DNA from: a virus
Strand: one strand, 5' to 3'
DNA length: 64,000 bases
Virus record (IMG/VR): IMGVR_UViG_3300045020_000106
Span: 1-64,000 of that record
In this document: positions 1 through 64,000 of the stretch, in pieces
How the letters are laid out: each line of letters begins with the position of its first letter
Numbering within the stretch: position 1 is the first letter of the stretch
Program-made: the position numbers and the translations under genes
Notes under the pieces: generated by a model
Databases searched by the model: none
Told to the model about the DNA's origin: nothing
What the model saw: only the letters and a program-made list of their open reading frames with translations

Positions 1-275
1 ACCAGTAACTCTTCCTGAACGCGACTCACTTGATTGTTTTCGATGCGACGCCACGCAGACAAAGCTATATGCAGCATCTCGTGCAGCAGGAAATCGTCGT
101 TTGGCTCCGATCCTTCAGGCCAATCATAGATAATGGCCTCATTCGCATTAGGGGTAACAAACGATTGCCCCTTGTATTCAGAAGCGCCATCGAGATAGAT
201 TGCCCATCCCTTCAAGATGCGGAACTGGCCTTGAATTTCCTCCGCTATGAGCGCTCGTTCAGCAGTAGTGCTCAT
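1..275 (-). CDS. HEXXH metallopeptidase-like protein (3' end cut by window edge)
   Basis: The ATG at 275 follows a GGGACGGTGAG purine stretch and the frame stays open to the window edge (91 codons seen). The product reads MSTTAERALIAEEIQGQFRI at its start and contains HEMLH at residues 65-69, the HEXXH signature of zinc metallopeptidases. Glu88/Glu89 about 20 residues later could supply a third zinc ligand, as in gluzincin-like families. It is the most distal gene seen of the leftward early operon. The HEXXH motif is directly visible. Peptidase activity and target are inferred, and the C-terminus is missing. Confidence 0.65.
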   Translation of the reverse strand, partial: MSTTAERALIAEEIQGQFRILKGWAIYLDGASEYKGQSFVTPNANEAIIYDWPEGSEPNDDFLLHEMLHIALSAWRRIENNQVSRVQEELL

Positions 276-314
276 TTCTCACCGTCCCTCACTGGAATAC
301 AGATTCGTCATTTC

Positions 315-611
315 TCAATCTCCACAATCTATGGGGCAGTTTACCGCATCACTCTGATCAACGTGATGCCAAGCGCCAGCAAGGAAATACACTGGCTTAC
401 CGCACGCTTGACAAGTTTGTACAGGCTCCCCTTTCTCATCCGTGACCGGAATATCGACCGTCTCTGAGTTCCCCGTTTCGATGTTGAACTCGGAGCGCAG
501 ACGGAGGACGGTTGAGCGAAATACAGCCCATATTACGTCTCGCTTTGGCGTACCCTGGTCGTCGAATAGCTCCAAATGTTCCCTGATCGCCGTTTCCAGT
601 CCTGGTTTCAT
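315..611 (-). CDS. Small zinc-binding hypothetical protein
   Basis: 98 aa. The start at 611 was chosen because GAAAGGAG lies about 7 nt upstream of that ATG; a longer frame exists upstream but lacks a ribosome site. The N-terminal two thirds look helical. The C-terminal third holds CQACGKPV, then a paired histidine (WHHV) and a final C-x3-C, a plausible treble-clef or zinc-ribbon arrangement. It sits in the leftward operon 14 nt before the zinc-ribbon gene at 626-766. The function is not recognised. Confidence 0.7.
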   Translation of the reverse strand: MKPGLETAIREHLELFDDQGTPKRDVIWAVFRSTVLRLRSEFNIETGNSETVDIPVTDEKGEPVQTCQACGKPVYFLAGAWHHVDQSDAVNCPIDCGD

Positions 612-625
612 TTCGGTTGCTCCTT

Positions 626-766
626 TCAATCTCTCTGCGTGCATCCCTTGACTCCATGTTGCCAATCACAGTTCTTGGTCGGACAATAGTGGCCGCACGG
701 ATCACGGCGAAGCCTCGCCCCGCAGTACTTACAATGGTAGGGACATTTGCAAGTCTTGCGCTTCAT
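626..766 (-). CDS. 46-aa zinc-ribbon peptide
   Basis: A short gene starting MKRKTCKCPYHCKYCGARLR, with seven of its eight cysteines in C-x-C, C-x2-C and later C-x5-C patterns typical of zinc ribbons. The ATG at 766 has AGGACAACCGAA upstream, nearly identical to the leader of the next gene (AGGAGCAACCGAA at about 612-624). The ATG overlaps the stop of the upstream 763-1131 gene as ATGA, so translation is probably coupled. Role unknown; nucleic-acid binding is a guess. Confidence 0.65.
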   Translation of the reverse strand: MKRKTCKCPYHCKYCGARLRRDPCGHYCPTKNCDWQHGVKGCTQRD

Positions 767-1131
767 TTCGGTTGTCCTTCCTCTTGGCCCGCGTGGGAGC
801 GCTCAGCCGACTTAGGCGTATCTCGTTCGCAGCGAATCTTTGCAGCGAGACTTCGCAGCCAGCCTATAAATGTCATCTGCGCCTGACCTTTTGGCGGGAC
901 CATTGATGCATATTCCTGGTATAGAGGGTACAGCGGATTGGCCAGTATGCAATCGTCCCACCCTCGCCGATACTCATCCTGCCCTGACTCAGTGTAAGCG
1001 CGGGCGATGATCTCGGCCCATCGATCCGGTCGCATTTCCCATTTAATACACGGCGCGGACTCGTGAATTAAGTCAGCTACTATCTCCCTCTCCGCTTTCC
1101 GCTCCCACTCTTCAATCTTCACTTCCGCCAT
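763..1131 (-). CDS. Hypothetical protein, 122 aa
   Basis: A strong Shine-Dalgarno (TAAGGAGG) precedes the ATG at 1131. The product is charged and Trp-rich (WERKAERE, WEMRPDRWAE, YRRGWDDC), with a helical N-terminal half and a basic C-terminus. No transmembrane segment or known motif is visible. It is translationally coupled to the following zinc-ribbon peptide. Many phages carry early proteins of this size and composition without known function. Confidence 0.75.
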   Translation of the reverse strand: MAEVKIEEWERKAEREIVADLIHESAPCIKWEMRPDRWAEIIARAYTESGQDEYRRGWDDCILANPLYPLYQEYASMVPPKGQAQMTFIGWLRSLAAKIRCERDTPKSAERSHAGQEEGQPK

Positions 1132-1140
1132 CGTTCCTCC

Positions 1141-1338
1141 TTACCTTTCGGCCATCTTATCTTCGGCCTTCAAGCACTTCGCGCACGCCCCAGCAGGCGT
1201 ATTACTCCGAGACGCGCTTCCTTCTATTCCATAGCGCAACCCACACGCCGTTGTGTAACATCCGTTACACCTAACCATTTCTAAGTGCCATAGCTTCGGG
1301 TGTTCCCACGCCAGCAATCTTCGCATCTTCCAAGTCAC
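1141..1338 (-). CDS. Small Cys-rich (zinc-finger-like) protein
   Basis: 65 aa, with C-x2-C-x4-C and a second CAKC pair near the C-terminus, consistent with one bound zinc. The GTG start at 1338 overlaps the stop of the upstream gene as GTGA; an in-frame ATG four codons later is an alternative. It sits in the leftward operon 9 nt from the 763-1131 gene. No function recognised. Confidence 0.6.
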   Translation of the reverse strand: MTWKMRRLLAWEHPKLWHLEMVRCNGCYTTACGLRYGIEGSASRSNTPAGACAKCLKAEDKMAER

Positions 1339-1520
1339 GGACCCACCTTCCCGAAATCGCCCCTGATCTTAACGCTGTAGAAGTATCTGCTTGGAACAGG
1401 GTGCGCATGGTAATATCCGGGATTACTCTTACAGCCAACAAAAGGCGTGATTTCGCACTTCCTGCTCGTGATCCGTGTATACATCTTTCCGATTTCCAGC
1501 AACAACTCCGCTAACTTCAC
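1335..1520 (-). CDS. Hypothetical protein, 61 aa
   Basis: The GTG at 1520 is preceded by GAGGAGG at 6-7 nt spacing, which favours it over the upstream ATG at 1553 in the same frame. The product begins with an amphipathic helix (KLAELLLEIGKMYTRI) followed by a Tyr/Pro-rich basic tail. A competing 46-aa frame covers the same bases (ATG near 1574, ending near 1437) but lacks a comparable ribosome site. Function unknown. Confidence 0.5.
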   Translation of the reverse strand: MKLAELLLEIGKMYTRITSRKCEITPFVGCKSNPGYYHAHPVPSRYFYSVKIRGDFGKVGP

Positions 1521-1609
1521 CGTAATCCTCCTCACACTTTCCAAACATCGCATCCATGGCCAAAATCATCACAAACACCTGCGGAAGGGTTCGGGTAGAG
1601 GTCTACGCA

Positions 1610-1849
1610 TCACGTTTCCAGTCCGATTCGATCTCTACGTTGCTGATCCATGAAATCCGCACAATGGAGAGCTTCGAGAAGTTGCTCATCGCCTTCTGCA
1701 TTCTTGCCAAGCCGGATTCGCTCACGGACCCAGAAGCGGATCGTCTCAGCGGCAGCCGCATCACGCGCCAACATAACAAATGTCATCTCGTGGTCAGCGG
1801 CGCGGCTCATACAACTTTTTGGGTTGCTCAATTCTTCAAGTTTTACCAT
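1610..1849 (-). CDS. Hypothetical protein, 79 aa
   Basis: GGGAGGGG lies just upstream of the ATG at 1849. The protein is mostly helical and charged (RDAAAAETIRFWVRERIRLG), cytoplasmic, with no known motif. It sits in the leftward run of small genes. The 60-odd bases between its start and the next gene upstream hold only a 15-18 codon frame with a ribosome site, not counted as a gene. Confidence 0.65.
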   Translation of the reverse strand: MVKLEELSNPKSCMSRAADHEMTFVMLARDAAAAETIRFWVRERIRLGKNAEGDEQLLEALHCADFMDQQRRDRIGLET

Positions 1850-1912
1850 CTGTTCCCCTCCCTTGCCTGTATTGCTCGCTCATCCAATCCTCCACCACGC
1901 GAAGATACTCAC

Positions 1913-2062
1913 CTACGAAAATTTGGCCGTGAGCGCAATGCCCAACAACTCGTAAACGATCTCCAAGATTCCCTGAATGCGCTCGTCGGCTGGTCCCTTC
2001 ATTTCCCTGTCTAGTTTTCGGAGTTCGTCGCTCATTTGCTGCAACTTTTGCTCGATTGTCAT
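1913..2062 (-). CDS. 49-aa helical peptide
   Basis: The ATG at 2062 follows GGGAGGATTGGA. The product starts MTIEQKLQQMSDELRKLDRE and reads as one long amphipathic or coiled-coil helix followed by a hydrophobic segment (ILEIVYELLGIALTA) that may be a short membrane or dimer helix. It is more protein-like and better signalled than an 81-aa frame overlapping it at 1836-2081. Function unknown. Confidence 0.6.
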   Translation of the reverse strand: MTIEQKLQQMSDELRKLDREMKGPADERIQGILEIVYELLGIALTAKFS

Positions 2063-2077
2063 TCCAATCCTCCCGGC

Positions 2078-2782
2078 TCACTTCGATTCCGTCTGGGGCT
2101 TCCTACAGTAGTAGTGCGGTGGTTCTGATTCGTCGTGCTCAAGGATGCGGAGTTTGTCGGCACACGACGCACGCATCAATCTGTAACCGTTGGATTCGAC
2201 CAGTTCCCACTCTCTCTGCCCGGACATATGCCCATCGCGGTCCATCACTTCGCAGTACCATTCATGGCTAAAGCACTCAGCCACACCACGTTCTGCCGAG
2301 ACGTGAACCCAGATCGCCGGGACATCCTCTGGTTCCGGAACATCGCATTTCGCATAGAGCGGATTCCTCGCTTCGCCCTGCAAGCATTTCGGCTCAGTCT
2401 CCACAATTTGTAGAGTATTCTTGCAAACGAAATAGTACGAGATGAACGCATGTGTGATCGGGTCTGTAATGTCGCGCTCCTCGCAATACGAATCATCCAC
2501 TTTAATAGGATCGTTTTTTATCGACTCCGCTCGCCGAGTTTCAGCTATCTGCTGCTCCAATACCGGGTTGCCGCAAATACCCCTGGCGGCGCATTCGTTC
2601 CATTCCGCAATTGTCCACACTGTAGTATGCAAAGCCTTAGATTCAGCCCAAAGTCGGTCTTTCGCGCGAACGTGAATCGGGTGCGTAGTGTCAACAGCAA
2701 CCTCAACGACGAATTCTTGCTCCTTTTGCCCGAACGCCATCCCGCACAGCAGCAACAAAACGAATACGCGCTTAGTCGGCAT
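2078..2782 (-). CDS. Secreted Cys-rich protein with Sec signal peptide
   Basis: The start at 2782 (GAGAGGAGG upstream) gives a classical signal peptide: MPTKR, then VFVLLLLCGMAFG, and a probable cleavage after AFG. The 210-residue mature part is acidic and rich in Cys (CAARGIC, YCEERD, VCKN, KCLQG, KCDVPE, CFSHEWYC, ASCADK, YYCRK), suggesting disulfides in the periplasm or outside the cell. The export signal is directly visible; no family is recognised. A phage early gene encoding an exported disulfide-rich protein could act in cell-surface modification or superinfection exclusion, which is speculative. Confidence 0.75.
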   Translation of the reverse strand: MPTKRVFVLLLLCGMAFGQKEQEFVVEVAVDTTHPIHVRAKDRLWAESKALHTTVWTIAEWNECAARGICGNPVLEQQIAETRRAESIKNDPIKVDDSYCEERDITDPITHAFISYYFVCKNTLQIVETEPKCLQGEARNPLYAKCDVPEPEDVPAIWVHVSAERGVAECFSHEWYCEVMDRDGHMSGQREWELVESNGYRLMRASCADKLRILEHDESEPPHYYCRKPQTESK

Positions 2783-3026
2783 CGCGGGCCTCCTCTCTTT
2801 GCGGCGCATTAACTTCATCGAGAGGCTCCCAATCTGGATCATCGGCGAGGTAATACTCCTTCGCCTCCCCAGATTCCCAACCTTCATCAGTCAGGATCAT
2901 ATGCTGACCGCCCAATAGGAAATACTCTTTGAACCACTGCGCGTCGGGAGCGGCCTCGTGTGCCTCTGCCGCTCGATCCAACAGATTCATGGCCTTTTCT
3001 AGCTTAACCTTGTCATCTATACTCAT
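2772..3026 (-). CDS. Acidic hypothetical protein, 84 aa
   Basis: The ATG at 3026 follows GGAGGCAAGGAA. The product is strongly acidic, starts with a helix (DDKVKLEKAMNLLDRAAEAHEA) and carries a Trp/Tyr-rich acidic C-terminal half. It overlaps the signal-peptide gene at 2078-2782 by 11 nt. Small acidic early phage proteins are often host-factor inhibitors or DNA mimics, but nothing here proves that. A 16-codon frame with its own ribosome site (3027-3076) lies just upstream. Confidence 0.7.
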   Translation of the reverse strand: MSIDDKVKLEKAMNLLDRAAEAHEAAPDAQWFKEYFLLGGQHMILTDEGWESGEAKEYYLADDPDWEPLDEVNAPQREEARDAD

Positions 3027-3103
3027 TTCCTTGCCTCCAGCTCGCGGCCCTCAGTCACTTGCAGTGGTGCCATGTGCACTCCTCCAGCTCGCGGCGTGTG
3101 GGG

Positions 3104-3265
3104 TCAGCGCACACGGTCAAGCTCCGATATTGTTCGCGCAGGTTCATGGTTGACGTGCGAGGCAATCTCCGTGCATCGTTCGCATTCCTCTATGGTCTTG
3201 CGACATAGCAGCAAATGACCTACCGCCATTCGCCACTGCTCGTCATCCCACTTTTCGTCGCTCAT
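3104..3265 (-). CDS. Hypothetical protein, 53 aa
   Basis: The start at 3265 (MSDEKWDDEQWRMAVGHLLL) was chosen because GAGAGGAAGACA lies directly upstream. It carries C-x6-C-x2-C and a late HVNHE that could bind a metal. No recognised family. It belongs to the leftward operon. Confidence 0.6.
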   Translation of the reverse strand: MSDEKWDDEQWRMAVGHLLLCRKTIEECERCTEIASHVNHEPARTISELDRVR

Positions 3266-3296
3266 TGTCTTCCTCTCCCCATCCCCCATCTGCTAA

Positions 3297-3626
3297 TCAG
3301 TGGCCATAGTCGTATCTTAGATACGAAACCTTCTGCCTGAACTTGCCCTTATGCTCAGGATGCCATCCATCTGCCAGCAACTTTTGGCCCCAGTATTGGT
3401 TATCTCTGCATATAGTTTGAATGTAGCCCAGCAGGTCATTCTTCCGAGCTTGTATGATCGCCGCCGCCTCCGGCTCCATCCGTCTGAGGCTTACCCGCGA
3501 AGATTCTCGCGGGATCAAACTGTCGATTGACTGGAGATCGCGTAGAACGTAGCGCAGAGCCTCGTGATAATGGAATGCGATGCTCTCCAATTGCACCTCT
3601 CGGTTACTCTTCTTAGATTTACGCAT
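3297..3626 (-). CDS. Basic hypothetical protein, 109 aa
   Basis: The start at 3626 (MRKSKKSNREVQLESIAFHY) lies downstream of GGGGAGACAA. The protein is basic and helical, with a Tyr/Lys-rich C-terminus. A run of nine G residues sits just upstream of the start on the coding strand, so slippage or sequencing error there is possible but would not affect this frame. Function unknown. Confidence 0.65.
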   Translation of the reverse strand: MRKSKKSNREVQLESIAFHYHEALRYVLRDLQSIDSLIPRESSRVSLRRMEPEAAAIIQARKNDLLGYIQTICRDNQYWGQKLLADGWHPEHKGKFRQKVSYLRYDYGH

Positions 3627-3662
3627 TTGTCTCCCCATCCCCCCCCCATCACTGCCCGGAGG

Positions 3663-4157
3663 TCACTGCATTGACTTTGGAGCCATGCGTATATTTTTTG
3701 GAGCCATAGCGCGTAGTTCCGTGAGTCGTTTTTCGCTTCTAGCAATTGCTTGATGCGCCTCAATAATTTCGCGCTCTCGCCAGCGGATTTCATCGGCGAT
3801 CTGCTCCGCAGTTGGGCAAGTCTTACGCTCAATTCGCTCCCACTCTTGCGCCGCTTGCTGTTCCTGCATTTGCTTGCGAAAGTTAGCGCGTGCCTTTCGG
3901 CGCGTTTCGTAGAATTCGGGGTCGCACAGAAGATTAGCCGTCTGCTCGATGCCGCGTTGTGCCCCAACTGCAAAATCTGAGGCGATCTGCTTAATGACGC
4001 GCTCCGTGTACCGTGTTAGCCATACGCGAAACTTCTCATGCTTGTACTCGTCTGGCAGAGAAATAAGGCCATGCTCGACAAGTTCATCCGCTGGACCAAA
4101 ATGATTCCGCTTAGAGACTATCGGCTTTGCATACCTTACGACTGTTATTTCTGCCAT
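3663..4157 (-). CDS. Hypothetical coiled-coil protein, 164 aa
   Basis: The start at 4157 (MAEITVVRYAKPIVSKRNHF) is preceded by GGATAGGAGATTTT. The N-terminal 90 residues look globular. Residues about 85-160 form a long charged helix rich in Arg, Glu and Gln (RRKARANFRKQMQEQQAAQE), likely a coiled coil. A 152-codon antisense-frame reading within the gene has no ribosome site. No family recognised. Confidence 0.7.
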   Translation of the reverse strand: MAEITVVRYAKPIVSKRNHFGPADELVEHGLISLPDEYKHEKFRVWLTRYTERVIKQIASDFAVGAQRGIEQTANLLCDPEFYETRRKARANFRKQMQEQQAAQEWERIERKTCPTAEQIADEIRWREREIIEAHQAIARSEKRLTELRAMAPKNIRMAPKSMQ

Positions 4158-4200
4158 AAAATCTCCTATCCCTTCGGCGGGAACAAAAAGTCCAACACCT

Positions 4201-4470
4201 TCACTTCGATACAACTTCGCGCTCGCGCCTGTCGTGCAATTCCCCGCACTTCCTCTCAACTTCGAAACGGAACTCTTCCAGCCTCGTGACCGCAGCGGAA
4301 CGATCCCGGTAGTCCTTCATTTCTCGTTCCAGCCACACGGTGTTGTCGTCCGCATACGCCTGTCCGATATTCTCGTAGGCGGCCTCATTTTGCAGGCGAA
4401 GCTGTTGTTCTTGCGAGTACAGGAAGTCCATCAAATCCTGCACGGTGAAATCTTCGGTTCCTCGCGCCAT
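4201..4470 (-). CDS. Hypothetical protein, 89 aa
   Basis: The ATG at 4470 follows GAAAGGATAAGTCTT, a leader similar to that of the 3663-4157 gene. The product (MARGTEDFTVQDLMDFLYSQ...) is helical and highly charged, probably a coiled coil. It is part of the leftward operon; function unknown. Confidence 0.65.
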   Translation of the reverse strand: MARGTEDFTVQDLMDFLYSQEQQLRLQNEAAYENIGQAYADDNTVWLEREMKDYRDRSAAVTRLEEFRFEVERKCGELHDRREREVVSK

Positions 4471-4475
4471 AAGAC

Positions 4476-4592
4476 TTATCCTTTCGGTGGAAAAATCCAG
4501 TCCCACACCTTGAATACCACCCACGCCACCGGAGCTAAAGCAATCCAGGGCCACACCACAGGCTTCTCACAGGGTTTACATTCGAAGTTCAT
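4476..4592 (-). CDS. 38-aa single-span membrane peptide
   Basis: The ATG at 4592 lies 6 nt after AAGGAG. A CKPCEKP motif near the N-terminus is followed by one hydrophobic Trp-rich span (residues about 12-34) and a short PPKG tail. The start overlaps the stop of the HTH gene at 4589 as ATGA. The size and single span fit the many orphan phage membrane peptides. Role unknown. Confidence 0.55.
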   Translation of the reverse strand: MNFECKPCEKPVVWPWIALAPVAWVVFKVWDWIFPPKG

Positions 4593-4837
4593 GGCTGCTC
4601 CTTGGAGTCAGCTTGGGAGGAGGGCTTTGGTTGTGGTGGTGCCGGCTGCTGAAGAAATCTGTACAGTGTTGTGCGGCCGATTCCAAGGTAGGCCGCGGCT
4701 TCGGATCGGTCACCATGACAGAGTTCCAGCACACGGTTGATCTCGGCGACTTGTGCGGCGCGCGTGAACTCGGAAAATGGCCGGACCTTCGCCAGTTCCG
4801 CTTTTCGCCAGGCTTCGTATTCTGCGCGTACTCCCAT
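4589..4837 (-). CDS. Fis-type helix-turn-helix DNA-binding protein
   Basis: 82 aa from the ATG at 4837; a GTG six codons upstream (4855) is the alternative, and neither has a strong ribosome site. Residues about 34-66 (EINRVLELCHGDRSEAAAYL, then GIGRTTLYRFL) match the C-terminal Fis/NtrC helix-turn-helix: an L-x-x-C-x-G-[ND]-x-x-x-A-A core, a G-I-G turn and a recognition helix. A Pro/Gln-rich tail follows. Fis-type domains bind DNA as dimers. It is the first gene after the inverted repeat at 4864-4912 and may regulate the leftward operon, perhaps itself. Confidence 0.7.
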   Translation of the reverse strand: MGVRAEYEAWRKAELAKVRPFSEFTRAAQVAEINRVLELCHGDRSEAAAYLGIGRTTLYRFLQQPAPPQPKPSSQADSKEQP

Positions 4838-4863
4838 CGGGAAGAAAAGTACCACACGAAACC

Positions 4864-4912
4864 AAATTTACCAAGTGAAAAGTGTGCAACCATGTCACAT
4901 AGTTGTAAATTT
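4864..4912. promoter_or_regulatory. Candidate operator: 8-bp inverted repeat
   Basis: AAATTTAC at 4864-4871 is mirrored exactly by GTAAATTT at 4905-4912, 33 bases apart, in an AT-rich island upstream of the Fis-type HTH gene. About 240 bases (4838-5080) between that gene and the ASCH gene hold no convincing CDS. This is a plausible promoter/operator for the left half of the leftward operon. No convincing -35/-10 pair was assigned. Confidence 0.35.
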
Positions 4913-5080
4913 CTACCAACCCGTGCTATATTTCCACCATCGAAGGCAGCATTATGGAATCCACTCTCGAACTGAGCGAATCGCAGAGACTCTTCCTTGA
5001 AGCGGGAGAGGTGGCATTCGGGCACATCCACGCCTTCGTAATCCCCATGCTCTCGGTACAACATGATCCCTCGAATGTCC

Positions 5081-5671
5081 CTAATCTTCGGGATGATGAA
5101 CGGGAGATTGTATTTGTGTGTGAGTGCGGGAAGGTGCTGAGACGATAATCGGCTTAAAGTCTACAATCCATACCCAAGGGTTTGCGTCCCAGCCGAAGCC
5201 GCGCTTGCCGTTGATGGTGTCCCAGAGGTTACGATAGCCCTGTCTTGCTCCCCATCCCGCAGTCGTGCAACCTTCAGCTATAGCATCCGCCTCGCTGATT
5301 TCCTGCACGCGCTCAACTCTTACCTTGGCGATTTCCAGCGTTAGGCGCGAGGCCCAGCGCGGCATGTGGATGGAAGGGCGATTGCGCGTGACCGTGCCTT
5401 CGTCGACGGCGTCAGCGGCGTAACTCCAGACGCGCATGCGCGCTGCATTCACCTGGGGAATCAGCGCCAGGGGGAATCCGCAGTAGTTGTGTTGCGAGAT
5501 GGTTTCCCGTACCCAGAGCCGATCTCCTGGCTGGCCGTATGGACACGGATGCACGGGCCGTGGGTCGCATGCAAACATTTCCGGTTTGAGCACTCGCCGC
5601 GTTTGCGTCTTGCGGCCTTCGAGGATGGCGCGGATCATCTCGCCGGAAAATAAAATCGGACGCTCTTTCAT
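5081..5671 (-). CDS. ASCH-domain-type phage protein
   Basis: 196 aa starting MKERPILFSGEMIRAILEGR. The whole length follows a pattern common in phages: S-G-x-M-x-R-A-I-L-x-G-R-K-T-Q-T-R-R near the start, then PYGQPGDRLWVRE, then SIHMPRWASRLTLEI, then WDTINGKRGFGWDANPWVWI. This family is generally annotated as ASCH domain, with a PUA-like fold expected to bind RNA or nucleotides. The start at 5671 was chosen by homology; no clear Shine-Dalgarno is present and a terminator hairpin lies just upstream. Family membership is fairly sure, biochemical role is not. Confidence 0.8.
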   Translation of the reverse strand: MKERPILFSGEMIRAILEGRKTQTRRVLKPEMFACDPRPVHPCPYGQPGDRLWVRETISQHNYCGFPLALIPQVNAARMRVWSYAADAVDEGTVTRNRPSIHMPRWASRLTLEIAKVRVERVQEISEADAIAEGCTTAGWGARQGYRNLWDTINGKRGFGWDANPWVWIVDFKPIIVSAPSRTHTQIQSPVHHPED

Positions 5672-5682
5672 AAGTTTGCTTG

Positions 5683-5715
5683 AAAAATCGGGGCTACCCC
5701 TATTCCGATAGCCCC
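5683..5715 (-). terminator. Rho-independent terminator/attenuator, leftward
   Basis: Read leftward, a perfect 7-bp stem (5709-5715 with 5690-5696, GGGGCTA/TAGCCCC, 12-nt loop) is followed by five T residues (A5683-A5687 on the plus strand). It lies between the gene ending at 5740 and the ASCH gene start at 5671, so it probably ends or attenuates transcription from the 7-kb side. Confidence 0.65.
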
Positions 5716-5739
5716 AAAGGCACACAACTTACAGGAGAT

Positions 5740-6508
5740 TTAACTTACGACGGTAGCCTCAGTTAGAGCTGCACTCAGCATGCGGCTGATATTCGCCAGT
5801 GCTTCCAGTTTCCAAGATCCACCATCCGCTTCAAAGAGTGCGAATTGTGGTTGATCCCCTTGCTTTTGGACGCGGAAGACAAAGGGGCTGATCGGCTGCG
5901 CGACTTCGCGGAAGGTGCGCCACGGAGCCAGTCTTACCAGGCCTTTCACGAGAGAGGTTCCATCGTCTCGATTCACTCTGGCCCCCTGCCGCATGGAAAT
6001 GACCTGCGTGATGCCGTCGTCGACCACTGTGGAAACATGCTCGGCCGTGGCGTTCCCGGCGAGAGACGCCAGGCCATCGCGATCGCCATCGGAGGTAAAT
6101 GACGCGAGTAGCGCGATGATGAATTTTTCCTGTGGCATGAATTTGTTGAATTCAACGCCAGTGGTTTCGGAGAGATTGCAGTCGATTAGGATCTCACGGC
6201 TTTTCCAGTCGTTCGAGAATGCGGTGACGACCTGCACCTGGCGCTCGCTCACGACGTGGATGACGTGTTCCTTCGGATTGAATCTCTCAAAGGCCGCGTC
6301 GCCGTACTCGTCTTCAAAGCCGGGCTGACACAGTTCGATAAGGCTGCTCAATGTGCTGATCTCCAGGGCTGTGATCAGCGGAGTGGTAATGGGCTGCAGT
6401 TCTTTGCTGATGTACTTCCGGCCATCGTACTCGCGCTCCCACGGCTCGGACAGTTTCTTGCCGGTCGTGAGGATCAGTTCAATTCCTTCCTTTGGTTAAA
6501 TCTGCCAT
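5740..6508 (-). CDS. Conserved phage protein with apparent +1 frameshift near its start
   Basis: The only well-signalled start is the ATG at 6508 (AAAGGAAA upstream). It reads MADLTK then GRN and stops at 6479. Shifting +1 at about 6488-6491 (an extra G in AAAGGAAGG) continues as EGIELILTTGKKLSEPWERE and runs open to 5740, giving about 255 aa. The body (LIDCNLSETTGVEF, FALFEADGGSWKLEALANI) resembles an uncharacterised family of phage proteins of this length. Without the shift the frame has no good start before a TTG at 6351. Either a sequencing indel, a recent mutation or recoding explains this. Confidence 0.6.
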
Positions 6509-6632
6509 CGGCGTTTCCTTTGGGAGTGGCGGCCCTCGCTGCGCGCGCGGCCACCGCCCGGTGTTGCACGCTCTTACGTTTCAGAGACTGACAGGCATAC
6601 GCCAAGCCCCGGAACGTGCGCAGCGTGAGCAC
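6474..6632 (-). CDS. Possible small basic peptide (52 aa)
   Basis: A GTG-started frame lies in the interval between the genes at 6508 and 6656. The product (VLTLRTFRGLAYACQSLKRK...) is very basic and Ala-rich. The ribosome site is weak (ACGGACGA) and it overlaps the start of the frameshifted gene. It may be spurious; it is listed because it is the only frame in that gap. Confidence 0.25.
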   Translation of the reverse strand: MLTLRTFRGLAYACQSLKRKSVQHRAVAARAARAATPKGNADGRFNQRKELN

Positions 6633-6655
6633 TCGTCCGTTTTAGGTAGAATGTG

Positions 6656-6994
6656 TCACTGGGGTGGTGTCTGAACCTCCTCGCGCTGGAAGAGTTCGGA
6701 CTGTTTTGGATCTCTTGCATACCCCCGCACGGTGCCATCGGAGCGCCGCGCGATGAAGAAATTCCCCTTGGTTGGCTTGATAGAAGCCAGTTTCGCTTCG
6801 CAGGTAAAACTCACTGTTCCGAGTTCGCGATTCTCCGCCGGCTCAAACTTCACTTTGATGACAAGCTCCCGTTTCTGCTCGGGCGCCGTCGAAATGTCCA
6901 CAATGTTTTTCAGGATCTTATCGAGCGTCTGATCGGCAGCTTTTAAAATATCTCCACCGCACAGATTCCCGAGGTTCATTGTTGGTTGGTCCAT
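6656..6994 (-). CDS. 'Replication terminator protein'-like phage early protein
   Basis: 112 aa, with CAGGAGATTTC before the ATG. The pattern N-L-G-N-L near the N-terminus, then a helix with KILKNIVDISTAPEQKRELVIKV and FEPAENRELGTVSFTCEAKL, matches a family of short phage proteins usually annotated as replication terminator protein in siphophages, for which direct evidence is thin. It is the first gene of the leftward operon. The roughly 100-bp spacer to the rightward genes must hold the leftward promoter; a weak TAGACA/TAATCG pair (about 7058-7030) is possible. Confidence 0.6.
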   Translation of the reverse strand: MDQPTMNLGNLCGGDILKAADQTLDKILKNIVDISTAPEQKRELVIKVKFEPAENRELGTVSFTCEAKLASIKPTKGNFFIARRSDGTVRGYARDPKQSELFQREEVQTPPQ

Positions 6995-7110
6995 GAAATC
7001 TCCTGGCGAAATACCTTCGGACGATTACCACACCCGTACATGTTTGTCTACAGTGAATATCTCGGAAAACTAGGGTAACCAGATTTGCACACAGGTGCGG
7101 AAATTAACAG

Positions 7111-7138
7111 TTGAACTCTACATTGATTCCTGTATCTT
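7111..7138 (+). promoter_or_regulatory. Candidate sigma70-like promoter of the rightward early operon
   Basis: TTGAAC (7111-7116), a 16-bp spacer and TATCTT (7133-7138) lie about 100 bp upstream of the chosen start of the first rightward gene. 23 of 29 bases match a second site at 23887-23915, which argues for a shared promoter motif rather than chance. Confidence 0.5.
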
Positions 7139-7167
7139 GTCCGCTGAACCTGGGAACGGGCGGCTGT

Positions 7168-7237
7168 GGCAAACTCCCAAAGCACGCTGCAGCCGTCCGG
7201 TATTCAGGTGGGTGCTTTGGGAGCCCCTTCGTTTGCC
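7168..7237 (+). promoter_or_regulatory. Long hairpin covering the start region of the first rightward gene
   Basis: CTCCCAAAGCAC (7174-7185) pairs perfectly with GTGCTTTGGGAG (7212-7223), extended by GGCAAAC (7168-7174) with GTTTGCC (7231-7237). The 3' arm contains the GGGAG that would be the ribosome site for the TTG start at 7233, and the outer arm contains that start codon. The structure would hide translation initiation unless opened by a protein, a ribosome or RNA refolding. Confidence 0.6.
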
Positions 7238-8318
7238 AAGAATCCGCTCGATAAAATCTGAGTTTGGCCGCGACGAGAAGTTGCAGGACTTAGAAGTTGC
7301 CAATCCCGGCCAGCACTGTATGTTGGTTTTCGCCTGCCTTTGGCCTCACTGCGACCGGGAAGGTCGTTTTGTTTGGTCGCCCCGTGCTTTAAAGTTAGAC
7401 ATCCTCCCTTTTTTGCCATTCGAGATCGGGAAAACTCTAGAACTTCTCGCCTCTATCGGCTGTATTCAAAAATATAGTTGTGACGGCAAAACATACGGCT
7501 TAGTGACAAATTGGGGTCGTCACCAAATTCCAGGGCGCGACGAACCACCTAGTGAGATTCCTAGCCCATCGGGATTGACTACCCCATATGACCGACCACC
7601 AAACGCCACGGTGCGCGCCCGGCTATATGACCGCGATAGGTATTGTTGCGCCTACTGTGCTCGAGATCTACGGAAAGATACTCGTGCAATCTGCTTAGAC
7701 CATGTCGTTCCCTACTCGCGACGCGGGTCAAATCGCGATAAGAATCTGGTCACCTCTTGCAAGAAATGTAATGGGATAAAACGAGACCGGACGCCGTTTG
7801 AAGCCGGTATGAAATGGCCTATTGGTTTCGGGGAAACACTTATTGACGGGGTGTATTGTGATATCGGACAACCCGTTAACGGGGTGTCGAGTACTGTTAA
7901 CGGTACTGACTCGCTGCCGGACGCGGAAAGGGGTAAGGAATGGGATATGGGTAATGGGAATGGGAAGGGGGAAGTGCTTGAACCCGCCCCGGAACCGCAG
8001 CATCCACTCAATTACGCGCGGAAGATGGTTGAAATTTTAGCGATGCCTGAAACGACTGCAAACCTCCGCGCTATTGAAGCGGCGATTACGGCCGAATCAA
8101 GTTTTACCGGCATGTCGCTGGAAGACACGTCCCAAGCGCTGGCAACTGCCGCAATGAATGCCCGTCGGCAGGGAGTAGAACTTAACAAGTTTTGGTTTGA
8201 AGACACGAAATGGAGAAATGGCAATGGAAAACGAGCGTCCAGTAAAGCCCAGCAACATGTTGATGAAGTCGTCGCCAACTGCGAAGCAGCGAAGCGAATG
8301 GTTCGATTGGATCATTGA
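7233..8318 (+). CDS. Replication-initiator-like protein with HNH nuclease domain
   Basis: 361 aa from the TTG at 7233, where homology to phage replication proteins begins (L-P-R-I-R-S-I-K-x-E-F); the frame is open upstream to a GTG at 7095. The N-terminal ~110 residues (HCMLVFACLWPHCDREGRF, GLVTNWGRHQIP) match the winged-helix N-terminus of phage replisome-organiser proteins. Residues about 130-190 form an HNH domain with CAYC, CLDHVVPYSRRG and a CKKCN pair. The C-terminal third is helical after a Gly/Asn-rich linker. Joining a replication N-domain to an HNH domain is unusual; it may be a relic of homing-nuclease insertion or an origin-nicking activity. Confidence 0.65.
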   Translation: MPRIRSIKSEFGRDEKLQDLEVANPGQHCMLVFACLWPHCDREGRFVWSPRALKLDILPFLPFEIGKTLELLASIGCIQKYSCDGKTYGLVTNWGRHQIPGRDEPPSEIPSPSGLTTPYDRPPNATVRARLYDRDRYCCAYCARDLRKDTRAICLDHVVPYSRRGSNRDKNLVTSCKKCNGIKRDRTPFEAGMKWPIGFGETLIDGVYCDIGQPVNGVSSTVNGTDSLPDAERGKEWDMGNGNGKGEVLEPAPEPQHPLNYARKMVEILAMPETTANLRAIEAAITAESSFTGMSLEDTSQALATAAMNARRQGVELNKFWFEDTKWRNGNGKRASSKAQQHVDEVVANCEAAKRMVRLDH

Positions 8319-9057
8319 GCAGTTATCGCTGGTCGCGCTGGCGAAAGGGCAAACCTACTCACCAGAACGGCTGCGCATTAATGCCGAAGATTTAAGCGAC
8401 CTCCCGCGAGAGGCGCTGGCGTCAGCCTTCCACCGCGCGCGCCGCGAGCTTAACTTTATGCCGCAAGTCTCAGAAATCCGTCGCTTGGCGGGCGCCGATC
8501 CCGCTACGCAACTGGATGGGGAGAAACGAGCAGCGTGGGATGTGCTCATCAAGTTTGTCGAAAAATATGTAGGCTGTGACGCCGAAGAGCACTTCGGACC
8601 CGAGTACGGCTCCCATAGTGCCTTTGGACCTTACGATGACCACGGCGTCCCCAAACACCCTGCCACCTACCCGCAACTCCCACCACGGATTCTTGATTGC
8701 GTCCGGCGCACCGGCGGATGGAAGCAATACAAGCGCATGACCGAAGACGATCACCCATTTCAACAGAAGCGATTCTTTGAAGAGTACGAGAACTGGGAAG
8801 CCACAGAGATTTCACTGCCAACCCTCGCGGCCTGCCTTCAGATCCCCGAAGCAAAAATCAAACTCCTGGCGAAGCCGATGGATGCGCCACGAAGAACTCC
8901 ACCGCCGGACGGGGCGCACGCGAAACTGCAAATCGTATCCGGCCGAAACGCGCGGCCTTCGCTGAACATTCCTACCATTCAATTAACTCCTGAACAAATT
9001 ACTGCAAGACGAGCTGAGGAGTTGGCTGAGATAGAGAAGTACAAGGAAGCCAAATGA
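8224..9057 (+). CDS. Putative phage replication protein (helicase-loader-like position)
   Basis: 277 aa. The ATG at 8224 has GGAG 8 nt upstream; the gene overlaps the end of the initiator-like gene and its stop overlaps the methyltransferase start. Residues about 20-75 (EWFDWIIEQLSLVALAKGQT..., LPREALASAFHRARRELNFM, PQVSEIRRLAG) match an N-terminal module common in phage replication proteins that select helicase or loader targets. No Walker motifs are visible, so it is not a DnaC-type ATPase. Position argues for a replication role, but the exact function is uncertain. Confidence 0.5.
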   Translation: MENERPVKPSNMLMKSSPTAKQRSEWFDWIIEQLSLVALAKGQTYSPERLRINAEDLSDLPREALASAFHRARRELNFMPQVSEIRRLAGADPATQLDGEKRAAWDVLIKFVEKYVGCDAEEHFGPEYGSHSAFGPYDDHGVPKHPATYPQLPPRILDCVRRTGGWKQYKRMTEDDHPFQQKRFFEEYENWEATEISLPTLAACLQIPEAKIKLLAKPMDAPRRTPPPDGAHAKLQIVSGRNARPSLNIPTIQLTPEQITARRAEELAEIEKYKEAK

Positions 9058-10082
9058 ACGGAGTGACGATTCTTCAAGGAGACGCATTGGAGATGCAGAA
9101 GTCGTTACCGGACGAATCTGTTAATTGCGTGCTTACTTCTCCACCGTATTGGCGTCAGCGGGATTACAAGATTGTCGGCCAGGTTGGGTTAGAAAAAACG
9201 CCCGAGGAATACACCGATTCGCTTGTGAAGGTGTTTCGTGAGTCTCGCCGGGTTCTTGCGGACGACGGGAGTTTTTGGCTCAACATCGGCGAAAAGTGGG
9301 CATCCGGCGGAAACGGCGGCGGAGGCTCATTCATGGCGCAGCGCTCGGAAGCGTGGAGCCACGCGAAGGAATCGAAGGGTTGGCGTAACCCCCCACCCGG
9401 ATACAAAGACAAAGACATCGTGGGAATCCCGTGGATGCTCGCGTTTGCCTTGCGCGCGGATGGCTGGTATCTACGCCAGTGCAATATTTGGGCGAAGCCA
9501 AACTGCATGCCGGAATCGGTGACCGATCGCTCCACTGTTTCTCATGAGTACGTTTTCCATCTCACAAAGAGCAATGACTACTGGTATGACGATGAACGGG
9601 CCCGCACACCTCCACCGCCAGCGACCGAGACGGAACTACGCCACAATTCGACAATCTCCCGTAATCTTCGCGCGAATCCAGACGCAAAGACAAGGCCAAC
9701 CAAAGAGCGCAATGGCATTCGAGGACTCCGATCAGATAAGCAACGCGGGCATTCACGAAAGCATGCGGGCTTTAATGACCGATGGGACGCCATGCCAGTG
9801 CAAGAGCAGCGCTCCAACGGCGCAAACCTACGATCCGTATGGTGGATCAGCCCGGCCAACACAACCGATGAGCATTATGCCGTGATGCCCGAGAAGCTCG
9901 CCAAAATTTGCATTATCGCCGGCTGTAAGCCTGGCGGCACTGTCCTCGACCCATTCTTCGGCTCAGGAACTACGGCGCTCGTGGCACGGGCAAACAACTG
10001 TAAGTGCATCGGCATCGAGCTTAATCCTGAGTACATAGAAATCGCAAAACGTCGTTTGAGTCAGGAAGTACTCCAGTTCTGA
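9054..10082 (+). CDS. Beta-class DNA methyltransferase (N4-cytosine/N6-adenine)
   Basis: 342 aa. The catalytic motif TSPPYW is at residues 28-33 and the AdoMet-binding motif DPFFGSGTTAL follows near residue 300; this motif IV-before-motif I order defines beta-class amino-methyltransferases. SPPY is most typical of N4-cytosine enzymes, while DPPY favours N6-adenine. The region between has a probable target-recognition segment (residues 150-260). No restriction endonuclease neighbours it, so it is an orphan enzyme, probably for protection from host restriction. The ATG overlaps the upstream stop (ATGA). Confidence 0.92.
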   Translation: MNGVTILQGDALEMQKSLPDESVNCVLTSPPYWRQRDYKIVGQVGLEKTPEEYTDSLVKVFRESRRVLADDGSFWLNIGEKWASGGNGGGGSFMAQRSEAWSHAKESKGWRNPPPGYKDKDIVGIPWMLAFALRADGWYLRQCNIWAKPNCMPESVTDRSTVSHEYVFHLTKSNDYWYDDERARTPPPPATETELRHNSTISRNLRANPDAKTRPTKERNGIRGLRSDKQRGHSRKHAGFNDRWDAMPVQEQRSNGANLRSVWWISPANTTDEHYAVMPEKLAKICIIAGCKPGGTVLDPFFGSGTTALVARANNCKCIGIELNPEYIEIAKRRLSQEVLQF

Positions 10083-10092
10083 AAGGACATCC

Positions 10093-10362
10093 ATGAAAGC
10101 TCATCTAAAAATAAGCAACTCTCCCATAAGTTCAAAATCTCCAGTTCTCGCCGAGTGTGGAGCGGAAGTAAAAAATCCCGTCTTCGCCATTGAGTTAGAC
10201 ACCGCTTTCACCGTAGGCCACAAAGTCGCGGAGATTCTAAGCATCAATACGCTGTTGTTCTGTAAGCGATGTATCTCCTCGACTACCCACGGACTCGAAG
10301 GGCAATACATTTACGTTCTGCATGAAGGGCAAGAGGCACGCGATGAAACTCAAAGCGAATGA
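10093..10362 (+). CDS. Hypothetical protein, 89 aa
   Basis: GAAAGGACATCC precedes the ATG, 10 nt after the methyltransferase. The product has CGAEV and a central CKRC pair and overlaps the start of the HNH gene by 20 nt. No recognised family. Confidence 0.6.
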   Translation: MKAHLKISNSPISSKSPVLAECGAEVKNPVFAIELDTAFTVGHKVAEILSINTLLFCKRCISSTTHGLEGQYIYVLHEGQEARDETQSE

Positions 10363-10750
10363 GCGCTGTCCGATTCACAGGTCGAAGACGTGCTGCGGGC
10401 GCCAGGACCGGTTAGCGCGTTCTGCGATCAAAAAGCCGCTGTGGAATTACATTGGGCCAGGGGTGAAACTGTATCCCGATGGGCACATCGAGCGTTCGCA
10501 GTCAGCCCTGAAGCGAGTCAAAGACGACCTGCTGAGACGCGGGTATAAGTGTGCGGCGTGCGGGCAGGCGTTCGATGACTACGAGCAAGTGGAGTTAGCC
10601 CATGTACGCTCGAAGGGATTCTCTGGATCGCGGCGCAACGACGCCACGGAGAATCTCGTGTTAATGCACCGGGGAAGCAACCGCGCGCAAGGCTCCCTCG
10701 ATCTCGACACGTACCTAGGTGACTACTGGAAGCCGGAACATTGCAAATAG
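10343..10750 (+). CDS. HNH endonuclease
   Basis: 135 aa; the start at 10343 (MKLKANERCPIHRSKTC) follows AAGAGGCACGCG. Cysteine pairs CPIH...CC at the N-terminus and CAACGQ at about residue 70 precede the core VELAHVRSKGFSGSRRNDAT and ENLVLMHRGSN, matching the H-x(n)-N-x(n)-H/N layout of HNH nucleases. Phage HNH proteins of this type can be homing enzymes or packaging/replication nucleases. Next to methyltransferase and replication genes, a role in DNA metabolism is as likely as homing. Confidence 0.75.
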   Translation: MKLKANERCPIHRSKTCCGRQDRLARSAIKKPLWNYIGPGVKLYPDGHIERSQSALKRVKDDLLRRGYKCAACGQAFDDYEQVELAHVRSKGFSGSRRNDATENLVLMHRGSNRAQGSLDLDTYLGDYWKPEHCK

Positions 10751-10765
10751 GCTAATAGAATTCTC

Positions 10766-10794
10766 TTGACAATTTAATATCTTAAGAACATAGT
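10766..10794 (+). promoter_or_regulatory. Strong candidate promoter giving a leaderless transcript
   Basis: Perfect TTGACA (10766-10771), a 17-bp AT-rich spacer containing CTTAAG, and CATAGT (10789-10794). A start site 6-8 nt downstream would fall within about three bases of the ATG at 10804, leaving essentially no 5' untranslated region. The downstream gene also has no Shine-Dalgarno, consistent with a leaderless mRNA. Confidence 0.6.
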
Positions 10795-10803
10795 AACACT
10801 CGT

Positions 10804-11001
10804 ATGGCAATCGGGATCGAGTTCAGGAAGAGCGAGAACGTGCAGACCATGCTCACGCGCGCGGAGCTGGATCGCGTCGAGGCGATGCGAAAGTCTGAAG
10901 GGTATTCGCTCAGCGGCATGGTGCGAGTGCTCATTTTGGAATCGCTGAAAGTCTGGGAAGAATCCCAGGCAGGCCGGAAGCGAAAAAAGAGCGTGATCTG
11001 A
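10804..11001 (+). CDS. Ribbon-helix-helix-like regulator
   Basis: 65 aa. VQTMLTRAELDRVEAMRKSE, then GYSLSGMVRVLILESLKVWE, fits the ribbon-helix-helix fold: a beta strand with alternating hydrophobics, helix A, a G-x-S-x-S turn and helix B. The tail is Lys/Arg-rich. Such proteins bind operators as dimers. It has its own promoter and probably a leaderless mRNA, a feature shared with phage repressors such as lambda cI made from PRM. The downstream genes share the operon. RHH assignment is by pattern only. Confidence 0.6.
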   Translation: MAIGIEFRKSENVQTMLTRAELDRVEAMRKSEGYSLSGMVRVLILESLKVWEESQAGRKRKKSVI

Positions 11002-11022
11002 ATTGTGAGCGAGGACACAAAA

Positions 11023-11355
11023 ATGCGCAGCAAGCAAGTCACTGTTTTTGAAGGCGAGCCGCTTGGACCGATAGATTGGTCCTACGATTTTAATGCGCAT
11101 TCTTGGGATGGGCACGGCGGCGTAAACCCAGAATTCATCTCTAAAGCAGTAGAAATGCTACGCGAGATCGAGCATGGTGACTGGCTGGCTACGACTGACG
11201 GGGGATGGCCCAAAGTAGGGTGGAAACGAGTTATTGCCGTGCAGATGTACGATGGATGGCCGCATTGGAAACCTGTGCCAAGTTTCTGTATCGCTGGCAC
11301 GTGCGGCCCAGAATGGCACCCGTTCTATAGTCTGGCCGCAATTGAAAAGGTTTAA
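11023..11355 (+). CDS. Hypothetical protein, 110 aa
   Basis: The start at 11023 follows GCGAGGACACAAAA; an in-frame GTG at 11005 is embedded in the repeated ribosome-site motif. The product is Trp/Gly-rich (WSYDFNAHSWDGHGGVNPEF, WPKVGWKRVIAVQMYDGWPH) and looks like a small beta-rich globular domain. No family recognised. Confidence 0.65.
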   Translation: MRSKQVTVFEGEPLGPIDWSYDFNAHSWDGHGGVNPEFISKAVEMLREIEHGDWLATTDGGWPKVGWKRVIAVQMYDGWPHWKPVPSFCIAGTCGPEWHPFYSLAAIEKV

Positions 11356-11380
11356 CTTCAGGTGAGCGAGGACACTCCAA

Positions 11381-11623
11381 ATGACCGCTGATGAGTTGCT
11401 GATCGAAGCCGACGACGAGGTTTTCGAAACCATACAATGGCTTAGGCGCTATGTGGATAACTACCTCGTTCATGTTCCAGTATCAGATGGCCAGAGAGTT
11501 ATCAATGGCTTCGCCGCAGTGCAGATTCCAGACTGGAGCGTAAAACAGAGAATTGATGCACTTGAAGCTTACCGATTAAAGATTCATCGCTTTAGAGGCG
11601 AATTAACTGAGCGAGGACACTGA
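11381..11623 (+). CDS. Hypothetical protein, 80 aa
   Basis: The ATG follows GCGAGGACACTCCAA, the second copy of a 14-bp motif (11362-11375) also seen at 11005-11018. The protein is acidic at the N-terminus and basic at the C-terminus, with mixed alpha/beta content. No motif recognised. Confidence 0.6.
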   Translation: MTADELLIEADDEVFETIQWLRRYVDNYLVHVPVSDGQRVINGFAAVQIPDWSVKQRIDALEAYRLKIHRFRGELTERGH

Positions 11624-11627
11624 CCCA

Positions 11628-11798
11628 ATGACACCGACCAAGATTAAAAATCTTATCTACTCGTTCTGGCTTGTCATGTGCACGATTGATATCGTGCTCG
11701 GAACCGCATCCATGATTCACAGGCATTACGACTTAGCAGCCTGCATGTTCATCTGGGCAGTATTTGCCAAGGTATCAGCGGCGGAATGGCAGCGTTGA
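11628..11798 (+). CDS. 56-aa two-span membrane protein
   Basis: GCGAGGACACTGACCCA precedes the ATG at 11628. Starts MTPTKIKNLIYSFWLVMCTI; hydrophobic stretches at about residues 9-28 and 37-50 are separated by a His/Arg/Asp linker, predicting two membrane helices. Overlaps the weakly supported upstream extension of the next gene. Function unknown. Confidence 0.55.
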   Translation: MTPTKIKNLIYSFWLVMCTIDIVLGTASMIHRHYDLAACMFIWAVFAKVSAAEWQR

Positions 11799-11832
11799 CG
11801 GGGCAGGCTTAATCCAGCACGGGAGAGAAGTC

Positions 11833-12090
11833 ATGGCAGATTACAGGATGCTTGCGAAGTTGCAGGAGATACGGCGGAGGATTTTCGATGAACTGTGGCT
11901 CCCGACCTGTGATAGCGCCCAATTGGAGAGATTCCACGCGATCGAGAGCCTGCTAAACGAAGCTATCGACTTGGACAATCAGATGTCTCGCGAAAAGCTA
12001 GGCCTTGACCCGGTACCCCCAGAAGCCAACGCGGGAAGTTTTGAGCAGCACCAGCACATCAAAGCGCAACACGTTAAACGACCAGCGTGA
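11833..12090 (+). CDS. Hypothetical helical protein, 85 aa
   Basis: The start at 11833 (MADYRMLAKLQEIRRRIFDE) has GGGAGAGAAGTC upstream. Mostly helical with a Pro-rich turn and a His-rich tail. Ends at the first copy of the 17-bp motif GTGAAAGGAAATAAGCC, which serves as the ribosome site of the next gene. Unknown function. Confidence 0.6.
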   Translation: MADYRMLAKLQEIRRRIFDELWLPTCDSAQLERFHAIESLLNEAIDLDNQMSREKLGLDPVPPEANAGSFEQHQHIKAQHVKRPA

Positions 12091-12103
12091 AAGGAAATAA
12101 GCC

Positions 12104-12241
12104 ATGGTGTTAGTCGCTTTCATCGGGGTTGAGGTAGCGGCACTGTTTTGCTTCTTCGAACTTGTGGTGCATGGGCATTATTTTGCCGCGATCATCCCGG
12201 CATTGTTGATGCTCAGCCTGAAAGCCAGTTACAAAAAGTAG
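12104..12241 (+). CDS. 45-aa hydrophobic membrane peptide
   Basis: GAAAGGAAATAAGCC lies immediately before the ATG. Starts MVLVAFIGVEVAALFCFFEL and is hydrophobic over most of its length, predicting one or two membrane helices with a short basic tail (KASYKK). Unknown function. Confidence 0.5.
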   Translation: MVLVAFIGVEVAALFCFFELVVHGHYFAAIIPALLMLSLKASYKK

Positions 12242-12265
12242 ATTTTTGTGAAAGGAAATAAGCCA

Positions 12266-12496
12266 ATGACGACAGCACCAGCCAAGAAGGGTTGTCAGCA
12301 TGAAGTTCCCGAATCCCGCTCGGGCGCATGCGATGGGCAATTGTGCGGGAATTCCGACTCGGCCAGGGCATGTTTTGATTGTGGGAAGATGCTCTGCCGG
12401 CGTCACAGCTTTCTCTGCTGTGATAACTACTACTGCGATTTCTGCTTGGAAACTCATGAGCTAGAATCGCATCCTGTTGTTGAATTGATCGCGTAA
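12266..12496 (+). CDS. Zinc-finger protein, 76 aa
   Basis: The start at 12266 follows the second exact copy of GTGAAAGGAAATAAGCCA. Cys/His-rich throughout: an N-terminal C-H, then CDGQLC, then CFDCGKMLCRRHSFLCCDNYY, then CDFCLETHELESHP. The spacing resembles a double-zinc cross-brace (AN1/B-box-like), suggesting a protein- or nucleic-acid-binding module. The exact family is uncertain. Confidence 0.65.
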   Translation: MTTAPAKKGCQHEVPESRSGACDGQLCGNSDSARACFDCGKMLCRRHSFLCCDNYYCDFCLETHELESHPVVELIA

Positions 12497-12523
12497 GAAT
12501 CGGCGTGGAGGCCGACACAAATC

Positions 12524-13732
12524 ATGGCGACAGCTACTATGGAACAACCAACCAACGCACAAGTGAAACCGCAAGCAATCGTTCCCATCAAGATCGGCTG
12601 GTACGGCGGTCAGGGTTCGGGAAAGACTACATCATCGGCGCTTCTGGCGCTGGCGCTATCGAAAGAAGTCTATGGCGGAGCTCCGGTAGCCGTCACCGAT
12701 ACCGAGCCTGGCTGGCAGTTCTTAAAGCCCATCTTCGCAATGGAAGGCGTCGAACTCATCCAGACCACAACGCCAACGTTTAAGGCCATGCTGAAAGATT
12801 TGCGCGATGCCGAGAAGCGCGGCTGCTGCGTGTGGGCGATCGACTCCTTAACGATCATTTGGCAGGAAATCATGAAGTCCGCGCAGGGCAAGCGCAGCTC
12901 AATTCAGATCCAGCAGTGGGGCGACATTAAAGCCGTGTGGGGTGAATACACCACGGCATTCCTGAACTCAGGCATGTGTACCTTTGCTCTCGGGCGGCTC
13001 GGCAACGAGATGGAAGAACAGCAGGACGACGAAGGCAAGACCAAACTGGTGAAGGTAGCCACAAAGTTCAAGGCTGGCGGTTCGGAATCGTTCGGCTACG
13101 AACCGCACCTGCTGCTTGAAATGTCGCTGGAGCGGAAAGCAAAGGTAAAGGCAGGTTCGCGGCTCGAAGGCGAGGGCCGCATGGTTCACCGCGTCGATGT
13201 TTTGAAAGATCGCACTTGGGCATTGAACGGCCTAGTGATGCGCTGGTCCGACAAGCCACGGTATGAAAAGGGTGGCTACCGTCAGGTTTGGAACTCTATC
13301 AAACCTCACTTCGACATGGTGCAGAAGACTATGGCGCGCGTGGAACTGCAGACCGGCACAAACAGCAATGATCTATTCCCCGGCGAAGAAGGCCGGTCCG
13401 AGTGGTATGAGAAGAAGCAGCGCAAAGAAGTCCTCTCCGCCGAACTGCACGCCACCATGGACATGCTCTGGGGCGGGACAGCCGTTGCTGCAAAGCAGAT
13501 GCGAATGAAAGTCTTTGAGCATGTATTCGGCTTCAAATCAAAAGAAGCGGCCGATGCGGCGACACTGGATAAGATTGAGCGCGGTGTGCGCATCCTCCAG
13601 GCGTTCGAGCGGCGAAGCAAAGCAGACGCGAAACTGCTCGAGTCTGGAGAACTCAATATCCTTGCTAATCTGGATATTGACATTCAGGAATTCGATCAGG
13701 GCACGGCGGAGGAAGCCGACCTCCCATTCTGA
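12524..13732 (+). CDS. RecA-fold ATPase (Sak4-like recombinase) with SSB-like acidic tip
   Basis: 402 aa. Walker A GGQGSGKTTS lies near residues 29-38. A Walker B-like strand (CCVWAIDSLTIIWQE) follows at about residue 101, and a further RecA-core strand (CTFALGRLGNEMEE) comes next. This fits the phage ATP-dependent nucleotide-binding/Sak4 group, which promotes single-strand annealing with an SSB partner. The last residues, EEADLPF, closely imitate the acidic D-x-P-F tip of SSB proteins, through which SSB recruits partners. A tip on the ATPase itself is noteworthy. Context (VRR-NUC and HNH nucleases nearby) supports recombination or replication. Confidence 0.75.
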   Translation: MATATMEQPTNAQVKPQAIVPIKIGWYGGQGSGKTTSSALLALALSKEVYGGAPVAVTDTEPGWQFLKPIFAMEGVELIQTTTPTFKAMLKDLRDAEKRGCCVWAIDSLTIIWQEIMKSAQGKRSSIQIQQWGDIKAVWGEYTTAFLNSGMCTFALGRLGNEMEEQQDDEGKTKLVKVATKFKAGGSESFGYEPHLLLEMSLERKAKVKAGSRLEGEGRMVHRVDVLKDRTWALNGLVMRWSDKPRYEKGGYRQVWNSIKPHFDMVQKTMARVELQTGTNSNDLFPGEEGRSEWYEKKQRKEVLSAELHATMDMLWGGTAVAAKQMRMKVFEHVFGFKSKEAADAATLDKIERGVRILQAFERRSKADAKLLESGELNILANLDIDIQEFDQGTAEEADLPF

Positions 13733-13827
13733 AAGCTTCCCCTGCTGGCTTGGTCGGCCTCCAAAGCAGGGTAGGGCAGGGGGATCGTGGTCGGACATGG
13801 TTCCCCTGTAAGTTCGACAGGAGATGC

Positions 13828-14037
13828 ATGAGCAACGAAGAGCGCTACCGCTACAAAGTCACCTGGCGGATGGATCGAATCTTTGGCTCGGAAGAAGCCC
13901 GCAAGGCTATGGACAACGAAAGAACCCGAGAGAGAGATAAGTTACGCCGCGCAGGCAAGCGGAGTGGTAAAGTCAGGCAAGATGCCAAACAAAATATGGG
14001 TTCGGTGGTATCCGCGAAGAAACTGCAGCCAGTGTAA
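13828..14037 (+). CDS. Basic hypothetical protein, 69 aa
   Basis: CAGGAGATGC precedes the ATG at 13828. The protein is very basic and Arg/Lys-rich in its second half (ERTRERDKLRRAGKRSGKVR), compatible with nucleic-acid binding. The 95-bp gap upstream holds an imperfect 7-bp inverted repeat (13740-13746 with 13765-13771) without a T-tract. Overlaps the next gene by 56 nt. Confidence 0.55.
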   Translation: MSNEERYRYKVTWRMDRIFGSEEARKAMDNERTRERDKLRRAGKRSGKVRQDAKQNMGSVVSAKKLQPV

Positions 14038-14182
14038 CGGCTCCGGCTTTGTCGTGACCACGAATACTCGGGGCAATCGGGAAGCAAGAAAGTGTAACTG
14101 CTGGCGAAGATATTCCAATGAGCCTCGGGTAGTAAGACCTTATCGAGATGGGAAAGCGATGGCGACGGGAGAAGCGGAATGA
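13982..14182 (+). CDS. DnaJ-type zinc-ribbon protein, 66 aa
   Basis: The ATG at 13982 follows AGGCAAG. CSQCNGSGFV is a clear C-x2-C-x-G-x-G element, as in DnaJ zinc domains, and pairs with CNCW about 20 residues later. Basic overall. The stop overlaps the next ATG (ATGA). Similar short zinc ribbons are common in phage recombination regions; function unknown. Confidence 0.6.
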   Translation: MPNKIWVRWYPRRNCSQCNGSGFVVTTNTRGNREARKCNCWRRYSNEPRVVRPYRDGKAMATGEAE

Positions 14183-14511
14183 TTGAGCATGGCGATTACT
14201 TCGTGGTTCGGGCCGAAAAAGGGAATGTGTATCTCTGTGGCCCAGTGGGAGCCGTGGCTCTTACGCGAACAGCCGACATGAATCGCGGGTTCACGGTTCT
14301 CAATACGGCGAAGTATACATGCATCCCCAAGGCGGCCGTAAGGCGCATGTTGATGCACGGGCATCGGCGTGGCAGAATTCGGAATAACAAGCACGTCCAC
14401 TCTTTCAACTTCTCGCAGAATGGCACCGATGAAATGCTTGTGATTGGTTGCCAAACCTTCCACCAAGAAGCGATCAACATCATGCGGCAATGGACCAAGG
14501 TGTCACGATGA
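14179..14511 (+). CDS. Hypothetical protein, 110 aa
   Basis: Starts by ATGA overlap with the upstream gene and ends by overlap with the next. Beta-rich N-terminal half (DYFVVRAEKGNVYLCGPVGA), then a basic region (HGHRRGRIRNNKHVHS). No motif recognised. Confidence 0.65.
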   Translation: MIEHGDYFVVRAEKGNVYLCGPVGAVALTRTADMNRGFTVLNTAKYTCIPKAAVRRMLMHGHRRGRIRNNKHVHSFNFSQNGTDEMLVIGCQTFHQEAINIMRQWTKVSR

Positions 14512-14729
14512 GCTTACTGAGCCTCTTCGCCGACGTAACCCGAGCCCACGCGGCCCTGAATACAATCCGTGATGGTTGCTCACATGCCCGTTTAAGCTGG
14601 CCCCAGGGCGGAAAGAATCAGGAAGCCCGACAACGTTGTTTGGATTGCGGAGCCGTGCGGGAAGCGGCCATGGGACAAAATGGCTGGTACTTTGGGAAGT
14701 GGGAGAAGGAAGAAACGAGGCTGCTGTGA
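14508..14729 (+). CDS. Small zinc-binding protein, 73 aa
   Basis: The start at 14508 (MSLLSLFADVTRAHAALNTI) overlaps the preceding stop. CSHARLSWP followed by CLDCGAVRE gives a C-x-H...C-x2-C zinc site. The C-terminus is Trp/Lys-rich. Unknown function. Confidence 0.6.
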   Translation: MSLLSLFADVTRAHAALNTIRDGCSHARLSWPQGGKNQEARQRCLDCGAVREAAMGQNGWYFGKWEKEETRLL

Positions 14730-14863
14730 GCAAGTATATCGACGGCGAACTCTTTCTCTGGATCATCGGCTTCGTGATCTTGGCCGTAGCCCTGGCGCTC
14801 TCCGTAGACTGGATGCTCGATAAGATCATGAAAGCTATGGAAGATTGGATGAACAATGAATGA
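14726..14863 (+). CDS. 45-aa single-span membrane protein
   Basis: The GTG start at 14726 overlaps the upstream stop (GTGA). One hydrophobic helix (LFLWIIGFVILAVALALSV) is followed by an amphipathic C-terminal helix (DWMLDKIMKAMEDWMN). Translationally coupled to its neighbours. Unknown function. Confidence 0.6.
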   Translation: MSKYIDGELFLWIIGFVILAVALALSVDWMLDKIMKAMEDWMNNE

Positions 14864-15083
14864 CAACAACTGCGTCATGGGTCTGATGGGAAAGCTGATC
14901 GTTCTGTGCGAAGAGTCGGGGATGGATGTGCCCCGGCAAATCGCCGCCCTGAATGCCGCGCGCGTAGCATTGGAGGCGATGGAACTGGACAACGATATCT
15001 CGGAGAGCGATCTGGAAAGCGAAGTTCTGCGGAGCGTATTCCGGGATCTGATGAAGGCAGGAGTATTGCGAGGGGTAAATTGA
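14856..15083 (+). CDS. Hypothetical acidic helical protein, 75 aa
   Basis: The ATG at 14856 overlaps the end of the preceding gene by 8 nt. Helical and acidic (ESDLESEVLRSVFRDLMKAG) with no motif. Its stop overlaps the TTG start of the VRR-NUC nuclease, so the two are probably co-translated. Confidence 0.6.
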   Translation: MNDNNCVMGLMGKLIVLCEESGMDVPRQIAALNAARVALEAMELDNDISESDLESEVLRSVFRDLMKAGVLRGVN

Positions 15084-15484
15084 GAACTCTTGCCAATGAG
15101 CGCGAGACACAGAAGGCGATTCTGGATCTGCTGGCCGCCGAAGGAGTCTTCGCGTTCCGGCTCAACACCGCCGCATTCCGAGTCATCAGTGACGGAAGGG
15201 GAAAAGAGAGATTTTTCAGATCGCACAGTCTAGGGGCAGGTGCGGCCGACATTCGCGCGGACGTGCGCGTGCATCGCGTGTTTTGGAAAGGCACGCCCCA
15301 AGAGTTGATCGTTGACAGCTTTGTGCCGCTGTGGCTCGAAGTGAAGAGCGCCAAAGGCGGGCAGAGCCCAGAGCAGGCAAGCTTCCAGGGCTTCGTCGAG
15401 AGCCACGGCCATGTGTACGCCGTCGTGCACTCGGTCGACGATGTGCTGGATGTGCTGTGGAGAATTCGCGGTAAGAAACCATGA
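15080..15484 (+). CDS. VRR-NUC family nuclease
   Basis: 134 aa from a TTG at 15080 (GCGAGGGG upstream, stop/start overlap). An early E-x-x-x-Q-K-A-I helix, a central strand with GAGAADIRADV, and LWLEVKSAKGGQSPEQASFQ (the E-x-K of the PD-(D/E)XK core plus the following G-x-x-S-x-x-Q) define the VRR-NUC fold. Phage members act as Holliday-junction or flap nucleases. Context beside the RecA-like ATPase supports a recombination role. Confidence 0.82.
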   Translation: MRTLANERETQKAILDLLAAEGVFAFRLNTAAFRVISDGRGKERFFRSHSLGAGAADIRADVRVHRVFWKGTPQELIVDSFVPLWLEVKSAKGGQSPEQASFQGFVESHGHVYAVVHSVDDVLDVLWRIRGKKP

Positions 15485-15495
15485 TCGGAGGGATT

Positions 15496-15735
15496 ATGCC
15501 AAAAGTAAGAAGCAACATGTTTTCTGACATCGACCACAACCCGGAAACCTCAACCATGACCATCCGATTCCACACCGGGAATCGCTACACCATTCAACCT
15601 GTAACCGCAGAAGACTACAAAGAATTCATTGGAGCGTCTTCGATTGGGAAATATTACAACCTGCATATCAAAAACAATCCGCGATTCAAAGTGACGCCCC
15701 TGCCGGAAGAGGAAGGCGAAACAGCAGTCGCGTAA
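15496..15735 (+). CDS. KTSC-domain protein
   Basis: The start at 15496 (MPKVRSNMFSDIDHNPETST) follows GGAGGGATT; an in-frame ATG at 15481 overlaps the upstream stop. The pattern S-x-x-F-x-x-I-x-x-N-P-E-T-x-T-M-x-I-R-F-x-x-G and SIGKYYN matches the KTSC domain, named for its C-terminal Lys/Thr-Ser-Cys-like core and thought to bind nucleic acid. 79 aa, a typical size. Precise function unknown. Confidence 0.7.
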   Translation: MPKVRSNMFSDIDHNPETSTMTIRFHTGNRYTIQPVTAEDYKEFIGASSIGKYYNLHIKNNPRFKVTPLPEEEGETAVA

Positions 15736-15750
15736 AACTGGAGGTGAGAC

Positions 15751-16368
15751 TTGGACGGCTTTGAAGCAGTAAAGGAAATCGCCAAAGCGTGCGACGGTAA
15801 AATTACAGAAGTGGGCATTTTGCCCGACAATTCCGGCTTCGCGATCATGTCGATGCCGCTGCGTAAAGATCATTGGATTTACGGGGAACGCGGGGCGGAG
15901 CGAAAGGTGTGCGACTCACCGGAAGACTGCTACCACGAACCACCACCGATGCCATTTCGCATGGGCGTAGGTGATTTCGCGGTAGTGTCGCGGTTCCCTG
16001 ATAAGGATGTGGTCGACAGACATCTCCCGCCGGGATCGACTCCTGAGTCGGCGGCAAACTATCAGCGCATGACGCGCCAGGAATTCGCCGATCGTATTCG
16101 AATAGCTGGCAAGTACGCGATTCGGGCCTCGACGATGAAGGGCAAGGAGATGGATTTCGATCCAGACGCCATGCTGCAAAATCTGGTGGTCGGTCTGCTT
16201 GGCTACTGGACGGATGATGGCTTAACGAACGACGAATGGGCCAACCCCGAGTCTCGAACTCGCTGGTGCTGCAACGGGGACGGACAGGGTAATCATTCTT
16301 CGAGATGTCGTCACTCACAACCGAATAACGACGCGAGTCCACCCATACAACCAACGGTGGGCGGATAA
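15751..16368 (+). CDS. Hypothetical protein, 205 aa
   Basis: TTG start with TGGAGGTGAGAC upstream. The first ~165 residues look like a normal soluble protein. The tail from about residue 166 (NPESRTRWCCNGDGQG onward) is low-complexity and Asn/Pro/Ser-rich, and may not be homologous to relatives. The DNA encoding that tail superficially resembles an antisense tRNA end, but no full cloverleaf can be drawn. Function unknown. Confidence 0.6.
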   Translation: MDGFEAVKEIAKACDGKITEVGILPDNSGFAIMSMPLRKDHWIYGERGAERKVCDSPEDCYHEPPPMPFRMGVGDFAVVSRFPDKDVVDRHLPPGSTPESAANYQRMTRQEFADRIRIAGKYAIRASTMKGKEMDFDPDAMLQNLVVGLLGYWTDDGLTNDEWANPESRTRWCCNGDGQGNHSSRCRHSQPNNDASPPIQPTVGG

Positions 16369-16426
16369 AACTTTGGCGGTGCTCGCGCTTCCCTCAAGAA
16401 GTGTCCCAAAAGTAGCACTGCCGAAG

Positions 16427-16468
16427 CAGCGCGGGGTGTAGCTGGGGAAAGGCGGTCATCCCGCGCTG
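16427..16468 (+). promoter_or_regulatory. 9-bp hairpin in 118-nt intergenic leader
   Basis: CAGCGCGGG (16427-16435) pairs perfectly with CCCGCGCTG (16460-16468) around a 24-nt loop, ending about 18 nt before the strong ribosome site AAAAGGAGAAAC of the next gene. No T-tract follows, so it is more likely a leader or stability element than a terminator. Confidence 0.45.
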
Positions 16469-16486
16469 TAACTTAAAAGGAGAAAC

Positions 16487-16750
16487 ATGCGCAACTTGCT
16501 GATTCGCGGATTACTTGCAGTGTTAAACAGTCGATGGTTGAACCAAACGCCATGCCGCTACGACTTCGTGGGCAACATCGACAACTTCAGTCGACAGGAC
16601 ATCGAATCGAGTTTGCGGCAAGATCCCGCAATGACACTGCAGCAATACCTGGAATTGGCGAACCGGTTCAAAGCGTGCCCGATTTCGCGTGTAGGCGTGA
16701 CGGCAATCGAAGCGGATGGATCGTACACGCAAAACGTAGACTTCAGATGA
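16487..16750 (+). CDS. Hypothetical protein, 87 aa
   Basis: Strong ribosome site AAAAGGAGAAAC. Starts with a short hydrophobic helix (MRNLLIRGLLAVLNSRW) that could be a membrane anchor or amphipathic helix, followed by an acidic soluble region and a small beta domain with one Cys (RFKACPISRVGVTAIEADGS). Unknown. Confidence 0.65.
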   Translation: MRNLLIRGLLAVLNSRWLNQTPCRYDFVGNIDNFSRQDIESSLRQDPAMTLQQYLELANRFKACPISRVGVTAIEADGSYTQNVDFR

Positions 16751-16761
16751 AAGGAAACGAA

Positions 16762-17799
16762 ATGAAGTATTTGATCTGGATCGGCTTGGGCATGGCGCTG
16801 TTGGCGGTTCTCACAGTCCGCGATCCGCTTTGGTGGACACTGCTGGGTATCGGGATTGGTGCCAATGGGTTGGTGTGCGCCGCGAATGACTGGAAGATGC
16901 CGGTCCGCGGAAGACATGCAGAAGGCCCGCGCCACACTCCGATGACGCAGTTCACGCGCTACAAATGGCTTGGCGACGTGATTCCGACCGGATTCGGGAA
17001 GGCGTCTGTAGGGGATTTCTTCATCTGTGCCGGGTTTCTCGGCTCATGGGTACATCTGACCGACGTGACCTACGTGGCGACCGTTGTGATTGGCGGGTAT
17101 CTGATTTGGACATTCGGATGGTCGCAGGGATTTGGATTGCGCGACAAGTTGGACACCAGCGCCGTCGCCGATACCAAAAAAAATATCCCCATCATGGTCA
17201 CGCTCATGCTTGTGGGGAACTTAATCGGCTTTCACGGGTGCAGCGTGAAGGAAATAGCCGCGTCGTTCGAAAACATCCGTGATGTTTTGCCCGCGCCAAA
17301 GGTGTCAAGCGTGCCGCTGAGCGAAATGCATTCGCTCGGGAAACTCGTGGAGCCGGAATTCATCACTCAGACTCGACAGAAGGCAGAAACAGGCAAGCAG
17401 GCTGTGGAGCGTTCGATAGCCGCAGCATTAGACAGGTTCAAGCCGCTGACGATCACTTCCGCATCTGGGCAGACCGTTACCGTCGCGTTTACGCTGACCG
17501 GAACGAGGACGATGAAGGCGGCGCGAAGCGGCCCATTCTGCCGCATGACGTGCACTGCGCATCATGGCGGAATGTACGACGTGGAAACCCTGCCAGAAGC
17601 CTGCCGGGCGAATTGGATTCCTCCGACAGCCGAGTACGTTCCTGGGTGGTACTCGATGTCGGACACAATGGAAATAACCAACCCGTGGCCGGGCCCCGCA
17701 CAAAAAGGATTCGAGAGCTACAAACTTTATTGGTCCGACAGACAGAGCGAAGCAAAAGTCTTACACCCAGGCACAACTGAAAACCAGAAAGGAAACTAA
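16762..17799 (+). CDS. Multi-span membrane protein (DUF5317-like N-terminus)
   Basis: 345 aa; the ATG at 16762 follows GAAAGGAAACGAA. Four hydrophobic segments (about residues 2-18, 22-38, 85-105, 130-160). Residues 38-95 (AANDWKMPVRG..., TRYKWLGDVIPTGFGKASVG, DFFICAGFL) resemble the N-G-x-M-P-V...L-x-D-I-I-P...G-D-x-x-I-A-x-G pattern of DUF5317 membrane proteins. The last 180 residues are a soluble Cys-containing domain of unknown type. A phage gene of this kind could alter the host envelope; that is inference. Confidence 0.6.
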   Translation: MKYLIWIGLGMALLAVLTVRDPLWWTLLGIGIGANGLVCAANDWKMPVRGRHAEGPRHTPMTQFTRYKWLGDVIPTGFGKASVGDFFICAGFLGSWVHLTDVTYVATVVIGGYLIWTFGWSQGFGLRDKLDTSAVADTKKNIPIMVTLMLVGNLIGFHGCSVKEIAASFENIRDVLPAPKVSSVPLSEMHSLGKLVEPEFITQTRQKAETGKQAVERSIAAALDRFKPLTITSASGQTVTVAFTLTGTRTMKAARSGPFCRMTCTAHHGGMYDVETLPEACRANWIPPTAEYVPGWYSMSDTMEITNPWPGPAQKGFESYKLYWSDRQSEAKVLHPGTTENQKGN

Positions 17800-17804
17800 A
17801 CAAA

Positions 17805-17999
17805 ATGCTCCACTTAGTCATCCAGCAACTCAAACAGGCAAAGGTTGAAGCAGGGAAAGAACTCTCCCGCATCGATCAAGCCATCAAGGCACTCTCACCC
17901 CAAAAGCGCGCGCGACTCTCCAAGGACGCAATCCGGCGAATCGCGGAGGCGCAAAAGAAGCGATGGGCCAAGTTTCACAGGCAGAAAAGAGCGGCGTGA
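17805..17999 (+). CDS. Small basic coiled-coil protein, 64 aa
   Basis: Preceded by AAAGGAAACTAAACAAA. Heptad-like helix (LKQAKVEAGKELSRIDQAIK) then a basic segment ending in S-x-x-A-x-x-R-I-A-x-A-Q-K-K-R-W-A. The latter is a recurrent pattern in short phage and soil-bacterial proteins of unknown function, likely DNA-binding by charge. The stop overlaps the next GTG start. Confidence 0.6.
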   Translation: MLHLVIQQLKQAKVEAGKELSRIDQAIKALSPQKRARLSKDAIRRIAEAQKKRWAKFHRQKRAA

Positions 18000-18178
18000 A
18001 GCGCTGCGCAGCTCTTTACTCGCAGGGATTGCTCAAGGGAACCCAATGCCGAGCGGCAGCAATACGGGACGATCTCTGCGGGAACCCATTTTCACCAGGA
18101 ACTAAACTGGCTGTATGGAAAAACCAGGCATGCGGTAGAAATCGTGAAGCGGAGACTTTATGTGGAACAGGTTCATGA
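17996..18178 (+). CDS. 60-aa Cys-containing protein
   Basis: GTG start by GTGA overlap. Five cysteines (RCAAL, TQCR, DLCGN, QACG, TLCG) on a basic background suggest a metal site. Overlaps the next gene's start by 19 nt. Unknown. Confidence 0.5.
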   Translation: MKRCAALYSQGLLKGTQCRAAAIRDDLCGNPFSPGTKLAVWKNQACGRNREAETLCGTGS

Positions 18179-18387
18179 TACTTCTCGGCTTTAGGGATCA
18201 GGACTTCAACCCAAAACTACCCTCCGGTGAGTGCAATCGGGTGATCGAGCGCGGTGACGACGGCTGGATCACCTGTGGCACTTTAACGAACCACCGCCGG
18301 CCAGGCGAAGGGTATATCTGCACGCGGCATTGGGTGGACCCATCTCCGAAGAAGCCGGTGGGGCATGTTGTGGATGTGTGGGCATGA
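18160..18387 (+). CDS. Hypothetical zinc-site protein, 75 aa
   Basis: GCGGAGACTTT precedes the ATG. Contains GECN, WITCGTL, and GYICTRHW, a possible C...C...C-x2-H zinc site. The stop overlaps the next ATG. Unknown function. Confidence 0.6.
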   Translation: MWNRFMILLGFRDQDFNPKLPSGECNRVIERGDDGWITCGTLTNHRRPGEGYICTRHWVDPSPKKPVGHVVDVWA

Positions 18388-18977
18388 CGCGTTGTTGCAA
18401 TCGATGTGGCGAATTAAAAGATGAGTCCGAGTTTTACCGCAACAATAGTTTAAGTGACGGACTCATGCGGAAGTGTAAAGTGTGCCATAACCTTCAATGT
18501 GGGGAATGGAAAAAAGCGCATCCGAAAAAAAAGAACGGCCGCGCAGTGTGTGTGCAGTGCGGAAAGAGGTTTGGCTTTGTGGTGAATGTAACGTTGGGCA
18601 GACCACGATTTTGCAGCCGGACGTGTCAGCATACCGCCAGACATGCTGGGGGTAAATACGGCGTCACAGAGGAAAAGTTCCGCGAACTATTCAATGCCGG
18701 TAAGTCGTACAGGGAGATCGCTTCCGTGTTCGGCATCAAGAACAATTCAGTTATAGGTTATTATATCAAGAAATTCAAACTCTGGCGCCCAGAACCACTG
18801 AGGGACAATCTAAGGCTGGACGGGGAATATTATTTGGCCAAAGTTGTGCGCATGTATAACTCCGGCATGTCAGCCAACGCGATAGCGAAAGCGTTCAAGC
18901 AAGGGCACTCCCACGGCTACATTAGGACGCTTCTGATAAGGGCTGGGGTTTGGCGCGGGCGGAATAGACATGCGTAG
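18384..18977 (+). CDS. Double zinc-finger protein with HTH repeats
   Basis: 197 aa. The first finger CCNRCGELKDESEFYRNN...CKVC matches an N-terminal zinc module often found in phage HNH-related proteins. The second is CVQCGKRF...FCSRTCQ. Two helix-turn-helix-like segments follow (about residues 95-125, FRELFNAGKSYREIASVFGI; and 150-185, RMYNSGMSANAIAKAFKQG). No HNH catalytic core is visible, so it is probably a DNA-binding protein or a nuclease relic. The fingers are plain; function is inferred. Confidence 0.65.
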   Translation: MTRCCNRCGELKDESEFYRNNSLSDGLMRKCKVCHNLQCGEWKKAHPKKKNGRAVCVQCGKRFGFVVNVTLGRPRFCSRTCQHTARHAGGKYGVTEEKFRELFNAGKSYREIASVFGIKNNSVIGYYIKKFKLWRPEPLRDNLRLDGEYYLAKVVRMYNSGMSANAIAKAFKQGHSHGYIRTLLIRAGVWRGRNRHA

Positions 18978-19620
18978 GCTTTCAAGTGAACAGATCGAAA
19001 GGCTGAGGGAGATATTATCTCGGCCTGGAACAAGCGTGCGGGAAGCCGAAAAGCTCAGCGGGCATAACAGGAACACGATAATGCACTATCGGCGTTCGTT
19101 TAGCTTGCCGAATTGCCCATGCGGGGAAGTGGCTGGACACAAGGGATGGTGTAAATGGCGATACGACAAGAGTGAAGCGAGGCAAGCGTATCAGGCATCG
19201 CGGCGAGTATTTGCCGTCGCGAGCTACGATCCCTTAAGGGTAAACAATTTTAGATTCCAGTTCACCGATTATGTGCCTACGATGTTCCGTAACCCGGCAG
19301 ATGACCGTTGTGCTATAGCGGCATGTGCGTTTCCGGTACGCAAGAATAGGCTTTGTTATCAACACTTGCACTTCTTCGATTTTTCCGAGTCGATGCATAC
19401 TGGGCAGTTGTCACCAGAAGACATGTTCGATAACGAAGACCCGAACAGTCCGGTGTTATACGTAGCTACGCAACGGGAGCTGGAAGATTTAGAGAAGTCC
19501 GTGACGGTGACTTATGCGGATGAGCGGAAGCGCCGCGCTGATTTACAGGGAAGAAAGTCAATATCAAAATTGTTGGCTTACAGCGGATGGAGGTATGCAG
19601 CACGGGCCGTCGATGGGTGA
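18970..19620 (+). CDS. HTH and zinc-cluster protein, 216 aa
   Basis: Overlaps the preceding gene by 8 nt. The N-terminal HTH (EQIERLREILSRPGTSVREA, NTIMHYRRSF) resembles the HTH of its neighbour and suggests a shared origin. Cys clusters follow: NCPCGEVAGHKGWCKWR and CAIAACAFPVRKNRLCYQHL. The C-terminus is charged. Probably DNA-binding; exact role unknown. Confidence 0.6.
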   Translation: MRRLSSEQIERLREILSRPGTSVREAEKLSGHNRNTIMHYRRSFSLPNCPCGEVAGHKGWCKWRYDKSEARQAYQASRRVFAVASYDPLRVNNFRFQFTDYVPTMFRNPADDRCAIAACAFPVRKNRLCYQHLHFFDFSESMHTGQLSPEDMFDNEDPNSPVLYVATQRELEDLEKSVTVTYADERKRRADLQGRKSISKLLAYSGWRYAARAVDG

Positions 19621-19674
19621 GTAGGAACTCGAAGCGTTGCATGTGTGGGCGTAGAAAATTAAACGGAGGAACCT

Positions 19675-19902
19675 ATGGAACTGGAATTCACGGTAGTAGC
19701 GATCAAGCTGGGCGATGACTCATTCGTCCAGACACCGGACCAATTGCGGGATACGGCAGACGTAAGCCTGCGCAGCTTTGGCGTCGAGGACGACCCTGTC
19801 GGTCAAAAAGTCCCAAACGGCTACGCCAACATAAGTTGCAGCGGGGAGGTAGCGCGAAGCATAAGGCTCGGTGCCAAATTCAAACTGGTGAGCGTGGAAT
19901 AG
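19675..19902 (+). CDS. Hypothetical beta-rich protein, 75 aa
   Basis: Strong AAACGGAGGAACCT ribosome site. Alternating hydrophobic strands, acidic, one Cys. Followed by the structured intergenic region 19906-20006. Unknown. Confidence 0.6.
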   Translation: MELEFTVVAIKLGDDSFVQTPDQLRDTADVSLRSFGVEDDPVGQKVPNGYANISCSGEVARSIRLGAKFKLVSVE

Positions 19903-19905
19903 TCG

Positions 19906-20006
19906 CGCGAGGGAGCGAACGGCGTCGAAACGGAATTCGAGATTCCGGCCAAGTCGGAGAATTCTGCAGAGACATGCATCGCTCTCTCGCGGGGCTATTG
20001 AAGCCC
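19906..20006 (+). ncRNA. Structured intergenic RNA element upstream of the Acb2-like gene
   Basis: In the 128-nt gap, CGCGAGGGAGCG (19906-19917) pairs 11 of 12 with CGCTCTCTCGCG (19980-19991), enclosing a 62-nt domain that holds an inner GGAAT/ATTCC hairpin. Immediately after, GGGCT (19992-19996) pairs with AGCCC (20002-20006). Two coaxial hairpins followed by a ribosome site (CGGAGAAACC) resemble a leader RNA or riboswitch-like control element. No known class is recognised. Confidence 0.4.
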
Positions 20007-20030
20007 TTAAACCAGCAACACGGAGAAACC

Positions 20031-20453
20031 ATGAACCACACAGTAGAAGACGAAACCCTAAACGCGCATCAACCCAAAGACATCCTGCAGCCTGGAAGGG
20101 AGCGGGAACAAGCTGAAAACACCATCGCAGTTGAGAATGAAGCACAGAAGCGCGGTAGTTACATCGGCGGCGCGGTTGGAACGCAAAGCGCCGGCAGAAT
20201 CACGGAAGTCCCAGACCGCCGGGAAACGGTTCGCGGGCAAATCGATCCACTGTTCAAAGGCATTCCATTGAACGAAACAGGGCTGGCAAAGGCCTTAAAT
20301 GTCCGCCTGATGTTTACCGACCTGAAGAACGGCCTGGAGCATCAATTGGGCATAGGAGATGGCCGTTCATGGTCCATCATCAAAACCAAACTGGAAGAAG
20401 CCTGCATGTTCGCCGTGAAAGCGGTCAGTCTCGATCCATCGAATCAGGAGTAA
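20031..20453 (+). CDS. Possible Acb2-like (DUF7681) cyclic-nucleotide sponge
   Basis: 140 aa. The first ~75 residues are polar and probably disordered. The last ~60 (GLAKALNVRLMFTDLKNGLE, then GRSWSIIKTKLEEACMFAVK, AVSLDP) look like two antiparallel helices. They carry the R-x-x-[SA]-x-x-x-T-x-[LI]-E-[ED]-A-x-[MF]-x-A-x-[KR]-A signature of Acb2/DUF7681 proteins, phage hexamers that sequester CBASS and Thoeris signal nucleotides. The match is by eye and partial: the N-terminal extension is longer than usual and K-T-K replaces the usual T-K/T-H. It is offered as a hypothesis. Both flanking gaps are unusually structured. Confidence 0.4.
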   Translation: MNHTVEDETLNAHQPKDILQPGREREQAENTIAVENEAQKRGSYIGGAVGTQSAGRITEVPDRRETVRGQIDPLFKGIPLNETGLAKALNVRLMFTDLKNGLEHQLGIGDGRSWSIIKTKLEEACMFAVKAVSLDPSNQE

Positions 20454-20484
20454 GAGCGAATTTTCGAGAAAGAATTATCAAGTT

Positions 20485-20560
20485 GGGCCGAGAGGACGCT
20501 GGGCGTAAATCTGGCTGGATTCTTTGCAGGATCAGCAACGCACGGAGGGGCTCGGCCCCT
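20485..20560 (+). terminator. Hairpin region; compact terminator-like stem at 20546-20560
   Basis: AGGGGC (20546-20551) and GCCCCT (20555-20560) form a 6-bp stem with a TCG loop followed by ATTTCATT, a weak T-rich tail. Alternatively GGGCCGAG (20485-20492) can pair with CTCGGCCC (20551-20558), giving a mutually exclusive 74-nt structure. Such switching between a long-range pairing and a terminator hairpin is how attenuators work. Confidence 0.4.
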
Positions 20561-20581
20561 ATTTCATTAGGAGGGGATTTT

Positions 20582-20692
20582 ATGTGGATGATCGTCACGG
20601 CGCCGTTCTGGGTTGCCGCTTTACTCGGAATGGCCGCATTGTTTGAGAACTACAGCTTAGGGAATGGAACCCAGGAAGTCTCTGAGCTGTAA
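20582..20692 (+). CDS. 36-aa membrane peptide
   Basis: Strong TAGGAGGGGATTTT ribosome site. One hydrophobic span (MIVTAPFWVAALLGMAALF) then a polar tail. Sits between the structured gap and the cysteine-peptidase-like gene. Unknown. Confidence 0.55.
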   Translation: MWMIVTAPFWVAALLGMAALFENYSLGNGTQEVSEL

Positions 20693-20702
20693 ACGAGGGA
20701 CC

Positions 20703-21257
20703 ATGGAAACTCCCGTACTCGATAGCCGCTTAGTTTTGCCGCGCTTCACGCTGAACGATGTGGAACGCGCATACGACGAGTGGGGCTGTAATTGTGGGCC
20801 CGCCGCAATAGCCGCAATGAATGGGCTCACTCTCGAAGAGCTACGCCCGCATCTTGGGGATTTCGAGCAAAAGCGTTATACAAACCCTACTCTCATGTGG
20901 GACATCTTGACAAAGATCAGGGCGCGATGGAGAACTCGGCCAGTCAGAGAGATTAAGGCATCGCCGCAAACTTCGTGGCCTATTTATGGCTTGGCGCGTG
21001 TGCAGTGGGAAGGTCCGTGGACAGCTCCGGGTGTCCCTATTGCCGCGAGATACCGTCACACGCATTGGGTTGGCGCTATGCTGGCAGCCGGCAGTGATGA
21101 GCACAGCATTTTTGACATCAATTGTATTTGTGTCGGCGGATGGGTTCCTCTGGCTGAGTGGTCATCGTATGTCGTTCCTTGGCTACTGAAGCAAGTCGAG
21201 CCAAAAGCCAGCGGGGCGTGGCACCTGACGCATGTCGTTGAGATTGAAAGGGGCTAG
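20703..21257 (+). CDS. Papain-like/C39-like cysteine peptidase-fold protein
   Basis: 184 aa; GAGGGACC before the ATG. The motif WGCNCGPAAIAAMNGLT places Cys31 at the start of a helix as in papain-like and C39 folds. THWVGAML (His121) and IFDINCI (Asp138/Asn140) complete a plausible Cys-His-Asp/Asn set in the right order. No signal peptide. Similar short proteins occur in phages without known substrates. Protease activity is inferred from residue order only. Confidence 0.55.
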   Translation: METPVLDSRLVLPRFTLNDVERAYDEWGCNCGPAAIAAMNGLTLEELRPHLGDFEQKRYTNPTLMWDILTKIRARWRTRPVREIKASPQTSWPIYGLARVQWEGPWTAPGVPIAARYRHTHWVGAMLAAGSDEHSIFDINCICVGGWVPLAEWSSYVVPWLLKQVEPKASGAWHLTHVVEIERG

Positions 21258-21327
21258 TGTAGCGAAGTACTGGCTCCCTTGAATTAAACTGTTTTGCACA
21301 GGCCATCGGAATGCTAGCGTGGCGGGA

Positions 21328-21522
21328 ATGGATCGCACGCGAGACAAGATGTGTCTGAACAAAAGGCGTTTCGCCACTGAGGCAGAAGCGTTGAAAGATG
21401 CCGAGGAGCGTCTCAGGACCGGCTATTGCTTCGTCCCGCTGCGGGCTTATTTCTGTCCGTTCTCCCAAGATACGGACCCACACTTCCATCTCACGAAGAA
21501 GTTTATACCGCAAAGTGCTTGA
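21328..21522 (+). CDS. Small zinc-ribbon-like protein, 64 aa
   Basis: The start at 21328 follows GGCGGGA. CLNKRRFATEAEALKDAEER then CFVPLRAYFCPF...HFHLTKK resembles a common family of short phage/bacterial zinc proteins in which a helix links K-x-x-F/Y to C-P-x-C...H-x-x. One Cys of the second pair is replaced (CPFS), so zinc binding may be lost. Confidence 0.55.
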   Translation: MDRTRDKMCLNKRRFATEAEALKDAEERLRTGYCFVPLRAYFCPFSQDTDPHFHLTKKFIPQSA

Positions 21523-21623
21523 CCAAAGAGGTATATTTGGGGGACCGGGGGGAAGCCTTCCAACAAAGCCAATTAATTCACAGTTCTCCACAGCAACTTT
21601 TGTGATACAAGAGGCAACGGCAG

Positions 21624-22022
21624 ATGTTCCTTCTTTCGATAGTGATAGTAATCGCAGCGCTGGCTGTGATTATCGAAGGCATTGTTCAATTGACGGCGGG
21701 CGGAGCAAGAGGTAACGAGATGACAGACGGCGGTCCATACTACAATCCCAAGGAATTATCCTATTCCCCGCGCGGCGATCGCGTCGTAGTCAAACAACTC
21801 CCCAAACCTGAGGCGAAACCAGGCGAGATGTTCATCCCTGATTCTCAAACCAGACCACCAGACGAAGGAATCGTCATAGCGGTTGGCCCCAGCGAGAAGT
21901 GTGCGGACATCAAAGTCGGGGACCATGTATATTTTTTGGAGCAGGCCGGCTCGCCTGTGATTATTAAAGGCGAGCGATTCCTTGGGATGCGGGAAAGCGA
22001 GATTCATGGAATTGACAAATGA
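21624..22022 (+). CDS. groES: GroES-type co-chaperonin with optional membrane-anchor extension
   Basis: 132 aa from 21624, or 100 aa from an internal ATG at 21720. Both starts have similar ribosome sites (AAGAGGCAACGGCAG and AAGAGGTAACGAG). The GroES domain runs from YSPRGDRVVVKQLPKPEAKP to the end. It contains the mobile-loop region with MFIPDS, DEGIVIAVGP, and KVGDHVYFLEQ, and normal C-terminal strands. The extension is almost one pure transmembrane helix (FLLSIVIVIAALAVIIEGIV). The dual start would yield a soluble cochaperonin and a membrane-bound form. The adjacent GroEL confirms identity. Confidence 0.88.
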   Translation: MFLLSIVIVIAALAVIIEGIVQLTAGGARGNEMTDGGPYYNPKELSYSPRGDRVVVKQLPKPEAKPGEMFIPDSQTRPPDEGIVIAVGPSEKCADIKVGDHVYFLEQAGSPVIIKGERFLGMRESEIHGIDK

Positions 22023-22038
22023 CATTTTGCACAAGTGG

Positions 22039-22141
22039 GCGGGGTTCGAACCCCGCAATGACTGTAAGCCTCCTGGTGGCCCTGTCCGTGCGGTATCAAA
22101 CCCGCGCGGGTAAGTCAGTCTGACAGCCGGGAAAGACCGGC
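22039..22141 (+). promoter_or_regulatory. Palindrome-rich spacer between groES and groEL
   Basis: The 143-nt spacer contains a perfect 18-bp palindrome GCGGGGTTCGAACCCCGC (22039-22056), CCCGCGCGGG (22101-22110), and a GCCGG/CCGGC hairpin (22126-22130 with 22137-22141) just before the groEL ribosome site. The first resembles a tRNA T-arm but its loop is one base short and no acceptor stem can be formed. Likely transcript processing, stability or translational control. Confidence 0.45.
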
Positions 22142-22165
22142 AACTTATCAGCAAGAAAGGCCGAA

Positions 22166-23860
22166 ATGCCGAAACAAACCCTAAGCTCGAACGATGCCCG
22201 CTCTGCCCTCCTCCGCGGCATCAATGCAGTCGCGGACCCGGTAAAGACCACACTGGGTCCGCGCGGCCGCAACGTGATGCTGGAAGATGTCATCCAGCCC
22301 AAATCGACGCGAGATGGAGTCACAGTCGCAAAGTTCGCGTCGAGTCTTGCCGACCCATTCGAGAACATGGGAGCACTGCTGGCCCGGGAAGTTGCGGACG
22401 CGGCTGTCGTGGAAGCTGGCGACGGGACCACTACGGCCACAGTGATCTTTCAAGCCATTGTCACGGCGGGAATGAAAGCCATCCAGGAAGGCGCGGAACC
22501 CCTGCAATTGGCCGATGGGATTCGTGCGGCGGCCGAGGCGTGCGCCAAATCTGTAGAGCAAATGGCGACCCCTGCCACAGATGAGTTGGTCCAGCAATGC
22601 GCCATCATCTCAACGCATGGCGATGTTGAGTTGGGATCGATTATCGCGAAGGCAACCTGCCGAGTAGGCGCAACTGGCGTCCTGGAACTTCAAGAATCAC
22701 GCGATGAGTCGACCACGATCGAGCATCTTGAGGGATTCTACTTTGAACGTGGCTGGCGTGGGCCGAATGGATCGAACCACTTCTTTGTGAATGACAAGTC
22801 TGGGCAGAAGTGCGTCTTGAAGAACCCGTTTATTCTAATCTCCGAGCGTGTCATCGTCGGTGGGGCGCGCGGCATTGCCGGGGACCACCTGTGGAATATC
22901 CTCGAAGCCTGTGTGAAAGCTCGGCGCCCACTGCTGATCATTGCTGACGACTTGATTGGGGATGCCTACAACCTGTTCACGGCTAATATCACTGCCGGCG
23001 GATTGGCGGGGATTGGCGGATGCTTCGTGAAACTGCCAGGGTTCGGTGATCATCGCATGGAGGCGATCAAGGATCTGGCGATCGCCGTGGGAGCCAGACG
23101 GGTTCATTCGATGGCGTCGACGCGTGGGGACGATGTTCTATCGTCGTTCAGCTTGGACGACCTGGGAAATTGCAAACAAGCCGTTGTTTCACCCATGCGC
23201 ACGGTTCTGATCGAAGGCGCCGCGTCCGGCAATGCTCTTGCAAACCGCATTGCGCAATTATCCAAACAGCAGTTTGACGCCGCACATCCCATGGAGAAAG
23301 AACAACTTGAGCATCGCATCGCTCGTTTAACGGGAGGCGTCGCGGTATTGCGCGTGGGCGGGTATTCCGAGCCGGCCATGCTGGAAAAGAAGGCTCTGGC
23401 GGAAGATGCGATTCATGCCTGCCGTGGCGCGTTGCAGGAGGGAGTAGTAGCAGGTGGAGGGGTGGCGCTGTTGAGAGCGGCAAAAGATTGCGATGGAGAA
23501 CTGTGGGGAAGGACGGATATAACCGACGTTAGCTATTACACATTGGGACAGGCGTTACTGCTAAATGGCATCCAGGAGCCCGCCAAGCAAATCATGCGAA
23601 ACGCCGGGAAGAACGAGGAAACCATCGCCTCGGTGATCTTAGCTGCAATAAACCAGCCCAATCGGACACACGGCTACAATTCCGCAACTGGTGAATTTGG
23701 CGACCTGATGAGAATGGGCATCGTCGACCCCTGCAAAGTCGTCACAACCGCACTACGAAAAGCCGCATCCGTGGCAGCTCTTACCCTGACAACCGAGGTT
23801 CTGATCACGGAGATTCCGCAGCCCAAGAATCAGGCGCCTATGCCTCAGCCGATGTACTGA
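22166..23860 (+). CDS. groEL: GroEL-type group I chaperonin
   Basis: 564 aa, full length for GroEL. Visible signatures: TLGPRGRNVM, RDGVTVAK, EAGDGTTTATV (nucleotide phosphate site, catalytic Asp), PGFGDHRMEAIKDLAI (apical/intermediate), AEDAIHACRGA with the ATPase Asp, and EGVVAGGGVALLRA. The usual Gly-Gly-Met tail is replaced by a Pro/Gln-rich end. It forms double rings with GroES to fold proteins. Phage versions are known from several giant and podo/myophages and are thought to fold capsid or other large virion proteins. Sequence drift in the apical domain suggests an independent phage lineage. Confidence 0.95.
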   Translation: MPKQTLSSNDARSALLRGINAVADPVKTTLGPRGRNVMLEDVIQPKSTRDGVTVAKFASSLADPFENMGALLAREVADAAVVEAGDGTTTATVIFQAIVTAGMKAIQEGAEPLQLADGIRAAAEACAKSVEQMATPATDELVQQCAIISTHGDVELGSIIAKATCRVGATGVLELQESRDESTTIEHLEGFYFERGWRGPNGSNHFFVNDKSGQKCVLKNPFILISERVIVGGARGIAGDHLWNILEACVKARRPLLIIADDLIGDAYNLFTANITAGGLAGIGGCFVKLPGFGDHRMEAIKDLAIAVGARRVHSMASTRGDDVLSSFSLDDLGNCKQAVVSPMRTVLIEGAASGNALANRIAQLSKQQFDAAHPMEKEQLEHRIARLTGGVAVLRVGGYSEPAMLEKKALAEDAIHACRGALQEGVVAGGGVALLRAAKDCDGELWGRTDITDVSYYTLGQALLLNGIQEPAKQIMRNAGKNEETIASVILAAINQPNRTHGYNSATGEFGDLMRMGIVDPCKVVTTALRKAASVAALTLTTEVLITEIPQPKNQAPMPQPMY

Positions 23861-23886
23861 TTCAAGATATCCACAGAACTTCATGC

Positions 23887-23915
23887 TTGACATCTAGATT
23901 GAATCCTGTACCCTA
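23887..23915 (+). promoter_or_regulatory. Candidate promoter, second copy of the 7111 motif
   Basis: TTGACA (23887-23892), a 16-bp spacer and TACCCT (23909-23914). The whole 29-base block shares 23 positions with 7111-7139, including ATTGA-x-TCCTGTA. It lies 26 bp after groEL and upstream of the appendage operon. Confidence 0.45.
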
Positions 23916-24051
23916 ATGGCGTAAATCCAGCCACGCAGGTTGTATCTGCTTTGCCCGCTACACCATAGGTAGTGCCTTGGGGTGCCGACAAGAGAAACGG
24001 CGCACACCCTGTGCAAAAGCACCCTTCAGAGTCCCTTTGCCTAAAACTGAC

Positions 24052-24309
24052 CTAGTACCCTGCTATTACGCTGGTTCCGACCGGACCGGAGAGCCCGACT
24101 TCTGCGAAACCCGAGATAAACTCTGGGGCTATCGCGATGAAGGTGCGGGCAACTTCGTAGACCATGGAACCGTCTTCCAGATGAGCCGCCCGAAGGAGCA
24201 GGAGCGCGGCGCGAGCAGCAAGACGGCGGTAGTCGCCTTCAGTAAGGTTCAGAACAAGATGCAGCATCCAAGTCGAATCAATTATCCGGTGCCGGCGTGT
24301 GGCGACCAT
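24052..24309 (-). CDS. Possible leftward hypothetical protein, 85 aa
   Basis: In the 735-base stretch after groEL, both strands have an open frame. The minus-strand product is the more protein-like: no Cys, a clean helix (NLTEGDYRRLAARAALLLLR) and hydrophobic strands at the end. The competing plus-strand frame (23977-24366) is Cys/Arg/Pro-rich and irregular. Neither has a clear ribosome site, so the strand call is tentative. The rest of 23861-24505 holds only the promoter-like site. Confidence 0.35.
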   Translation of the reverse strand: MVATRRHRIIDSTWMLHLVLNLTEGDYRRLAARAALLLLRAAHLEDGSMVYEVARTFIAIAPEFISGFAEVGLSGPVGTSVIAGY

Positions 24310-24505
24310 CGGTTGCGTTGGCTCATGCGCTTCATGATCACGCGGAGGACGGCTGAACTTGTTTAAGTTTCTTGCTGCGCGAAGAACTGGGTCCGTGGGG
24401 CAATCCAGCGCACGGGACAACGATGTCTCCAGCCATCACGGCTGCTTACCTAGCTCCGACCCCGCGGAGTCAGAAGGCAGCGCAGCCGGGAGCCCCACAC
24501 ACGGC

Positions 24506-24598
24506 ATGTTTTTCTACGCGATGGTGGTTTGCGCCTGCTTGGTATTGGCAGCGATTATTTTCATCGGCTGGCTGTCCTTCACCGATGTAACTCCATGA
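24506..24598 (+). CDS. Possible 30-aa membrane peptide
   Basis: MFFYAMVVCACLVLAAIIFI and a short tail, one membrane helix. The stop overlaps the next gene (ATGA), which supports translation, but the ribosome site (GGGAG, 13 nt away) is poor. The frame is open upstream to about 24359, so a longer form is possible. Confidence 0.35.
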   Translation: MFFYAMVVCACLVLAAIIFIGWLSFTDVTP

Positions 24599-25014
24599 GA
24601 GCGCCCCGCTATCGCAAAGCCCGACGCGACAATCTACGAGCGCAGGGGATCACTGCCTGCAACCTGGCGCGGGTCGTATGTTTTCAGGTAGGAAACACCG
24701 CCGTTCTGCCAAAGTGGCTGGATAAATACATCGTCCACGGTTTGAAACCTCTTCCTGGGCAGTTCTGGATTACACCCAATGGCGTGTTTCATTTGAGCGT
24801 TTGGCTGAAGGCGATTTATGTGCCATTCAGCTTCACTAAGACTGTGTTGAAGCGCTGTGAAAGTTGCAATCGTCCGACGATCGCCAATGAAGCCTACGCC
24901 CTGCAGGCCAAGTACGAAACCGCCAAAGATCGGTCGACGGTCGAGTGCGGACCAAGCTGCAGGCGGGATCGAGACACGGGGATATGGGAGCGCTTGGGTC
25001 GTGTAGCCGCATGA
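24595..25014 (+). CDS. Basic zinc-site protein, 139 aa
   Basis: ATGA overlap at both ends. N-terminal basic region, central WLDKYIVHGLKPLPGQFWIT and a late zinc-like CESCNRPTIANE...CGPSCR. Likely nucleic-acid or protein binding; family not recognised. Confidence 0.6.
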   Translation: MRAPRYRKARRDNLRAQGITACNLARVVCFQVGNTAVLPKWLDKYIVHGLKPLPGQFWITPNGVFHLSVWLKAIYVPFSFTKTVLKRCESCNRPTIANEAYALQAKYETAKDRSTVECGPSCRRDRDTGIWERLGRVAA

Positions 25015-25262
25015 ACCAACAAGCCGTAGCTTACCCTCCTATCGCTCAGTCGTCCCGTACGCGTGAGTCTTACCGCATCGCCAGGCGCGTTGTGTTTGAC
25101 GTAAAAGGGCACAGCATGGATGGAACATGTGAACGCGACCGATGGGTTGAATTGATCGCTAAAGCGATACGCGACGGATGGGATGGTGTCTGTCCGTACC
25201 CATCGCCCAACTTGAAGCTACGCCCGTGGACACCAGCCGAGCTGGCAGATAACGCCGCATGA
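25011..25262 (+). CDS. Hypothetical protein, 83 aa
   Basis: Starts and ends by ATGA overlaps, so it is translationally coupled with the zinc protein and the giant tailspike-like gene. Basic N-terminal half, one Cys pair (GTCERDRW...GVCPYP). Unknown. Confidence 0.6.
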   Translation: MNQQAVAYPPIAQSSRTRESYRIARRVVFDVKGHSMDGTCERDRWVELIAKAIRDGWDGVCPYPSPNLKLRPWTPAELADNAA

Positions 25263-28200
25263 AACTATTCGCTAAGTCTTTTGCTCTTATTCTCCTGCTT
25301 GTAGGTCTATCCTTCGGGCAAACGCCCAACCCCTACGTCAACCTGACAGGAACGCTCCAAGGGCCGAACGGCCAGCCGATTGTGAACGGCATCATCAACA
25401 TGACGCCGACCCAGCAGTTCTTTGTTGGGGGATTAGGATCTTCCACCTGCTCGGGCTACATCTTTCAAGTCACAGGGTTTCCTTTCAACTGCGGTGATAT
25501 TGTTGACTTCAACAACGTCACGCCAGGTCCGCCGGCCAATGGGCTGAATATCGCATGGCAGTCTCAAACGATCAATGGCGTTGATCTGGTGAGCGCGGCG
25601 CTGGTAGGGAATGGGAACGCCGCTACCTGTCTCAGTGGAATTGGCACATGGGTCTCCTGCGGTGGTGGCGGCGGCGGCGGAACAGTCACGCAGATCAATG
25701 CAGGAAATGGTCTCACCGGTGGCCCGATCACCGGCGTTGGAACATTAAGTTTATTTCAGTGTCCTACGGCTCAGATTCTTCTGAGCACAGGCACGGGATA
25801 CGTTTGCGCTGCGGCGGGCACGGGCAATGTCAACACGGCGCCAGCGGCCGCCCAACCGATCGTGCAACCGCTCGGCACGGCATTCACGGCGAACATCGAC
25901 AACAACATTCGCTATGTGACATCGAGCTTCAATTGGTCCTACGTCGATTCCGGCGGAAGTTTAGGGAATGCGACCGTCCCCGGAGCAATTACTTTCACGT
26001 TGCCCTGCACGACGAGCAAGCCTTGCCCTCTCGGCATAGATACTGCATCGGCTTCGCATAACTACGTTTACGCGCTGTATATCTCAGGAACTGGCACCGC
26101 CGAGGCTGCGACAGTCACGGGCGGAACCTGCACGCCTGGCGCAACCGCATCGTGTACGCTTCTCGTCACCACTCTGAATGCTCATCCCAATGGATACACA
26201 ATTGGCTCAGCCTCGCAGGGTATTCAAGAAGCCTTCAATGATCCGTGGATTTCCGATACTAGCGCCGCCGGGCAGAGCCAGCCTCCAACCATCAAGCTCT
26301 TAGCCAATACCCAATATTTTGTGCGCGCCACCGTCTACACGCGTGGTCGGAATAACACTCTCGACGGATCAGGATCATCCATGATCTGCTCGACGCGCTC
26401 GAAGTGCATCAAGATCGGCTCTTCCACGGCGCAAAATGGCGGCCACATCTTCAACCTGCAAGGGTTGACGACGCTGGCGAATGCCGGGGTACAGGCGTCA
26501 AGTCTGAGCGCCACTTCCGGGACATACACGATTACCACGGTCCAGAATCATTCGTTCGTGGCAGGGGATTTTGTCGATTGCGAGAATCACTACACCACCA
26601 CGGAGTCTCATTGGGTGGCACAGGTGATTTCAACAGGCCTGACAGCGACGCAGTTCGAAGTAACGTTTGGCTCTTCCACGATTGCCGCGGGCACAGGTTG
26701 GGGCTGGTGCAACCTGGAGAATGCCTTCATTGAAGATGGCTCATCGAACGCAGTGGTCGAAGATGTCATCATCGACCAGCTTGGCGGCCTTGCTACAGGG
26801 ACGTTCACCTATCCAATTGTGGACGACAACGACCAGACGTTTAACATCAACCGTGTGCGCAGCGGCGGGTCCGGGATTGTAAGTAGTAGCGCCAACTGGC
26901 CGATTGGGGCGATGTTCTACTCCCGCACCGATCAGGGAAATTCCGGCATCATGTTCATCAGCCACTCCGATGCCACAAATAACAACTTCTTCACCGGAGC
27001 CTCTAACGGAGTCATCATCAAGGATTCCGTCTGCCAGGGAGAGCCTGTCTTTTGCGTGCGTTACTTCGGAGCGCTTCAACCCGCCGTCATCGACTCGATG
27101 TATCAGGACTCAGGCGGGACGAACCCACTTTATAACCAAGTCGTGCAAATGGGATTGCTGACTTCCGGTTCGCGGGGCACGACCATTCATGGAAACCTTC
27201 CTCTGACTGCCGCGGCTCCTGTCTTTGTTTCTGGCGGATCGACCACGAATCAGCGCAATTACTTCGTGGCACCTCGAAGTTCGGTGTTTGGCTACTTCAT
27301 GCCGCTGTTCATCGGCACCGCCCTACCAACTTCCGGCTCAGTCAGTATCCCTCTGACGTGGCCTTCGATTGAGATGCAGGATGGATTTAGCCATGACTCC
27401 ATCGGGACTCTAACGTGGGACATTCTTGTCACCATCGGGCAGGCGTCATTTGGAACGCCGAGCGCACCCTATGGGACTGGAACTTACGCCATTGCCACGA
27501 ATCAAGGCAGTCTGTGCTCGCAGGGCATGTGTACGTTCACCGATACACAGCCTTCCCTGTCGTCTTATACGGTTGGATCATCGGCGTGGTATCCGCAGTT
27601 CTGGTTCTGGCCCGCTGTCGTAGTGAATAACAACACTGAGAACCTTGGCCCGACTTTCATGGATGCGGCCAATCAGGGCGGCGCTTACATCTCCGCTTCA
27701 GGAACGGCTTCTGGTGGCGGTGGGCCGGCAGTCGTGGCGCAGCAATGCTTTAATACAGGCAGTCCCTCGGCCTACACGAATGCTTTTGTCTGGTGTCCGA
27801 CGGGCACGGGATCGAACTCAGCTCTGAATTTCTTTCAGGTAGCCACACAGACGGCGAACTCGAAGGGCTTGGAGAACTACGGAGTCGCCATCACGGCCCC
27901 GAACGATCTACTTACGTTAGAAGACTCGAACCCGGCAAAAACCAAAGCTACGGCTGGCGGGCGGCCTCTCGCTGATGCGAATGACATGGCGATTGGCAAA
28001 GATCAGTCGGGTGGGATGAGCGAGAGAGCAGCCACTTCGATCAGCGATTACATCGGAACACTGAACAACGGTACCTCGTGGCAGCGTCGTCTGACGGCCA
28101 CGGCGGAAAACTATGCAACCAACGTCGCCATCGCCGGACCCCGCCCGTGGATTGACGTTACCGGGCCTGGATACGCAGCGGACCCGACAGGTGCAGCGGA

Positions 28201-30019
28201 TTCTACTACAGCTCTAAATGCCGCGTTCGCAGCCTGCAACGGCGGTACGGTTTTCCTTCCTCCAAACACCGGAAGCGGATTCTACAAGCACACTGGCCAA
28301 CTGACGATCAGCAGCGCCGGATGCACCGTTAAATCTTTTCAGCAGGGCGCGATCATCAAGAAAGGCTACAACTCAACCAATGGCGTACCCTCCGGATCCG
28401 CTGGCAGTGTGCTCATTACCGCCAGCAATGTCACCATCGACGGCATCACTTATGACGGCAACAACGGGAGCTTCACGGGCGGCTGCTTCTCGTTCGCGGG
28501 GAATATCTCGCAGGTAATATTCCAGAACAATTACGTTCACAACTGCGATGGAAACTCTCTTGTCTTCACCGGAACGAGCACGGGTGCACAAGGGCCGACG
28601 AACTTCAAGGTACTGAATAACTACATCGTGGAAGGCGAAAATGGATTTGGTTTAACGTTCTCGCAAAATATCAGCGGCTTCGATGTGGAAGGAAACCGTT
28701 TCGATTGCTCTCCCAGCACAGCGAATCCCAACCCCGGATCGGCCTGCCTGCAACTGGAATCCCAAGGTCTGACAACCTCCATCTCGCACGGCAAGATCGT
28801 CAACAATACGATCATCACCCCGTCGTGCAGCGGGGGAGAATGCTGGGGCACGCAGTTAGGCCAGTTCAATGCCTACGCTTCGACCGACATCGTGTTTGGA
28901 CAAAATCACACCATCATCTCCGGCCCGTCCGCGAATTGCGGATCGTTTCAGGGGCTGGCCAACTCCCGGCTAGACCTTGGCGTGTGCGAAGAAGCGGGTA
29001 ACACGGCCAACTATGCCGCGTGGGAGTTCATCATGAACAACGGGATCAACGTCACAGGCGGGGAGCTTGACGATGAGGGACCGGGCAATGCCATTGGCAT
29101 TATCATTGAGAGCACGTCGAACAGCAACTTTAGCGGTTTAACGGTCGTTGGTTTCGGGGAAAGCCCGACCGGAGGCGTGACGGCCGGATTGGAAATTACC
29201 TCTGCCGCTTCGGGAGGTTCGCAGGCTATCGCGTCCTGTACGGAGACGGGAAATATCGCCACGTACACGGTTTCATCCCCGCCATTGAATGCCAATTTCC
29301 AGCCGCCCGCAGCGGTGTTTTTGGGTGGATCGTACACACCCGCAGGATTCGGCGGCGGCCCTTACACGATCACCAATACTAATTACAACCGCATCTCAGG
29401 CACGTTCTCGGTGATTCTGCCTGTAACCGGATTGGGTACGTCTTGTTCGGGAACCTCGCTCATTGTCCAGGCGGTCACCAGCAATAATAACTTCTCCAAC
29501 ATCGTGCTCAACTTCCCCACAGGGCAGTATGGGGCGCTGGGGTCGGTTCTGTATGGTATCCAGATTCGTTCGAACGTAACCCAGGCCATCGTCTCCAATA
29601 ATCACTTCAGCGACATCAACATCAACGGCACACCGGGAGCCTCGATCAACGAAGATGCCATCAGCATCCAGTCCCCCGGCACGAATGTGACGACAGACTC
29701 GAACACCTTCGACGGCATCAAGATTAACAATGTCAACATAGGACTCAATCTTGTCGCTGGGACAACCAGTTACTTTCGCAACATCGAATTCAACGGAGGA
29801 GTAACGACGCCTGTTAGCCTGAGCGCTCCAACATTCGCCGAGACGGATTTCCCTGTTCCATTTGCCGATCTCGTAGCTTGCAGCTCGTCTCTTCAGGACA
29901 AGCGAGCGGTTGTGAATAATAGCTCGGTATCGACTTTTGGGGGGACAGCGAACGGCAGCGGATCGACGCAGGTAGCGGTAAGATGCAACGGCACGAATTG
30001 GACGGTAGTGGGAAACTAA
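25259..30019 (+). CDS. Giant tailspike-like protein: Sec signal peptide, fibre repeat, pectate-lyase/beta-helix
   Basis: 1586 aa. Residues 1-21 are a textbook signal peptide (KLFAKSFALILLLVGLSFG then Q). Residues about 135-165 contain a Gly run and VTQINAGNGLTGGPITGVGT, a repeat typical of phage tail fibres. From about residue 963, WIDVTGPGYAADPTGAADST...GGTVFLPPNTGSGFYKHTGQ matches the N-terminal part of pectate-lyase/tailspike beta-helix domains, followed by Asn-rich helical rungs to the end. A depolymerase tailspike acting on surface polysaccharide is the best reading. A cleavable signal on a virion-type protein is odd: the protein may act in or outside the envelope instead. Confidence 0.75.
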   Translation: MKLFAKSFALILLLVGLSFGQTPNPYVNLTGTLQGPNGQPIVNGIINMTPTQQFFVGGLGSSTCSGYIFQVTGFPFNCGDIVDFNNVTPGPPANGLNIAWQSQTINGVDLVSAALVGNGNAATCLSGIGTWVSCGGGGGGGTVTQINAGNGLTGGPITGVGTLSLFQCPTAQILLSTGTGYVCAAAGTGNVNTAPAAAQPIVQPLGTAFTANIDNNIRYVTSSFNWSYVDSGGSLGNATVPGAITFTLPCTTSKPCPLGIDTASASHNYVYALYISGTGTAEAATVTGGTCTPGATASCTLLVTTLNAHPNGYTIGSASQGIQEAFNDPWISDTSAAGQSQPPTIKLLANTQYFVRATVYTRGRNNTLDGSGSSMICSTRSKCIKIGSSTAQNGGHIFNLQGLTTLANAGVQASSLSATSGTYTITTVQNHSFVAGDFVDCENHYTTTESHWVAQVISTGLTATQFEVTFGSSTIAAGTGWGWCNLENAFIEDGSSNAVVEDVIIDQLGGLATGTFTYPIVDDNDQTFNINRVRSGGSGIVSSSANWPIGAMFYSRTDQGNSGIMFISHSDATNNNFFTGASNGVIIKDSVCQGEPVFCVRYFGALQPAVIDSMYQDSGGTNPLYNQVVQMGLLTSGSRGTTIHGNLPLTAAAPVFVSGGSTTNQRNYFVAPRSSVFGYFMPLFIGTALPTSGSVSIPLTWPSIEMQDGFSHDSIGTLTWDILVTIGQASFGTPSAPYGTGTYAIATNQGSLCSQGMCTFTDTQPSLSSYTVGSSAWYPQFWFWPAVVVNNNTENLGPTFMDAANQGGAYISASGTASGGGGPAVVAQQCFNTGSPSAYTNAFVWCPTGTGSNSALNFFQVATQTANSKGLENYGVAITAPNDLLTLEDSNPAKTKATAGGRPLADANDMAIGKDQSGGMSERAATSISDYIGTLNNGTSWQRRLTATAENYATNVAIAGPRPWIDVTGPGYAADPTGAADSTTALNAAFAACNGGTVFLPPNTGSGFYKHTGQLTISSAGCTVKSFQQGAIIKKGYNSTNGVPSGSAGSVLITASNVTIDGITYDGNNGSFTGGCFSFAGNISQVIFQNNYVHNCDGNSLVFTGTSTGAQGPTNFKVLNNYIVEGENGFGLTFSQNISGFDVEGNRFDCSPSTANPNPGSACLQLESQGLTTSISHGKIVNNTIITPSCSGGECWGTQLGQFNAYASTDIVFGQNHTIISGPSANCGSFQGLANSRLDLGVCEEAGNTANYAAWEFIMNNGINVTGGELDDEGPGNAIGIIIESTSNSNFSGLTVVGFGESPTGGVTAGLEITSAASGGSQAIASCTETGNIATYTVSSPPLNANFQPPAAVFLGGSYTPAGFGGGPYTITNTNYNRISGTFSVILPVTGLGTSCSGTSLIVQAVTSNNNFSNIVLNFPTGQYGALGSVLYGIQIRSNVTQAIVSNNHFSDININGTPGASINEDAISIQSPGTNVTTDSNTFDGIKINNVNIGLNLVAGTTSYFRNIEFNGGVTTPVSLSAPTFAETDFPVPFADLVACSSSLQDKRAVVNNSSVSTFGGTANGSGSTQVAVRCNGTNWTVVGN

Positions 30020-31440
30020 TGCGCATTCTCGTTCGTCTTCTCATCGTCGCGGCTCTCGTTGGTATGGCTCATGCCCAGCTTGTCGTAGCGCCCATGACAG
30101 CGACGTGCGCAACCAGTGTCGACGGGTCAGTCGTGGGCCTACCGAATCCCTTGCGCGGGCCGACGCTCTCGGAAGTTTACAGCGGAGGAACGCTACCTGC
30201 TGGTAACTACTTTGTGCAAGTGGCATGGTATGACTCCGCCAATCATGTGACCTTGGTCAGTCCAGAAGTCCAAGGGCAGATGACTGCGACTGGGACTTTG
30301 AATGTTACTCGACCCTCCGGCATGCCTTCCGCGGCGAGTGGGATGCAGGTATTTATTGGAACTTCATCGGGCGCTGAGACGCTGCAGGGCACGACCAGCG
30401 GAAGCGCAGTCTACAGTCAGGTGGCACCACTCAATAGCGGCACCGCCGTGCCAGCTCTGAATACGACGATTTGCAAGATTATCGCCAATGATTCTGGATG
30501 GCCGACGGGAACCGGATATGACACGACGCTAGTCGCCACCAATGGGCAGACTTATCCGGGCTATCCAGTGCGCGCGCAATTCCTTGGGCCGGGGAACAAT
30601 ATAAACCTCGGTCAAGGATTCCCGCGGTACAACGGAGTGGTGAATTACCCTGTCCCGATTCTGGCCCAGCCTTACGGGCACGGTCCGCAATCGATTTCCG
30701 GCCCACTGAGTCTTGGGTCGGGAGGATCAAACTACAACCTCACCAGCGTCGGAAGAATTGGAATTCTCACCGCAACCCCGGCGTGGGGCGTGGATGCGGA
30801 AGGTGCGGGATTAAGTGGAGCGATCAATGCCAATGTTGGTTATCTGTTCAACGGTTCCGCGCCGCTCAATCACTTACTCGTTGGCAATGGTAGTTATTAT
30901 GTGGATTCGGCAACCATTCCTGGGTCGGCGCTCAACCTGTTCTATCAGACTGTTGCTCTAAATGGGACCGCGCAAACCCAAAGACCTACGCTGAATTTCA
31001 GTTCCTACTTCACTGCAACAGATTCCGCGAGTCCAGCCGAGACGACGATCGCGCCAGTCACCACGGGATCTGAAACGAAACTGGTGACGGCCGCATCCGC
31101 AGGGACGAGCGGCGACTGTGCGCAATGGGACTCAAGTGGTGGACTCGGAGCGGCTTCAGCACCCTGCCAAACGGGCGTAACCCATGGCGGGAGTGCGACA
31201 GGATGTTTGTCGAGCGGCAGCCCCTGCAGCACGACCATTACATGGAACGGCGGTGGTTTTACCAGCAGCACATATTCTGCGGTGTGCTGGGGATCGGGAC
31301 TAAACTCGGGCGGCTCCCAGGCGGCCTTTGTATATGAAACGTCACAGACCGCTACGCAAATTGTAGTCACAACTTCCAACGTCGGCACAACAAACCCCGG
31401 CGGCTTCGCAACGATTATCTGCATTGGAACTTCGAATTAA
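30019..31440 (+). CDS. Exported beta-rich appendage-like protein, 473 aa
   Basis: The start overlaps the previous stop (TAATG). Signal peptide MRILVRLLIVAALVGMAHAQ. Residues 50-145 form a beta-sandwich-like module (PAGNYFVQVAWYDSANHVTL, MQVFIGTSSGAE) that recurs in the 1168-aa tail protein and the 33921 gene. The rest is Gly/Ser/Thr-rich, fibre-like, ending in a small domain with SGSPCSTTITWNG and AVCWGSG. Probably a surface-binding fibre or exported adhesin-like protein. Confidence 0.65.
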   Translation: MRILVRLLIVAALVGMAHAQLVVAPMTATCATSVDGSVVGLPNPLRGPTLSEVYSGGTLPAGNYFVQVAWYDSANHVTLVSPEVQGQMTATGTLNVTRPSGMPSAASGMQVFIGTSSGAETLQGTTSGSAVYSQVAPLNSGTAVPALNTTICKIIANDSGWPTGTGYDTTLVATNGQTYPGYPVRAQFLGPGNNINLGQGFPRYNGVVNYPVPILAQPYGHGPQSISGPLSLGSGGSNYNLTSVGRIGILTATPAWGVDAEGAGLSGAINANVGYLFNGSAPLNHLLVGNGSYYVDSATIPGSALNLFYQTVALNGTAQTQRPTLNFSSYFTATDSASPAETTIAPVTTGSETKLVTAASAGTSGDCAQWDSSGGLGAASAPCQTGVTHGGSATGCLSSGSPCSTTITWNGGGFTSSTYSAVCWGSGLNSGGSQAAFVYETSQTATQIVVTTSNVGTTNPGGFATIICIGTSN

Positions 31441-31453
31441 GGGAGGGCTGACG

Positions 31454-31858
31454 ATGCCTCATAAATATGGAGATGTCGTTACACTCGTACAAGCATCTGC
31501 CGATGGGACAGTCTCACGGACAAACGCGCTCGTGCTGGTCGCAAGTGTCCAGCCGGCAGACCTCAACCCACATCCACGCAATGAACAAGGCGTGTCATTG
31601 AACATAGTCTTACTGAAAGACGGCCAGGGCAAGCCTCTGGCTGGCGGAGAGTATCTCGATGTCCTGTATCTAACTCCATTACCGGGACGCGGGGTGCACG
31701 CCACGGCCATCGATCAACTCGTACGGCGCGCGCAGTTGGTGCCGGAGTGGAAAGAAGGCGCGCGGATCGGATGGGAAATTGCGCCGACACGCGAACACAT
31801 CCAGGCATTGCGTCTCGAAGTAAAGAACCTGAAAGCTAAAGCCGACAAGGCGAAATAA
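31454..31858 (+). CDS. Hypothetical protein, 134 aa
   Basis: The start at 31454 follows AGGGAGGGCTGACG. An N-terminal beta domain (YGDVVTLVQASADGTVSRTN) and a C-terminal coiled coil (TREHIQALRLEVKNLKAKAD). Placed between an appendage gene and a glycosyltransferase; a tail chaperone or minor structural role is possible. Confidence 0.6.
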   Translation: MPHKYGDVVTLVQASADGTVSRTNALVLVASVQPADLNPHPRNEQGVSLNIVLLKDGQGKPLAGGEYLDVLYLTPLPGRGVHATAIDQLVRRAQLVPEWKEGARIGWEIAPTREHIQALRLEVKNLKAKADKAK

Positions 31859-31875
31859 AGATCGGAGCATCGCCC

Positions 31876-32946
31876 GTGGCATCCATGATTCGCCCGTCCC
31901 ATCATGTCCCCAGACTCGCAATCGCTTACAAGAATTTCGCGGCGAACAAAGGCCTCAGCCATATTGGCTTGGGTGTTTCTGCGATGCAGAACGCGAAAGC
32001 TTTGCGCGCCGCCGAATACATCGCGGAAGTGTGGCCGATCATCGGCTTTGAAGATCTCGCCAGTAAACTCCAGCAGGACCGCGCTACAGCGATCAACGCT
32101 CATCACAACCCGGTCACCCATGTTGTCATCTCGGCGCCATGGATTCCTACGCAAAGCATCGCGCAGTTGGTCCATAGTTATCCCGACATTGAATTCGCCG
32201 TCGTATCTCACTCGAATATCGGATTCCTACAAGCAGATCCTCGAGCGATTGATCTATTGCGCAGTGGCGCGGAACTCGCGCATGCTTGCCCCAACTTTCA
32301 CATCGGAGGAAACTCGGACAAGTTCTGCACATGGTGGCGGGCGGCCTATGGCAGTGAAATCCTGCTACTTCCGAATATGTACCCCTTCGCATCCATCCGC
32401 CACAAACCTCTTTGGAGTGGAGGATTGCTGCGCATCGGATGCTTCTGCGCGATTCGCGCCTACAAGAATGTACTCACGGCGGCGGCCGCTGCGCTCGAGA
32501 CCGGAGTACGATTGCGCGCTTCCGAACTGGAGTTTTACATCTCCGGAGGACGCTCAGAAGGCGGGGCGGGCATTCGGCAGGCAATTACGGAGATGTACAA
32601 AGGGCTGCTGCGCTCCAGGGTTATCGACAATAACTGGCAATCGTGGCCGCAGTTTGTCACCACAGTCGGGGAAATGGATTTGTTGCTGCAGCCGTCCTAC
32701 ACGGAAGGATTCAATATGGTTACCGCGGACGGCATCTCGAAAGGCGTGCCATCCGTCGTTGGGGAAGCGATTGGATGGGTGCCGTCGAATTGGGTGGCGT
32801 CGACCGACGCAGCGTGCGACATCGCGAACCGCGCCATTGCCCTATTGCACGATCCGGGCGCGATCAATGAAGGCGTAACCGCCTTGATTCGGCATAACAC
32901 GAACGCTCTTTCCGAGTGGAAGAGTTTTTTAACGCTGTACCCGTAG
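31876..32946 (+). CDS. Phage glycosyltransferase (GT-B, GT4-like)
   Basis: 356 aa from a GTG start with CGGAGC upstream. The C-terminal half has LRIGCFCAIRAYKNVLTAAA and QPSYTEGFNMVTADGISKGVPSVVGEAIG. This is the E-G-F-x-x-x-x-x-E/D-x-x-x-x-x-x-P-V-V signature of GT4-type enzymes (here E-G-F-N-M-V-T-A-D), where the carboxylate binds the nucleotide sugar. No signal peptide. It could glycosylate virion proteins, host surface glycans or DNA. Its position among appendage genes favours the first two. Confidence 0.75.
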   Translation: MASMIRPSHHVPRLAIAYKNFAANKGLSHIGLGVSAMQNAKALRAAEYIAEVWPIIGFEDLASKLQQDRATAINAHHNPVTHVVISAPWIPTQSIAQLVHSYPDIEFAVVSHSNIGFLQADPRAIDLLRSGAELAHACPNFHIGGNSDKFCTWWRAAYGSEILLLPNMYPFASIRHKPLWSGGLLRIGCFCAIRAYKNVLTAAAAALETGVRLRASELEFYISGGRSEGGAGIRQAITEMYKGLLRSRVIDNNWQSWPQFVTTVGEMDLLLQPSYTEGFNMVTADGISKGVPSVVGEAIGWVPSNWVASTDAACDIANRAIALLHDPGAINEGVTALIRHNTNALSEWKSFLTLYP

Positions 32947-32958
32947 CGGAGGAATTCT

Positions 32959-33888
32959 GTGATTGACCAGGTGTTGAATGATCGCCTAACCGCACTATCC
33001 GGGAAACTGGATCGCGTTCTGACGCGCGAAGCGACCCTATACCAAAAAGACAATGACGTTCTTGCGCGCATCGCGCGCATCGAACAGGCTTTACAACTCG
33101 CGCATCCAGCGGCATTCCCGCGCAAGCTTGGACGAAAGACGAAGCGCGTCGATGAGCGCACGCTTAAGCTTTCCAAGTACCTGTCAACCACTTTACCGCC
33201 AGTACCTGTCGCCTGCGATTGGACATCCGGCATTACCAGTTGGGGGATGATGGAGAACGATACCCTGGGCGATTGCACGATCGCAGCCGCCGGCCATCTC
33301 GTGATGGCGTGGACTGCAGCCGTAAGTTCAGGGGAAACGGTGCGGCAATTACCCGATTCCGTGATTCAGGATTATTACTCTGCCTGGTGTGGTTACGTGC
33401 CCGGGGATTCTTCGACCGACAATGGCGGTGTGGAGATTGACATCCTGAATAACTGGCGCAAGTACGGTTTCGGATTACGCGCGAACCGGCAAGGGCAGGA
33501 CCGGTTGGCAGCTTATGTCAGCGTCAACCCGGGGAATCTGGACGAAGTCAAGCAAGCTATCGCCCTGTTTGGGGGGCTCTATATCGGCCTTCAATTGCCA
33601 ACTACGGCGCAGGGTCAACTGGTGTGGGATGTGGTAGGAGACGGCAGCGGGGATTCCGCGCCCGGCAGTTGGGGCGGCCATGCGGTCCCGATCACCAAGT
33701 ATTCACAGACACGGTTGACGTGTGTGACGTGGGGCGCATTGCTGGATATGACCAACGAGTTCTGGGCGAAGTACGTGGACGAGTGCTACGCCCTGCTCTC
33801 TTTTGACTTCCTGAACAAGAACGAAATCAGTCCAGGCGGAATTGATTTTGATACGCTTCGCAACGATCTGCAGCAAGTCACCGCTTAA
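32959..33888 (+). CDS. Papain-like (C1-type) cysteine peptidase
   Basis: 309 aa; CGGAGGAATTCT before the GTG. An N-terminal coiled coil (residues 1-48) precedes a peptidase domain with LGDCTIAAAGH (Cys106), GSWGGHAVPI (His241) and TNEFWAKY (Asn about 263), in the order of the C1/papain triad. No signal peptide. The coiled coil suggests oligomerisation or virion attachment. Candidate roles: virion protein maturation, peptidoglycan peptide cleavage or host-surface protein cleavage. Confidence 0.7.
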   Translation: MIDQVLNDRLTALSGKLDRVLTREATLYQKDNDVLARIARIEQALQLAHPAAFPRKLGRKTKRVDERTLKLSKYLSTTLPPVPVACDWTSGITSWGMMENDTLGDCTIAAAGHLVMAWTAAVSSGETVRQLPDSVIQDYYSAWCGYVPGDSSTDNGGVEIDILNNWRKYGFGLRANRQGQDRLAAYVSVNPGNLDEVKQAIALFGGLYIGLQLPTTAQGQLVWDVVGDGSGDSAPGSWGGHAVPITKYSQTRLTCVTWGALLDMTNEFWAKYVDECYALLSFDFLNKNEISPGGIDFDTLRNDLQQVTA

Positions 33889-33920
33889 CTCAAGCATTGT
33901 CCTTCAAGGAGACAACCATC

Positions 33921-35621
33921 ATGAACCGTATCGTAAAAGCGGCCTTGGCCGCAATCGCGCTTCTCTGCTCTCTGGCTTTCGCGCAGGGGCCATCGTCTTA
34001 TCCACCGACGTGGGTCTATGCCCGCGCCTACAACGGCTGGAATCTTGTGGGTCAAACGGCCAGCACCTATACGTTCAATGGTGGTGTCTGTAACTACTCA
34101 CCATACAACAACGGCAATACGCCTTCGTTCTTCGACTTCTCCGGCTTCCAGGGATCGACGCAGGTCTACAACCCGGTTCTGATCACCGATACCAACCCTG
34201 CGCTGAGTGAAATTGTCACGCCGACCTCGACCACGCAAACTTCTGCCTCGTGCGGTTTTGCGGCGACGACAGTGAACTCGCACACCAGTTTCACCTTGAG
34301 TTCCGGCACCATTGGACTGCAGGAAGCCATTACCAATCAGTTGCAGTCGACGCCAGCCTTCGTGGTAGTTCTCGACAAATACTGGTATCAACTCGTGGCG
34401 GCCCTCCCCGGCTATCCCAACACGGTCAATGCTCAAACAATCATCGCGGCAGCGACCGGCACAGCCAACGTCTATATCGTGGACACGACAACCGCGCCGT
34501 GGACGTTTTACTCATGGAACGGCTCGAAGTATGTTGCAGACTCTTCCACCGGTGGAATTCCCTTCACCAGTTTGACGGTGCTGGCGGCTCCGGTGGCTCC
34601 CACGACCGTCGCGGCCACTTGCGCAACCAACGGCGGCGGTTGTATCACCACAGCGACCACGGGCGGGACCATCCCAGCCTCGGGTGCTTATACCGTCGGC
34701 CAAACCTACGTCACAGCCCTGGGCGGTGAGACGGTGATGTCGACCGACACAGCTTCAGGCGCTACGGTGACCGTTGGTTCGACGGCGACAAATACCATCA
34801 CCGTAACCTCTCCGGCAGCGGAAACGGGTGCTGTAGGATGGCGTTTGTATCTGACGGCGGCTTCAGGAGCGACTGGCACGGAAATCCTCTACGCTTCGTC
34901 CTGTGTTGCTCCGTCGTCCACGTCGTCTGGTTATTCCAGCGGCCAGATCGTACTGAACGGTGTCTGTGCCATCGGAGCCAACGCCACGATTACGGCTATC
35001 GTGACGGGCACGGCTGCGGCTCCGGTGTTGCCATCTGTTGGTGGAACCTATTCAGCCCCCAACACGGCGTTCCCTGTGGCGTCAGGATCAACTTCTCCGC
35101 TGCAGAACATCGTGAGCTATCCTCCGTTCACCAACGTAGCAACCATTGCTGCGGCTGCGACCGGAAACCTGGGATATGTCAACTTCCCCACCGGATTCCT
35201 GAATAGCCTAGGGCGGCATATTAAAGTCCACGGCACGGGATTTGGGACGACCAACGCTACCACCGGGACTCTGACTCTTGCGACGCTGTTGTATAGCGTT
35301 CCGGGAGTAACTTCCATCACACCGTTCACCGCAGTCAGCGGAACGACCTCGGCGTCGGCCGTCGTAAACTTCACCTTTGACATCGACTACACCACGACAG
35401 TTGTGGGAACGTCGGGCAAACTCGAAGCGCACGGAACCGTATGTTACAACCTGGCTGGCACCGCTGTTTGCACGCCAGCACAGGATTTGATCACTGCTGC
35501 TTCTTCCGCGATCGATCTCACCAAGCAGGATCAGCTTGCGATCACACTGAAGCCAACGACGACCGCCATCACCACCGGCGGCGCGCAGTTGCGTCAATTG
35601 ACCGTGCAGGTGCTGCAGTAG
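33921..35621 (+). CDS. Exported beta-rich appendage-like protein, 566 aa
   Basis: AAGGAGACAACCATC precedes the ATG. Signal peptide MNRIVKAALAAIALLCSLAFAQ. The remainder is Thr/Ala/Ser/Gly-rich beta structure, with a module at about residues 250-320 (IPASGAYTVGQTYVTALGGE, VGWRLYLTAASGATG) homologous by pattern to modules in the 30019 and 51571 genes. No catalytic motif. Likely a fibre-like or adhesin-like surface protein. Confidence 0.65.
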   Translation: MNRIVKAALAAIALLCSLAFAQGPSSYPPTWVYARAYNGWNLVGQTASTYTFNGGVCNYSPYNNGNTPSFFDFSGFQGSTQVYNPVLITDTNPALSEIVTPTSTTQTSASCGFAATTVNSHTSFTLSSGTIGLQEAITNQLQSTPAFVVVLDKYWYQLVAALPGYPNTVNAQTIIAAATGTANVYIVDTTTAPWTFYSWNGSKYVADSSTGGIPFTSLTVLAAPVAPTTVAATCATNGGGCITTATTGGTIPASGAYTVGQTYVTALGGETVMSTDTASGATVTVGSTATNTITVTSPAAETGAVGWRLYLTAASGATGTEILYASSCVAPSSTSSGYSSGQIVLNGVCAIGANATITAIVTGTAAAPVLPSVGGTYSAPNTAFPVASGSTSPLQNIVSYPPFTNVATIAAAATGNLGYVNFPTGFLNSLGRHIKVHGTGFGTTNATTGTLTLATLLYSVPGVTSITPFTAVSGTTSASAVVNFTFDIDYTTTVVGTSGKLEAHGTVCYNLAGTAVCTPAQDLITAASSAIDLTKQDQLAITLKPTTTAITTGGAQLRQLTVQVLQ

Positions 35622-35649
35622 CGTGCTTTCTCCTTTGAGGGTTGCAACC

Positions 35650-37113
35650 ATGAAGCGCTTATTGCTTTCACTCTTTTGTCTCTGCCTGCCCGCTCTGGCC
35701 CAGCGGGCAGGTCCATTTTCTCTCAACGCGGTTGGAACTTCGGGAGTCTCGTCATGTGCGACGATCTCCGTAAACTTCCAATCCAATTCCACGGTTTACA
35801 TTGATGTCAGCGGGACATTTTCCGCCACACTTCAGCCGGCGATCGTGCGGGCCGCGCCCGGTACCGCGCGTAACGTGCAAGTCACGCCAGTCAACTCAAC
35901 CACCCAACAGTCGACCATTACCACGGGTGGCGGGTATTGGGCGACGGTCACAGGCGCGGATACCTTTCAAGCCTGTGTCAGTTCTTATGCCAGCGGGACC
36001 GCCGTTGTTTACCTGACAGTTTCAAATGGCAGTGCGCGCTCGCCGGGAACAGGTGGTAGTGGTGGCGGGGTGACCAGCGTGGCGCAGACTGTGCCCTCAT
36101 GGCTCACGGTGACAGGCTCGCCGGTAACTACGAGTGGGACGCTGGCAATTGCTCCTACGACGGCGCAAACATCGCATCAGGTTATTGGGACATGCGGCAC
36201 AGCGACTACCTTCGCTCCTTGCGCGCTTGTGGCGGGAGATATGCCAACCGCCATTCCCATCGCTAACATAGGCAGCGCTGGGCTGAGCGGCTCCACGGGC
36301 ATCTCAATTGCCTCGACGGGAGCCATCAGCCAAGCGCTGACCTTCGATAGCACTAGTACGGGCCTGACGACCCCAGCAGGCAACGCTTCATGGACCTTCC
36401 CCACCACTAACTCTTTAACCATTGGACAGGGGACGCCGGTAGCTTCGACGCCGAATGTAACCATCAGCGGAGCGCCGTTTACCACCGGCAATGCCACGAC
36501 CAACTTTCCAATGTTTTATCTGAACTGCAGTGGTTCCTCTGGCCCAACCACTTTAGGGACTTCGGGAACGATTTTTGGTATCAATACCTGTTCGGGATTT
36601 GCCGGGAACTTTATCGATTACCACATCAACGGCGGGCCAACAAAATTTCTCGTGGGCAACAGCGGCAACATCAACATGGCCGCCAGAATCACCAACTACA
36701 ACGGCTTGGTTGGCGTAGGGGAGAGTTTTTGCTTAATCGTGGGATCGACTTCGCAGAAGGCGGAAACCGGCGCGGATACATCTTTGCTGACGATTACTCC
36801 ACCCGCCACAGCCGGAGGCTATAAGGCTCACATCGTAATGTCGGTTTCAGCCGCCAGCGCGGCGGTTCTGGGATGGACGGCGACTTATACCGATTCCAAC
36901 GGCAACGCGCAGACGCCAACCAATCTCGCATTGCTGCAAAATGGCACCGCAGTTCCAGCATTGACCTTCACGGTTGCCTCGGGAACGTCGAATCTGTATG
37001 GCGACTTTTATTTCGACATCAACAACGCCGCAGCGGCAATCACTATCAAGACTACGTTTACGGGAACATCGGTGGCCTATAAGGCTTCAGCGACGATCTG
37101 TGAGCAGCAGTAA
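35650..37113 (+). CDS. Exported fibre-like protein, 487 aa
   Basis: GAGGGTTGCAACC precedes the ATG. Signal peptide MKRLLLSLFCLCLPALAQ. After a first beta domain, GGSGGGVTSVAQTVPSWLTV...PVTTSGTLAI is a phage tail-fibre repeat motif. The C-terminal ~150 residues form a receptor-binding-like domain (SLLTITPPATAGGYKAHIVM...). The combination of an export signal with a fibre body is the recurring oddity of this region. Confidence 0.7.
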   Translation: MKRLLLSLFCLCLPALAQRAGPFSLNAVGTSGVSSCATISVNFQSNSTVYIDVSGTFSATLQPAIVRAAPGTARNVQVTPVNSTTQQSTITTGGGYWATVTGADTFQACVSSYASGTAVVYLTVSNGSARSPGTGGSGGGVTSVAQTVPSWLTVTGSPVTTSGTLAIAPTTAQTSHQVIGTCGTATTFAPCALVAGDMPTAIPIANIGSAGLSGSTGISIASTGAISQALTFDSTSTGLTTPAGNASWTFPTTNSLTIGQGTPVASTPNVTISGAPFTTGNATTNFPMFYLNCSGSSGPTTLGTSGTIFGINTCSGFAGNFIDYHINGGPTKFLVGNSGNINMAARITNYNGLVGVGESFCLIVGSTSQKAETGADTSLLTITPPATAGGYKAHIVMSVSAASAAVLGWTATYTDSNGNAQTPTNLALLQNGTAVPALTFTVASGTSNLYGDFYFDINNAAAAITIKTTFTGTSVAYKASATICEQQ

Positions 37114-37136
37114 ATTTCGAAACGGAGGGCAATAGC

Positions 37137-37325
37137 ATGAATCCAACATTCAAAGCATGGGCCATCGCGGCCATGAACGCACTTCTCAGTGGCGCATTTG
37201 CCGCCATGGGTTCGCTAGCTGCGGGGCTTACGGTAAAGCAGGCAGTGATCGTAGTCGGGTTTGCCGCGGTGGGCTCGTTCGGAAAATGGTACGCGCAGCA
37301 CCCTATTCCCGGCGGCGAGCAGTAA
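37137..37325 (+). CDS. Holin-like two-span membrane protein
   Basis: 62 aa; CGGAGGGCAATAGC before the ATG. Two hydrophobic Ala/Gly-rich helices (residues about 8-28 and 33-47) and a C-terminal KWYAQHPIPGGEQ, a pattern seen in small holin-like phage proteins (N-A-L-x-S-G...KWxxQHPxPG). It opens the lysis-type cluster that follows. Holin function is inferred from size, topology and context. Confidence 0.6.
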   Translation: MNPTFKAWAIAAMNALLSGAFAAMGSLAAGLTVKQAVIVVGFAAVGSFGKWYAQHPIPGGEQ

Positions 37326-37371
37326 GCGTATTATTGTAGCGCCACTTTGTACTCTAGAGAGGCGAGGCACT

Positions 37372-37650
37372 GTGAATGACAACCCTTTGCTTGCTATGTT
37401 TCTCGACGCCGATTTGGGAAAGTGGGAGTTTAGAACATACGGTATTCTCCTGGTTGCTGCGCCTGTGCTTTTTAAGCTTGTTGCTGATCGCGTGCTCAAC
37501 CGTCTTATCCGCTATTGGGATAATTTCCAAAGGACACGACGGGCTGACCACCTCCGGCTCTGGCAGCACGACGCAGAACTGGTGGAGAAAGTTCGCGGTG
37601 GTAAACCTTTTCCTAACCTGGCGGCAGAAGAGAGAGACGCGGAGAATTGA
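37372..37650 (+). CDS. Membrane-anchored hypothetical protein, 92 aa
   Basis: GAGAGGCGAGGCACT precedes the GTG at 37372. One hydrophobic segment (residues about 20-38, TYGILLVAAPVLFKLVADRV) and a long basic/acidic helix. A second frame starting at 37376 is open over the same bases but has no ribosome site and a Cys/Leu/Ser-rich product, so it is rejected as a shadow. Could be a holin partner or spanin-like component. Confidence 0.6.
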   Translation: MNDNPLLAMFLDADLGKWEFRTYGILLVAAPVLFKLVADRVLNRLIRYWDNFQRTRRADHLRLWQHDAELVEKVRGGKPFPNLAAEERDAEN

Positions 37651-37654
37651 AGCC

Positions 37655-38134
37655 TTGCGCGAATACCGTTCGCATCTGGAAAAGTTTATTCCTCCGCGCG
37701 GCATGGCGCGCTTCTGGAGCACGATCTTTTCCGTCGTTATCGCCATGTGGGCTGCGACCGGAATATGGGCAGTGCAGGACCATAAGCGCGTACAGCAGCA
37801 GGAGCAGCAGATTCAGGAATTGCAGGCGGAAATTGCTCACTACCGCGCAGGCGAAGTCACGGAATATAATCTTACGGTTCTGGGGCGCGACTCCGACGGG
37901 GATTATGACTTCATCAGCGATCAGGAGCCGCACGGCGGATCGTTTCGTCCCTGTCGAGCGGACATTCAAAACGGTGTCAATGTCTACGCTATTCTTGATG
38001 CTGCAATCCACTACGGACGCAAGATTCCTCGCGTGGTTTGGGAGGAGCGCGGGGACTGCAAGAGCATCCTACGCGACGGCTTAGGTTTTTGGTTCAAAGA
38101 CAAAAGCAATTTCCATCTCACAGGGGGCGACTGA
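37655..38134 (+). CDS. Membrane protein with coiled coil (spanin-like topology)
   Basis: 159 aa from a TTG at 37655 (GGAG 10 nt upstream). A single membrane span (TIFSVVIAMWAATGIWAVQD) is followed by a Gln/Glu heptad coiled coil (KRVQQQEQQIQELQAEIAHY), then a C-terminal ~90-residue soluble domain. N-in, periplasmic coiled coil and position after the holin-like gene fit an inner-membrane spanin, though the C-terminal domain is larger than usual. Start uncertain. Confidence 0.5.
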   Translation: MREYRSHLEKFIPPRGMARFWSTIFSVVIAMWAATGIWAVQDHKRVQQQEQQIQELQAEIAHYRAGEVTEYNLTVLGRDSDGDYDFISDQEPHGGSFRPCRADIQNGVNVYAILDAAIHYGRKIPRVVWEERGDCKSILRDGLGFWFKDKSNFHLTGGD

Positions 38135-38352
38135 TGGCGAACGGAAACACACCACCGAACAAGTGGTCTGAAGCCTTTTCAACGCAGGGCATGACTAAAC
38201 CTTCAGACTTCTCCGATGCGATCAACGCGCTGGCGGCGAAGGGATTCACCGGGCCAGTGGCAATTAGTCCGGCACCCAGGAGCGCGCCGGACTACGGTCT
38301 GGGCAACTGGGTATCGGTTGGCGGTTACGACGACGATCCACACGAATCCTAA
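38134..38352 (+). CDS. Hypothetical protein, 72 aa
   Basis: TGATG overlap with the previous gene. Acidic and Gly/Pro/Ser-rich with no transmembrane segment or signal peptide. It may be a tail-associated or lysis-accessory protein. Confidence 0.5.
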   Translation: MANGNTPPNKWSEAFSTQGMTKPSDFSDAINALAAKGFTGPVAISPAPRSAPDYGLGNWVSVGGYDDDPHES

Positions 38353-38356
38353 CAAT

Positions 38357-39097
38357 GTGTTCCTTGCTGAGGATGGCTTCCCATTTGAAAAAGTTCCTGG
38401 GTACGCGATTCTTGTCGCTGCTACCTGCTGGGGCGTGGCGCAAGTGGTCAAAGTACTCAGGAACGGGAAGTCAGACCCGGATCCCAAGCGCCCTTCAGCG
38501 GGTGAACTCGATCCGGCCGAATGGGAAAAAAGAATTGCCGACATCTTCGACCGGCGATTATCGCGGCGCAATCTGGAAATTGCAGAAGTCTTTCGTGCTC
38601 TGATTAACGAAGAGCATAGCAGTCATGTGGATGAAATCCGCAGGGCTGTGCGCGAAGTTCTGAAAGAAAAAAAATCTGTGATCTCACGTCAGTCTATTCG
38701 TTGTCCGCATTGCAAATTGATGCAGTTCAAGCGCAAGAGCGAGATTTGCGTGCGCTGTAAGCAGAGTTACGCGCCGCGGATCGAACCTGTTGCTCCTGTG
38801 GTTGCGATTGATCGAGTGACTCGCTTTACGCCTCACCAGTTGCATTCGTTTGAGTTCTGGATTGGCGTGGTGATGTGCTGGTTGCGTGTTCGCCGTGGAC
38901 TCGGGGCGCTGGACTTAACGGAGCGAGCGGGGCTCAGTAGGCAATATGTCTGCAAGGTGGAAATGGGTAGGGCCGTCCCGAGCATCACGCCACACAGGGG
39001 AAAGATGAAGTGGAGCTTTGATCGTTACTGCGAAGCCCTAAACACCACGCCTCTGCATGTACTTCGCATGACCGAATTTCTGGTGACCGGGCAATGA
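38357..39097 (+). CDS. Membrane-linked zinc-ribbon/XRE-type HTH protein
   Basis: 246 aa from a GTG at 38357 (no good ribosome site; likely coupled to the upstream stop). Segments in order: a hydrophobic helix (PGYAILVAATCWGVAQVVKV, residues about 11-30); a charged helical region; a zinc ribbon CPHCK...CVRCKQ near residue 115; and a C-terminal Cro/CI-type HTH (RVRRGLGALDLTERAGLSRQ, YVCKVEMGRAVPS). A DNA-binding domain tied to a membrane helix in a lysis region suggests a membrane-anchored regulator. That combination is rare. Confidence 0.6.
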   Translation: MFLAEDGFPFEKVPGYAILVAATCWGVAQVVKVLRNGKSDPDPKRPSAGELDPAEWEKRIADIFDRRLSRRNLEIAEVFRALINEEHSSHVDEIRRAVREVLKEKKSVISRQSIRCPHCKLMQFKRKSEICVRCKQSYAPRIEPVAPVVAIDRVTRFTPHQLHSFEFWIGVVMCWLRVRRGLGALDLTERAGLSRQYVCKVEMGRAVPSITPHRGKMKWSFDRYCEALNTTPLHVLRMTEFLVTGQ

Positions 39098-39468
39098 GCT
39101 GGAAGTACTCGCAGTCCTCTGGAGCGATCTCGAAGGACGGCATCACGGTAGGCTCCGGTTACTCCGGCTATCAGGAGGGACTGGATAACCCGCAAATGGA
39201 GCAGACGGTTGGGATAGGGCCAATTCCGCAAGGCTTGTGGACGATCTCCGGGCCGCCCTTCGACAACCCCGAGCATGGGTCCTATTGTTTGCGGCTCTCT
39301 CCGCAGGCAGGAACTTTCACCTTTGGCCGCGATGGATTTCTGATTCACGGGGATGAAGTAGAGCATGCGGGCGAGCACTTAGCTTCCCGTGGCTGCATTG
39401 TGACGGATCGCGTAACCCGCACGCGGATTTATCAAAGCGGAGACACTACTTTGGAGGTAACACCATGA
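39094..39468 (+). CDS. DUF2778/Tlde1-like peptidoglycan L,D-transpeptidase-fold enzyme
   Basis: 124 aa with ATGA overlap. GSGYSGYQEGLDNPQMEQTV, GIGPIPQGLWTI, FGRDGFLIHGDEVEHAGEHL and ASRGCIV match DUF2778 (Tlde1): catalytic His85 in I-H-G-D and Cys101 in S-x-G-C. Tlde1 enzymes act on peptidoglycan tetrapeptides by L,D-carboxypeptidase or D-amino-acid exchange. Known members are type VI effectors and phage/prophage proteins. No signal peptide here, so export would need a holin or virion delivery. A plausible lysis or entry enzyme. Confidence 0.75.
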   Translation: MSWKYSQSSGAISKDGITVGSGYSGYQEGLDNPQMEQTVGIGPIPQGLWTISGPPFDNPEHGSYCLRLSPQAGTFTFGRDGFLIHGDEVEHAGEHLASRGCIVTDRVTRTRIYQSGDTTLEVTP

Positions 39469-39980
39469 AGACTCTCTTGTTGGCCGTTTGCATCGTCCTG
39501 ATGACCGCAGTTTGCTTTTGCCAGACAACACCCACTACGCCGCCGAGCGCATTTCAGGACACCACGATCAGCTTCAATTTGACGCCCATCACTCTTCCGC
39601 GGACAGGCACGACTTTGGCCGGCGCTGAGACGGATGCCTTGATTGCCTTCACGCCCAATAACGCCATCGGCGAGACGACTTTGATCAGCGCGGAGCCGTT
39701 CATCGGCGCCCGCTATGAGCGAACCTTTCCATCAATCGCGAAGTGGCTGCAAAATCACACCTCGCTGACTGGCGGTAACTTCGAAGCGGGAATTACGATC
39801 AGCGGCGGAGTAGTCAAGGCCAACAAGGAGTATTGGGGGGAGCGCGCCGGAATCTTCCTCAAGTACGCTCCCAATGGGGCGACCAACTTCAATATCGGCG
39901 TCGATGCGGAATGGAACAACCTTCCGGGCATCGCGCACAATATCCCGAGCATTGCTGTCGGCCCGAATTTCCGTTTCTAG
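39465..39980 (+). CDS. Exported outer-membrane-protein-like product, 171 aa
   Basis: ATGA overlap with the DUF2778 gene. Signal peptide MKTLLLAVCIVLMTAVCFCQ. The mature part alternates amphipathic strands (FEAGITISGGVVKANKEYWG, FNIGVDAEWNNLPGIAHNIP) and ends in NFRF. A terminal Phe is the outer-membrane beta-barrel assembly signal. Eight short strands would suffice for a small barrel. A phage-encoded barrel could block superinfection or assist lysis. Confidence 0.6.
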   Translation: MKTLLLAVCIVLMTAVCFCQTTPTTPPSAFQDTTISFNLTPITLPRTGTTLAGAETDALIAFTPNNAIGETTLISAEPFIGARYERTFPSIAKWLQNHTSLTGGNFEAGITISGGVVKANKEYWGERAGIFLKYAPNGATNFNIGVDAEWNNLPGIAHNIPSIAVGPNFRF

Positions 39981-39983
39981 TTT

Positions 39984-40178
39984 ATGGCTTGCGCGACTCT
40001 TCAACCCCGCTGCTTGGTCTGTGGGCACTACGGCCACAGACCGGGCAAACGTTGTCCCTTGAACAACCTCGTCGACACCCGCAAGGTCGTATCGGCGAAA
40101 GAATTATTTCCGCACAATCCCGATCTGGCGGCCATGCTAGATCGGATGAGAAAGTCATGGACGCCACAGTTCGCATAG
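39984..40178 (+). CDS. Small zinc-knuckle protein, 64 aa
   Basis: CLVCGHYGHRPGKRC is a C-x2-C-x4-H-x5-C zinc-knuckle-like motif, usually nucleic-acid binding. Poor ribosome site, but only 3 nt after the previous stop. Unknown role. Confidence 0.55.
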   Translation: MACATLQPRCLVCGHYGHRPGKRCPLNNLVDTRKVVSAKELFPHNPDLAAMLDRMRKSWTPQFA

Positions 40179-40210
40179 AAAACCGTCGAAGCCCGAGAGA
40201 CTTCGACGGT
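40177..40210 (-). terminator. Rho-independent terminator (mainly for the leftward gene at 40223)
   Basis: Perfect 10-bp stem ACCGTCGAAG (40182-40191)/CTTCGACGGT (40201-40210), 9-nt loop. Read leftward, TTTTCTAT follows directly (40181-40174), a good T-tract. On the plus strand the tail GGTTGTTTG is weaker, so it may act bidirectionally between convergent genes. Confidence 0.75.
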
Positions 40211-40222
40211 GGTTGTTTGTGG

Positions 40223-40468
40223 TTACGCAGCGATGCGAGATGCTTCCACGGGAGCGACAATATGCGCAAGGCATTGGCTATGGACGTAGCCCTTGCCTTT
40301 CGGGTTGTCTTGATGGAAGCGCGCACTGTAGCCAATCGTCTTCTGGCAAAAGCGACAGTGCGACACAGCGATGGCGTGCCGTTGGCGGCAGGCATCGTGC
40401 TCGCAGTTGTTCAGGCAGAGGATAAATTCGCTGCCCGTTTCTGACGTGACGTTCAGAGTTGCCAACAT
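40223..40468 (-). CDS. Leftward zinc-binding protein, 81 aa (moron-like)
   Basis: Starts at 40468 (MLATLNVTSETGSEFILCLN). CLNNCEHDACRQRHAIAVSHC, then RFCQKTIGYS, and a late HSQCL form a two-zinc-like cluster. It runs against the surrounding genes, ends 13 nt before a strong leftward terminator, and its start overlaps the region where the rightward 40494 gene begins. That independent unit layout is typical of a moron, a gene added to a phage with its own signals. Function unknown. Confidence 0.6.
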   Translation of the reverse strand: MLATLNVTSETGSEFILCLNNCEHDACRQRHAIAVSHCRFCQKTIGYSARFHQDNPKGKGYVHSQCLAHIVAPVEASRIAA

Positions 40469-40493
40469 GCGCGAGATGCTACCAGTGGCGCAC

Positions 40494-40709
40494 ATGGGAA
40501 ATCTGTTCAATTTTGCTCACCATTCAATTGCTATTGAAACCGCACGCTGTAAGACGAAAGCTTGTGTATGGCCTCCGGTCGAAGGAATGGGATTATGCGC
40601 TCACTGCCTGAAGGATTTGACGTTGGAAGTTTCTCCCATCCCCGCGATTGACCTGCTGGAAATCATTCCCAGAGCGGGGAAGATCGATCGAGGGTACGTA
40701 CGAGCGTAG
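40494..40709 (+). CDS. Hypothetical zinc-site protein, 71 aa
   Basis: The start at 40494 was preferred because the upstream in-frame ATG (40467) overlaps the leftward gene's start codon. Contains CKTKACVWPPVEGMGLCAHC, a clear four-Cys zinc site, then a hydrophobic tail. Ribosome sites are weak for both starts. Confidence 0.5.
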   Translation: MGNLFNFAHHSIAIETARCKTKACVWPPVEGMGLCAHCLKDLTLEVSPIPAIDLLEIIPRAGKIDRGYVRA

Positions 40710-40711
40710 AT

Positions 40712-40990
40712 ATGCTGCTATCTGGCCTAAGCCGAAGGGCATTCTTCTCGAAACTGCTAATCGGTATTCCGGTTCTGGCGATGGGCCAGAAGGCCGTCAT
40801 GAGCGGGAATCGAGCGGTGATTTGTGACAGTGAATCGGTGCTCTGTCCCAATGGTCATAAAACCTGCCGCATCATCGACGCGCCCTTGGTGGTGGGAAAT
40901 GACAATCGAGAATATCCGGATCAGGCGCAACTGTTTGGCTTTCATGTGCTGAGATGCAGTGAGTGCCACGTCTTGTTTACCCGTGAGTAG
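40712..40990 (+). CDS. Exported protein with apparent Tat signal and zinc site, 92 aa
   Basis: MLLSGLSRRAFFSKLLIGIP contains S-R-R-A-F-F, a twin-arginine motif, followed by a weakly hydrophobic helix (LLIGIPVLAMGQKA). The mature part has CPNGHKTC and CSECHVLF, a four-Cys site. Tat export moves folded, often metal-loaded proteins, which fits a zinc site. Starts 2 nt after the previous gene. Confidence 0.5.
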   Translation: MLLSGLSRRAFFSKLLIGIPVLAMGQKAVMSGNRAVICDSESVLCPNGHKTCRIIDAPLVVGNDNREYPDQAQLFGFHVLRCSECHVLFTRE

Positions 40991-40999
40991 AGAGGGCTT

Positions 41000-41392
41000 A
41001 TGACTCAGGTCAATCCAAAGGTATCGAACATTGCTCTGAACGCCAAAGGTGGGGCGCTGACCAACATCACCCTAACCATCATGGCGTCCAAGGTCGAAGT
41101 CATCGAAGACCCCAACTTCAACGGCGGAGTGCAGCAAGGGCTGACCGGCTTCTACATTGACACACAACCCCCACAGTCCACTCTGATTCCAAGCCCGGCA
41201 CAACAGCAAACCTGGCTACCAGCCAACAACGGGCAAACCGGACACGCCTATGAGCCCATCATCTTCGGCGGAACCGACGGGCGCGTGCATGGCGGAGAAG
41301 GCAATTACGTCGGCGCACAGGGAACCGTCATCCTGCAGTTGACGACGAATTCCGAAAACCCTGGCGGCGTGCTTTTGGTCGAGTGGCCTTAG
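41000..41392 (+). CDS. Structural-type hypothetical protein, 130 aa
   Basis: GAGAGGGCTT before the ATG. Beta-rich, Gly/Asn/Thr-rich (ALTNITLTIMASKVEVIEDP, GAQGTVILQLTTNSENPGGV), soluble, no motif. Just upstream of the portal module; a minor head or decoration protein is possible. Confidence 0.55.
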   Translation: MTQVNPKVSNIALNAKGGALTNITLTIMASKVEVIEDPNFNGGVQQGLTGFYIDTQPPQSTLIPSPAQQQTWLPANNGQTGHAYEPIIFGGTDGRVHGGEGNYVGAQGTVILQLTTNSENPGGVLLVEWP

Positions 41393-41396
41393 AGTT

Positions 41397-41657
41397 ATGA
41401 GATTCCCCTTTGTATCTCGCGGCCGTTACGACGAACTGAAGCAGCGCCTGGATGCCAGCGAAGCCGAGCGCGCGAAACTCCTCGAAGCCCTTCTATTGAA
41501 ACCGGAAGAGAAGCGAGAAGAGAAGAAAGAAACTTCGCGAGAATCCACCGCGGATTACTCTGACGCGGACCCGTTCAGCCGCGCCGAACGGCGATTTTAT
41601 AACGCGGTGAAAAGGGGCCCAATCCCCGATAAGTTCAAGGTTCGACTCCACGGATGA
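41397..41657 (+). CDS. Hypothetical charged protein, 86 aa
   Basis: N-terminal coiled coil (YDELKQRLDASEAERAKLLE), an extremely charged Glu/Lys linker and a basic C-terminus. The stop overlaps the portal ATG (ATGA), implying coupled expression with the head module. Confidence 0.6.
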   Translation: MRFPFVSRGRYDELKQRLDASEAERAKLLEALLLKPEEKREEKKETSRESTADYSDADPFSRAERRFYNAVKRGPIPDKFKVRLHG

Positions 41658-44218
41658 GCGCTCCAAGCGTAATGCCAAATCTCGGGGCAGAAGATCCCGC
41701 CAAAAGTGTGACTGCCACCAACCCGGATAATCCCTCGCAATATGGGCCGGAGGAACAGTCTCCCTTCTCCATGAGCGGCGTGTCGGAGGCTGACGCCAAA
41801 AGACTCGTCGACATCATTACCGACTACCGCAATAGCTGGGCCCAGGATCGGTTGGAACGCATTCAGCAGTGGACGCAAAACGTATTCTACTGGCGCGGCA
41901 TTCAAGTCATCGGCTGGGACTCAACCACGAATTGCTGGTATGACGCGTTGGCCTTCTCCCGTAGCCAGGGCGACTCCGGCGAAGATACCGATCTGGAACG
42001 CTGGATCAATCCTCTGACGTTAATGTTTTGCAATGTCTTCACCGGGCAGATGGGCCGCGTCATTCCCAAGACCGTTGTCAAACCGCAAAACGCCGATCCG
42101 GGATTAAAAGACACGGTGACGGCCAAAGCGGCTCGCGAGGCTCTGGAAATCATCGAGCGAGAGAATCAGATGCGCAAACTGATTCGCTCCATATGGGAGA
42201 TGCTCTACCTCTTCGGATCGTATTTCCGTCATACACGCGCGGTCATTGACGGCAACATGTTTGGCTACGATGAAGAGGCAGTCTTTGAGGACATGGAGAT
42301 TGCCACCGGGCCGCATTACAAGTGCCCGAACTGCGGCATGGAATCCCCAGCGACAAGTTCTGAGGGTACAACGTGTCCGAATTGCGGGGCGTTCCTGGGA
42401 CAAGAAAGCTTCTACGCCGCCGGCGAGGGAAATCGATTAAGCCTGAAGCAATCCGGCACCAAGAAAATTCCGCGCGCCGGAGTGAAATGGACCCTGCACT
42501 CTCCGCTGGAAATTGACTGCGACCCCAAAGCAGCGGGCGATAACCCACTAAGTAAGACGCCGATTCTCTGCAAAGATATCGAAATTGACTTCGGCGAAGC
42601 CTGCCGGATGTTTCCCAAGTTCCGCGACAGTATCCAGCCGGGCGCGGAAACCAGCACTACACCGAATGCCGCAGTAGAAAAGATCGCCCGCCTGGATACA
42701 GTCAGTGCCTTGGGTGGGATTACCGCCGATAATAGTTTAGCGAACCCCACTTACTCTGAAGTGTGGATGACGGTCAACTCTTTCTATCACCCATTGAGTA
42801 ACTCTAATACAGACTGGGCTTTTGCCGAGAGGATGGAAAAACAATTCCCCGATGGATTAAAGCTTTCCATGGTAGGGGAAATTACCGTAGATATCCGTGA
42901 GGCAAGTCTCACCAAGGAATGGAGTCACTCTGCCCTGTACATCAATCAGGGTGTGTATTGCAACGCGTTAGCCAATACCGCCGTCAGTTTTAATGCGCGA
43001 TTCAACCGCACGATGTGGATTCTCGACGATTGGGCTTCACGCGCGGCTCTGGGGCTGAACCTGGCAGATGCGGCTTGCGTTGACACCGAGAAGATGAGTG
43101 GCAAGAGGGTTCCAGCGGGAACCTTAACCCCTGTGCCTATGAAGGTCAACGGGGAACCTCGTCCGATGTCGGAAAAGATCATGCACGCCGATCTCCCGAT
43201 TAACCCGGCTCTGTGGAATTACCCGATGATGCTGCTGACGTTTGCCGAGTTGATCATGGGCATCCCTCGCCAGTTGGCCGGACAAGGGACACAGGACGAT
43301 GTCGAGACTTTGGGTGGTCAACAACTTCAATTATCACGGGCGTCGACGACCCTGAAACCGTATTTCGAGAACGTGAAAGATGAGCACGCCTGTGCCAGTT
43401 CAAACGCAATCTACTGGCTCAAGAAATTGATGGAAACCGGGGCGGTCAAAAAGATCAGCCAAGTAATCGAAGAGCGCGGCGGAGCCTTCCAGAACAAGGA
43501 AGTCGATTGGTCGGAGATGGACGGCAACGTCTCCATCTATCAGGATGAAGATCAAGACTTACCAGTTTCCCCAGAAGAGTTACGCACGGCCGTGCAGATG
43601 ATCTTCCAGGAAGTCAGCAAGAACAATCCAGCGGCGATTGCCTGGATGGATGTACCGGAGAATCAAAACCTTGCTGTCAGTGCGTTGGTGCCGGGAAGCA
43701 TTATCCCTGACGAAGCGCAGCAGTTGAAAACCGAGAACGACTTCCAGACCATCGTGGACCAGGGGATGCAGTTGAAACAAGGGCCGAACGGTTCTCTCTC
43801 AATGCAGTTACCGGTTCACCCGGAGAAGTACGAGAACTTCCCGATTGCAAAACAAATCTGGCAGCGCTCGATGTTAACGCACTACGAATTGAGAATCGAG
43901 CAGGCCGACAAGTGGATCGCCCTCAATGCCTATTGGGAAGCATTGAACGATGCCGATACAGCGGTCGGACAGGATCAAGCCCAGCGGCAAATGAAAGTCA
44001 CGGCTGCGGGTCAACCTACCAAGCCTGGGCCTGACCCACAGGTACAAGGCGAGATGCAGGAAGTGATGCAAGCAGCTCGCATCGCACTTGCGAAACTCGT
44101 CCAGTTCACGAATGTCGATCCTGCCCTGACCGGCGGATTGAAAGATCAAGTGGCATCCGCCAAGGAAGTGGTGGATACGGCGGTAGATGCCGCGAAGTTA
44201 ATGAATGGAGGAAAGTAA
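41654..44218 (+). CDS. Portal protein with inserted zinc ribbon
   Basis: 854 aa. Position (before scaffold and capsid), size and sequence character match large podovirus-type portals: a helical start with SWAQDRLERIQQWTQNVFYW, ERENQMRKLIRSIWEMLYLF and a later IMGIPRQLAGQGTQDDVETL. The protein forms the dodecameric DNA gate and docks the terminase. Around residues 222-250, CPNCGMESPATSSEGTTCPN then C-G-A-F forms a rubredoxin/zinc-ribbon knuckle pair, an insertion not usual in portals. The C-terminal ~100 residues are helical. The gene after it overlaps its stop (TAATG). Confidence 0.8.
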   Translation: MSAPSVMPNLGAEDPAKSVTATNPDNPSQYGPEEQSPFSMSGVSEADAKRLVDIITDYRNSWAQDRLERIQQWTQNVFYWRGIQVIGWDSTTNCWYDALAFSRSQGDSGEDTDLERWINPLTLMFCNVFTGQMGRVIPKTVVKPQNADPGLKDTVTAKAAREALEIIERENQMRKLIRSIWEMLYLFGSYFRHTRAVIDGNMFGYDEEAVFEDMEIATGPHYKCPNCGMESPATSSEGTTCPNCGAFLGQESFYAAGEGNRLSLKQSGTKKIPRAGVKWTLHSPLEIDCDPKAAGDNPLSKTPILCKDIEIDFGEACRMFPKFRDSIQPGAETSTTPNAAVEKIARLDTVSALGGITADNSLANPTYSEVWMTVNSFYHPLSNSNTDWAFAERMEKQFPDGLKLSMVGEITVDIREASLTKEWSHSALYINQGVYCNALANTAVSFNARFNRTMWILDDWASRAALGLNLADAACVDTEKMSGKRVPAGTLTPVPMKVNGEPRPMSEKIMHADLPINPALWNYPMMLLTFAELIMGIPRQLAGQGTQDDVETLGGQQLQLSRASTTLKPYFENVKDEHACASSNAIYWLKKLMETGAVKKISQVIEERGGAFQNKEVDWSEMDGNVSIYQDEDQDLPVSPEELRTAVQMIFQEVSKNNPAAIAWMDVPENQNLAVSALVPGSIIPDEAQQLKTENDFQTIVDQGMQLKQGPNGSLSMQLPVHPEKYENFPIAKQIWQRSMLTHYELRIEQADKWIALNAYWEALNDADTAVGQDQAQRQMKVTAAGQPTKPGPDPQVQGEMQEVMQAARIALAKLVQFTNVDPALTGGLKDQVASAKEVVDTAVDAAKLMNGGK

Positions 44219-44571
44219 TGCCGATAGAAAATGAAGTTACTGCGAAATGGGGAGGTCATATCTATCAAGTTAATCCTCCCATGACTCGCGAGGAAATGGC
44301 CGATATGCGTAAGCGCTGCGGCCTTGTTCCTGCAACGTTCCACTATCAAGACCCGACGCCGGACATGCAAACCGATGCCTTGTGGAATGCCATCTGGAAC
44401 GAAATCAAGACGTGGGACATCAACGTCCCAACGGAGTACCAAGGATATTGCGGGGCGACTGGGAATCACGCTACTGCGATCTACCTGGCAGTCCGTGAGC
44501 ATATCGAACGCCAAATCACGCAAGTAGCAGAGCAAATCGCACCCCGTTTTGTTGCCAAGGAGAATGAATAG
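44218..44571 (+). CDS. Hypothetical protein between portal and scaffold, 117 aa
   Basis: TAATG overlap with the portal. Mixed alpha/beta, Trp-rich (WNAIWNEIKTWDINVP), two cysteines. A head-assembly accessory role is likely from position only. Confidence 0.6.
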   Translation: MPIENEVTAKWGGHIYQVNPPMTREEMADMRKRCGLVPATFHYQDPTPDMQTDALWNAIWNEIKTWDINVPTEYQGYCGATGNHATAIYLAVREHIERQITQVAEQIAPRFVAKENE

Positions 44572-44573
44572 TC

Positions 44574-46169
44574 ATGCCTGAAACCGTAGCGCCTGTCACA
44601 CCCGCAGCTCCAGCAGCACCCGCACCAGCGGCTCCTGTCAGTGCCGCACCCGTAGCACCAACTCCCGTTACCCCTGCGGCTCCCGCAGCCCCAGCGGTTT
44701 ACGATGCAAAGTCCTCTGCGACTCCACCGAAGAACACCGACTATCCCGATAACGCCGATGGTCAGGCTTCTTTCATGGAAGCCAATGCAGAGTGGGAACT
44801 ATCTCATCCCGAAGAAGCGTCCAAACTTCGAAAGCCGGTAGACGCCGAAGCAGCCGCAGAGCCTGTGGCCGAACCCGCTAAGGTCGAGGAGCAAAAGACC
44901 GAACCGGAGAAGGTTGTTGCAACTCCCGCAGCGATTGATTCCTGGTTATCCGACACTCCGGAACTCAAAGCAGTATTCGACCAGCACCCAGAGAAACTGT
45001 CGCAGATTATGGAGATGGCGCGCAGCGTCGAAGCGGCTAAACCCATTCTGGACATTGTCGGCACCAAGGAAGAAGCGGAATTCGCCGTCGATCACGCGAA
45101 TCGATTGGTTTCCCTTCAGAGCAATTGGATGCTGGCTGCGGAAGATCCTGAAATGGCGACAGCCGCATGGGATCAGACTGTCGAGATGTTCAAGGAACGG
45201 GACGCGGAAGGAAAAGAAGTCCTCGAAAACGGCAAGCCGAAACTGGCCGCCGACTTCAAGCCGTTTGTCACGGCGGCCGCGAACGCTGCGATCGGCCCTC
45301 TGGTAGAAGCCGCAAAATCGAGGATGGATGCCCTGAAGGCCAAACTCGCCGGAAGTTATCCGAACGACGAAGCGCGGCAGGTGGATGAAGACGCGCTTGA
45401 GCAAGCCGACTACGCGATGAAAGGCTTCCAGTTTGTGTTGGCGGAATTGTCGCATACCGACGACGGCCCACAACTGCCCGTCCTTCCACCGGATGCCACA
45501 GAACAGCAAAAGGCATTTCAGAAGCACCTGGAGGAAGAGCAGAAGAAAGTCGACGCCAACAAGGGCAAGCAGTCCACGGCAGAGCGCAAAGCCGCGCAAG
45601 CGAAGCTCGACCGGGAAGTCGATGGAGAATGGTCAAACTCGATTCGCAACTATATCGAGACCAACATTCAGGCCATGGAAGACCGTGGGGAATACATTCC
45701 ACGGATTGTGATTGAAGATAAGTGGATCAATCCCAATACGGGGCAAGCCGGGAAGAACACCGCCTTTGGCATGAAACTGTACTTACAGTTGAATGACAAA
45801 ATCTATGGCAACCCGGTCCATCGCGCAAAACTCGCCAACTTGCAGGCCCAGAGAGCGAACGGCAAGGCGGCGCGCATCGCAGAATTGACTCGCCTGCAAA
45901 GTCTTTACCTTCCGGCACTGTTCAATGCGGAAGTGAAGCGGATTCAGGATAGTGTGCGCGGGAGTGGCAAAAAGAAACCAGCGCCGACGACAGCTCGGGT
46001 TGAGCCGACCACGTCTGCTACAGTAGTTCCATCGGCAATGGATGACAAGCAAGTCCGTGCCTGGGCGGAAGGGGAAGCCAAGAAAGACCCGAGCTTCGCT
46101 TCCATGTCCGTATCCCAGCGCGAAGAGACGATTTTAGACTTCATGCTCCGCAGGCAATTCAAAGGGTAA
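44574..46169 (+). CDS. Scaffolding-like capsid assembly protein, 531 aa
   Basis: Directly before the major capsid gene. The first ~55 residues are almost only Pro, Ala, Val and Thr (VTPAAPAAPAPAAPV), followed by an acidic, helical, low-Cys body with coiled-coil stretches (KHLEEEQKKVDANKGKQSTA). A basic segment (KKKPAPTTARVE) and a short conserved-looking helix (SMSVSQREETILDFMLRR) lie at the end. Disordered N-terminus, acidic helices and a C-terminal helix are hallmarks of scaffolding proteins, whose C-terminus contacts the capsid protein. Confidence 0.7.
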   Translation: MPETVAPVTPAAPAAPAPAAPVSAAPVAPTPVTPAAPAAPAVYDAKSSATPPKNTDYPDNADGQASFMEANAEWELSHPEEASKLRKPVDAEAAAEPVAEPAKVEEQKTEPEKVVATPAAIDSWLSDTPELKAVFDQHPEKLSQIMEMARSVEAAKPILDIVGTKEEAEFAVDHANRLVSLQSNWMLAAEDPEMATAAWDQTVEMFKERDAEGKEVLENGKPKLAADFKPFVTAAANAAIGPLVEAAKSRMDALKAKLAGSYPNDEARQVDEDALEQADYAMKGFQFVLAELSHTDDGPQLPVLPPDATEQQKAFQKHLEEEQKKVDANKGKQSTAERKAAQAKLDREVDGEWSNSIRNYIETNIQAMEDRGEYIPRIVIEDKWINPNTGQAGKNTAFGMKLYLQLNDKIYGNPVHRAKLANLQAQRANGKAARIAELTRLQSLYLPALFNAEVKRIQDSVRGSGKKKPAPTTARVEPTTSATVVPSAMDDKQVRAWAEGEAKKDPSFASMSVSQREETILDFMLRRQFKG

Positions 46170-46178
46170 CTCCTCGTC

Positions 46179-46197
46179 CGCGCCCTTCGTTGGCGCG
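46179..46197 (+). promoter_or_regulatory. Short hairpin upstream of the capsid gene
   Basis: CGCGCC (46179-46184) pairs with GGCGCG (46192-46197), loop 7 nt, in the 80-nt gap before the capsid gene. No T-tract follows. It could protect the capsid mRNA 5' end after processing and help set the high capsid-to-scaffold ratio. Confidence 0.4.
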
Positions 46198-46249
46198 CAA
46201 CCGTAAAGCAGGGCCAATCTAACCATTTATTGCGGAGAGGAGCTAACCC

Positions 46250-47545
46250 ATGCCCGCACCCAATTTCACGACTGCGCAGAGTCAACTACCCATTATGTTG
46301 CAGGTGGTTGATAGCGCAGTGGCAAAATCCCAGAATCTTGATAAAGGGATCGATAAGCGCTTTCAGGCGGCTTCGACCAAAGATATGGGCAAAGAGAAAT
46401 ATCGTCACCCGATTCAGTTCGATGAAGGTGGTCAGCCTGGTTCCTACGATCCTGATGGCGGACCTTACTTCACCGGTACGGGACCGGAATACAACCAGTT
46501 CCTTGTGGTCCCCATTCCTATCCTGATGTCGTTCGGCGCCACGGAACTATTGGAGCGCATCGAAAAGTCGGATGGCCTGGAGATCATCAAACCGATCAGT
46601 CGCATGGTCGCTGGAGCCAAAGGGAAGATGGCGCACGTCCGCTGCGCACTCGCTCAAGGCTATAACCAGTTCCTGTTGGCAACAGTAGACACCAGCTACG
46701 TTGGCGGAAACACCGTTCAACTCGCCAATTCGCCGTTTGGAAATCGGCTGCTGGACATCAACAATCAGGTGTTGGCAACCGACGCCAGCGGAAACTACAA
46801 CGCGATCGGCACCCCGACGATCCTGGAAAAGTCGAACTCCACTGGCGCGCAGGTCGATACGGTGACCCTGGATGTCGTCCCCGCAGGATTGGTGGCGGGT
46901 TCGTCGTTCCTGTTGAACAACGCTACCTCTGGCGCCCCTCTGGGTCCGCAGGGCATGCAGTACCTCATTTCCACGGCCAACACCCTGGATCTGGACGGTA
47001 TCTCGCGTTCTCTTTCCCAGATGCAGGCGGCAGGCGTGAATGCGAATAACGCGACTCTGACCCTGGGAGTCATTACCGCCCTGAATATGCGGCAAAAACA
47101 GAATGCGGGCCCGGATGAGGATTCCGGCTCACGCTTCTATTACACGCACATCATCCAGCAGGCAACCGCGCAGCAGCTTGGCTTTTCCAAGACCATGCTG
47201 ATTTCGAGCGACGGCAATCAGAAGAACTTCGATATCGCGCCGGATCGCGATGCGAAATGGTACATCGGCAAGCAGGAAGTCGAGATGGATACCATGGCTG
47301 CGATCAACACCCTGTATGACGTGTGCGGCATGTATCTACGCAAAGTCCGGTATCCCGGCAGCCAGAAGTTCCTGCCTGGGATGATTAACGGACTCTGGTG
47401 GCCCCGCACCACGGCCGGCAATCAGTGGACCTCAGAGCGAGATGTTTATTATCAGGACGCATACAACAACTATTGTTCGTTTCCGTGGAGTAACGCGGTT
47501 GCCAACAATCTTGGTATCAGTCCCTCAATGGCGGTAGCGATTTAA
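46250..47545 (+). CDS. Major capsid protein
   Basis: 431 aa; GGAGAGGAGCTAACCC ribosome site, one of the strongest in the window. Follows portal and scaffold. Starts MPAPNFTTAQSQLPIMLQVV. Long helix-strand core, E-loop-like and P-domain-like segments (GSRFYYTHIIQQATAQQLGF, YIGKQEVEMDTMAAINTLYD) and a C-terminal WPRTTAGNQWTSERDVYYQD, consistent with an HK97-fold shell protein. Identification rests on position and general character, not a direct family match. Confidence 0.75.
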   Translation: MPAPNFTTAQSQLPIMLQVVDSAVAKSQNLDKGIDKRFQAASTKDMGKEKYRHPIQFDEGGQPGSYDPDGGPYFTGTGPEYNQFLVVPIPILMSFGATELLERIEKSDGLEIIKPISRMVAGAKGKMAHVRCALAQGYNQFLLATVDTSYVGGNTVQLANSPFGNRLLDINNQVLATDASGNYNAIGTPTILEKSNSTGAQVDTVTLDVVPAGLVAGSSFLLNNATSGAPLGPQGMQYLISTANTLDLDGISRSLSQMQAAGVNANNATLTLGVITALNMRQKQNAGPDEDSGSRFYYTHIIQQATAQQLGFSKTMLISSDGNQKNFDIAPDRDAKWYIGKQEVEMDTMAAINTLYDVCGMYLRKVRYPGSQKFLPGMINGLWWPRTTAGNQWTSERDVYYQDAYNNYCSFPWSNAVANNLGISPSMAVAI

Positions 47546-47562
47546 AGTAACATCATCTACTA

Positions 47563-47597
47563 TGGTGGATGGGTTATGTATTATTACCTATCCACCA
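47563..47597 (+). promoter_or_regulatory. Hairpin after the capsid gene
   Basis: TGGTGGAT (47563-47570) pairs with ATCCACCA (47590-47597), and after one mismatch GGT pairs with ACC. The 11-bp interrupted stem lies 18 nt after the capsid stop, just before the homing-nuclease gene. No T-run follows; partial termination or RNA processing is likely. Confidence 0.5.
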
Positions 47598-47614
47598 ATT
47601 AGATGAGGTTGCCT

Positions 47615-48262
47615 ATGTGGGATTCGGAAGACGTTAAACAGTTGTGGCAAAACCCGGAGTACAGGAAGAAGCAAGTAGAAGTTGATAAAGAAAGAAAACG
47701 CAAAGCTTCAATTGCATTAAAGAAGCACTGGGCTGATCCAGAGAATCGTGCACGTCGTATAGCGGTGATGACATCTCCACATGTACAACGTAGACAAGCT
47801 GCTGCGATGGCGATCCGTTCAAAGGAGCTATGGAAAGATCCGACGTACCGAGCCGCGCAGGGCGCTCACCGTTCGGCATTCGCCAAAACAAGAAGTGGGA
47901 TAACGGCGCCAGGATTCAAGCACGGTCTGTCGCGCACGCCTGAATACCGTGCTTATCATCAAGCCAAGGCGCGGTGTACCAAGATAGATCACCAACATTA
48001 TTCCGAGTACGGCATGCGCGGTATCAAGTTCCTTTTTGCCTCTTTCGAGCAGTTTATTGCTCACATAGGTATGCGACCATCCGCAAAGCATTCGCTCGAC
48101 AGAATCAACAACGACGGACATTACGAAATTGGTAATGTCGCTTGGCGGACGGCGACCGAGCAAGTTATCAATCGCCGAAAAGCGAATAGCAACTGCCGTG
48201 CATGCGGCAAGCTTCTATCGTGTTCCTGTATGGAACCAGAATACGGCTTATCGGCCTGCTGA
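47615..48262 (+). CDS. HNH homing endonuclease (free-standing)
   Basis: 215 aa; the start at 47615 follows GATGAGG. The N-terminal basic repeats (EYRKKQ..., ALKKHWADPENRARRIAV, RSKELWKDPTYR) are NUMOD-like DNA-binding motifs found in homing nucleases. The core AYHQAKARCTKIDHQHYSEY, then HSLDRINNDGHYEIGNVAWR, is the H-x-x-D-R-I-x-N-D-G-H-Y-x-x-G-N-x-R/W-W signature of an HNH subgroup. A C-terminal C-x2-C...C-x-C zinc site follows. It is inserted between the capsid gene and the terminator that probably once closed the capsid operon. The closest intact capsid allele is its likely target. Confidence 0.85.
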   Translation: MWDSEDVKQLWQNPEYRKKQVEVDKERKRKASIALKKHWADPENRARRIAVMTSPHVQRRQAAAMAIRSKELWKDPTYRAAQGAHRSAFAKTRSGITAPGFKHGLSRTPEYRAYHQAKARCTKIDHQHYSEYGMRGIKFLFASFEQFIAHIGMRPSAKHSLDRINNDGHYEIGNVAWRTATEQVINRRKANSNCRACGKLLSCSCMEPEYGLSAC

Positions 48263-48288
48263 TTGTAAAACTGAACTACCTGGGATAG

Positions 48289-48323
48289 CGCCCGGAGTCG
48301 AAAGATTCCGGGCGTATTTTTAT
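48289..48323 (+). terminator. Rho-independent terminator
   Basis: A perfect 8-bp GC-rich stem (CGCCCGGA 48289-48296 with TCCGGGCG 48307-48314, 10-nt loop) followed directly by TATTTTTAT. It ends the capsid/homing-nuclease transcript. The ATG of the next gene (48322) lies in its T-tract. Confidence 0.85.
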
Positions 48324-48507
48324 GGCTGAAGACACGTTAGTCCAGCTAACCACAACCACAGTCGTGAACTATAAAGCGAAAGACGGCTCCATCAAAGAGT
48401 TGCGAGTCATTCAACCGCTCGACCCAACTAAGCGGCGCATGGATATTGATGACATCCGGCTACTCGCCAAAGAGATCTCGAAAGTGTTAAAGGAAGACGC
48501 GCTCTGA
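48322..48507 (+). CDS. Hypothetical protein, 61 aa
   Basis: The ATG is embedded in the T-tract of the upstream terminator and has no ribosome site except the hairpin itself, so read-through transcripts or a leaderless start would be needed. The product is soluble and beta-rich at the start, helical at the end (DDIRLLAKEISKVLKEDA). The stop overlaps the next start (TGATG). Confidence 0.6.
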   Translation: MAEDTLVQLTTTTVVNYKAKDGSIKELRVIQPLDPTKRRMDIDDIRLLAKEISKVLKEDAL

Positions 48508-49247
48508 TGTACGAATCCCGCCCCGAAAAAGACACACCCGAGAATATTCTGACGGCTCTTTCCGACTACGGTGGATTAAGTCCGACAGGAAAGCCCATCT
48601 GGCAGTTGGTCTTGGCGGAGAACTGCAAAACCCTGTGCCATGGCCGCATGAATTACATCGCCAAAGGACGAACGGAAGCGCACCAGTACGACGGCGAATG
48701 GAACCTTGAAAACAAGACACCAGAATTCACAGTGGCGGGCAATGCTGTGATTGAGCCGGACCGCATTGAGGAAGGATCGTTCTGGATTCCGACCTATTCA
48801 AACACGAGTGGATGGATTCTCAGGCGATGGCTCCCCGCATCCTCGTGGGGATCGAGAGATCAATGGGAAGGGGAGCGTGCGCAGGACGGCCGCACGAGGC
48901 TATTGGCAGCCTACCCGCAGCATGGGGATTACATGGCGATGCCGGGGTGCGAATGGAGTGTCATTCCGCCTCTTGACCTTTTGTTTACATGTATCCGCTC
49001 GTACAACATTCAACAGCGGGCCAACCCGGTCAATTGGCCGAACTACATTCAAGCGATTGGAACCGTAGAGCAGTTACGCCGCCAGCAAGCGGCGGATACT
49101 TACGCGGAAGAGTTGGAAGCCCAATACCGGGAAGGGTTCAGCGCAACCTTCCGCTCGGCTAGCTCGTCGGCTCAGATAGTTAGAAACATCATGGCACGAG
49201 AAGTAGGCGGCGTGAATCTTGGCGCCGCCGATAAGTGGGGATCGTAA
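48507..49247 (+). CDS. Head-completion-region protein, 246 aa
   Basis: TGATG overlap start. Trp/Tyr-rich globular first part (GWILRRWLPASSWGSRDQWE), then a helical C-terminus. No known motif. Position between capsid and adaptor genes suggests head completion or capsid-associated function. Confidence 0.6.
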   Translation: MYESRPEKDTPENILTALSDYGGLSPTGKPIWQLVLAENCKTLCHGRMNYIAKGRTEAHQYDGEWNLENKTPEFTVAGNAVIEPDRIEEGSFWIPTYSNTSGWILRRWLPASSWGSRDQWEGERAQDGRTRLLAAYPQHGDYMAMPGCEWSVIPPLDLLFTCIRSYNIQQRANPVNWPNYIQAIGTVEQLRRQQAADTYAEELEAQYREGFSATFRSASSSAQIVRNIMAREVGGVNLGAADKWGS

Positions 49248-49270
49248 GTGATCGACAAAGGAGAACTGGA

Positions 49271-50368
49271 ATGCCTGAAACGCAGGAGTTAGAAGTATCT
49301 GTACCGCAAGCGCAGTCGCACATCGAAACTCCGGTTACTGCCCTTCAGCAGAAGATGGGCAAGTCCGCGAGAGCACGCGTGGAAGCCCGGCGGCGCAAGC
49401 GGAAAGAATTAATGGAAAGCACGCGCTTTGACGGGCAACGCTATTGGGGTCCATGCGCCCCAGCCACAATTGTCAACCTTAATCCTATCGCGCTTACGCT
49501 CTCGGGAGGATTGGAGCGCTATACCGTCCCGATCGCGGGAGAAGGCAATAATCTCCCCATCAAGATCAAATACAAAGGCCGGGAGTTTAAGGCGAGTTAT
49601 GTGACCTTCACAGAGCCATTCCTCTACGACATCATGCGAGACTTTGAAGAGAGCGGCTCAGATGTGTACGTGAAAACCGATGTAGGCTATGTGCCTCCCG
49701 TGGGACTAGTGCACCAGTTCTATGCGCATTACGTGATAGGCGCGGTCGACTACCAGCGCATGGGCGGCATCATCATCTTCGAAGGCGGCGTCCATACCCT
49801 CGAGCATTTACACAAAAATGCCGACATGATTCGCGTGCCTAGCGTGGAAAGCCAACTCGACAGCCAAAAGCGGTTTGTGTACGCGTCGGTCGAGCGCAAG
49901 TTTGCCGATGTGGTGGCGGAAACGCTGATGATGCAGCGCGAGTTCGCAAATGGAGTCATCGCGCGCGGCCATCAGTACTACACCAGCCAATCCGACATGG
50001 AGCGGCAAAGGCTTACGAGTTATCACATCCTCTGGCACAACTGGGCAATGGATCAAGGCTACAAACGGGAGCCAGAAGAGTGGGCCTCGGAGCGCCTCGA
50101 AGACTCTCCTGACATCCAAGCCGTACATTGCCCGAGTTGCTACGAGCGGCAAAAGAATCCCGCGCAGTACTTTTGCTCGAACTGCAACACAGCCTTTGAC
50201 GCGTGTGAAGCGTTTCTCGCCGGCAAGCCGGTGCCGGATGACCAATTATCGATCTACCCGCAAGGCTCGAAACAATTCGACGCCATTCTGGTGGAAAAGA
50301 AGCGGCGGCGCGAAAACATGGCCCTGTTGCAAACTCCGGAAGACGTAAGGAAAAAGAAATCGGAATAG
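49271..50368 (+). CDS. Virion-region protein with C-terminal zinc ribbon, 365 aa
   Basis: CAAAGGAGAACTGGA precedes the ATG. Basic N-terminal region (RARVEARRRKRKELMES), a central globular domain and a late zinc ribbon CPSCYERQKNPAQYFCSNC plus FDACEAF. Zinc ribbons on head proteins recur in this phage (compare the portal). A head-associated role is inferred from position. Confidence 0.6.
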   Translation: MPETQELEVSVPQAQSHIETPVTALQQKMGKSARARVEARRRKRKELMESTRFDGQRYWGPCAPATIVNLNPIALTLSGGLERYTVPIAGEGNNLPIKIKYKGREFKASYVTFTEPFLYDIMRDFEESGSDVYVKTDVGYVPPVGLVHQFYAHYVIGAVDYQRMGGIIIFEGGVHTLEHLHKNADMIRVPSVESQLDSQKRFVYASVERKFADVVAETLMMQREFANGVIARGHQYYTSQSDMERQRLTSYHILWHNWAMDQGYKREPEEWASERLEDSPDIQAVHCPSCYERQKNPAQYFCSNCNTAFDACEAFLAGKPVPDDQLSIYPQGSKQFDAILVEKKRRRENMALLQTPEDVRKKKSE

Positions 50369-51124
50369 ATGCCGCAAGCCACTGTAGTTCCCAACACGCT
50401 GGGTGATGTGAAACAACGCGTCCGCTCCCTGATGGGCGACCCGAGGGGATCATGGATCACGGACGCGTATGTGACGCCGCTGATTCAACAGGCGTATGAA
50501 GACATCACCCAGCAATTAAAGAACGGCAGTGGTAAGAACCTGGAAGCGGTCATCGAAGCCTTAGACATAGATGCAGGTACTTCCGATCTTTCCTACCTGC
50601 AATCCTACGGAGATCCAACCGCAGACCCTATCGTTGAACCCGGAGAATGGGTAGGACTCGCTGACCCGATTAAGCTTTGGGTTAAGATGGCCGGACAACT
50701 CCCGGCATATTACTCGGAAGCTCGTGGACCAAGAGATACCTTGCCGCATGGCAACCCTCCTGGCGTCACTCCGGGCTTTTTCTCGCCGCGGGTAACATGG
50801 GCGTGGATTGGTAATAAGATTTCAATTACGCCGGTTGCGGGTGCGATCGACGCGCAGTTATATGGCAGATTCAACCCACCGCCCTTGCAGCAGGATACCG
50901 ACCCACTGGTGATCTATCCCAAAGCCACGGCTCCGGTAGCTTATGCGACGGCGTCATTAGTCGGAGTAGAACGGTCCAATCCTCAGGTTCTTCAAGGCTA
51001 CATCGAGCGGGCCCAGGCGACAGTCGACAACATCATTGCAGACATTATCCGGCAGTCGCAAGGCAATCCCAGACGGCTGGGCACGATTGGCGGCAGTTAT
51101 GGAAACGGATGGGGATGGCGCTAA
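50369..51124 (+). CDS. Head-tail adaptor-like protein, 251 aa
   Basis: Starts immediately after the previous stop. The N-terminal helical part (TLGDVKQRVRSLMGDPRGSW, ITDAYVTPLIQQAYEDITQQ) follows the pattern of head-completion adaptors of the gp4/gp6/gp15-like type that extend the portal ring, with a beta-domain in the middle and a helical C-terminus ending in a Gly/Trp tail. Context strongly supports this. Confidence 0.6.
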   Translation: MPQATVVPNTLGDVKQRVRSLMGDPRGSWITDAYVTPLIQQAYEDITQQLKNGSGKNLEAVIEALDIDAGTSDLSYLQSYGDPTADPIVEPGEWVGLADPIKLWVKMAGQLPAYYSEARGPRDTLPHGNPPGVTPGFFSPRVTWAWIGNKISITPVAGAIDAQLYGRFNPPPLQQDTDPLVIYPKATAPVAYATASLVGVERSNPQVLQGYIERAQATVDNIIADIIRQSQGNPRRLGTIGGSYGNGWGWR

Positions 51125-51148
51125 AGACTTTCACAAGGAGAAACGATC

Positions 51149-51541
51149 ATGATTAACTTGGCATATCAGAGCGAAGGGGAATACAACAACAACAAAATCG
51201 CCATCTTTAAGGCGACCTTCTCCAAAAACTACGGCGTGAATGGAGTTGGCGACTTACTCAACTTCGAACCCTCCCAAAACAACGGCGTCGATGGAGGAGT
51301 GACCGACCCAAGTCAGGCGTACTTCCACATCCTCACGCAGCCCACGGCTAATATATTTGTGAGTGACAACCTAGGCGGGTCGTACACGCAGGTAAAGCCC
51401 AATGCCGTGCCTACCCTGAACAACTGTGGGCTGCAAATGTTCGAACCTGGCGGCGCGGAAAAAGCCACCAACGCCGCTTATACAGCGACGGAACTCGCAG
51501 GATACACGCTGCTCATGGTTCTTATTCCGGCATTGCAGTAA
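51149..51541 (+). CDS. Structural protein, 130 aa
   Basis: AAGGAGAAACGATC precedes the ATG. Beta-rich and Asn/Gly-rich (NNKIAIFKATFSKNYGVNGV), soluble, no motif. Between the adaptor and the large tail protein; a tail-stub or decoration protein is likely. Confidence 0.55.
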   Translation: MINLAYQSEGEYNNNKIAIFKATFSKNYGVNGVGDLLNFEPSQNNGVDGGVTDPSQAYFHILTQPTANIFVSDNLGGSYTQVKPNAVPTLNNCGLQMFEPGGAEKATNAAYTATELAGYTLLMVLIPALQ

Positions 51542-51570
51542 CAACGCATTGCCAAGGGGGAGAGTCTAGC

Positions 51571-54500
51571 GTGCTCTGGTTTGGAAGGCCAGTCCCACAG
51601 AACAGGATGCTCGGGGAAGTGTGTCAAGACGACCCCACCAATCTTCCTGTTGGGCTGGCGGCTCTATGTCAAGAGATCGAATTCACCCGTGACTCAGGCG
51701 GGCCGACGTGTGCCACGACACGCGCCGGAGTCAATCTCGCCATGCAGGGCACCGACCCCGGTGCGGCCGTCACAGGCTTGGACGGCTTTCTATACTCCCC
51801 GATAAACGCCACAGATCCCTTCTTTCAAATGCCACTGATTTATCAGCCGACCGTAGGCTCGGAATATGAATCTCCGGTCGGCACCGGCAGAATGGTGAAC
51901 TTCCCACAAACCAACTTCTCGGAGATGACCAGCGCAGAGTTGGAAGGCACTCTTGTTCATGCGATTCGTGCGGTAGCAGGGAACCAGGTATTCACCGCTT
52001 ACAGCGACTTAAATGTTCCAGTAAGTGGGCTGTCTACTATGGACCCCAAGGCGAAGACGTTGAACCCATTCGGCATTAAACCTTTCGGGTTTTATTGGCA
52101 GGCGAACCTACCCGTCCTGCAAGGAGAAATCTGCTGTCCTCCCACTCCTGCCAGTGGGAATGGTCATACTTATCAGGCGCAAAACTCAGGAACCACCGGA
52201 GCTACTGCTCCCGCCTTCCCGACCGGCGACGGCGCGACGGTCGACGACAATGGGATCATCTGGCAAGAACAGACGATAGTCATTGCCAATCGCCTACCTC
52301 CTCCCGCTTCGCCAGTCATAGCGGCGGAAGGCGCGGGCAGCGGACTTCCTGCCAATAAAGACGTTTACGTCGTCATCACGTTGGTAAATGCGCAGGGCGA
52401 ATCTCTGGCTTCTGTTCCTGTATTCGCGACGACAGTCCTCAATCCATCTATAGTTGCAGTCCTGATTCCGTCGTTAGCCTCCATGATGCGATGGATTCAA
52501 AATCTTCCCTCGCAGTATGTTCCTACCACAGCGAATGTGTATGCGGCGATTGTGGCGCATGGCAGCGCCGCACCTCCGCTCTCCTCGTACTTATTCATCA
52601 ATTCGGCTGCGCTTGGCGGCGGAGTCAATATTGCCGCAGCGGGATCTGGGAATGCTCCGCCAACCTTCAACAGCGCCCGTGTAACTCCTGGACAGTTGCC
52701 CACTCCGACCACGTCCCCGGACATTCAACGGGTTCCTGCCGGAAGTCTTGTGCCGCCTCCGGGAGCGCCAAGTCTCACCGAAGTGCCGGGTGCAGGATCG
52801 ACTCTGGCCGGTGGGTATTACGTTACCTTGACTTTGGTGAATGCAGCCGGTCAAACCAGCATCGGTGGAATAAGTTACATCGTCATCGCCTCTGGGAGCG
52901 CGATTCAAGTGAATCTCGCCAGCTCCTACGGACCTTCGGTAACAGGAGTGAATGTGTGGTTTGTTGGGGCGGGCGGCGGGCCGACGACCTATCTAGCGAA
53001 TGCTTCCCCGGAAGCGCTCGGATCAAGCCCGCAATTTATTGCTCTGGGAATTGCGACTGCACTTCCACCGAATACAGCCGCGCTTCCCTCTGGAGGATTT
53101 ACAGCCGGCCGCGATGTCTACGTAGCACAGACCTTCAAGAATGCCAACGGCGAAACACCGCTTGGACCCACGGCGAATGCGATCATCAACACCAACGCCA
53201 ACGATGCCGTATTCGTGCAGGTGCAAACCCCCACGGGACCGGACAACGAGCAACTCTACAGCATCACGCAGGTAGGCATTTACGAAGCGGACGTGCCCAC
53301 AGGCTCACCGGCACCGCCCCCATCTGCCTTTGCGCTTGTTGGATATTTCAACAACCTGGCAACACCGTTTATTTTGGATAGCGCCAGCGGTCCCAATCCT
53401 CCGATCACCAACGGGACAGGTCCGGGCGGAGCCATTGCCGCGGATACGACGACAGGTGGACCGAATGGAACGCAAGGCATGCGTTACGCCGCCTGCATGT
53501 GGATGAACCAGATTGAGACAGTCTCAGGGTTCACCTTGGCGAGCGTCGTCTCAACCATCATCGATGAAGGTGGATGGGAGATTGGAGTCTTCAATCTTCC
53601 CATAGGGATGCCGAACGTTATTGCGCGCATTGTCGCGTTAACCGTTGCTGACGGTGTGCAGGCAGGTCCATTCAACTGGATTGGATTGGTCGACATCGAT
53701 GTTCCCGCCCAAAATATCGTCTACCCACAGCAAACCCTTGTGGATCAGGTTGAGCAAAGCGCCACAGTATTTCTGGATAACACAACCACGCAAGGCACAT
53801 TCAACTTTACCGACACTTTCCTGCTCTCGGCGAATAACGTCGATGACCGACTGAGAATCACAATTCCACCGCAGGGCGTGCGCGTCGATTACCTCGAAGG
53901 CCTGGGTAGACTGGCGATCTCAGGCGTCCCCGGATTAAACAGCGGAGTTTATATCAGCTTAGGTGGGGAGGACTTCGAGAGCTTCTATGGGGATACAAGT
54001 CCAGTCCCAATTTCCAGTGCGGGCGATCGGTGTTTTGGAATCACCGACCGATATAAAGGAATTCCCTTTGTTCTGATGGCCTCGGGAGGATTTACGCTCA
54101 GTCCCAATACCGGAGATCCTTCGAGTTGGTCCCCACTTCGCCGTTGGGGAGGAATCGATCAGGCGCAGCAGTTAGGGCCATGCGGTTTTCGGGCATGGTC
54201 GGCGTGCGGCAAATTCATCATCTTCGCCCATCGTACTGGCCTTTATAAGTACGACATGGCCGACCCTGACATGATGTCGAAAGAAGTTCCCAAGCGGTGG
54301 GCGCAAATCAACTGGGCGGCCGCGGAAACCATTTGCGTCACGATTGATGAAGATACCCACACCGTGCGCGTTTTGGTTCCGACAGGAGAGAGTACAGTCC
54401 CGAACGCGGAATACGTTCTCAGTTACATTGAAGGCTGGAATAATCCGATCCACTTTTCCACCTTCTCAGGCAAAGAAATCTCGATGGATGCCGCGCGGCG

Positions 54501-55077
54501 GTGGTCCTTCAACATGAGCGTTTCCGCATTTGTATGCGCCCGCCTGGCGAGAACTCTTCCACCCGGTGGGCAAGCGTTTCTGGATGGGCCGACATTTGAA
54601 ACGCTTCCTGATTCCAGTTTCGGTATCTCACAACTGCTCTATGCCGACTCCGCACCAGACGGGGGAGTGCAGGCGCGAACGCCGGGAGTATTTTCGGACA
54701 ATGGCGGATATATTGATTATCAGTACGAGACCATGAGCACGGGCATGATGCAGGCCGTGTGTAAGCCGGAAGGATTCAATCTGAATGCAGCGGGAGGAGG
54801 GACTTGCATTGCATCGTTTATCGCCAGCCGGGCGCAAACCACGGATACCGGCGGTGACCCGGAGTTGGTTGACGAGTTAGAGGAGTTATTCTGCGATCCC
54901 ATTCCACTTACCGCGCGACAAATCTCAGGTATTACCCGGAAGGTTCCACCGAGCATCAATGAATTCTGGCGGTTAAGATTTGTTAGCAACGCGCAACCGG
55001 GAGACTGGGTAAGCCTGAAAGCGGTGACGGTTTATGTGATTCCGTTCACGTCCGGGAGAGACCCAGGAGACCGATGA
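51571..55077 (+). CDS. Large tail protein with repeated beta-sandwich modules, 1168 aa
   Basis: GGGGGAGAGTCTAGC before the GTG. Three related ~100-residue modules occur around residues 245-330 (LPANKDVYVVITLVNAQGES), 405-480 (LAGGYYVTLTLVNAAGQTSI) and 500-590 (FTAGRDVYVAQTFKNANGET), Ig/FN3-like in pattern. An N-terminal globular domain precedes them. A C-terminal ~500-residue domain with Gly/Trp-rich strands (WGGIDQAQQLGPCGFRAWSA, CGKFIIFAHRTGLYKYDMAD) resembles a beta-propeller. Position after the adaptor suggests a tail nozzle or hub protein. Confidence 0.6.
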   Translation: MLWFGRPVPQNRMLGEVCQDDPTNLPVGLAALCQEIEFTRDSGGPTCATTRAGVNLAMQGTDPGAAVTGLDGFLYSPINATDPFFQMPLIYQPTVGSEYESPVGTGRMVNFPQTNFSEMTSAELEGTLVHAIRAVAGNQVFTAYSDLNVPVSGLSTMDPKAKTLNPFGIKPFGFYWQANLPVLQGEICCPPTPASGNGHTYQAQNSGTTGATAPAFPTGDGATVDDNGIIWQEQTIVIANRLPPPASPVIAAEGAGSGLPANKDVYVVITLVNAQGESLASVPVFATTVLNPSIVAVLIPSLASMMRWIQNLPSQYVPTTANVYAAIVAHGSAAPPLSSYLFINSAALGGGVNIAAAGSGNAPPTFNSARVTPGQLPTPTTSPDIQRVPAGSLVPPPGAPSLTEVPGAGSTLAGGYYVTLTLVNAAGQTSIGGISYIVIASGSAIQVNLASSYGPSVTGVNVWFVGAGGGPTTYLANASPEALGSSPQFIALGIATALPPNTAALPSGGFTAGRDVYVAQTFKNANGETPLGPTANAIINTNANDAVFVQVQTPTGPDNEQLYSITQVGIYEADVPTGSPAPPPSAFALVGYFNNLATPFILDSASGPNPPITNGTGPGGAIAADTTTGGPNGTQGMRYAACMWMNQIETVSGFTLASVVSTIIDEGGWEIGVFNLPIGMPNVIARIVALTVADGVQAGPFNWIGLVDIDVPAQNIVYPQQTLVDQVEQSATVFLDNTTTQGTFNFTDTFLLSANNVDDRLRITIPPQGVRVDYLEGLGRLAISGVPGLNSGVYISLGGEDFESFYGDTSPVPISSAGDRCFGITDRYKGIPFVLMASGGFTLSPNTGDPSSWSPLRRWGGIDQAQQLGPCGFRAWSACGKFIIFAHRTGLYKYDMADPDMMSKEVPKRWAQINWAAAETICVTIDEDTHTVRVLVPTGESTVPNAEYVLSYIEGWNNPIHFSTFSGKEISMDAARRWSFNMSVSAFVCARLARTLPPGGQAFLDGPTFETLPDSSFGISQLLYADSAPDGGVQARTPGVFSDNGGYIDYQYETMSTGMMQAVCKPEGFNLNAAGGGTCIASFIASRAQTTDTGGDPELVDELEELFCDPIPLTARQISGITRKVPPSINEFWRLRFVSNAQPGDWVSLKAVTVYVIPFTSGRDPGDR

Positions 55078-55331
55078 GATGTCATGTAGTTCAATGGCAT
55101 GCGAAAGTGCCTATTATTCGGGCACATCTCGTGAAAATACCAGAGATCACCATCCTTCGGCGGGAGCGCATACTCTGAGTGCAGAATCACGGTCTCCGCG
55201 CACCGTGAGCAGTATAGCGCGATCACGGCACCATCAGCGGGTTGCGATAGTTTAGTGATGAAGATTCCGCGTTCCGGGGAAAGAACAGCGTTAGAGGCGG
55301 TCGGTCCAGATAGTAAACCTTCATATTCCAT
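55032..55331 (-). CDS. Leftward zinc-binding protein, 99 aa (moron-like)
   Basis: The only protein-like frame in the 270-base gap on either strand. Starts MEYEGLLSGPTASNAVLSPE with GGAG 13 nt upstream; contains YCSRCAETVILHSEY and FHEMCPNNRHF (C-x2-C...H...C...H). Its 3' end overlaps the tail gene by 46 nt and its start lies 18 nt from the divergent 55350 gene. The orientation against the late operon resembles the 40223 gene. Function unknown. Confidence 0.6.
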   Translation of the reverse strand: MEYEGLLSGPTASNAVLSPERGIFITKLSQPADGAVIALYCSRCAETVILHSEYALPPKDGDLWYFHEMCPNNRHFRMPLNYMTSHRSPGSLPDVNGIT

Positions 55332-55349
55332 GCCGAAAAGCCTACTCCG

Positions 55350-56180
55350 ATGAGCCAAACAATTCAAGCTAATCCCAGAGCACTCGTGGAATCGATTGCT
55401 CGGAGACTTCCTCCCAGCGCCTCCGATGACTTCCGTAACTTGATGAACGAAGTCATCCTTGCGAACCTCACGTATCTCGCGCCAGGCGGGAACCTGATTC
55501 AACCGGGCGGGACGCCAGCCAATTCCGCAGCGGCCCCGGCAGGCGTAAGCCATACAGTCACAGGAGGGAGCGGAGTCGCTACAGTAGCGATTCAAAATCC
55601 GACGAACTACCCCGGCCAACAGTTATGGCATGAAGTCAGCTATGGACCATTGAGCAGTTTTACCAAAGGCGTGACCACACTGGAGCCGACAACTTCGACG
55701 AATATCACCATCCCGAATTCGGGAGTCAGCGCGTACTACCGGCTGCGATCTAGCTTCGACAAAGTCAATTGGAGTCCTTACCAGAGAGCGCAATTGACTC
55801 CGGTGGATGCGGGTTTAGTGGAAGCGGATGCGATGTCAGCCGCAGGTGCTTTTAACCAGACCAATTTCGCGCAAATTAATTCTCCTGGAGCGGGAGTCGA
55901 TTCCCTGATTACTATCAGCGGCCCCGGCGGGCCTTTTACGCCCTACACGGCCATCCGGGGAACAACGCAGAGTTCGAGACCTTCGGCGACCATTGTAGGG
56001 AGCCTTTCCAGTTTCAGCGCGTTTGTGGGATGGGATGGCTCGCAGTACCAAATAAAGCCCACGCTGGCGAATGTGCTCGCGGATAATCTGGAGCCGGTCG
56101 GGAAGGTTGTCATCGGGAATCCGCCCGCTGGTGGCGGTGGCGTGAATGGATCGAACGGCGGGAGACTTACAGCCGTATGA
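55350..56180 (+). CDS. Tail fibre-like structural protein, 276 aa
   Basis: Weak ribosome site. N-terminal helical segment (ALVESIARRLPPSASDDFRN, LMNEVILANLTYLAPGGNLI), an FN3-like middle (YYRLRSSFDKVNWSPYQRAQ) and a Gly/Asn-rich C-terminus. Stop overlaps the next gene. A tail or baseplate component by position. Confidence 0.55.
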   Translation: MSQTIQANPRALVESIARRLPPSASDDFRNLMNEVILANLTYLAPGGNLIQPGGTPANSAAAPAGVSHTVTGGSGVATVAIQNPTNYPGQQLWHEVSYGPLSSFTKGVTTLEPTTSTNITIPNSGVSAYYRLRSSFDKVNWSPYQRAQLTPVDAGLVEADAMSAAGAFNQTNFAQINSPGAGVDSLITISGPGGPFTPYTAIRGTTQSSRPSATIVGSLSSFSAFVGWDGSQYQIKPTLANVLADNLEPVGKVVIGNPPAGGGGVNGSNGGRLTAV

Positions 56181-56446
56181 GCTGGAAAGAAGCCGAAGAA
56201 TTCATCGATCTTGCGACCTCGCGCCATGTGCAGGTTTACAAGAATGCGGACACCGGCGATGTGCATCACCTGATTCACTACTTCCAGATCCCGAAATGCG
56301 AAACGTGCGGAGCGATCCACGGGCCCGCATCATTTGAGGATTTCCAGAAGAAGAAAGACGAAACTTTGGCCGCTTTGAACGCTCACCACAGACAGGTATT
56401 GCAGTATGCCGAGAAGCATCCGCGAGTTCGAAAGGTTTCGAAGTGA
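56177..56446 (+). CDS. Small zinc-site protein, 89 aa
   Basis: ATGA overlap. CETCGAIHG after HHLIHYF suggests a metal site; the C-terminal half is a charged helix. The stop overlaps the GTG start of the next gene. Unknown. Confidence 0.55.
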   Translation: MSWKEAEEFIDLATSRHVQVYKNADTGDVHHLIHYFQIPKCETCGAIHGPASFEDFQKKKDETLAALNAHHRQVLQYAEKHPRVRKVSK

Positions 56447-56928
56447 GAACCCGTCTGAGGGAGATGCGGCCAGCCGATGTACCTGTAGTAATGGATCGCC
56501 TCGCCGAGCAAAATGCGCGCGACAAGACCAGTTACACCCTGCCACAGATATTCGACGAGCAGGGTCACAGGCTGGCACGAATCGCGCTCGCCCTCGTCGC
56601 CGTAGATGACGAGGGAGTTGTTCAACAAGGGCATATCTGGGAGAAGACCCTGGAGCAGACCAGTTACGGGATCAGCGCGAAATCGACTGTCTGTTCCATG
56701 CGGGAGCAGTATGCGATTTTTTATATTCTCAACTCCCGTGGATATGAAGATTTTCATCTCTTCGTGCCGAAGGAGCGCGTGGAGGATATGCAGCATGGTC
56801 TCGAAACGATTTATGGGTTGAGCGCCACAGGGTTAACGCACTTTTACCGCCGGCTGGACCCCGCTGAGAACGCGGCATTGCAGGAGTTTTATAAACGCCA
56901 GTTGGAAAAAGAAGGAGTTAGCCAATGA
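56443..56928 (+). CDS. GNAT-like phage protein, 161 aa
   Basis: GTG start with overlap. An N-terminal R-L-R-E-M-R-P-A-D-V-P helix resembles the start of GNAT acetyltransferases (M-R-x-A-x-x-x-D). Later strand-helix order (ALALVAVDDEGVVQQGHIWE, YAIFYILNSRGYEDFHLFVP) fits a degenerate GNAT fold, but the Q/R-x-x-G-x-G/A acetyl-CoA motif is not visible. GNAT-like proteins without activity occur beside ejection genes in podophages. Tentative. Confidence 0.45.
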   Translation: MRTRLREMRPADVPVVMDRLAEQNARDKTSYTLPQIFDEQGHRLARIALALVAVDDEGVVQQGHIWEKTLEQTSYGISAKSTVCSMREQYAIFYILNSRGYEDFHLFVPKERVEDMQHGLETIYGLSATGLTHFYRRLDPAENAALQEFYKRQLEKEGVSQ

Positions 56929-57776
56929 GCCGCGGCCAACAGGGTACAGTGTTTTCTACAGGTGCTTCTCAGAACAAAAACCTCAATAACCTGTCCAATA
57001 GTTCCTTCAACGCCGCGCAAACTGACCTAGGTCAAACCGAAGGCGACATCAACTCCTTTGGCGATGAACTCTCGCAATTCAAAGCCAACAACCCCTACAC
57101 CGCAGGGGGAGCATTTCAAACCGCCTCGAATCAGGAAGCGGCAGATACCTCAGCGGCTACCGCAGAGCGAACCGGACAGATGCTGCAAAGCGCGGCGGTG
57201 CGCGGCGGCCAGAATCCCAATGCCGCTATTCAGGCCACGGAAGATACGGCGATTGCCGGACAACGCGAACAGGCAGGCGAAGAAGCGGAAGCCACAAAAC
57301 AACGCTTGGGATTGGACACCGGATACGGTCAGGAAGTCCTGGGAGCCACCGGCCAGAAAGAGCAGATGCAGCAGGCTCTCACGAACGAGCAGGCAGGCAT
57401 TGCGGGCAAAGAGGGGGAACTCGCCGAGGGCGCATTGAGCGAAGAAGAGAAAGCCGCACAAACCCCAAGCTTCCTGGATGAGTTAGGGCAGGGCGCGATC
57501 AATGCGGGCGTAGCGTTTGCGGGAGGAGCCGGGAAGGCGATTGGCTGTTGGATCGCGGCTGCCTGCTTTGACGGTTGGGACGATCCCCGCACAATCATGG
57601 TTCGCGGGTATATCTTTGGACCATTTGCACAGTCGTGGATTGGCGCGAAGATTTCTCAAGCCTATCTACGCTACGGCGAGCGCATCGCCGCAAGAATAAC
57701 TCACTCCTCGTCACTCAAATGGCTAATGACCAAAGTGTGTAACATCGCGCTAAAGCAGGCGGTGAAGCGTGGCTAA
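56925..57776 (+). CDS. Ejection/internal virion protein with CFI-box-like C-terminus, 283 aa
   Basis: ATGA overlap. Long Gln/Ala/Gly/Thr-rich helical region (residues 1-195) with a hydrophobic Gly/Ala segment (GQGAINAGVAFAGGAGKAIG), typical of small ejection proteins. Residues about 206-275 (CWIAAACFDGWDDPRTIMVR, GYIFGPFAQSWIGAKISQAY) follow the C-[FW]-I-A-x-A-x-[YF]-G/D...R...G...Y...G...A-x-x-I pattern of CFI-box domains. These are found on diverse proteins and of unknown function. Part of the internal-virion gene set. Confidence 0.6.
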   Translation: MSRGQQGTVFSTGASQNKNLNNLSNSSFNAAQTDLGQTEGDINSFGDELSQFKANNPYTAGGAFQTASNQEAADTSAATAERTGQMLQSAAVRGGQNPNAAIQATEDTAIAGQREQAGEEAEATKQRLGLDTGYGQEVLGATGQKEQMQQALTNEQAGIAGKEGELAEGALSEEEKAAQTPSFLDELGQGAINAGVAFAGGAGKAIGCWIAAACFDGWDDPRTIMVRGYIFGPFAQSWIGAKISQAYLRYGERIAARITHSSSLKWLMTKVCNIALKQAVKRG

Positions 57777-59382
57777 CGAATATAAAACCGGTCTCGACGA
57801 TCAGGACGAACTCAGTCAATTTCCCAGCGCTTCCTCGCCCCTGACGGCGATGGGGATTGATCCAGATGAAGTCGCCAAAAATCCTGACACTCTGAATAAG
57901 TTGAGTGGCGTGTATCCACTGGCGTATAACGCCCCGAAGCAGACCGAATCCCCAGACAAGCAACAGGCGGGCATGGCTGGCGGAGCGGGCGCCACTCCTA
58001 CGACTGATCCAACCGAAACTCCTGAGTCCTATGGCGTGGAAGGGTTGGGGATGCTGAAGAAGAACCTCGAATCCGCCACGGAAGCGGCCAATGAAGTTCC
58101 CACCAAAGAGCCGGATAAGATTGCCCAACTCACCACCGAGCGCGAGAAGTTAGCCAAACCGGCACAACGCTTCGACCCCACAACAGGCAAGCAGCTTACT
58201 CAGACCCAAGAGTATGACCCCGACAAAGGGCAGATGGTCACCATCAACCCCAAGGAAGGGACTGGCGGGAAGGTATGGCGCGGGATTCGTGGAGGACTGC
58301 AAGGTCTGGCGATCGGCGGAATTCCGGGCGCGGTCACCGGCGCGCTGTCTCCTGAAAAAGTTGGCGGCACAGCCTACAGCGCCCCAAGCAAAGCCTACCA
58401 GAAGGGTGAAGAACGCCGCGAACAAGCTTTGGGCGCCACAGATGAAGAATTGAAACAGGCAAGAGAAAGCTGGAAACAAGCGGTCGACGCTTCGAAAGCG
58501 AAAGCGGGAGAGTATCGTTCAAACGCAGCAATCGGGAAAGATATCACTACTGGCGCAACAGGGTTAATCAATGCGGAGAACAAACCCGCACCCGAGGACA
58601 AAGCCCAACTCTCGCAAAAACTATGGGAACAACGCCGTCAGCAACTAACGGACCCCTCTCTCGCGAAACTCTCTCCACTGCAAAAAGCACTTTATATGGC
58701 GAATGGGAAAGTCCCTGACCCACGGGAACCCAATGAAGCCGATGTGCAGGCCGCAAATATGGCGAGGGCTCTGACGATCTGGAAAGGGAGTCATGGAGGG
58801 AAATCCCCGGCTACCGTGGAAGAGTTTAACGAGGTCATGCAATCGGCGAAAGGCGAACTTGGAAAAGGGAAGGCTGCGGGCCAGCCTACCCCGCAGCAGT
58901 CCAAAGCCATCTCGGACAAGAAGGCTGCGGCCATTGAGAAAGCTAATCGAGACTTCGCCAACGCCGACGGTGGAAAAGATGCGCTGGCGGAGTATCAACG
59001 CCAACTGCAGGAAGCGCAAAACGCTTACGAAGAAGACATTGGCGACATGGGCCAAGGAACCACACACCAAGTCGTTACCGTGGATAACAAGGGGCAAGTT
59101 ACATGGACGCCGCAAGCAACTCCAGCACCACAGGCACCAGTGGGCGGTCCATCCCCGCAGGTCGCACAGCCTGCGACTCCACAACCGACGACCCCCCAAC
59201 CCACACAACCGCAGCAACCACCACGCAAGAATCAACCACTGGTTAAGCCGGGGAGTGAAATCAGTTTTGATGGGAAACCCACAAAAGTCACTGAAGTTCG
59301 GCGGAATCCTCAGACCGACGAGTACGCCTATAACATCGGCGGAAAGTGGTATACCGACAAAGAGATGAAACCCTCCAAGTAA
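57769..59382 (+). CDS. Ejection-type internal virion protein, 537 aa
   Basis: GTG start overlapping the previous gene. Mostly polar, Lys/Glu/Gln/Pro-rich, with one hydrophobic Gly-rich segment (GLQGLAIGGIPGAVTGALS) near residue 180 that could insert in a membrane. Long helices (DKKAAAIEKANRDFANADGG) and a Pro/Gln linker precede a small C-terminal domain (PTKVTEVRRNPQTDEYAYNI). Matches the general character of podovirus DNA-ejection proteins. Function inferred from place and composition. Confidence 0.6.
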   Translation: MANEYKTGLDDQDELSQFPSASSPLTAMGIDPDEVAKNPDTLNKLSGVYPLAYNAPKQTESPDKQQAGMAGGAGATPTTDPTETPESYGVEGLGMLKKNLESATEAANEVPTKEPDKIAQLTTEREKLAKPAQRFDPTTGKQLTQTQEYDPDKGQMVTINPKEGTGGKVWRGIRGGLQGLAIGGIPGAVTGALSPEKVGGTAYSAPSKAYQKGEERREQALGATDEELKQARESWKQAVDASKAKAGEYRSNAAIGKDITTGATGLINAENKPAPEDKAQLSQKLWEQRRQQLTDPSLAKLSPLQKALYMANGKVPDPREPNEADVQAANMARALTIWKGSHGGKSPATVEEFNEVMQSAKGELGKGKAAGQPTPQQSKAISDKKAAAIEKANRDFANADGGKDALAEYQRQLQEAQNAYEEDIGDMGQGTTHQVVTVDNKGQVTWTPQATPAPQAPVGGPSPQVAQPATPQPTTPQPTQPQQPPRKNQPLVKPGSEISFDGKPTKVTEVRRNPQTDEYAYNIGGKWYTDKEMKPSK

Positions 59383-59385
59383 TCC

Positions 59386-62300
59386 ATGCCCACCGTTGCC
59401 GAGCCGGACACTACCGATGAATCCGTCAGCGTCCGGAGTGCGCCTCCGTCTGGATTTACGGAGTCCCTATCAGCATCTGAGACCGGCGACCGCAGCAAAC
59501 CTCCCACTGGCTTCAGTGAAGTCCACGATGCCTCCGCTCCGCCTCCAGGCTTTACCGAAGATGTAGGGGCGCAACAGAACGTCGATCAGGCGCTCGCAGG
59601 CGCACCCAAGCCACAGGTAAACATGCAACCCGTGGCTGTGACATCGGGCCGTCCCGTGGGTAGTCCCGCAGCTGTGGCACCCGCTCCCGGAACGGAACTG
59701 GAGCATTTTGGTGCGCTCGTGCCGCAAGCCGCTGTCCCGGCCCTGCAGTCCATTCAGACACATGTCAATGAGCCTCTGAATAAAGCCGCGCAGGCTGGCG
59801 CGGAATTTGGCAAAGAGGTTGGTCAAGAAGCCGTCACCGGAGCGACGATTCTTTCGCACCCCGCAGAATCGCTCAGCGCGGCCCTGTCATCGCCTTACGG
59901 ACCAAAGCCAGCCACAGAAACGCCAGAGCAGACCGCCCAGCGCGAGCACCCGGTAGCAATGGTAATTGCGAGTGGCGTGGGTGAAGCAGCTGGCGGCGCT
60001 GCGGCCGATCCGCGCAACTGGCCCTTCTTTGCTTCTGGCGGAGCCCGCCCGGTCCTGCAGAAAATCATCAGCTTAGGGTTCAGCGGCATGATGGCCAAAG
60101 ATGCCACGGACGCCGCTGTCGACCTGCACGCCAATTGGGATAAATACACACCACAGCAACGTGCGGAGATTGCGGCGAAGGGCGGCATTTCCGGCGTGAT
60201 GGCGGCGATGGGTGCCTATCACGCGGCCACATCCAAGCTTCCGCCTCCAGCCCCACTCCGCCCCGAGCCGGAAAGCCTTACGGCGCTTCATAACGAAGCG
60301 CGAGACATCGTCAACTCGGCTGGACTGGAATATCCCTACAACCCGACGCCGGAAGATCTGAAAACAAGCTATCGCCAATTCCAGGCGCGTGCCGCGAACG
60401 CCGCGGAAGCCGATCAGCCAGCGATGAAGGAAAAGGCCAATCGACTCCAGGAAATCTATGACAAGTTGAGCAAGGGAGCGCCAACCGAGAAGCCAGTTCA
60501 TCACACATCGAACGACGTTAAGGCTCTGCGAGAAAGCGCCGAAGCACAATCCGGCAAGATTGGCGATGCCGTCGCGAAAGCCGCGGAACCCGTAGAGGGC
60601 GCAAAAGTCGAAGCCGTCCGCGATGCGAAAGACTCCGACCGGATCGAAGATAAAGCCAAACGGCAGAACGTGCAACCCTCACAGATCGGGGATATTGCCG
60701 GCGCCAAGGTCTCGGTCCCAGATCAGGAAGCGGCGAATGAAGTCCTGAAAAATCTGCACCAAGAAATGCCGGTGGAATCGGCAAATGGGACGGTTACGGG
60801 TGAGCCGCAGAATAACGCCGTGCGGCAGACGCAGGCCATTGTCGACACCGAGGCACCACCAGAGGAGCCGATAAAGCATGCTGAGATCATGTTGCAGACC
60901 CCAGAGATGCACGCCGCAACCGATCGCACCCACGACCAATATCGCGAGGCGCAAGAACTTCGTGCTCAGGGTAAAGAAGCCGAAGCCCAGGCCATCGAGT
61001 CTGAAATTGCAAAGACACACGAAGCGGCAGAGCAAGCCGCTAGATCACGCCAAGGAGAATCCGATGCCCTTTCGCAGCGAGGCCCAGCAACGGTTCATGG
61101 AGGCGCACAAAAAGAAAATGGCGCGTCAGGGCGTGAACCTGAAAGAGTGGGAGCAGGCAACGGACTTCAAGAAACTCCCACCCCGAGCGCCCAAGCCGCC
61201 GAAAAAGAAAAGCTCCCCGACCACCTAGGAGATAAACGCGTTCAGGTGAAAGACGCGAAAACCGGGGAATGGAAAGATGGAACGGTAATCGCCGATGTCA
61301 TGCGCTCCGGGCCGACGACGCGCGGCGAAGCAACCCTACGAAAACTTCGCGGGCAATTTGATGATGGTGGAAGATTCGATGTAGGCCCAGAGAGTATCCG
61401 CCTTCCCCAAAGTAAGCGGGTAGGCGTCGACTTCGATGGAACGCTGGTCAAAGAAAATGCCGACGGTTCAATAGGCGAACCAATCCCAGAGCGTATTGCC
61501 AGTCTGAAGCAAAGAATTGCGGCAGGGGATGATGTCATCATCGAAAGCCACAGAGCAAAAGACCCGCAGCAAATCGCGAATATTCAAGAGGTACTGATCT
61601 CCCAAGGCCTTCCAAGGCTCCCCGTCACTGCAAAGAAAACAGCCGCCGGAGAATTGATTGACGACAAGCAGGGGAAGACACCGGGAGTCGATGTCGACCG
61701 TGTAGCCACAAATGCGAATGCTCCACTCCCAGATAAACCCTTTGCCCTCTCAGAGCATGAAAAAGAACTCTCCAAACCCTATGGTCCTCCCAAAGCAGAT
61801 TTTGGAGGAAGAGTCCCGGATGAATCGTTAGGACTCAATCCGAATCCGGCAGAAGATTTCGGCAACAAAGCCCGCGCCGAAGTGGAGCGGAGAATGGGCG
61901 GAGCCTTACCACGAGGAGCCACAGAGCGGCGCGTAGAACCCCAGACCGACGATGAGAAACTAAAAGCCGCTTTCGCCGGATCACGTAGTGTAGGGAACAA
62001 AGAAGGGGGCTTATTCACTCAAGCAAAGTCTGAGTTATTCCCTGGTAAGCGGGAGTTATCCAATGACGAAATTGCGAAAGTTGAGACGCGCGCGCGCGAA
62101 CTCAGCTCACAAAAGACAGCAACGTCTGAAAAGACGAGTCAACCTGTGGGAGGTTCTGATGCTGGAAAAGAGCGTGGGAGTCCAGCCAAGGAAACGCGCA
62201 AAGAAGTAGCTCCCGGCAAAGTCGGAGAGATGAAAGTATCCGACCTTCGAGTCGCACCGAATAAGTTCCAGTATAAGTTAGGCACGGATGCCGCTGGCAC

Positions 62301-64000
62301 TTCCACTCTTCTCAAGGAAGCCAGGGCGTTTAATCCCGATCTCGCAGGGACAATATCGGTATGGAAAGACCCATCCGACGGCAAGACCTATGTCGTGAAC
62401 GGCCACCATCGCTATGAGCTGGCAGTTCGTAAAGGACAAGATGAAATCGCCGTAAGGCATGTCGTTGCCGATGACGCGGAAACTGCGCGAGCGATTGGAG
62501 CGATGCAGAATATCGCCGAAGGCCGCGGCACTGCGGTGGATGCTGCAAAGTTCTTACGCGATTCCGGCATGACACTCGCAGACTTTCAGGCAAAGGGTAT
62601 TTCATTGGGCGAGGCCACGGCGGCGAAAGGCCTGGCGCTCGCCAATCTTGACGATTCGCTTTTCAATAAAGTAGTACAGGGCGATCTGCGCGAAGGCCGC
62701 GCGGTCGCCATCGGTGAAGCGACGAAAGACCCGGCAGAGCAGAAAGCTATTCTCTCGCTGGTGGAAAAGAAAGAATCGCGAGGCACAAGAGTCAGCGACG
62801 ACACGCTCTCGGAACTCATTCGCTTGGTCAAGGGAAGCGAACAGACTACCGAGACCACGCAAAACCTATTCGGAACGCAGGAGATTAGTCGCTCGCTGGC
62901 ACTGGAGAAAGCAGAAATATCCGCGCACATCAAGCAGCAATTGGCAAAGGATAAGAAACTGTTCGGCTTTGTCGCCAAGGCGGATCGCGCAACCGAGTTG
63001 GAACGCGGCGGCAACAAGATTGATGTAGGCAAATCGAAGGAAATTTCTACTGGCGCGGCTCAGGCCGAAGAGGTTTATAATAAGCTTAGTGAGCGCGGAG
63101 GTCCGATTGCATCCATCCTCGACGAAAGCGCCAGAAAACTCGCAGAGGGTGACAGCCCCGCGACCGTTAAATCGGAAGCCTACACCCGCGTCCGCTCCGA
63201 AATATCCAAAACTCTCGGGCCACCAGAAGGAACAAGTGCTGGACGATCTGAAGAAGCACGCGAAGAAAACCTAGAACCTACCCTCCCCGGCATGGAGCAC
63301 GTTCCCACCGAACGCGCCGAAGCCAACGCGGAGCATCAAGGCAAAGAACTCACCGAAAAACTCACTGAGCCGCCCAAGTCCATCGAAGCCAAAGCGGGCG
63401 AGATTGAGCAAAAATCCCCGCTATTCCGCGACACGGAAGCCAACCCACAGAAAGGCTTATTCGGCTCCGATCTTCTCTCCGGGGAATCTGGCAGCTTTGA
63501 ACCAGGCAAGGTAGGCGAAGCGGCAAAGGCAGTCGGCGATTATATCGGTGGCGTCCGTCACAGCACAGAGATCGCTCGTGATCTTCAGCGCAGCCTTGAA
63601 ACCTTAGATACACAAAAACAGGCGGACATCCTCGAAGGCATCAACGTGATGAAGGTAATGAAGTCGGCAGGATTAAAGCATGCCGACGATGAAGCCATCT
63701 ACCATCACCTCGAAGATCCGAATGCCAAGCTTTCAGACGATCAGCAGAAGTGGCTCGACGATATCGTTACGCCGCTCCAGAAAATGAACACGGAGTTTTA
63801 TGAGGAATTAAAAAAGGGCGGGGTGCCCATCGAGAACTATGTACATCGAGTCGTGCAGGGGAAGGGCGGGGTTCTCGACCGCATTGCGCAAGGGGCGAAG
63901 GCAATGGGCTCACGCGCAACCCTCTCGAAATCCGCGCCGCAAACCAAGCAGCGTACCTATATGGCGCTGGATAATGACAAAGGTGAACGCCAGGTAGTCT
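59386..64000 (+). CDS. Giant polyvalent-type injected protein (3' end beyond window)
   Basis: Open for 1538 codons to the window edge, starting MPTVAEPDTTDESVSVRSAP 3 nt after the previous stop. In order: a disordered, Ala/Pro/Thr-rich N-terminus with two hydrophobic Gly/Ala stretches; coiled coils (residues 290-600); a disordered stretch (560-615) where another gene is nested. An HAD-like motif VGVDFDGTLVKE (Asp682/Asp684) comes next. Then a DdrB/ParB-like domain (residues about 945-1100) with YVVNGHHRYELAV (NGHHR from residue 1005) and NIAEGRGTAVDAAKFL, and finally a long helical region. Giant multi-domain proteins with ParB-like cores are called polyvalent proteins. They are thought to be injected with phage DNA to counter host defences. 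Confidence 0.75.
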   Translation, partial: MPTVAEPDTTDESVSVRSAPPSGFTESLSASETGDRSKPPTGFSEVHDASAPPPGFTEDVGAQQNVDQALAGAPKPQVNMQPVAVTSGRPVGSPAAVAPAPGTELEHFGALVPQAAVPALQSIQTHVNEPLNKAAQAGAEFGKEVGQEAVTGATILSHPAESLSAALSSPYGPKPATETPEQTAQREHPVAMVIASGVGEAAGGAAADPRNWPFFASGGARPVLQKIISLGFSGMMAKDATDAAVDLHANWDKYTPQQRAEIAAKGGISGVMAAMGAYHAATSKLPPPAPLRPEPESLTALHNEARDIVNSAGLEYPYNPTPEDLKTSYRQFQARAANAAEADQPAMKEKANRLQEIYDKLSKGAPTEKPVHHTSNDVKALRESAEAQSGKIGDAVAKAAEPVEGAKVEAVRDAKDSDRIEDKAKRQNVQPSQIGDIAGAKVSVPDQEAANEVLKNLHQEMPVESANGTVTGEPQNNAVRQTQAIVDTEAPPEEPIKHAEIMLQTPEMHAATDRTHDQYREAQELRAQGKEAEAQAIESEIAKTHEAAEQAARSRQGESDALSQRGPATVHGGAQKENGASGREPERVGAGNGLQETPTPSAQAAEKEKLPDHLGDKRVQVKDAKTGEWKDGTVIADVMRSGPTTRGEATLRKLRGQFDDGGRFDVGPESIRLPQSKRVGVDFDGTLVKENADGSIGEPIPERIASLKQRIAAGDDVIIESHRAKDPQQIANIQEVLISQGLPRLPVTAKKTAAGELIDDKQGKTPGVDVDRVATNANAPLPDKPFALSEHEKELSKPYGPPKADFGGRVPDESLGLNPNPAEDFGNKARAEVERRMGGALPRGATERRVEPQTDDEKLKAAFAGSRSVGNKEGGLFTQAKSELFPGKRELSNDEIAKVETRARELSSQKTATSEKTSQPVGGSDAGKERGSPAKETRKEVAPGKVGEMKVSDLRVAPNKFQYKLGTDAAGTSTLLKEARAFNPDLAGTISVWKDPSDGKTYVVNGHHRYELAVRKGQDEIAVRHVVADDAETARAIGAMQNIAEGRGTAVDAAKFLRDSGMTLADFQAKGISLGEATAAKGLALANLDDSLFNKVVQGDLREGRAVAIGEATKDPAEQKAILSLVEKKESRGTRVSDDTLSELIRLVKGSEQTTETTQNLFGTQEISRSLALEKAEISAHIKQQLAKDKKLFGFVAKADRATELERGGNKIDVGKSKEISTGAAQAEEVYNKLSERGGPIASILDESARKLAEGDSPATVKSEAYTRVRSEISKTLGPPEGTSAGRSEEAREENLEPTLPGMEHVPTERAEANAEHQGKELTEKLTEPPKSIEAKAGEIEQKSPLFRDTEANPQKGLFGSDLLSGESGSFEPGKVGEAAKAVGDYIGGVRHSTEIARDLQRSLETLDTQKQADILEGINVMKVMKSAGLKHADDEAIYHHLEDPNAKLSDDQQKWLDDIVTPLQKMNTEFYEELKKGGVPIENYVHRVVQGKGGVLDRIAQGAKAMGSRATLSKSAPQTKQRTYMALDNDKGERQVV
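61064..61228 (+). CDS. Nested small gene, frame +1 inside the giant ORF
   Basis: 54 aa, MPFRSEAQQRFMEAHKKKMA then ARQGVNLKEWEQATDFKKLP, Lys/Pro-rich end. The ATG is preceded by CCAAGGAGAATCCG, an excellent ribosome site at ideal spacing, inside a frame that also codes for the giant protein. The start P-F-[RK]-S-E-A-Q-[RQ]-R-[FY]-M is typical of a family of short basic phage/prophage proteins. The host frame here is disordered and tolerant of overlap. Two real overlapping genes is the most economical reading. Confidence 0.75.
   Translation: MPFRSEAQQRFMEAHKKKMARQGVNLKEWEQATDFKKLPPRAPKPPKKKSSPTT

Follow-up and report, generated by a model that had tools for sequence, protein, structure and literature searches.

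Near the end of the 64,000-nucleotide stretch analysed here (the window, which forms one part of a 70,286-base IMG/VR virus record), a gene of 54 codons lies wholly within a giant ORF, on the same strand but in another frame. Same-strand nested genes are in general well known; this one looks real and widely overlooked, judging by its relatives. We consider it probable that it is a genuine coding gene with independent initiation, probably with a role in packaging or head assembly, and that the linker of the giant protein overprinted an older small gene. As far as the homologous loci tell, the nesting is a recurrent one, found across unrelated giant genes of many distantly related phages and in the same frame throughout.

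The nested ORF and its giant host gene

The nested gene occupies positions 61,064–61,228 on the plus strand (ATG at 61,064, TAG at 61,226–61,228) in the +1 frame of the giant ORF, where the initial annotation had placed it, and encodes the product MPFRSEAQQRFMEAHKKKMARQGVNLKEWEQATDFKKLPPRAPKPPKKKSSPTT, which is basic, with a net charge of +9. The perfect ribosome site claimed for it is indeed present, an AAGGAG Shine-Dalgarno (SD) sequence at 61,052–61,057 on the same strand, 6 nt 5′ of the ATG. The ORF called mechanically in this frame opens at an ATG at 60,878 and has 116 aa, and homology starts exactly at 61,064. This second ATG, which has AGGAG upstream and opens that frame 62 codons ahead of the nested ATG, looks unused because substitutions upstream of 61,064 track the host frame. 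RNA structure near the nested start gave nothing above shuffles (z 0.4–1.3).

The giant host ORF, first described as a gene of more than 1,538 codons, runs on the plus strand from 59,386 through the window end at 64,000 to 65,871 of the record and in full encodes 2,161 aa. Its product is polyvalent-like, with several unrelated effector or enzymatic domains on one phage polypeptide. Upstream of the nest lies a RelA/SpoT-like domain (60,628–60,948, plus strand; aa 415–521), whose Pfam match is just under the curated cut-off in the window (E = 3.2e-5) and above it in the L003 homologue (3.4e-6). Downstream follow a phrog_1238 domain (61,393–61,698, plus strand; aa 670–771), which we take to be HAD-like from its DFDGTL motif, and a ParB-like segment (62,374–62,574, plus strand; aa 997–1,063) within a phrog_21 match (aa 930–1,252). 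The giant protein of L003 has a weak DnaJ-like match, and homologues elsewhere carry GGDEF or 2H/FtsK-gamma domains; several of these giant-protein matches fall under curated cut-offs. In size and in its RelA/SpoT-like, ParB-like and other swappable domains, the host ORF resembles the polyvalent proteins of Iyer et al. 2017 (PMC5512222); the portions of that paper available to us report RelA/SpoT domains in polyvalent proteins and hold no passage on genes nested in them. A search with the 5′ part of the giant ORF as query returned zero relatives, an outcome due to the patterns chosen. Elsewhere, the window contains a GroEL-like chaperonin gene (22,166–23,860; Pfam Cpn60_TCP1, 4.4e-48), GroEL/GroES genes being present in Elemovirus too, and, in an apparent structural region, an HNH endonuclease gene (47,603–48,262; phrog_3377, 1.5e-24).

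Over the nest, the host frame (61,064–61,225, plus strand) reads as a linker of disordered composition, and its initial description as low-complexity holds: 75% of its residues are disorder-promoting and 9% hydrophobic, versus 21% hydrophobic in the window part of the giant protein. In the comparison of the window with L003, the only constraint detected on this linker is that it stays open. When all nested members are pooled, the host frame over the nest is free of cysteine and slightly acidic, with 77% disorder-promoting residues, whereas 36% Lys/Arg and 3.7% Cys would result from the other alternative frame. The composition of the spacer may explain why one phase only is seen, although in many members this unused frame would be open by chance more often than the used one.

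In this GC-rich giant ORF, out-of-frame ORFs of at least 54 codons occur often, and 21% of synonymous-codon shuffles contain one or more that begin with ATG and bear AGGAG or GGAGG. The signal in a single genome is therefore weak, we rejected it as sole proof, and the case rests on comparison.

A family with nested and stand-alone members

The initial annotation had also seen a recurrent small phage protein pattern in the N-terminus of the product, and homologues bear this out, the first ones found being 43–73% identical and the loci about 90 overall; they either stand alone or share the nested arrangement and its frame. With the 54-aa product as query, 11 loci were obtained in IMG/VR; alignment scans added at least 69 further loci on viral contigs and at least 11 in bacterial or archaeal genome contigs, with a few contigs in both. 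The scans were pattern-based, and the nested and stand-alone counts given here cover the matches listed and are not population frequencies. Across the family, M1, P2, S5, A7, L38 and P39 are invariant and Q8 and W29 nearly so, the length is about 41–70 aa, and the window protein follows the family pattern MPxxSxAQ...W...LP. In four loci, the family forms the N-terminal part of longer in-frame proteins of 889, 451, 237 and 114 aa (L008:5,001–7,670, L041:4,001–5,356, L060 and L080, respectively), and the small domain therefore also occurs fused.

Pfam and NCBIfam searches of the small family gave no match. With PHROG 1375, a group of unknown function, 9/63 members match at E ≤ 0.01 (best 3.4e-6), and the window protein has no significant match to that profile. 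Sequence-profile and fold searches of the PDB and viral fold searches returned neither a relative of known function nor a solved relative. Against isolate phages, blastn of the region gave no match and tblastn of the 54-aa protein a chance-level match only; isolate-phage members were reached via other family members as queries. Elemovirus isolates (host Flavobacterium sp. BAL314) carry the gene within a “structural protein” gene of 11,085 bases, where it has no annotation; in isolate MT497067 the nested start lies at 53,581 on the plus strand, with a predicted Pro-started N-terminus MPFKSKAQMKAC...

At least 22 distinct full-length members are entirely enclosed by a long same-strand ORF, against at least 55 that are not. 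All 22 nested cases place the small gene in the +1 frame of the host ORF, and in the nested records tested, the window type included, it is present in one copy each. A 23rd nested member, L181, was found with the RelA/SpoT-like domain of the host as query, the nest itself not being used; it carries MPFVSQAQQGFMNAHKKQ... at the same place behind CAGGAGG and in the same frame. Five stand-alone copies (L018, L022, L025, L056 and L079) begin 2–13 bases past another ORF, mostly of more than 1,000 aa, and perhaps represent a state between tandem and nested.

Stops in the host frame distinguish the two groups, with none in the 22 nested copies and usually 2–8 in the 55 stand-alone ones. With random synonymous codons, the probability that the host frame is open is ≤0.002 for at least 15 nested members and 0.01–0.09 in five GC-rich ones, the window included. 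The Tyr-3 codon follows the same avoidance: it is TAC in all 15 nested members with Tyr, because TAT before AAR makes a host-frame stop, and it is divided between TAC (14) and TAT (14) in stand-alone members. These figures bear on the possibility that the giant ORF is discontinuous, two genes flanking a normal small gene with the intervening frame open by accident. Although the ORFs in L023, L031 and L033 start just 44–51 codons before the nest, in most members the nest lies deep within ORFs of 1,300–2,700 aa, and the host frame, open in every one of the 22 nested copies against low chance expectation in most, is conserved on both sides of the nest with a normal third-position bias. We regard accidental continuity as highly unlikely.

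Substitution patterns and initiation sites

Over the nest, substitutions concentrate at codon position 3 of the small frame, equivalent to host-frame position 1. In five non-overlapping pairs, the pooled counts at small-frame positions 1/2/3 are 39/31/78 (p = 3.9e-6), whereas the upstream flanks have the usual host third-position excess (90/69/209). Between the window and L003, identity over the nest is 72% in the nested frame and 32% in the host frame, the host proteins being 73% identical immediately before the nest and 55% immediately after it; the substitution rate at host position 3 is 0.21 in the nest versus 0.54–0.77 upstream. The host-frame identity of 32% equals the expectation (34 ± 5%) when constraint is limited to the small protein and to avoiding host stops, and in the pairs L004–L010 and L181–L004 it is somewhat above the no-constraint expectation. 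Among ten relatives of L035, variability at host position 3 drops from about 0.73–0.93 to 0.13 in codons 1–30 of the nest, with no variation at any of the six four-fold sites. Depletion of synonymous variation in relatives had been proposed initially as a check of the gene-in-gene interpretation; host synonymous-type variation is strongly reduced in both comparisons and, together with the homologues, supports that interpretation.

The phase flip, the collapse at position 3 and the avoidance of stops therefore argue that both frames are maintained. The small gene lies wholly inside the longer ORF with both frames open, the nested frame bears the mark of purifying selection, and the host frame is upheld by stop avoidance and conserved flanks; by these alignments, both frames are shown to be under selection. 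A chance frame, with a family similarity that is spurious or carried by the host sequence, is an extremely improbable reading, common as such ORFs are in this gene: substitutions track the nested and not the host frame, stand-alone homologues exist in other phages, host-frame stops are missing against expectation, and the host domain by itself sufficed to predict the nest of L181. In the relatives compared, the phase flip refutes it, and with the open-frame tests leads us to reject both a chance ORF and accidental continuity.

Initiation sites, as far as motifs in the leaders reveal them, are shown to be conserved among nested members. The window, L003, L004, L010, L024, L093, L053 and L181 have AGGAG or GGAGG at the distance expected of an SD, and Bacteroidota-like members have an A-rich leader in its place. 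Bacteroidota hosts use little SD, which the A-rich leader fits. In many nested members, an in-frame stop lies 1–8 codons upstream of the start.

These features weigh on another route, in which programmed ribosomal frameshifting would yield the small protein as the C-terminal portion of a shortened giant protein. In the window such a shift is sterically possible, the small frame being open for 62 codons upstream; however, conservation begins exactly at Met1, an SD precedes the start in all GC-rich members and the A-rich leader in the Bacteroidota-like ones, and stand-alone homologues likewise start with Met-Pro. Frameshifting from the giant frame is also made unlikely by the upstream in-frame stops. 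The signs of a programmed frameshift, lack of an own initiation site and fusion to the upstream host frame, were not found, and we give this route very little credence.

Genomic context, ancestry and comparison with known overlaps

Some homologous giant genes do without the nest. In L014 and L015, the RelA-like domain and the nest region are replaced by GGDEF or by FtsK-gamma plus 2H-phosphoesterase-like modules, and the small gene has zero copies in either record; in L184 and L185, the RelA-like domain is kept, the linker is different and the nest is absent. Within the giant protein, the nest region is therefore both dispensable and exchangeable, and the nest is not essential to all such phages. 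Aligned with the giant protein of the window, those of L014 and L015 have internal module swaps (RelA/SpoT-like, GGDEF, FtsK-gamma plus 2H phosphoesterase) between conserved ends.

Absence from some homologous giants, an open host frame and giant genes with unrelated flanks would also suit a mobile or homing cassette, in which translation of the “linker” preserves the target gene, as in out-of-frame HNH insertions (PMC11855218). The ShiLan-type HNH ORFs in phage methylases described there, the nearest published analogue that we found, are likewise out-of-frame phage ORFs over an open host frame. In contrast, the present product is of 54 aa and Pfam and PHROGs detect no nuclease domain in the hidden frame; no clean empty site was seen, the four homologues without the nest differing by replacement of whole modules; and stand-alone members reside in packaging operons. 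We regard a homing cassette as a very unlikely source of the arrangement.

Ten of the 16 stand-alone loci examined adjoin large terminase (TerL) or portal genes (L005, L012, L026, L032, L050, L059, L061, L064, L074 and L076), and one stand-alone copy adjoins a DNA polymerase gene. In the record of the window, TerL (66,596–68,197 of the record; phrog_979, E = 1.5e-30) begins 725 bp past the giant ORF, with one 233-aa gene between them. Among 15 nested viral records searched with phrog_979, TerL was found in three, and we therefore do not generalise TerL linkage of the nested state beyond the window type. AlphaFold predicts three short helices for the small protein (pLDDT 80, pTM 0.51). Because its stand-alone relatives mostly sit in the terminase–portal region, our best guess is that the small protein has a packaging or head-assembly role.

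In a 79-member tree, nested copies do not form one clade (AU p = 2.6e-76), and we rejected a single-clade origin by this test, which has 57 alignment columns only. At least seven changes between the nested and stand-alone states are forced by well-supported branches and 13 by parsimony, in a tree whose branches are long and whose bootstraps are unsettled. A phylogenetic rule takes whichever frame is spread more widely as the ancestral one (PMC8227390); it makes the small gene the older partner and the giant linker, in the +2 frame relative to it, the newcomer. The disordered linker of the giant protein therefore probably overprinted an older small gene. De novo +2 frames are reported to be more disordered (PMC8227390), and the newcomer linker here agrees. 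The alternative is an ancient nested origin followed by repeated escape to the stand-alone state.

Lambda-type Rz/Rz1 provides a familiar case of a small spanin gene embedded in the +1 frame of another phage gene. The present small gene shares that frame relation (cf. PMC6139136), but its product is predicted to be soluble, is highly basic and lacks any evident signal sequence, and its host gene encodes a giant multidomain protein. Internal same-strand overlaps such as phiX174 E in D and the tymovirus movement protein in the replicase (reviewed in PMC8227390) likewise place a gene wholly inside another, with both frames selected and one partner disordered. There, the nested gene is usually young and taxonomically restricted, whereas here it is the partner found more widely, and giant genes whose flanks are unrelated repeat the arrangement. 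A limited literature search found no description of this family inside giant genes of phages.

Translation of the small gene and its route of initiation are inferred, as are its role in packaging and the direction that overprinting took; we would arrange them as follows. Ribosomes would initiate independently at the AAGGAG/ATG site on late-region mRNA and yield a strongly basic, helical protein of 54 aa, which would probably act in packaging of the genome or in assembly of the head, for instance through binding to DNA or to the portal/terminase complex. Translation of the giant protein would run straight through the nest, which in that frame would encode a disordered spacer separating the RelA/SpoT-like domain from the HAD-like one. 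The linker of the giant gene would have overprinted the small gene, and the nested and stand-alone states would have interchanged several times, always with the same relative frame. Whether these cases make up a hidden class seems to us evenly balanced: an old packaging-module gene would have been engulfed repeatedly by polyvalent-protein linkers, in one phase, beneath a cysteine-free, disordered, neutral-to-acidic spacer, and the cassette would perhaps be exchanged as a linker-plus-gene module that ties small-protein to giant-protein production.

Fully nested genes of dsDNA phages are few and usually single finds, whereas here many phages share one nested gene, a sequenced Flavobacterium isolate collection among them, and it is annotated in none of the records examined. 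Because Elemovirus isolates carry the gene, its translation and presence in virions are directly testable. Conserved genes of this kind escape gene callers in which full overlaps are penalised, and the linkers of giant proteins are places to look for further hidden ones. The usual polarity of overprinting appears to be reversed, in that the nested gene looks older and the linker of the big protein looks new; the family would thereby offer replicate cases for the study of a de novo disordered linker coding over an existing gene.

Follow-up and report, generated by a model that had tools for sequence, protein, structure and literature searches.

Large polyvalent proteins with RelA/SpoT, ParB-type, 2H, GGDEF, and ART domains have been described, and alarmone production has been proposed for this group (PMC5512222). 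They include RelA/SpoT-bearing members from prophages of Helicobacter and of spirochaetes (Iyer, Burroughs, Anand, de Souza, and Aravind 2017, PMC5512222). Among ejected phage proteins, T7 gp16 has an N-terminal transglycosylase (PMC8954989), and N4 gp50 combines a membrane-inserting N-terminus, an enzyme, and a large C-terminal domain, arranged as beads on a string (PMC12633501). The gene studied here lies at the end of a 64,000-nucleotide window, i.e. the whole stretch of DNA that we analysed, taken from the IMG/VR virus record IMGVR_UViG_3300045020_000106. Its product resembles the polyvalent proteins in being large and multidomain, in being encoded beside late virion genes, and in combining RelA/SpoT and ParB-superfamily domains (PMC5512222). 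The main feature is a complete RelA/SpoT-type domain (residues 372–565), which is absent from a preliminary description of this DNA.

The giant gene begins with an ATG at 59386 on the plus strand and stays open to the window end at 64000, i.e. for 1538 codons. In the 70,286-bp virus record that contains the window, the frame runs on to a stop at 65871 and encodes 2161 aa, in agreement with the preliminary description, which had given 1538 aa as a lower bound. The view taken there of a giant polyvalent protein whose gene closes the structural operon also holds, given that several enzyme-type domains stand in one ORF and that its C-terminal module is shared with classic payload proteins (Table 1). 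Domain homologs occur in dozens of phages, and pN is low relative to pS (0.12–0.33 vs 0.63–0.80 in the SAS, HAD, ParB-like, and C-terminal regions), as expected under purifying selection; on these sequence comparisons, a chance open frame is excluded and we take the ORF to be real. Isolated phages were searched at both the nucleotide and the protein level with positions 40000–64000, the SAS region, the C-terminus, and the candidates for capsid and portal, and no match was returned. The N-terminal region has no family match and is kept in four related loci (L011, L008, L040, and L042). The most hydrophobic stretches of the giant protein are residues 189–207, which form the best 19-residue window of that region, and 1910–1928.

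Table 1. Features of the giant gene and its upstream neighbours, with positions given in the window unless assigned to the longer record.
Feature	Residues	Position	Strand	Remarks
283-aa ORF, candidate outer-membrane-type ejection protein		56925..57776	+	co-conserved; role suggested by position alone
537-aa ORF, candidate periplasmic-tunnel-type ejection protein		57769..59382	+	co-conserved; role suggested by position alone
Giant polyvalent protein gene	2161 aa	59386..64000, to 65871 in record	+	
N-terminal region	1–290	59386..60255	+	Pro/Ala-rich start, then Gly/Ala-rich hydrophobic stretches
J-domain-like segment	296–370	60271..60495	+	HPD motif lost
SAS (RelA/SpoT) domain	372–565	60499..61080	+	K415, K423, D436, E500 kept
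HAD-like phosphatase domain	675–790	61408..61755	+	D682-x-D684, S721, D759-D760
ParB-like module	941–1290	62206..63255	+	NGHHR 1005, QNIAEGRGT 1041
Start of the ~800-aa helical C-terminal module	1362–2161	63469..64000 (rest: record 64001–65868)	+	

Pfam RelA_SpoT (PF04607) matches residues 415–521 of the giant protein with 29.7 bits in the genome search and 28.5 bits when the domain is taken alone (cut-off 27), and with 24.6 and 23.9 bits, slightly below that cut-off, in full-length scans. The same profile matches all seven SAS homologs (best E = 4.8e-8). Five other giant phage proteins contain close homologs (L118, L042, L044, L047, and L122; 63–70% identity). More distant homologs occur in L045 and L050 and, encoded by an ORF of its own, in L038. 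This ORF (L038:15361-16851; 497 aa, 26%) lies downstream of a giant gene with a ParB module. An AlphaFold2 model built from seven aligned sequences (pLDDT 79.8, pTM 0.72) returns B. subtilis SAS1 (5dec) as the top Foldseek match (E = 6e-5), and each of the 23 highest-ranked rows is a small alarmone synthetase or belongs to that family. The model superposes on 5dec with a VIA Z of 15.1 (rmsd 2.8, 175 of 191 residues), and on Tas1 and CapRel with Z of 12.5 and 11.3, respectively. As such, the domain forms a complete small-alarmone-synthetase fold.

Aligning the domain with SAS1 and E. coli RelA reveals a conserved donor side and a remodelled acceptor side. Specifically, the metal/ATP residues K415, K423, D436 (in the DIAG motif), and E500 are kept in all aligned members, the last of these within AEIMLQT where the reference has AEIQIRT. 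The acceptor loop (478–483), on a strand placed there by the model, reads AVRQTQ instead of GYRSYH, so that the stacking Tyr is replaced by Val and the His by Gln. The replaced loop is itself conserved across the clade as NAVRQ, with NGVQQ in L122. The dN/dS of the SAS domain is about 0.10–0.13 where dS is unsaturated, and pN is ~0.20 against a pS of at least 0.68. The conserved loop and the low pN relative to pS together indicate that the domain is maintained, by strong purifying selection. The syn3 signature is SxH in guanosine enzymes and GxN in adenosine enzymes (PMC12226406); here it is QxQ, which matches neither.

A more far-reaching reading, to which we give a probability of roughly 0.3, is that these proteins represent a virion-delivered SAS clade with a new acceptor site, i.e. 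an AVRQ-type loop for GYxSxH, that pyrophosphorylates a substrate other than GDP/GTP or ATP, such as tRNA or a metabolite specific to the phage or the host, with the HAD domain acting in cis. Catalysis by the SAS on a non-standard acceptor, taken alone, is likewise a tentative proposal. The altered acceptor loop may be read as a sign of a non-catalytic role, with the domain catalytically dead or binding nucleotides only. It is possible, without being probable, that the SAS of the same injected carrier is a pseudo-enzyme with the fold retained, which through binding of ATP or an alarmone would serve as a sensor, decoy, or sponge instead of a synthetase. The G-loop aromatic residue and His are absent from all six close members, while the distant relatives L045, L050, and L038 keep an aromatic (GFHSYT/GFRSHT), and the ATP-motif Ser has become Arg throughout the close group, both of which suit such a role. 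By contrast, the strong conservation of the four metal/ATP residues and of the NAVRQ loop argues against it, as does the strong purifying selection, and a replacement that is itself conserved suggests a function that changed rather than one that was lost.

A further reading is that the product of the SAS is ordinary (p)ppGpp or (p)ppApp, through which the stringent response would be triggered or mimicked as infection begins. Such a role has been suggested for the RelA/SpoT domains of other polyvalent proteins (PMC5512222), and alarmone synthesis has been shown for MuF-linked Apk2 domains (PMC12226406). The fold and the catalytic residues would be compatible with this activity, and so would the HD_4 (alarmone-hydrolase-like) genes seen in two of the seven SAS-bearing records (L132, G003:18500-19900; L133, G005:16900-18300; E = 2.6e-6 and 5.4e-6, both under the curated cut-off). 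HD_4 genes are absent from the 30 other relatives, at least two of which (L050 and L038) carry a divergent SAS. The chance of finding both among the seven is 21/666, or ~0.03, a post hoc value based on small numbers, and we regard the link between HD_4 and SAS as suggestive. In the record studied here, no HD_4 hydrolase or immunity-type gene was found. Given the QxQ signature and the missing stacking Tyr, we consider synthesis of an ordinary alarmone unlikely.

The preliminary description had pointed to a HAD-like element at DFDGT and a DdrB/ParB-like element at NGHHR. The former is borne out, as D682 and D684 lie inside a HAD-like domain (PHROG 1238, E = 1.1e-11, residues 670–771) whose motifs are intact, i.e. 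D682/D684 (DxDGT), S721 (motif II), and D759/D760 (acidic motif IV), and most of these residues are also kept in L118 and L042. For the latter, the general ParB-like identity has moderate support from sequence matches, while the DdrB label had to be dropped: P1 DdrB could not be aligned, and the ddrB-ParB profile (PF18763) remained without a match at a threshold as loose as E ≤ 10. The module that contains NGHHR (1005–1009) is a conserved block of ~350 aa present in at least 359 viral loci, and NGHHR or NGHNR was found in 94 of the 96 ORFs examined. It matches a ParB-like PHROG (E = 0.0045) and the PDB ParB structure 6t1f (E = 0.0014), with the second match fading when a broader ParB profile is used. 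HTH_ParB is matched in two of nine relatives (E = 0.0023), and Pfam ParB_N (PF02195) does not match it. Prochlorococcus P-SCSP1 phages also carry the ParB module. Ahead of the SAS domain, a DnaJ identity was rejected for the window copy, in which Pfam DnaJ has no match at this place and the HPD motif is lost, and we refer to the segment as J-like only; its counterpart in L042 keeps LHPD and is matched weakly by Pfam DnaJ (E = 0.0014). A 60-residue linker between the ParB-like and C-terminal modules (63286–63462; residues 1301–1359, EPTLPGMEHVP...QKGLFG) is 49–86% conserved among otherwise dissimilar giant proteins.

Further enzymes had been considered possible beyond the window. The remainder of the 2161-aa protein holds no protease, helicase, or methylase, and the C-terminus, a single and mostly helical module, matches no catalytic family. 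This module of ~800 residues was found in 27 viral loci, where it stands behind very different payloads, and the region before the match ranges from 185 to 3316 aa in the loci that include the protein start. Payloads include 2H, histidine phosphatase, GGDEF, ART-PolyVal, N6-methylase/helicase, InPase, and SLT domains, some of them matching above curated cut-offs; the result is a set of about 27 sister proteins with payloads centred on nucleotide chemistry. The 2H phosphoesterase domains are found in sister proteins L008, L010, L011, L013, L015, L016, L020, L025, and L122, and several have weak matches to Acb1 (anti-CBASS), which makes them candidate injected counter-signalling enzymes. Complete or partial GGDEF domains precede the C-terminal module in L015, L016, L017, L020, and L025, and in four of these five proteins GGDEF also precedes the ParB-like module.

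Module composition differs even between close relatives. For example, L118 (terminase large subunit 92% identical over 453 aa) shares the SAS and HAD domains and the C-terminus but lacks the ParB module, while L042 (terminase large subunit 78% identical) shares the order SAS, HAD, ParB and has a different C-terminus. Since L118 lacks ParB and L042 has another C-terminus, both the ends and the middle of the giant protein have evidently been exchanged between near relatives. Such exchange of carrier and payload supports the view of an injected cargo under arms-race selection.

A model of the C-terminal module, for which the L118 homolog was taken together with 17 relatives (pLDDT 77.7, pTM 0.72), resembles predicted viral proteins annotated as large polyvalent, LPD38, ART-PolyVal, or RelA/SpoT. 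Foldseek against the PDB gave nothing significant (best E = 0.39, unrelated proteins), and a second look at the PDB placed the PhiM1 ejectosome and N4 vRNAP gp50 in the top rows with Z of 5.3 and 5.2, below the trusted level. The LPD38 profile did not match the giant protein, nor did it match the control. A portal label for the protein, from PHROG 21 (E = 2.4e-65), was judged misleading, as its match is confined to the ParB-like module (residues 930–1252 on positions 1002–1325 of a 1362-position model). That the giant protein is a large structural or assembly protein of a portal-like head, which is not injected and whose enzyme-looking domains are structural relics, would agree with the head and packaging annotation of this PHROG but is very improbable, given the limited reach of the match, the low-ranked and nonsignificant portal row of the C-terminal model, the clearly enzymatic payloads of the sister proteins, and a free exchange of modules unlike that of a structural core.

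The genomic setting is consistent with delivery by the virion. The giant gene follows a run of genes that is co-conserved in related phages and precedes the terminase large subunit (PHROG 979, E = 1.5e-30), with a 233-aa ORF in between. Upstream, the 283-aa and 537-aa ORFs keep their order beside the giant gene in related phages, and neither has a significant database match. The preliminary description had called these two ORFs ejection proteins; their co-conservation with the giant gene fits that role without proving it. In P-SCSP1g and uvMED podoviruses, a giant ORF with the ParB module comes after the capsid, tail tubular A/B, and further ORFs, and the relative L018 has an N-terminal SLT (transglycosylase) domain, as does T7 gp16. 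From position and fold hints, we infer virion location and injection as the best explanation, and the giant protein as a whole is probably an injected payload carrier. Elsewhere in the window, an HNH endonuclease ORF (47603–48262, plus strand; PHROG 3377, E = 1.5e-24), possibly a homing endonuclease, is located within the structural gene run, and a 564-aa ORF (22166–23860, plus strand), whose start reads by eye as a GroEL-type chaperonin, has homologs in two related phage contigs, L120 and L023 (57% and 39%, respectively).

Under our main reading, the giant protein would be stored in the capsid and ejected with the two smaller ejection proteins, ahead of or together with the DNA. Packaging, ejection, and membrane anchoring would fall to the hydrophobic N-terminal region and the last ~800 residues, whereas the exchangeable domains in the middle would act in the cytoplasm at a stage when no phage gene is yet expressed. 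The payload of this phage would comprise the pyrophosphokinase-fold SAS, the HAD phosphatase-fold, and the ParB-like domains. The catalysis, acceptor, and host target that we propose are as follows: the SAS would move pyrophosphate from ATP to an acceptor other than the usual GDP/GTP or ATP, this reaction would block or reprogram a host process, and the HAD domain might act on the phosphorylated product of this reaction or on a related one. If true, the protein would be an injected nucleotide-chemistry weapon, active ahead of phage gene expression. In any case, what had been a vague giant protein becomes a testable set of modules, with a complete SAS fold, intact donor-site residues, and a non-canonical but conserved acceptor loop.

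Compared with the polyvalent set (PMC5512222), the sister payloads 2H, GGDEF, ART, InPase, and methylase-helicase all fall within the known repertoire, while the main text of that paper makes no mention of HAD, DnaJ, or histidine-phosphatase domains. The giant protein differs from this set in having no zincin HExxH in the 2161 aa scanned (zincins are frequent there, not universal), no match to Pfam DdrB-ParB or Pfam LPD, and a remodelled SAS acceptor loop. In contrast to the prophage-borne polyvalent proteins, no prophage relatives of it were found in a prophage and host search of 84,980 genomes with the C-terminus.

The SAS domain shares with SAS1/RelQ and SAS2/RelP the whole fold (Z 15.1, 175 residues), the K/K/D/E residues, and the DIAG motif, and differs from them in its 14% identity, in being embedded in a giant protein, in having AVRQTQ for GYRSYH, and in having Arg for the ATP-motif Ser. 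A RelA/SpoT fold delivered by a phage head or secretion protein is known from MuF Apk2 (PMC12226406), T6SS Tas1/Apk1, and exported synthetases (PMC12691689), a delivery that would be paralleled here. Unlike Apk2 and Tas1, the giant protein has no MuF or PAAR match, its syn3 is not GxN, and no adjacent immunity genes were found.

With regard to ejection proteins, the position of the giant ORF in the podoviruses with the ParB module corresponds to that of T7 gp15/gp16, and, like T7 gp16 and N4 gp50, the giant protein would be the largest ejection protein, accompanied by two smaller ones. It shares the general layout of N4 gp50, with domains as beads on a string, and its C-terminal module has a weak fold match to gp50 residues 2714–3493, with Z only 5.2–5.3 for gp50 and the PhiM1 ejectosome. 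Unlike T7 gp16 and N4 gp50, it has no RNA polymerase, and it has no significant sequence match to them. We found no description of a clade with a remodelled acceptor site, or of module exchange between such close relatives, in the literature cited here. RelA/SpoT domains in polyvalent proteins are already known, while the SAS clade reported here and its acceptor loop are new.
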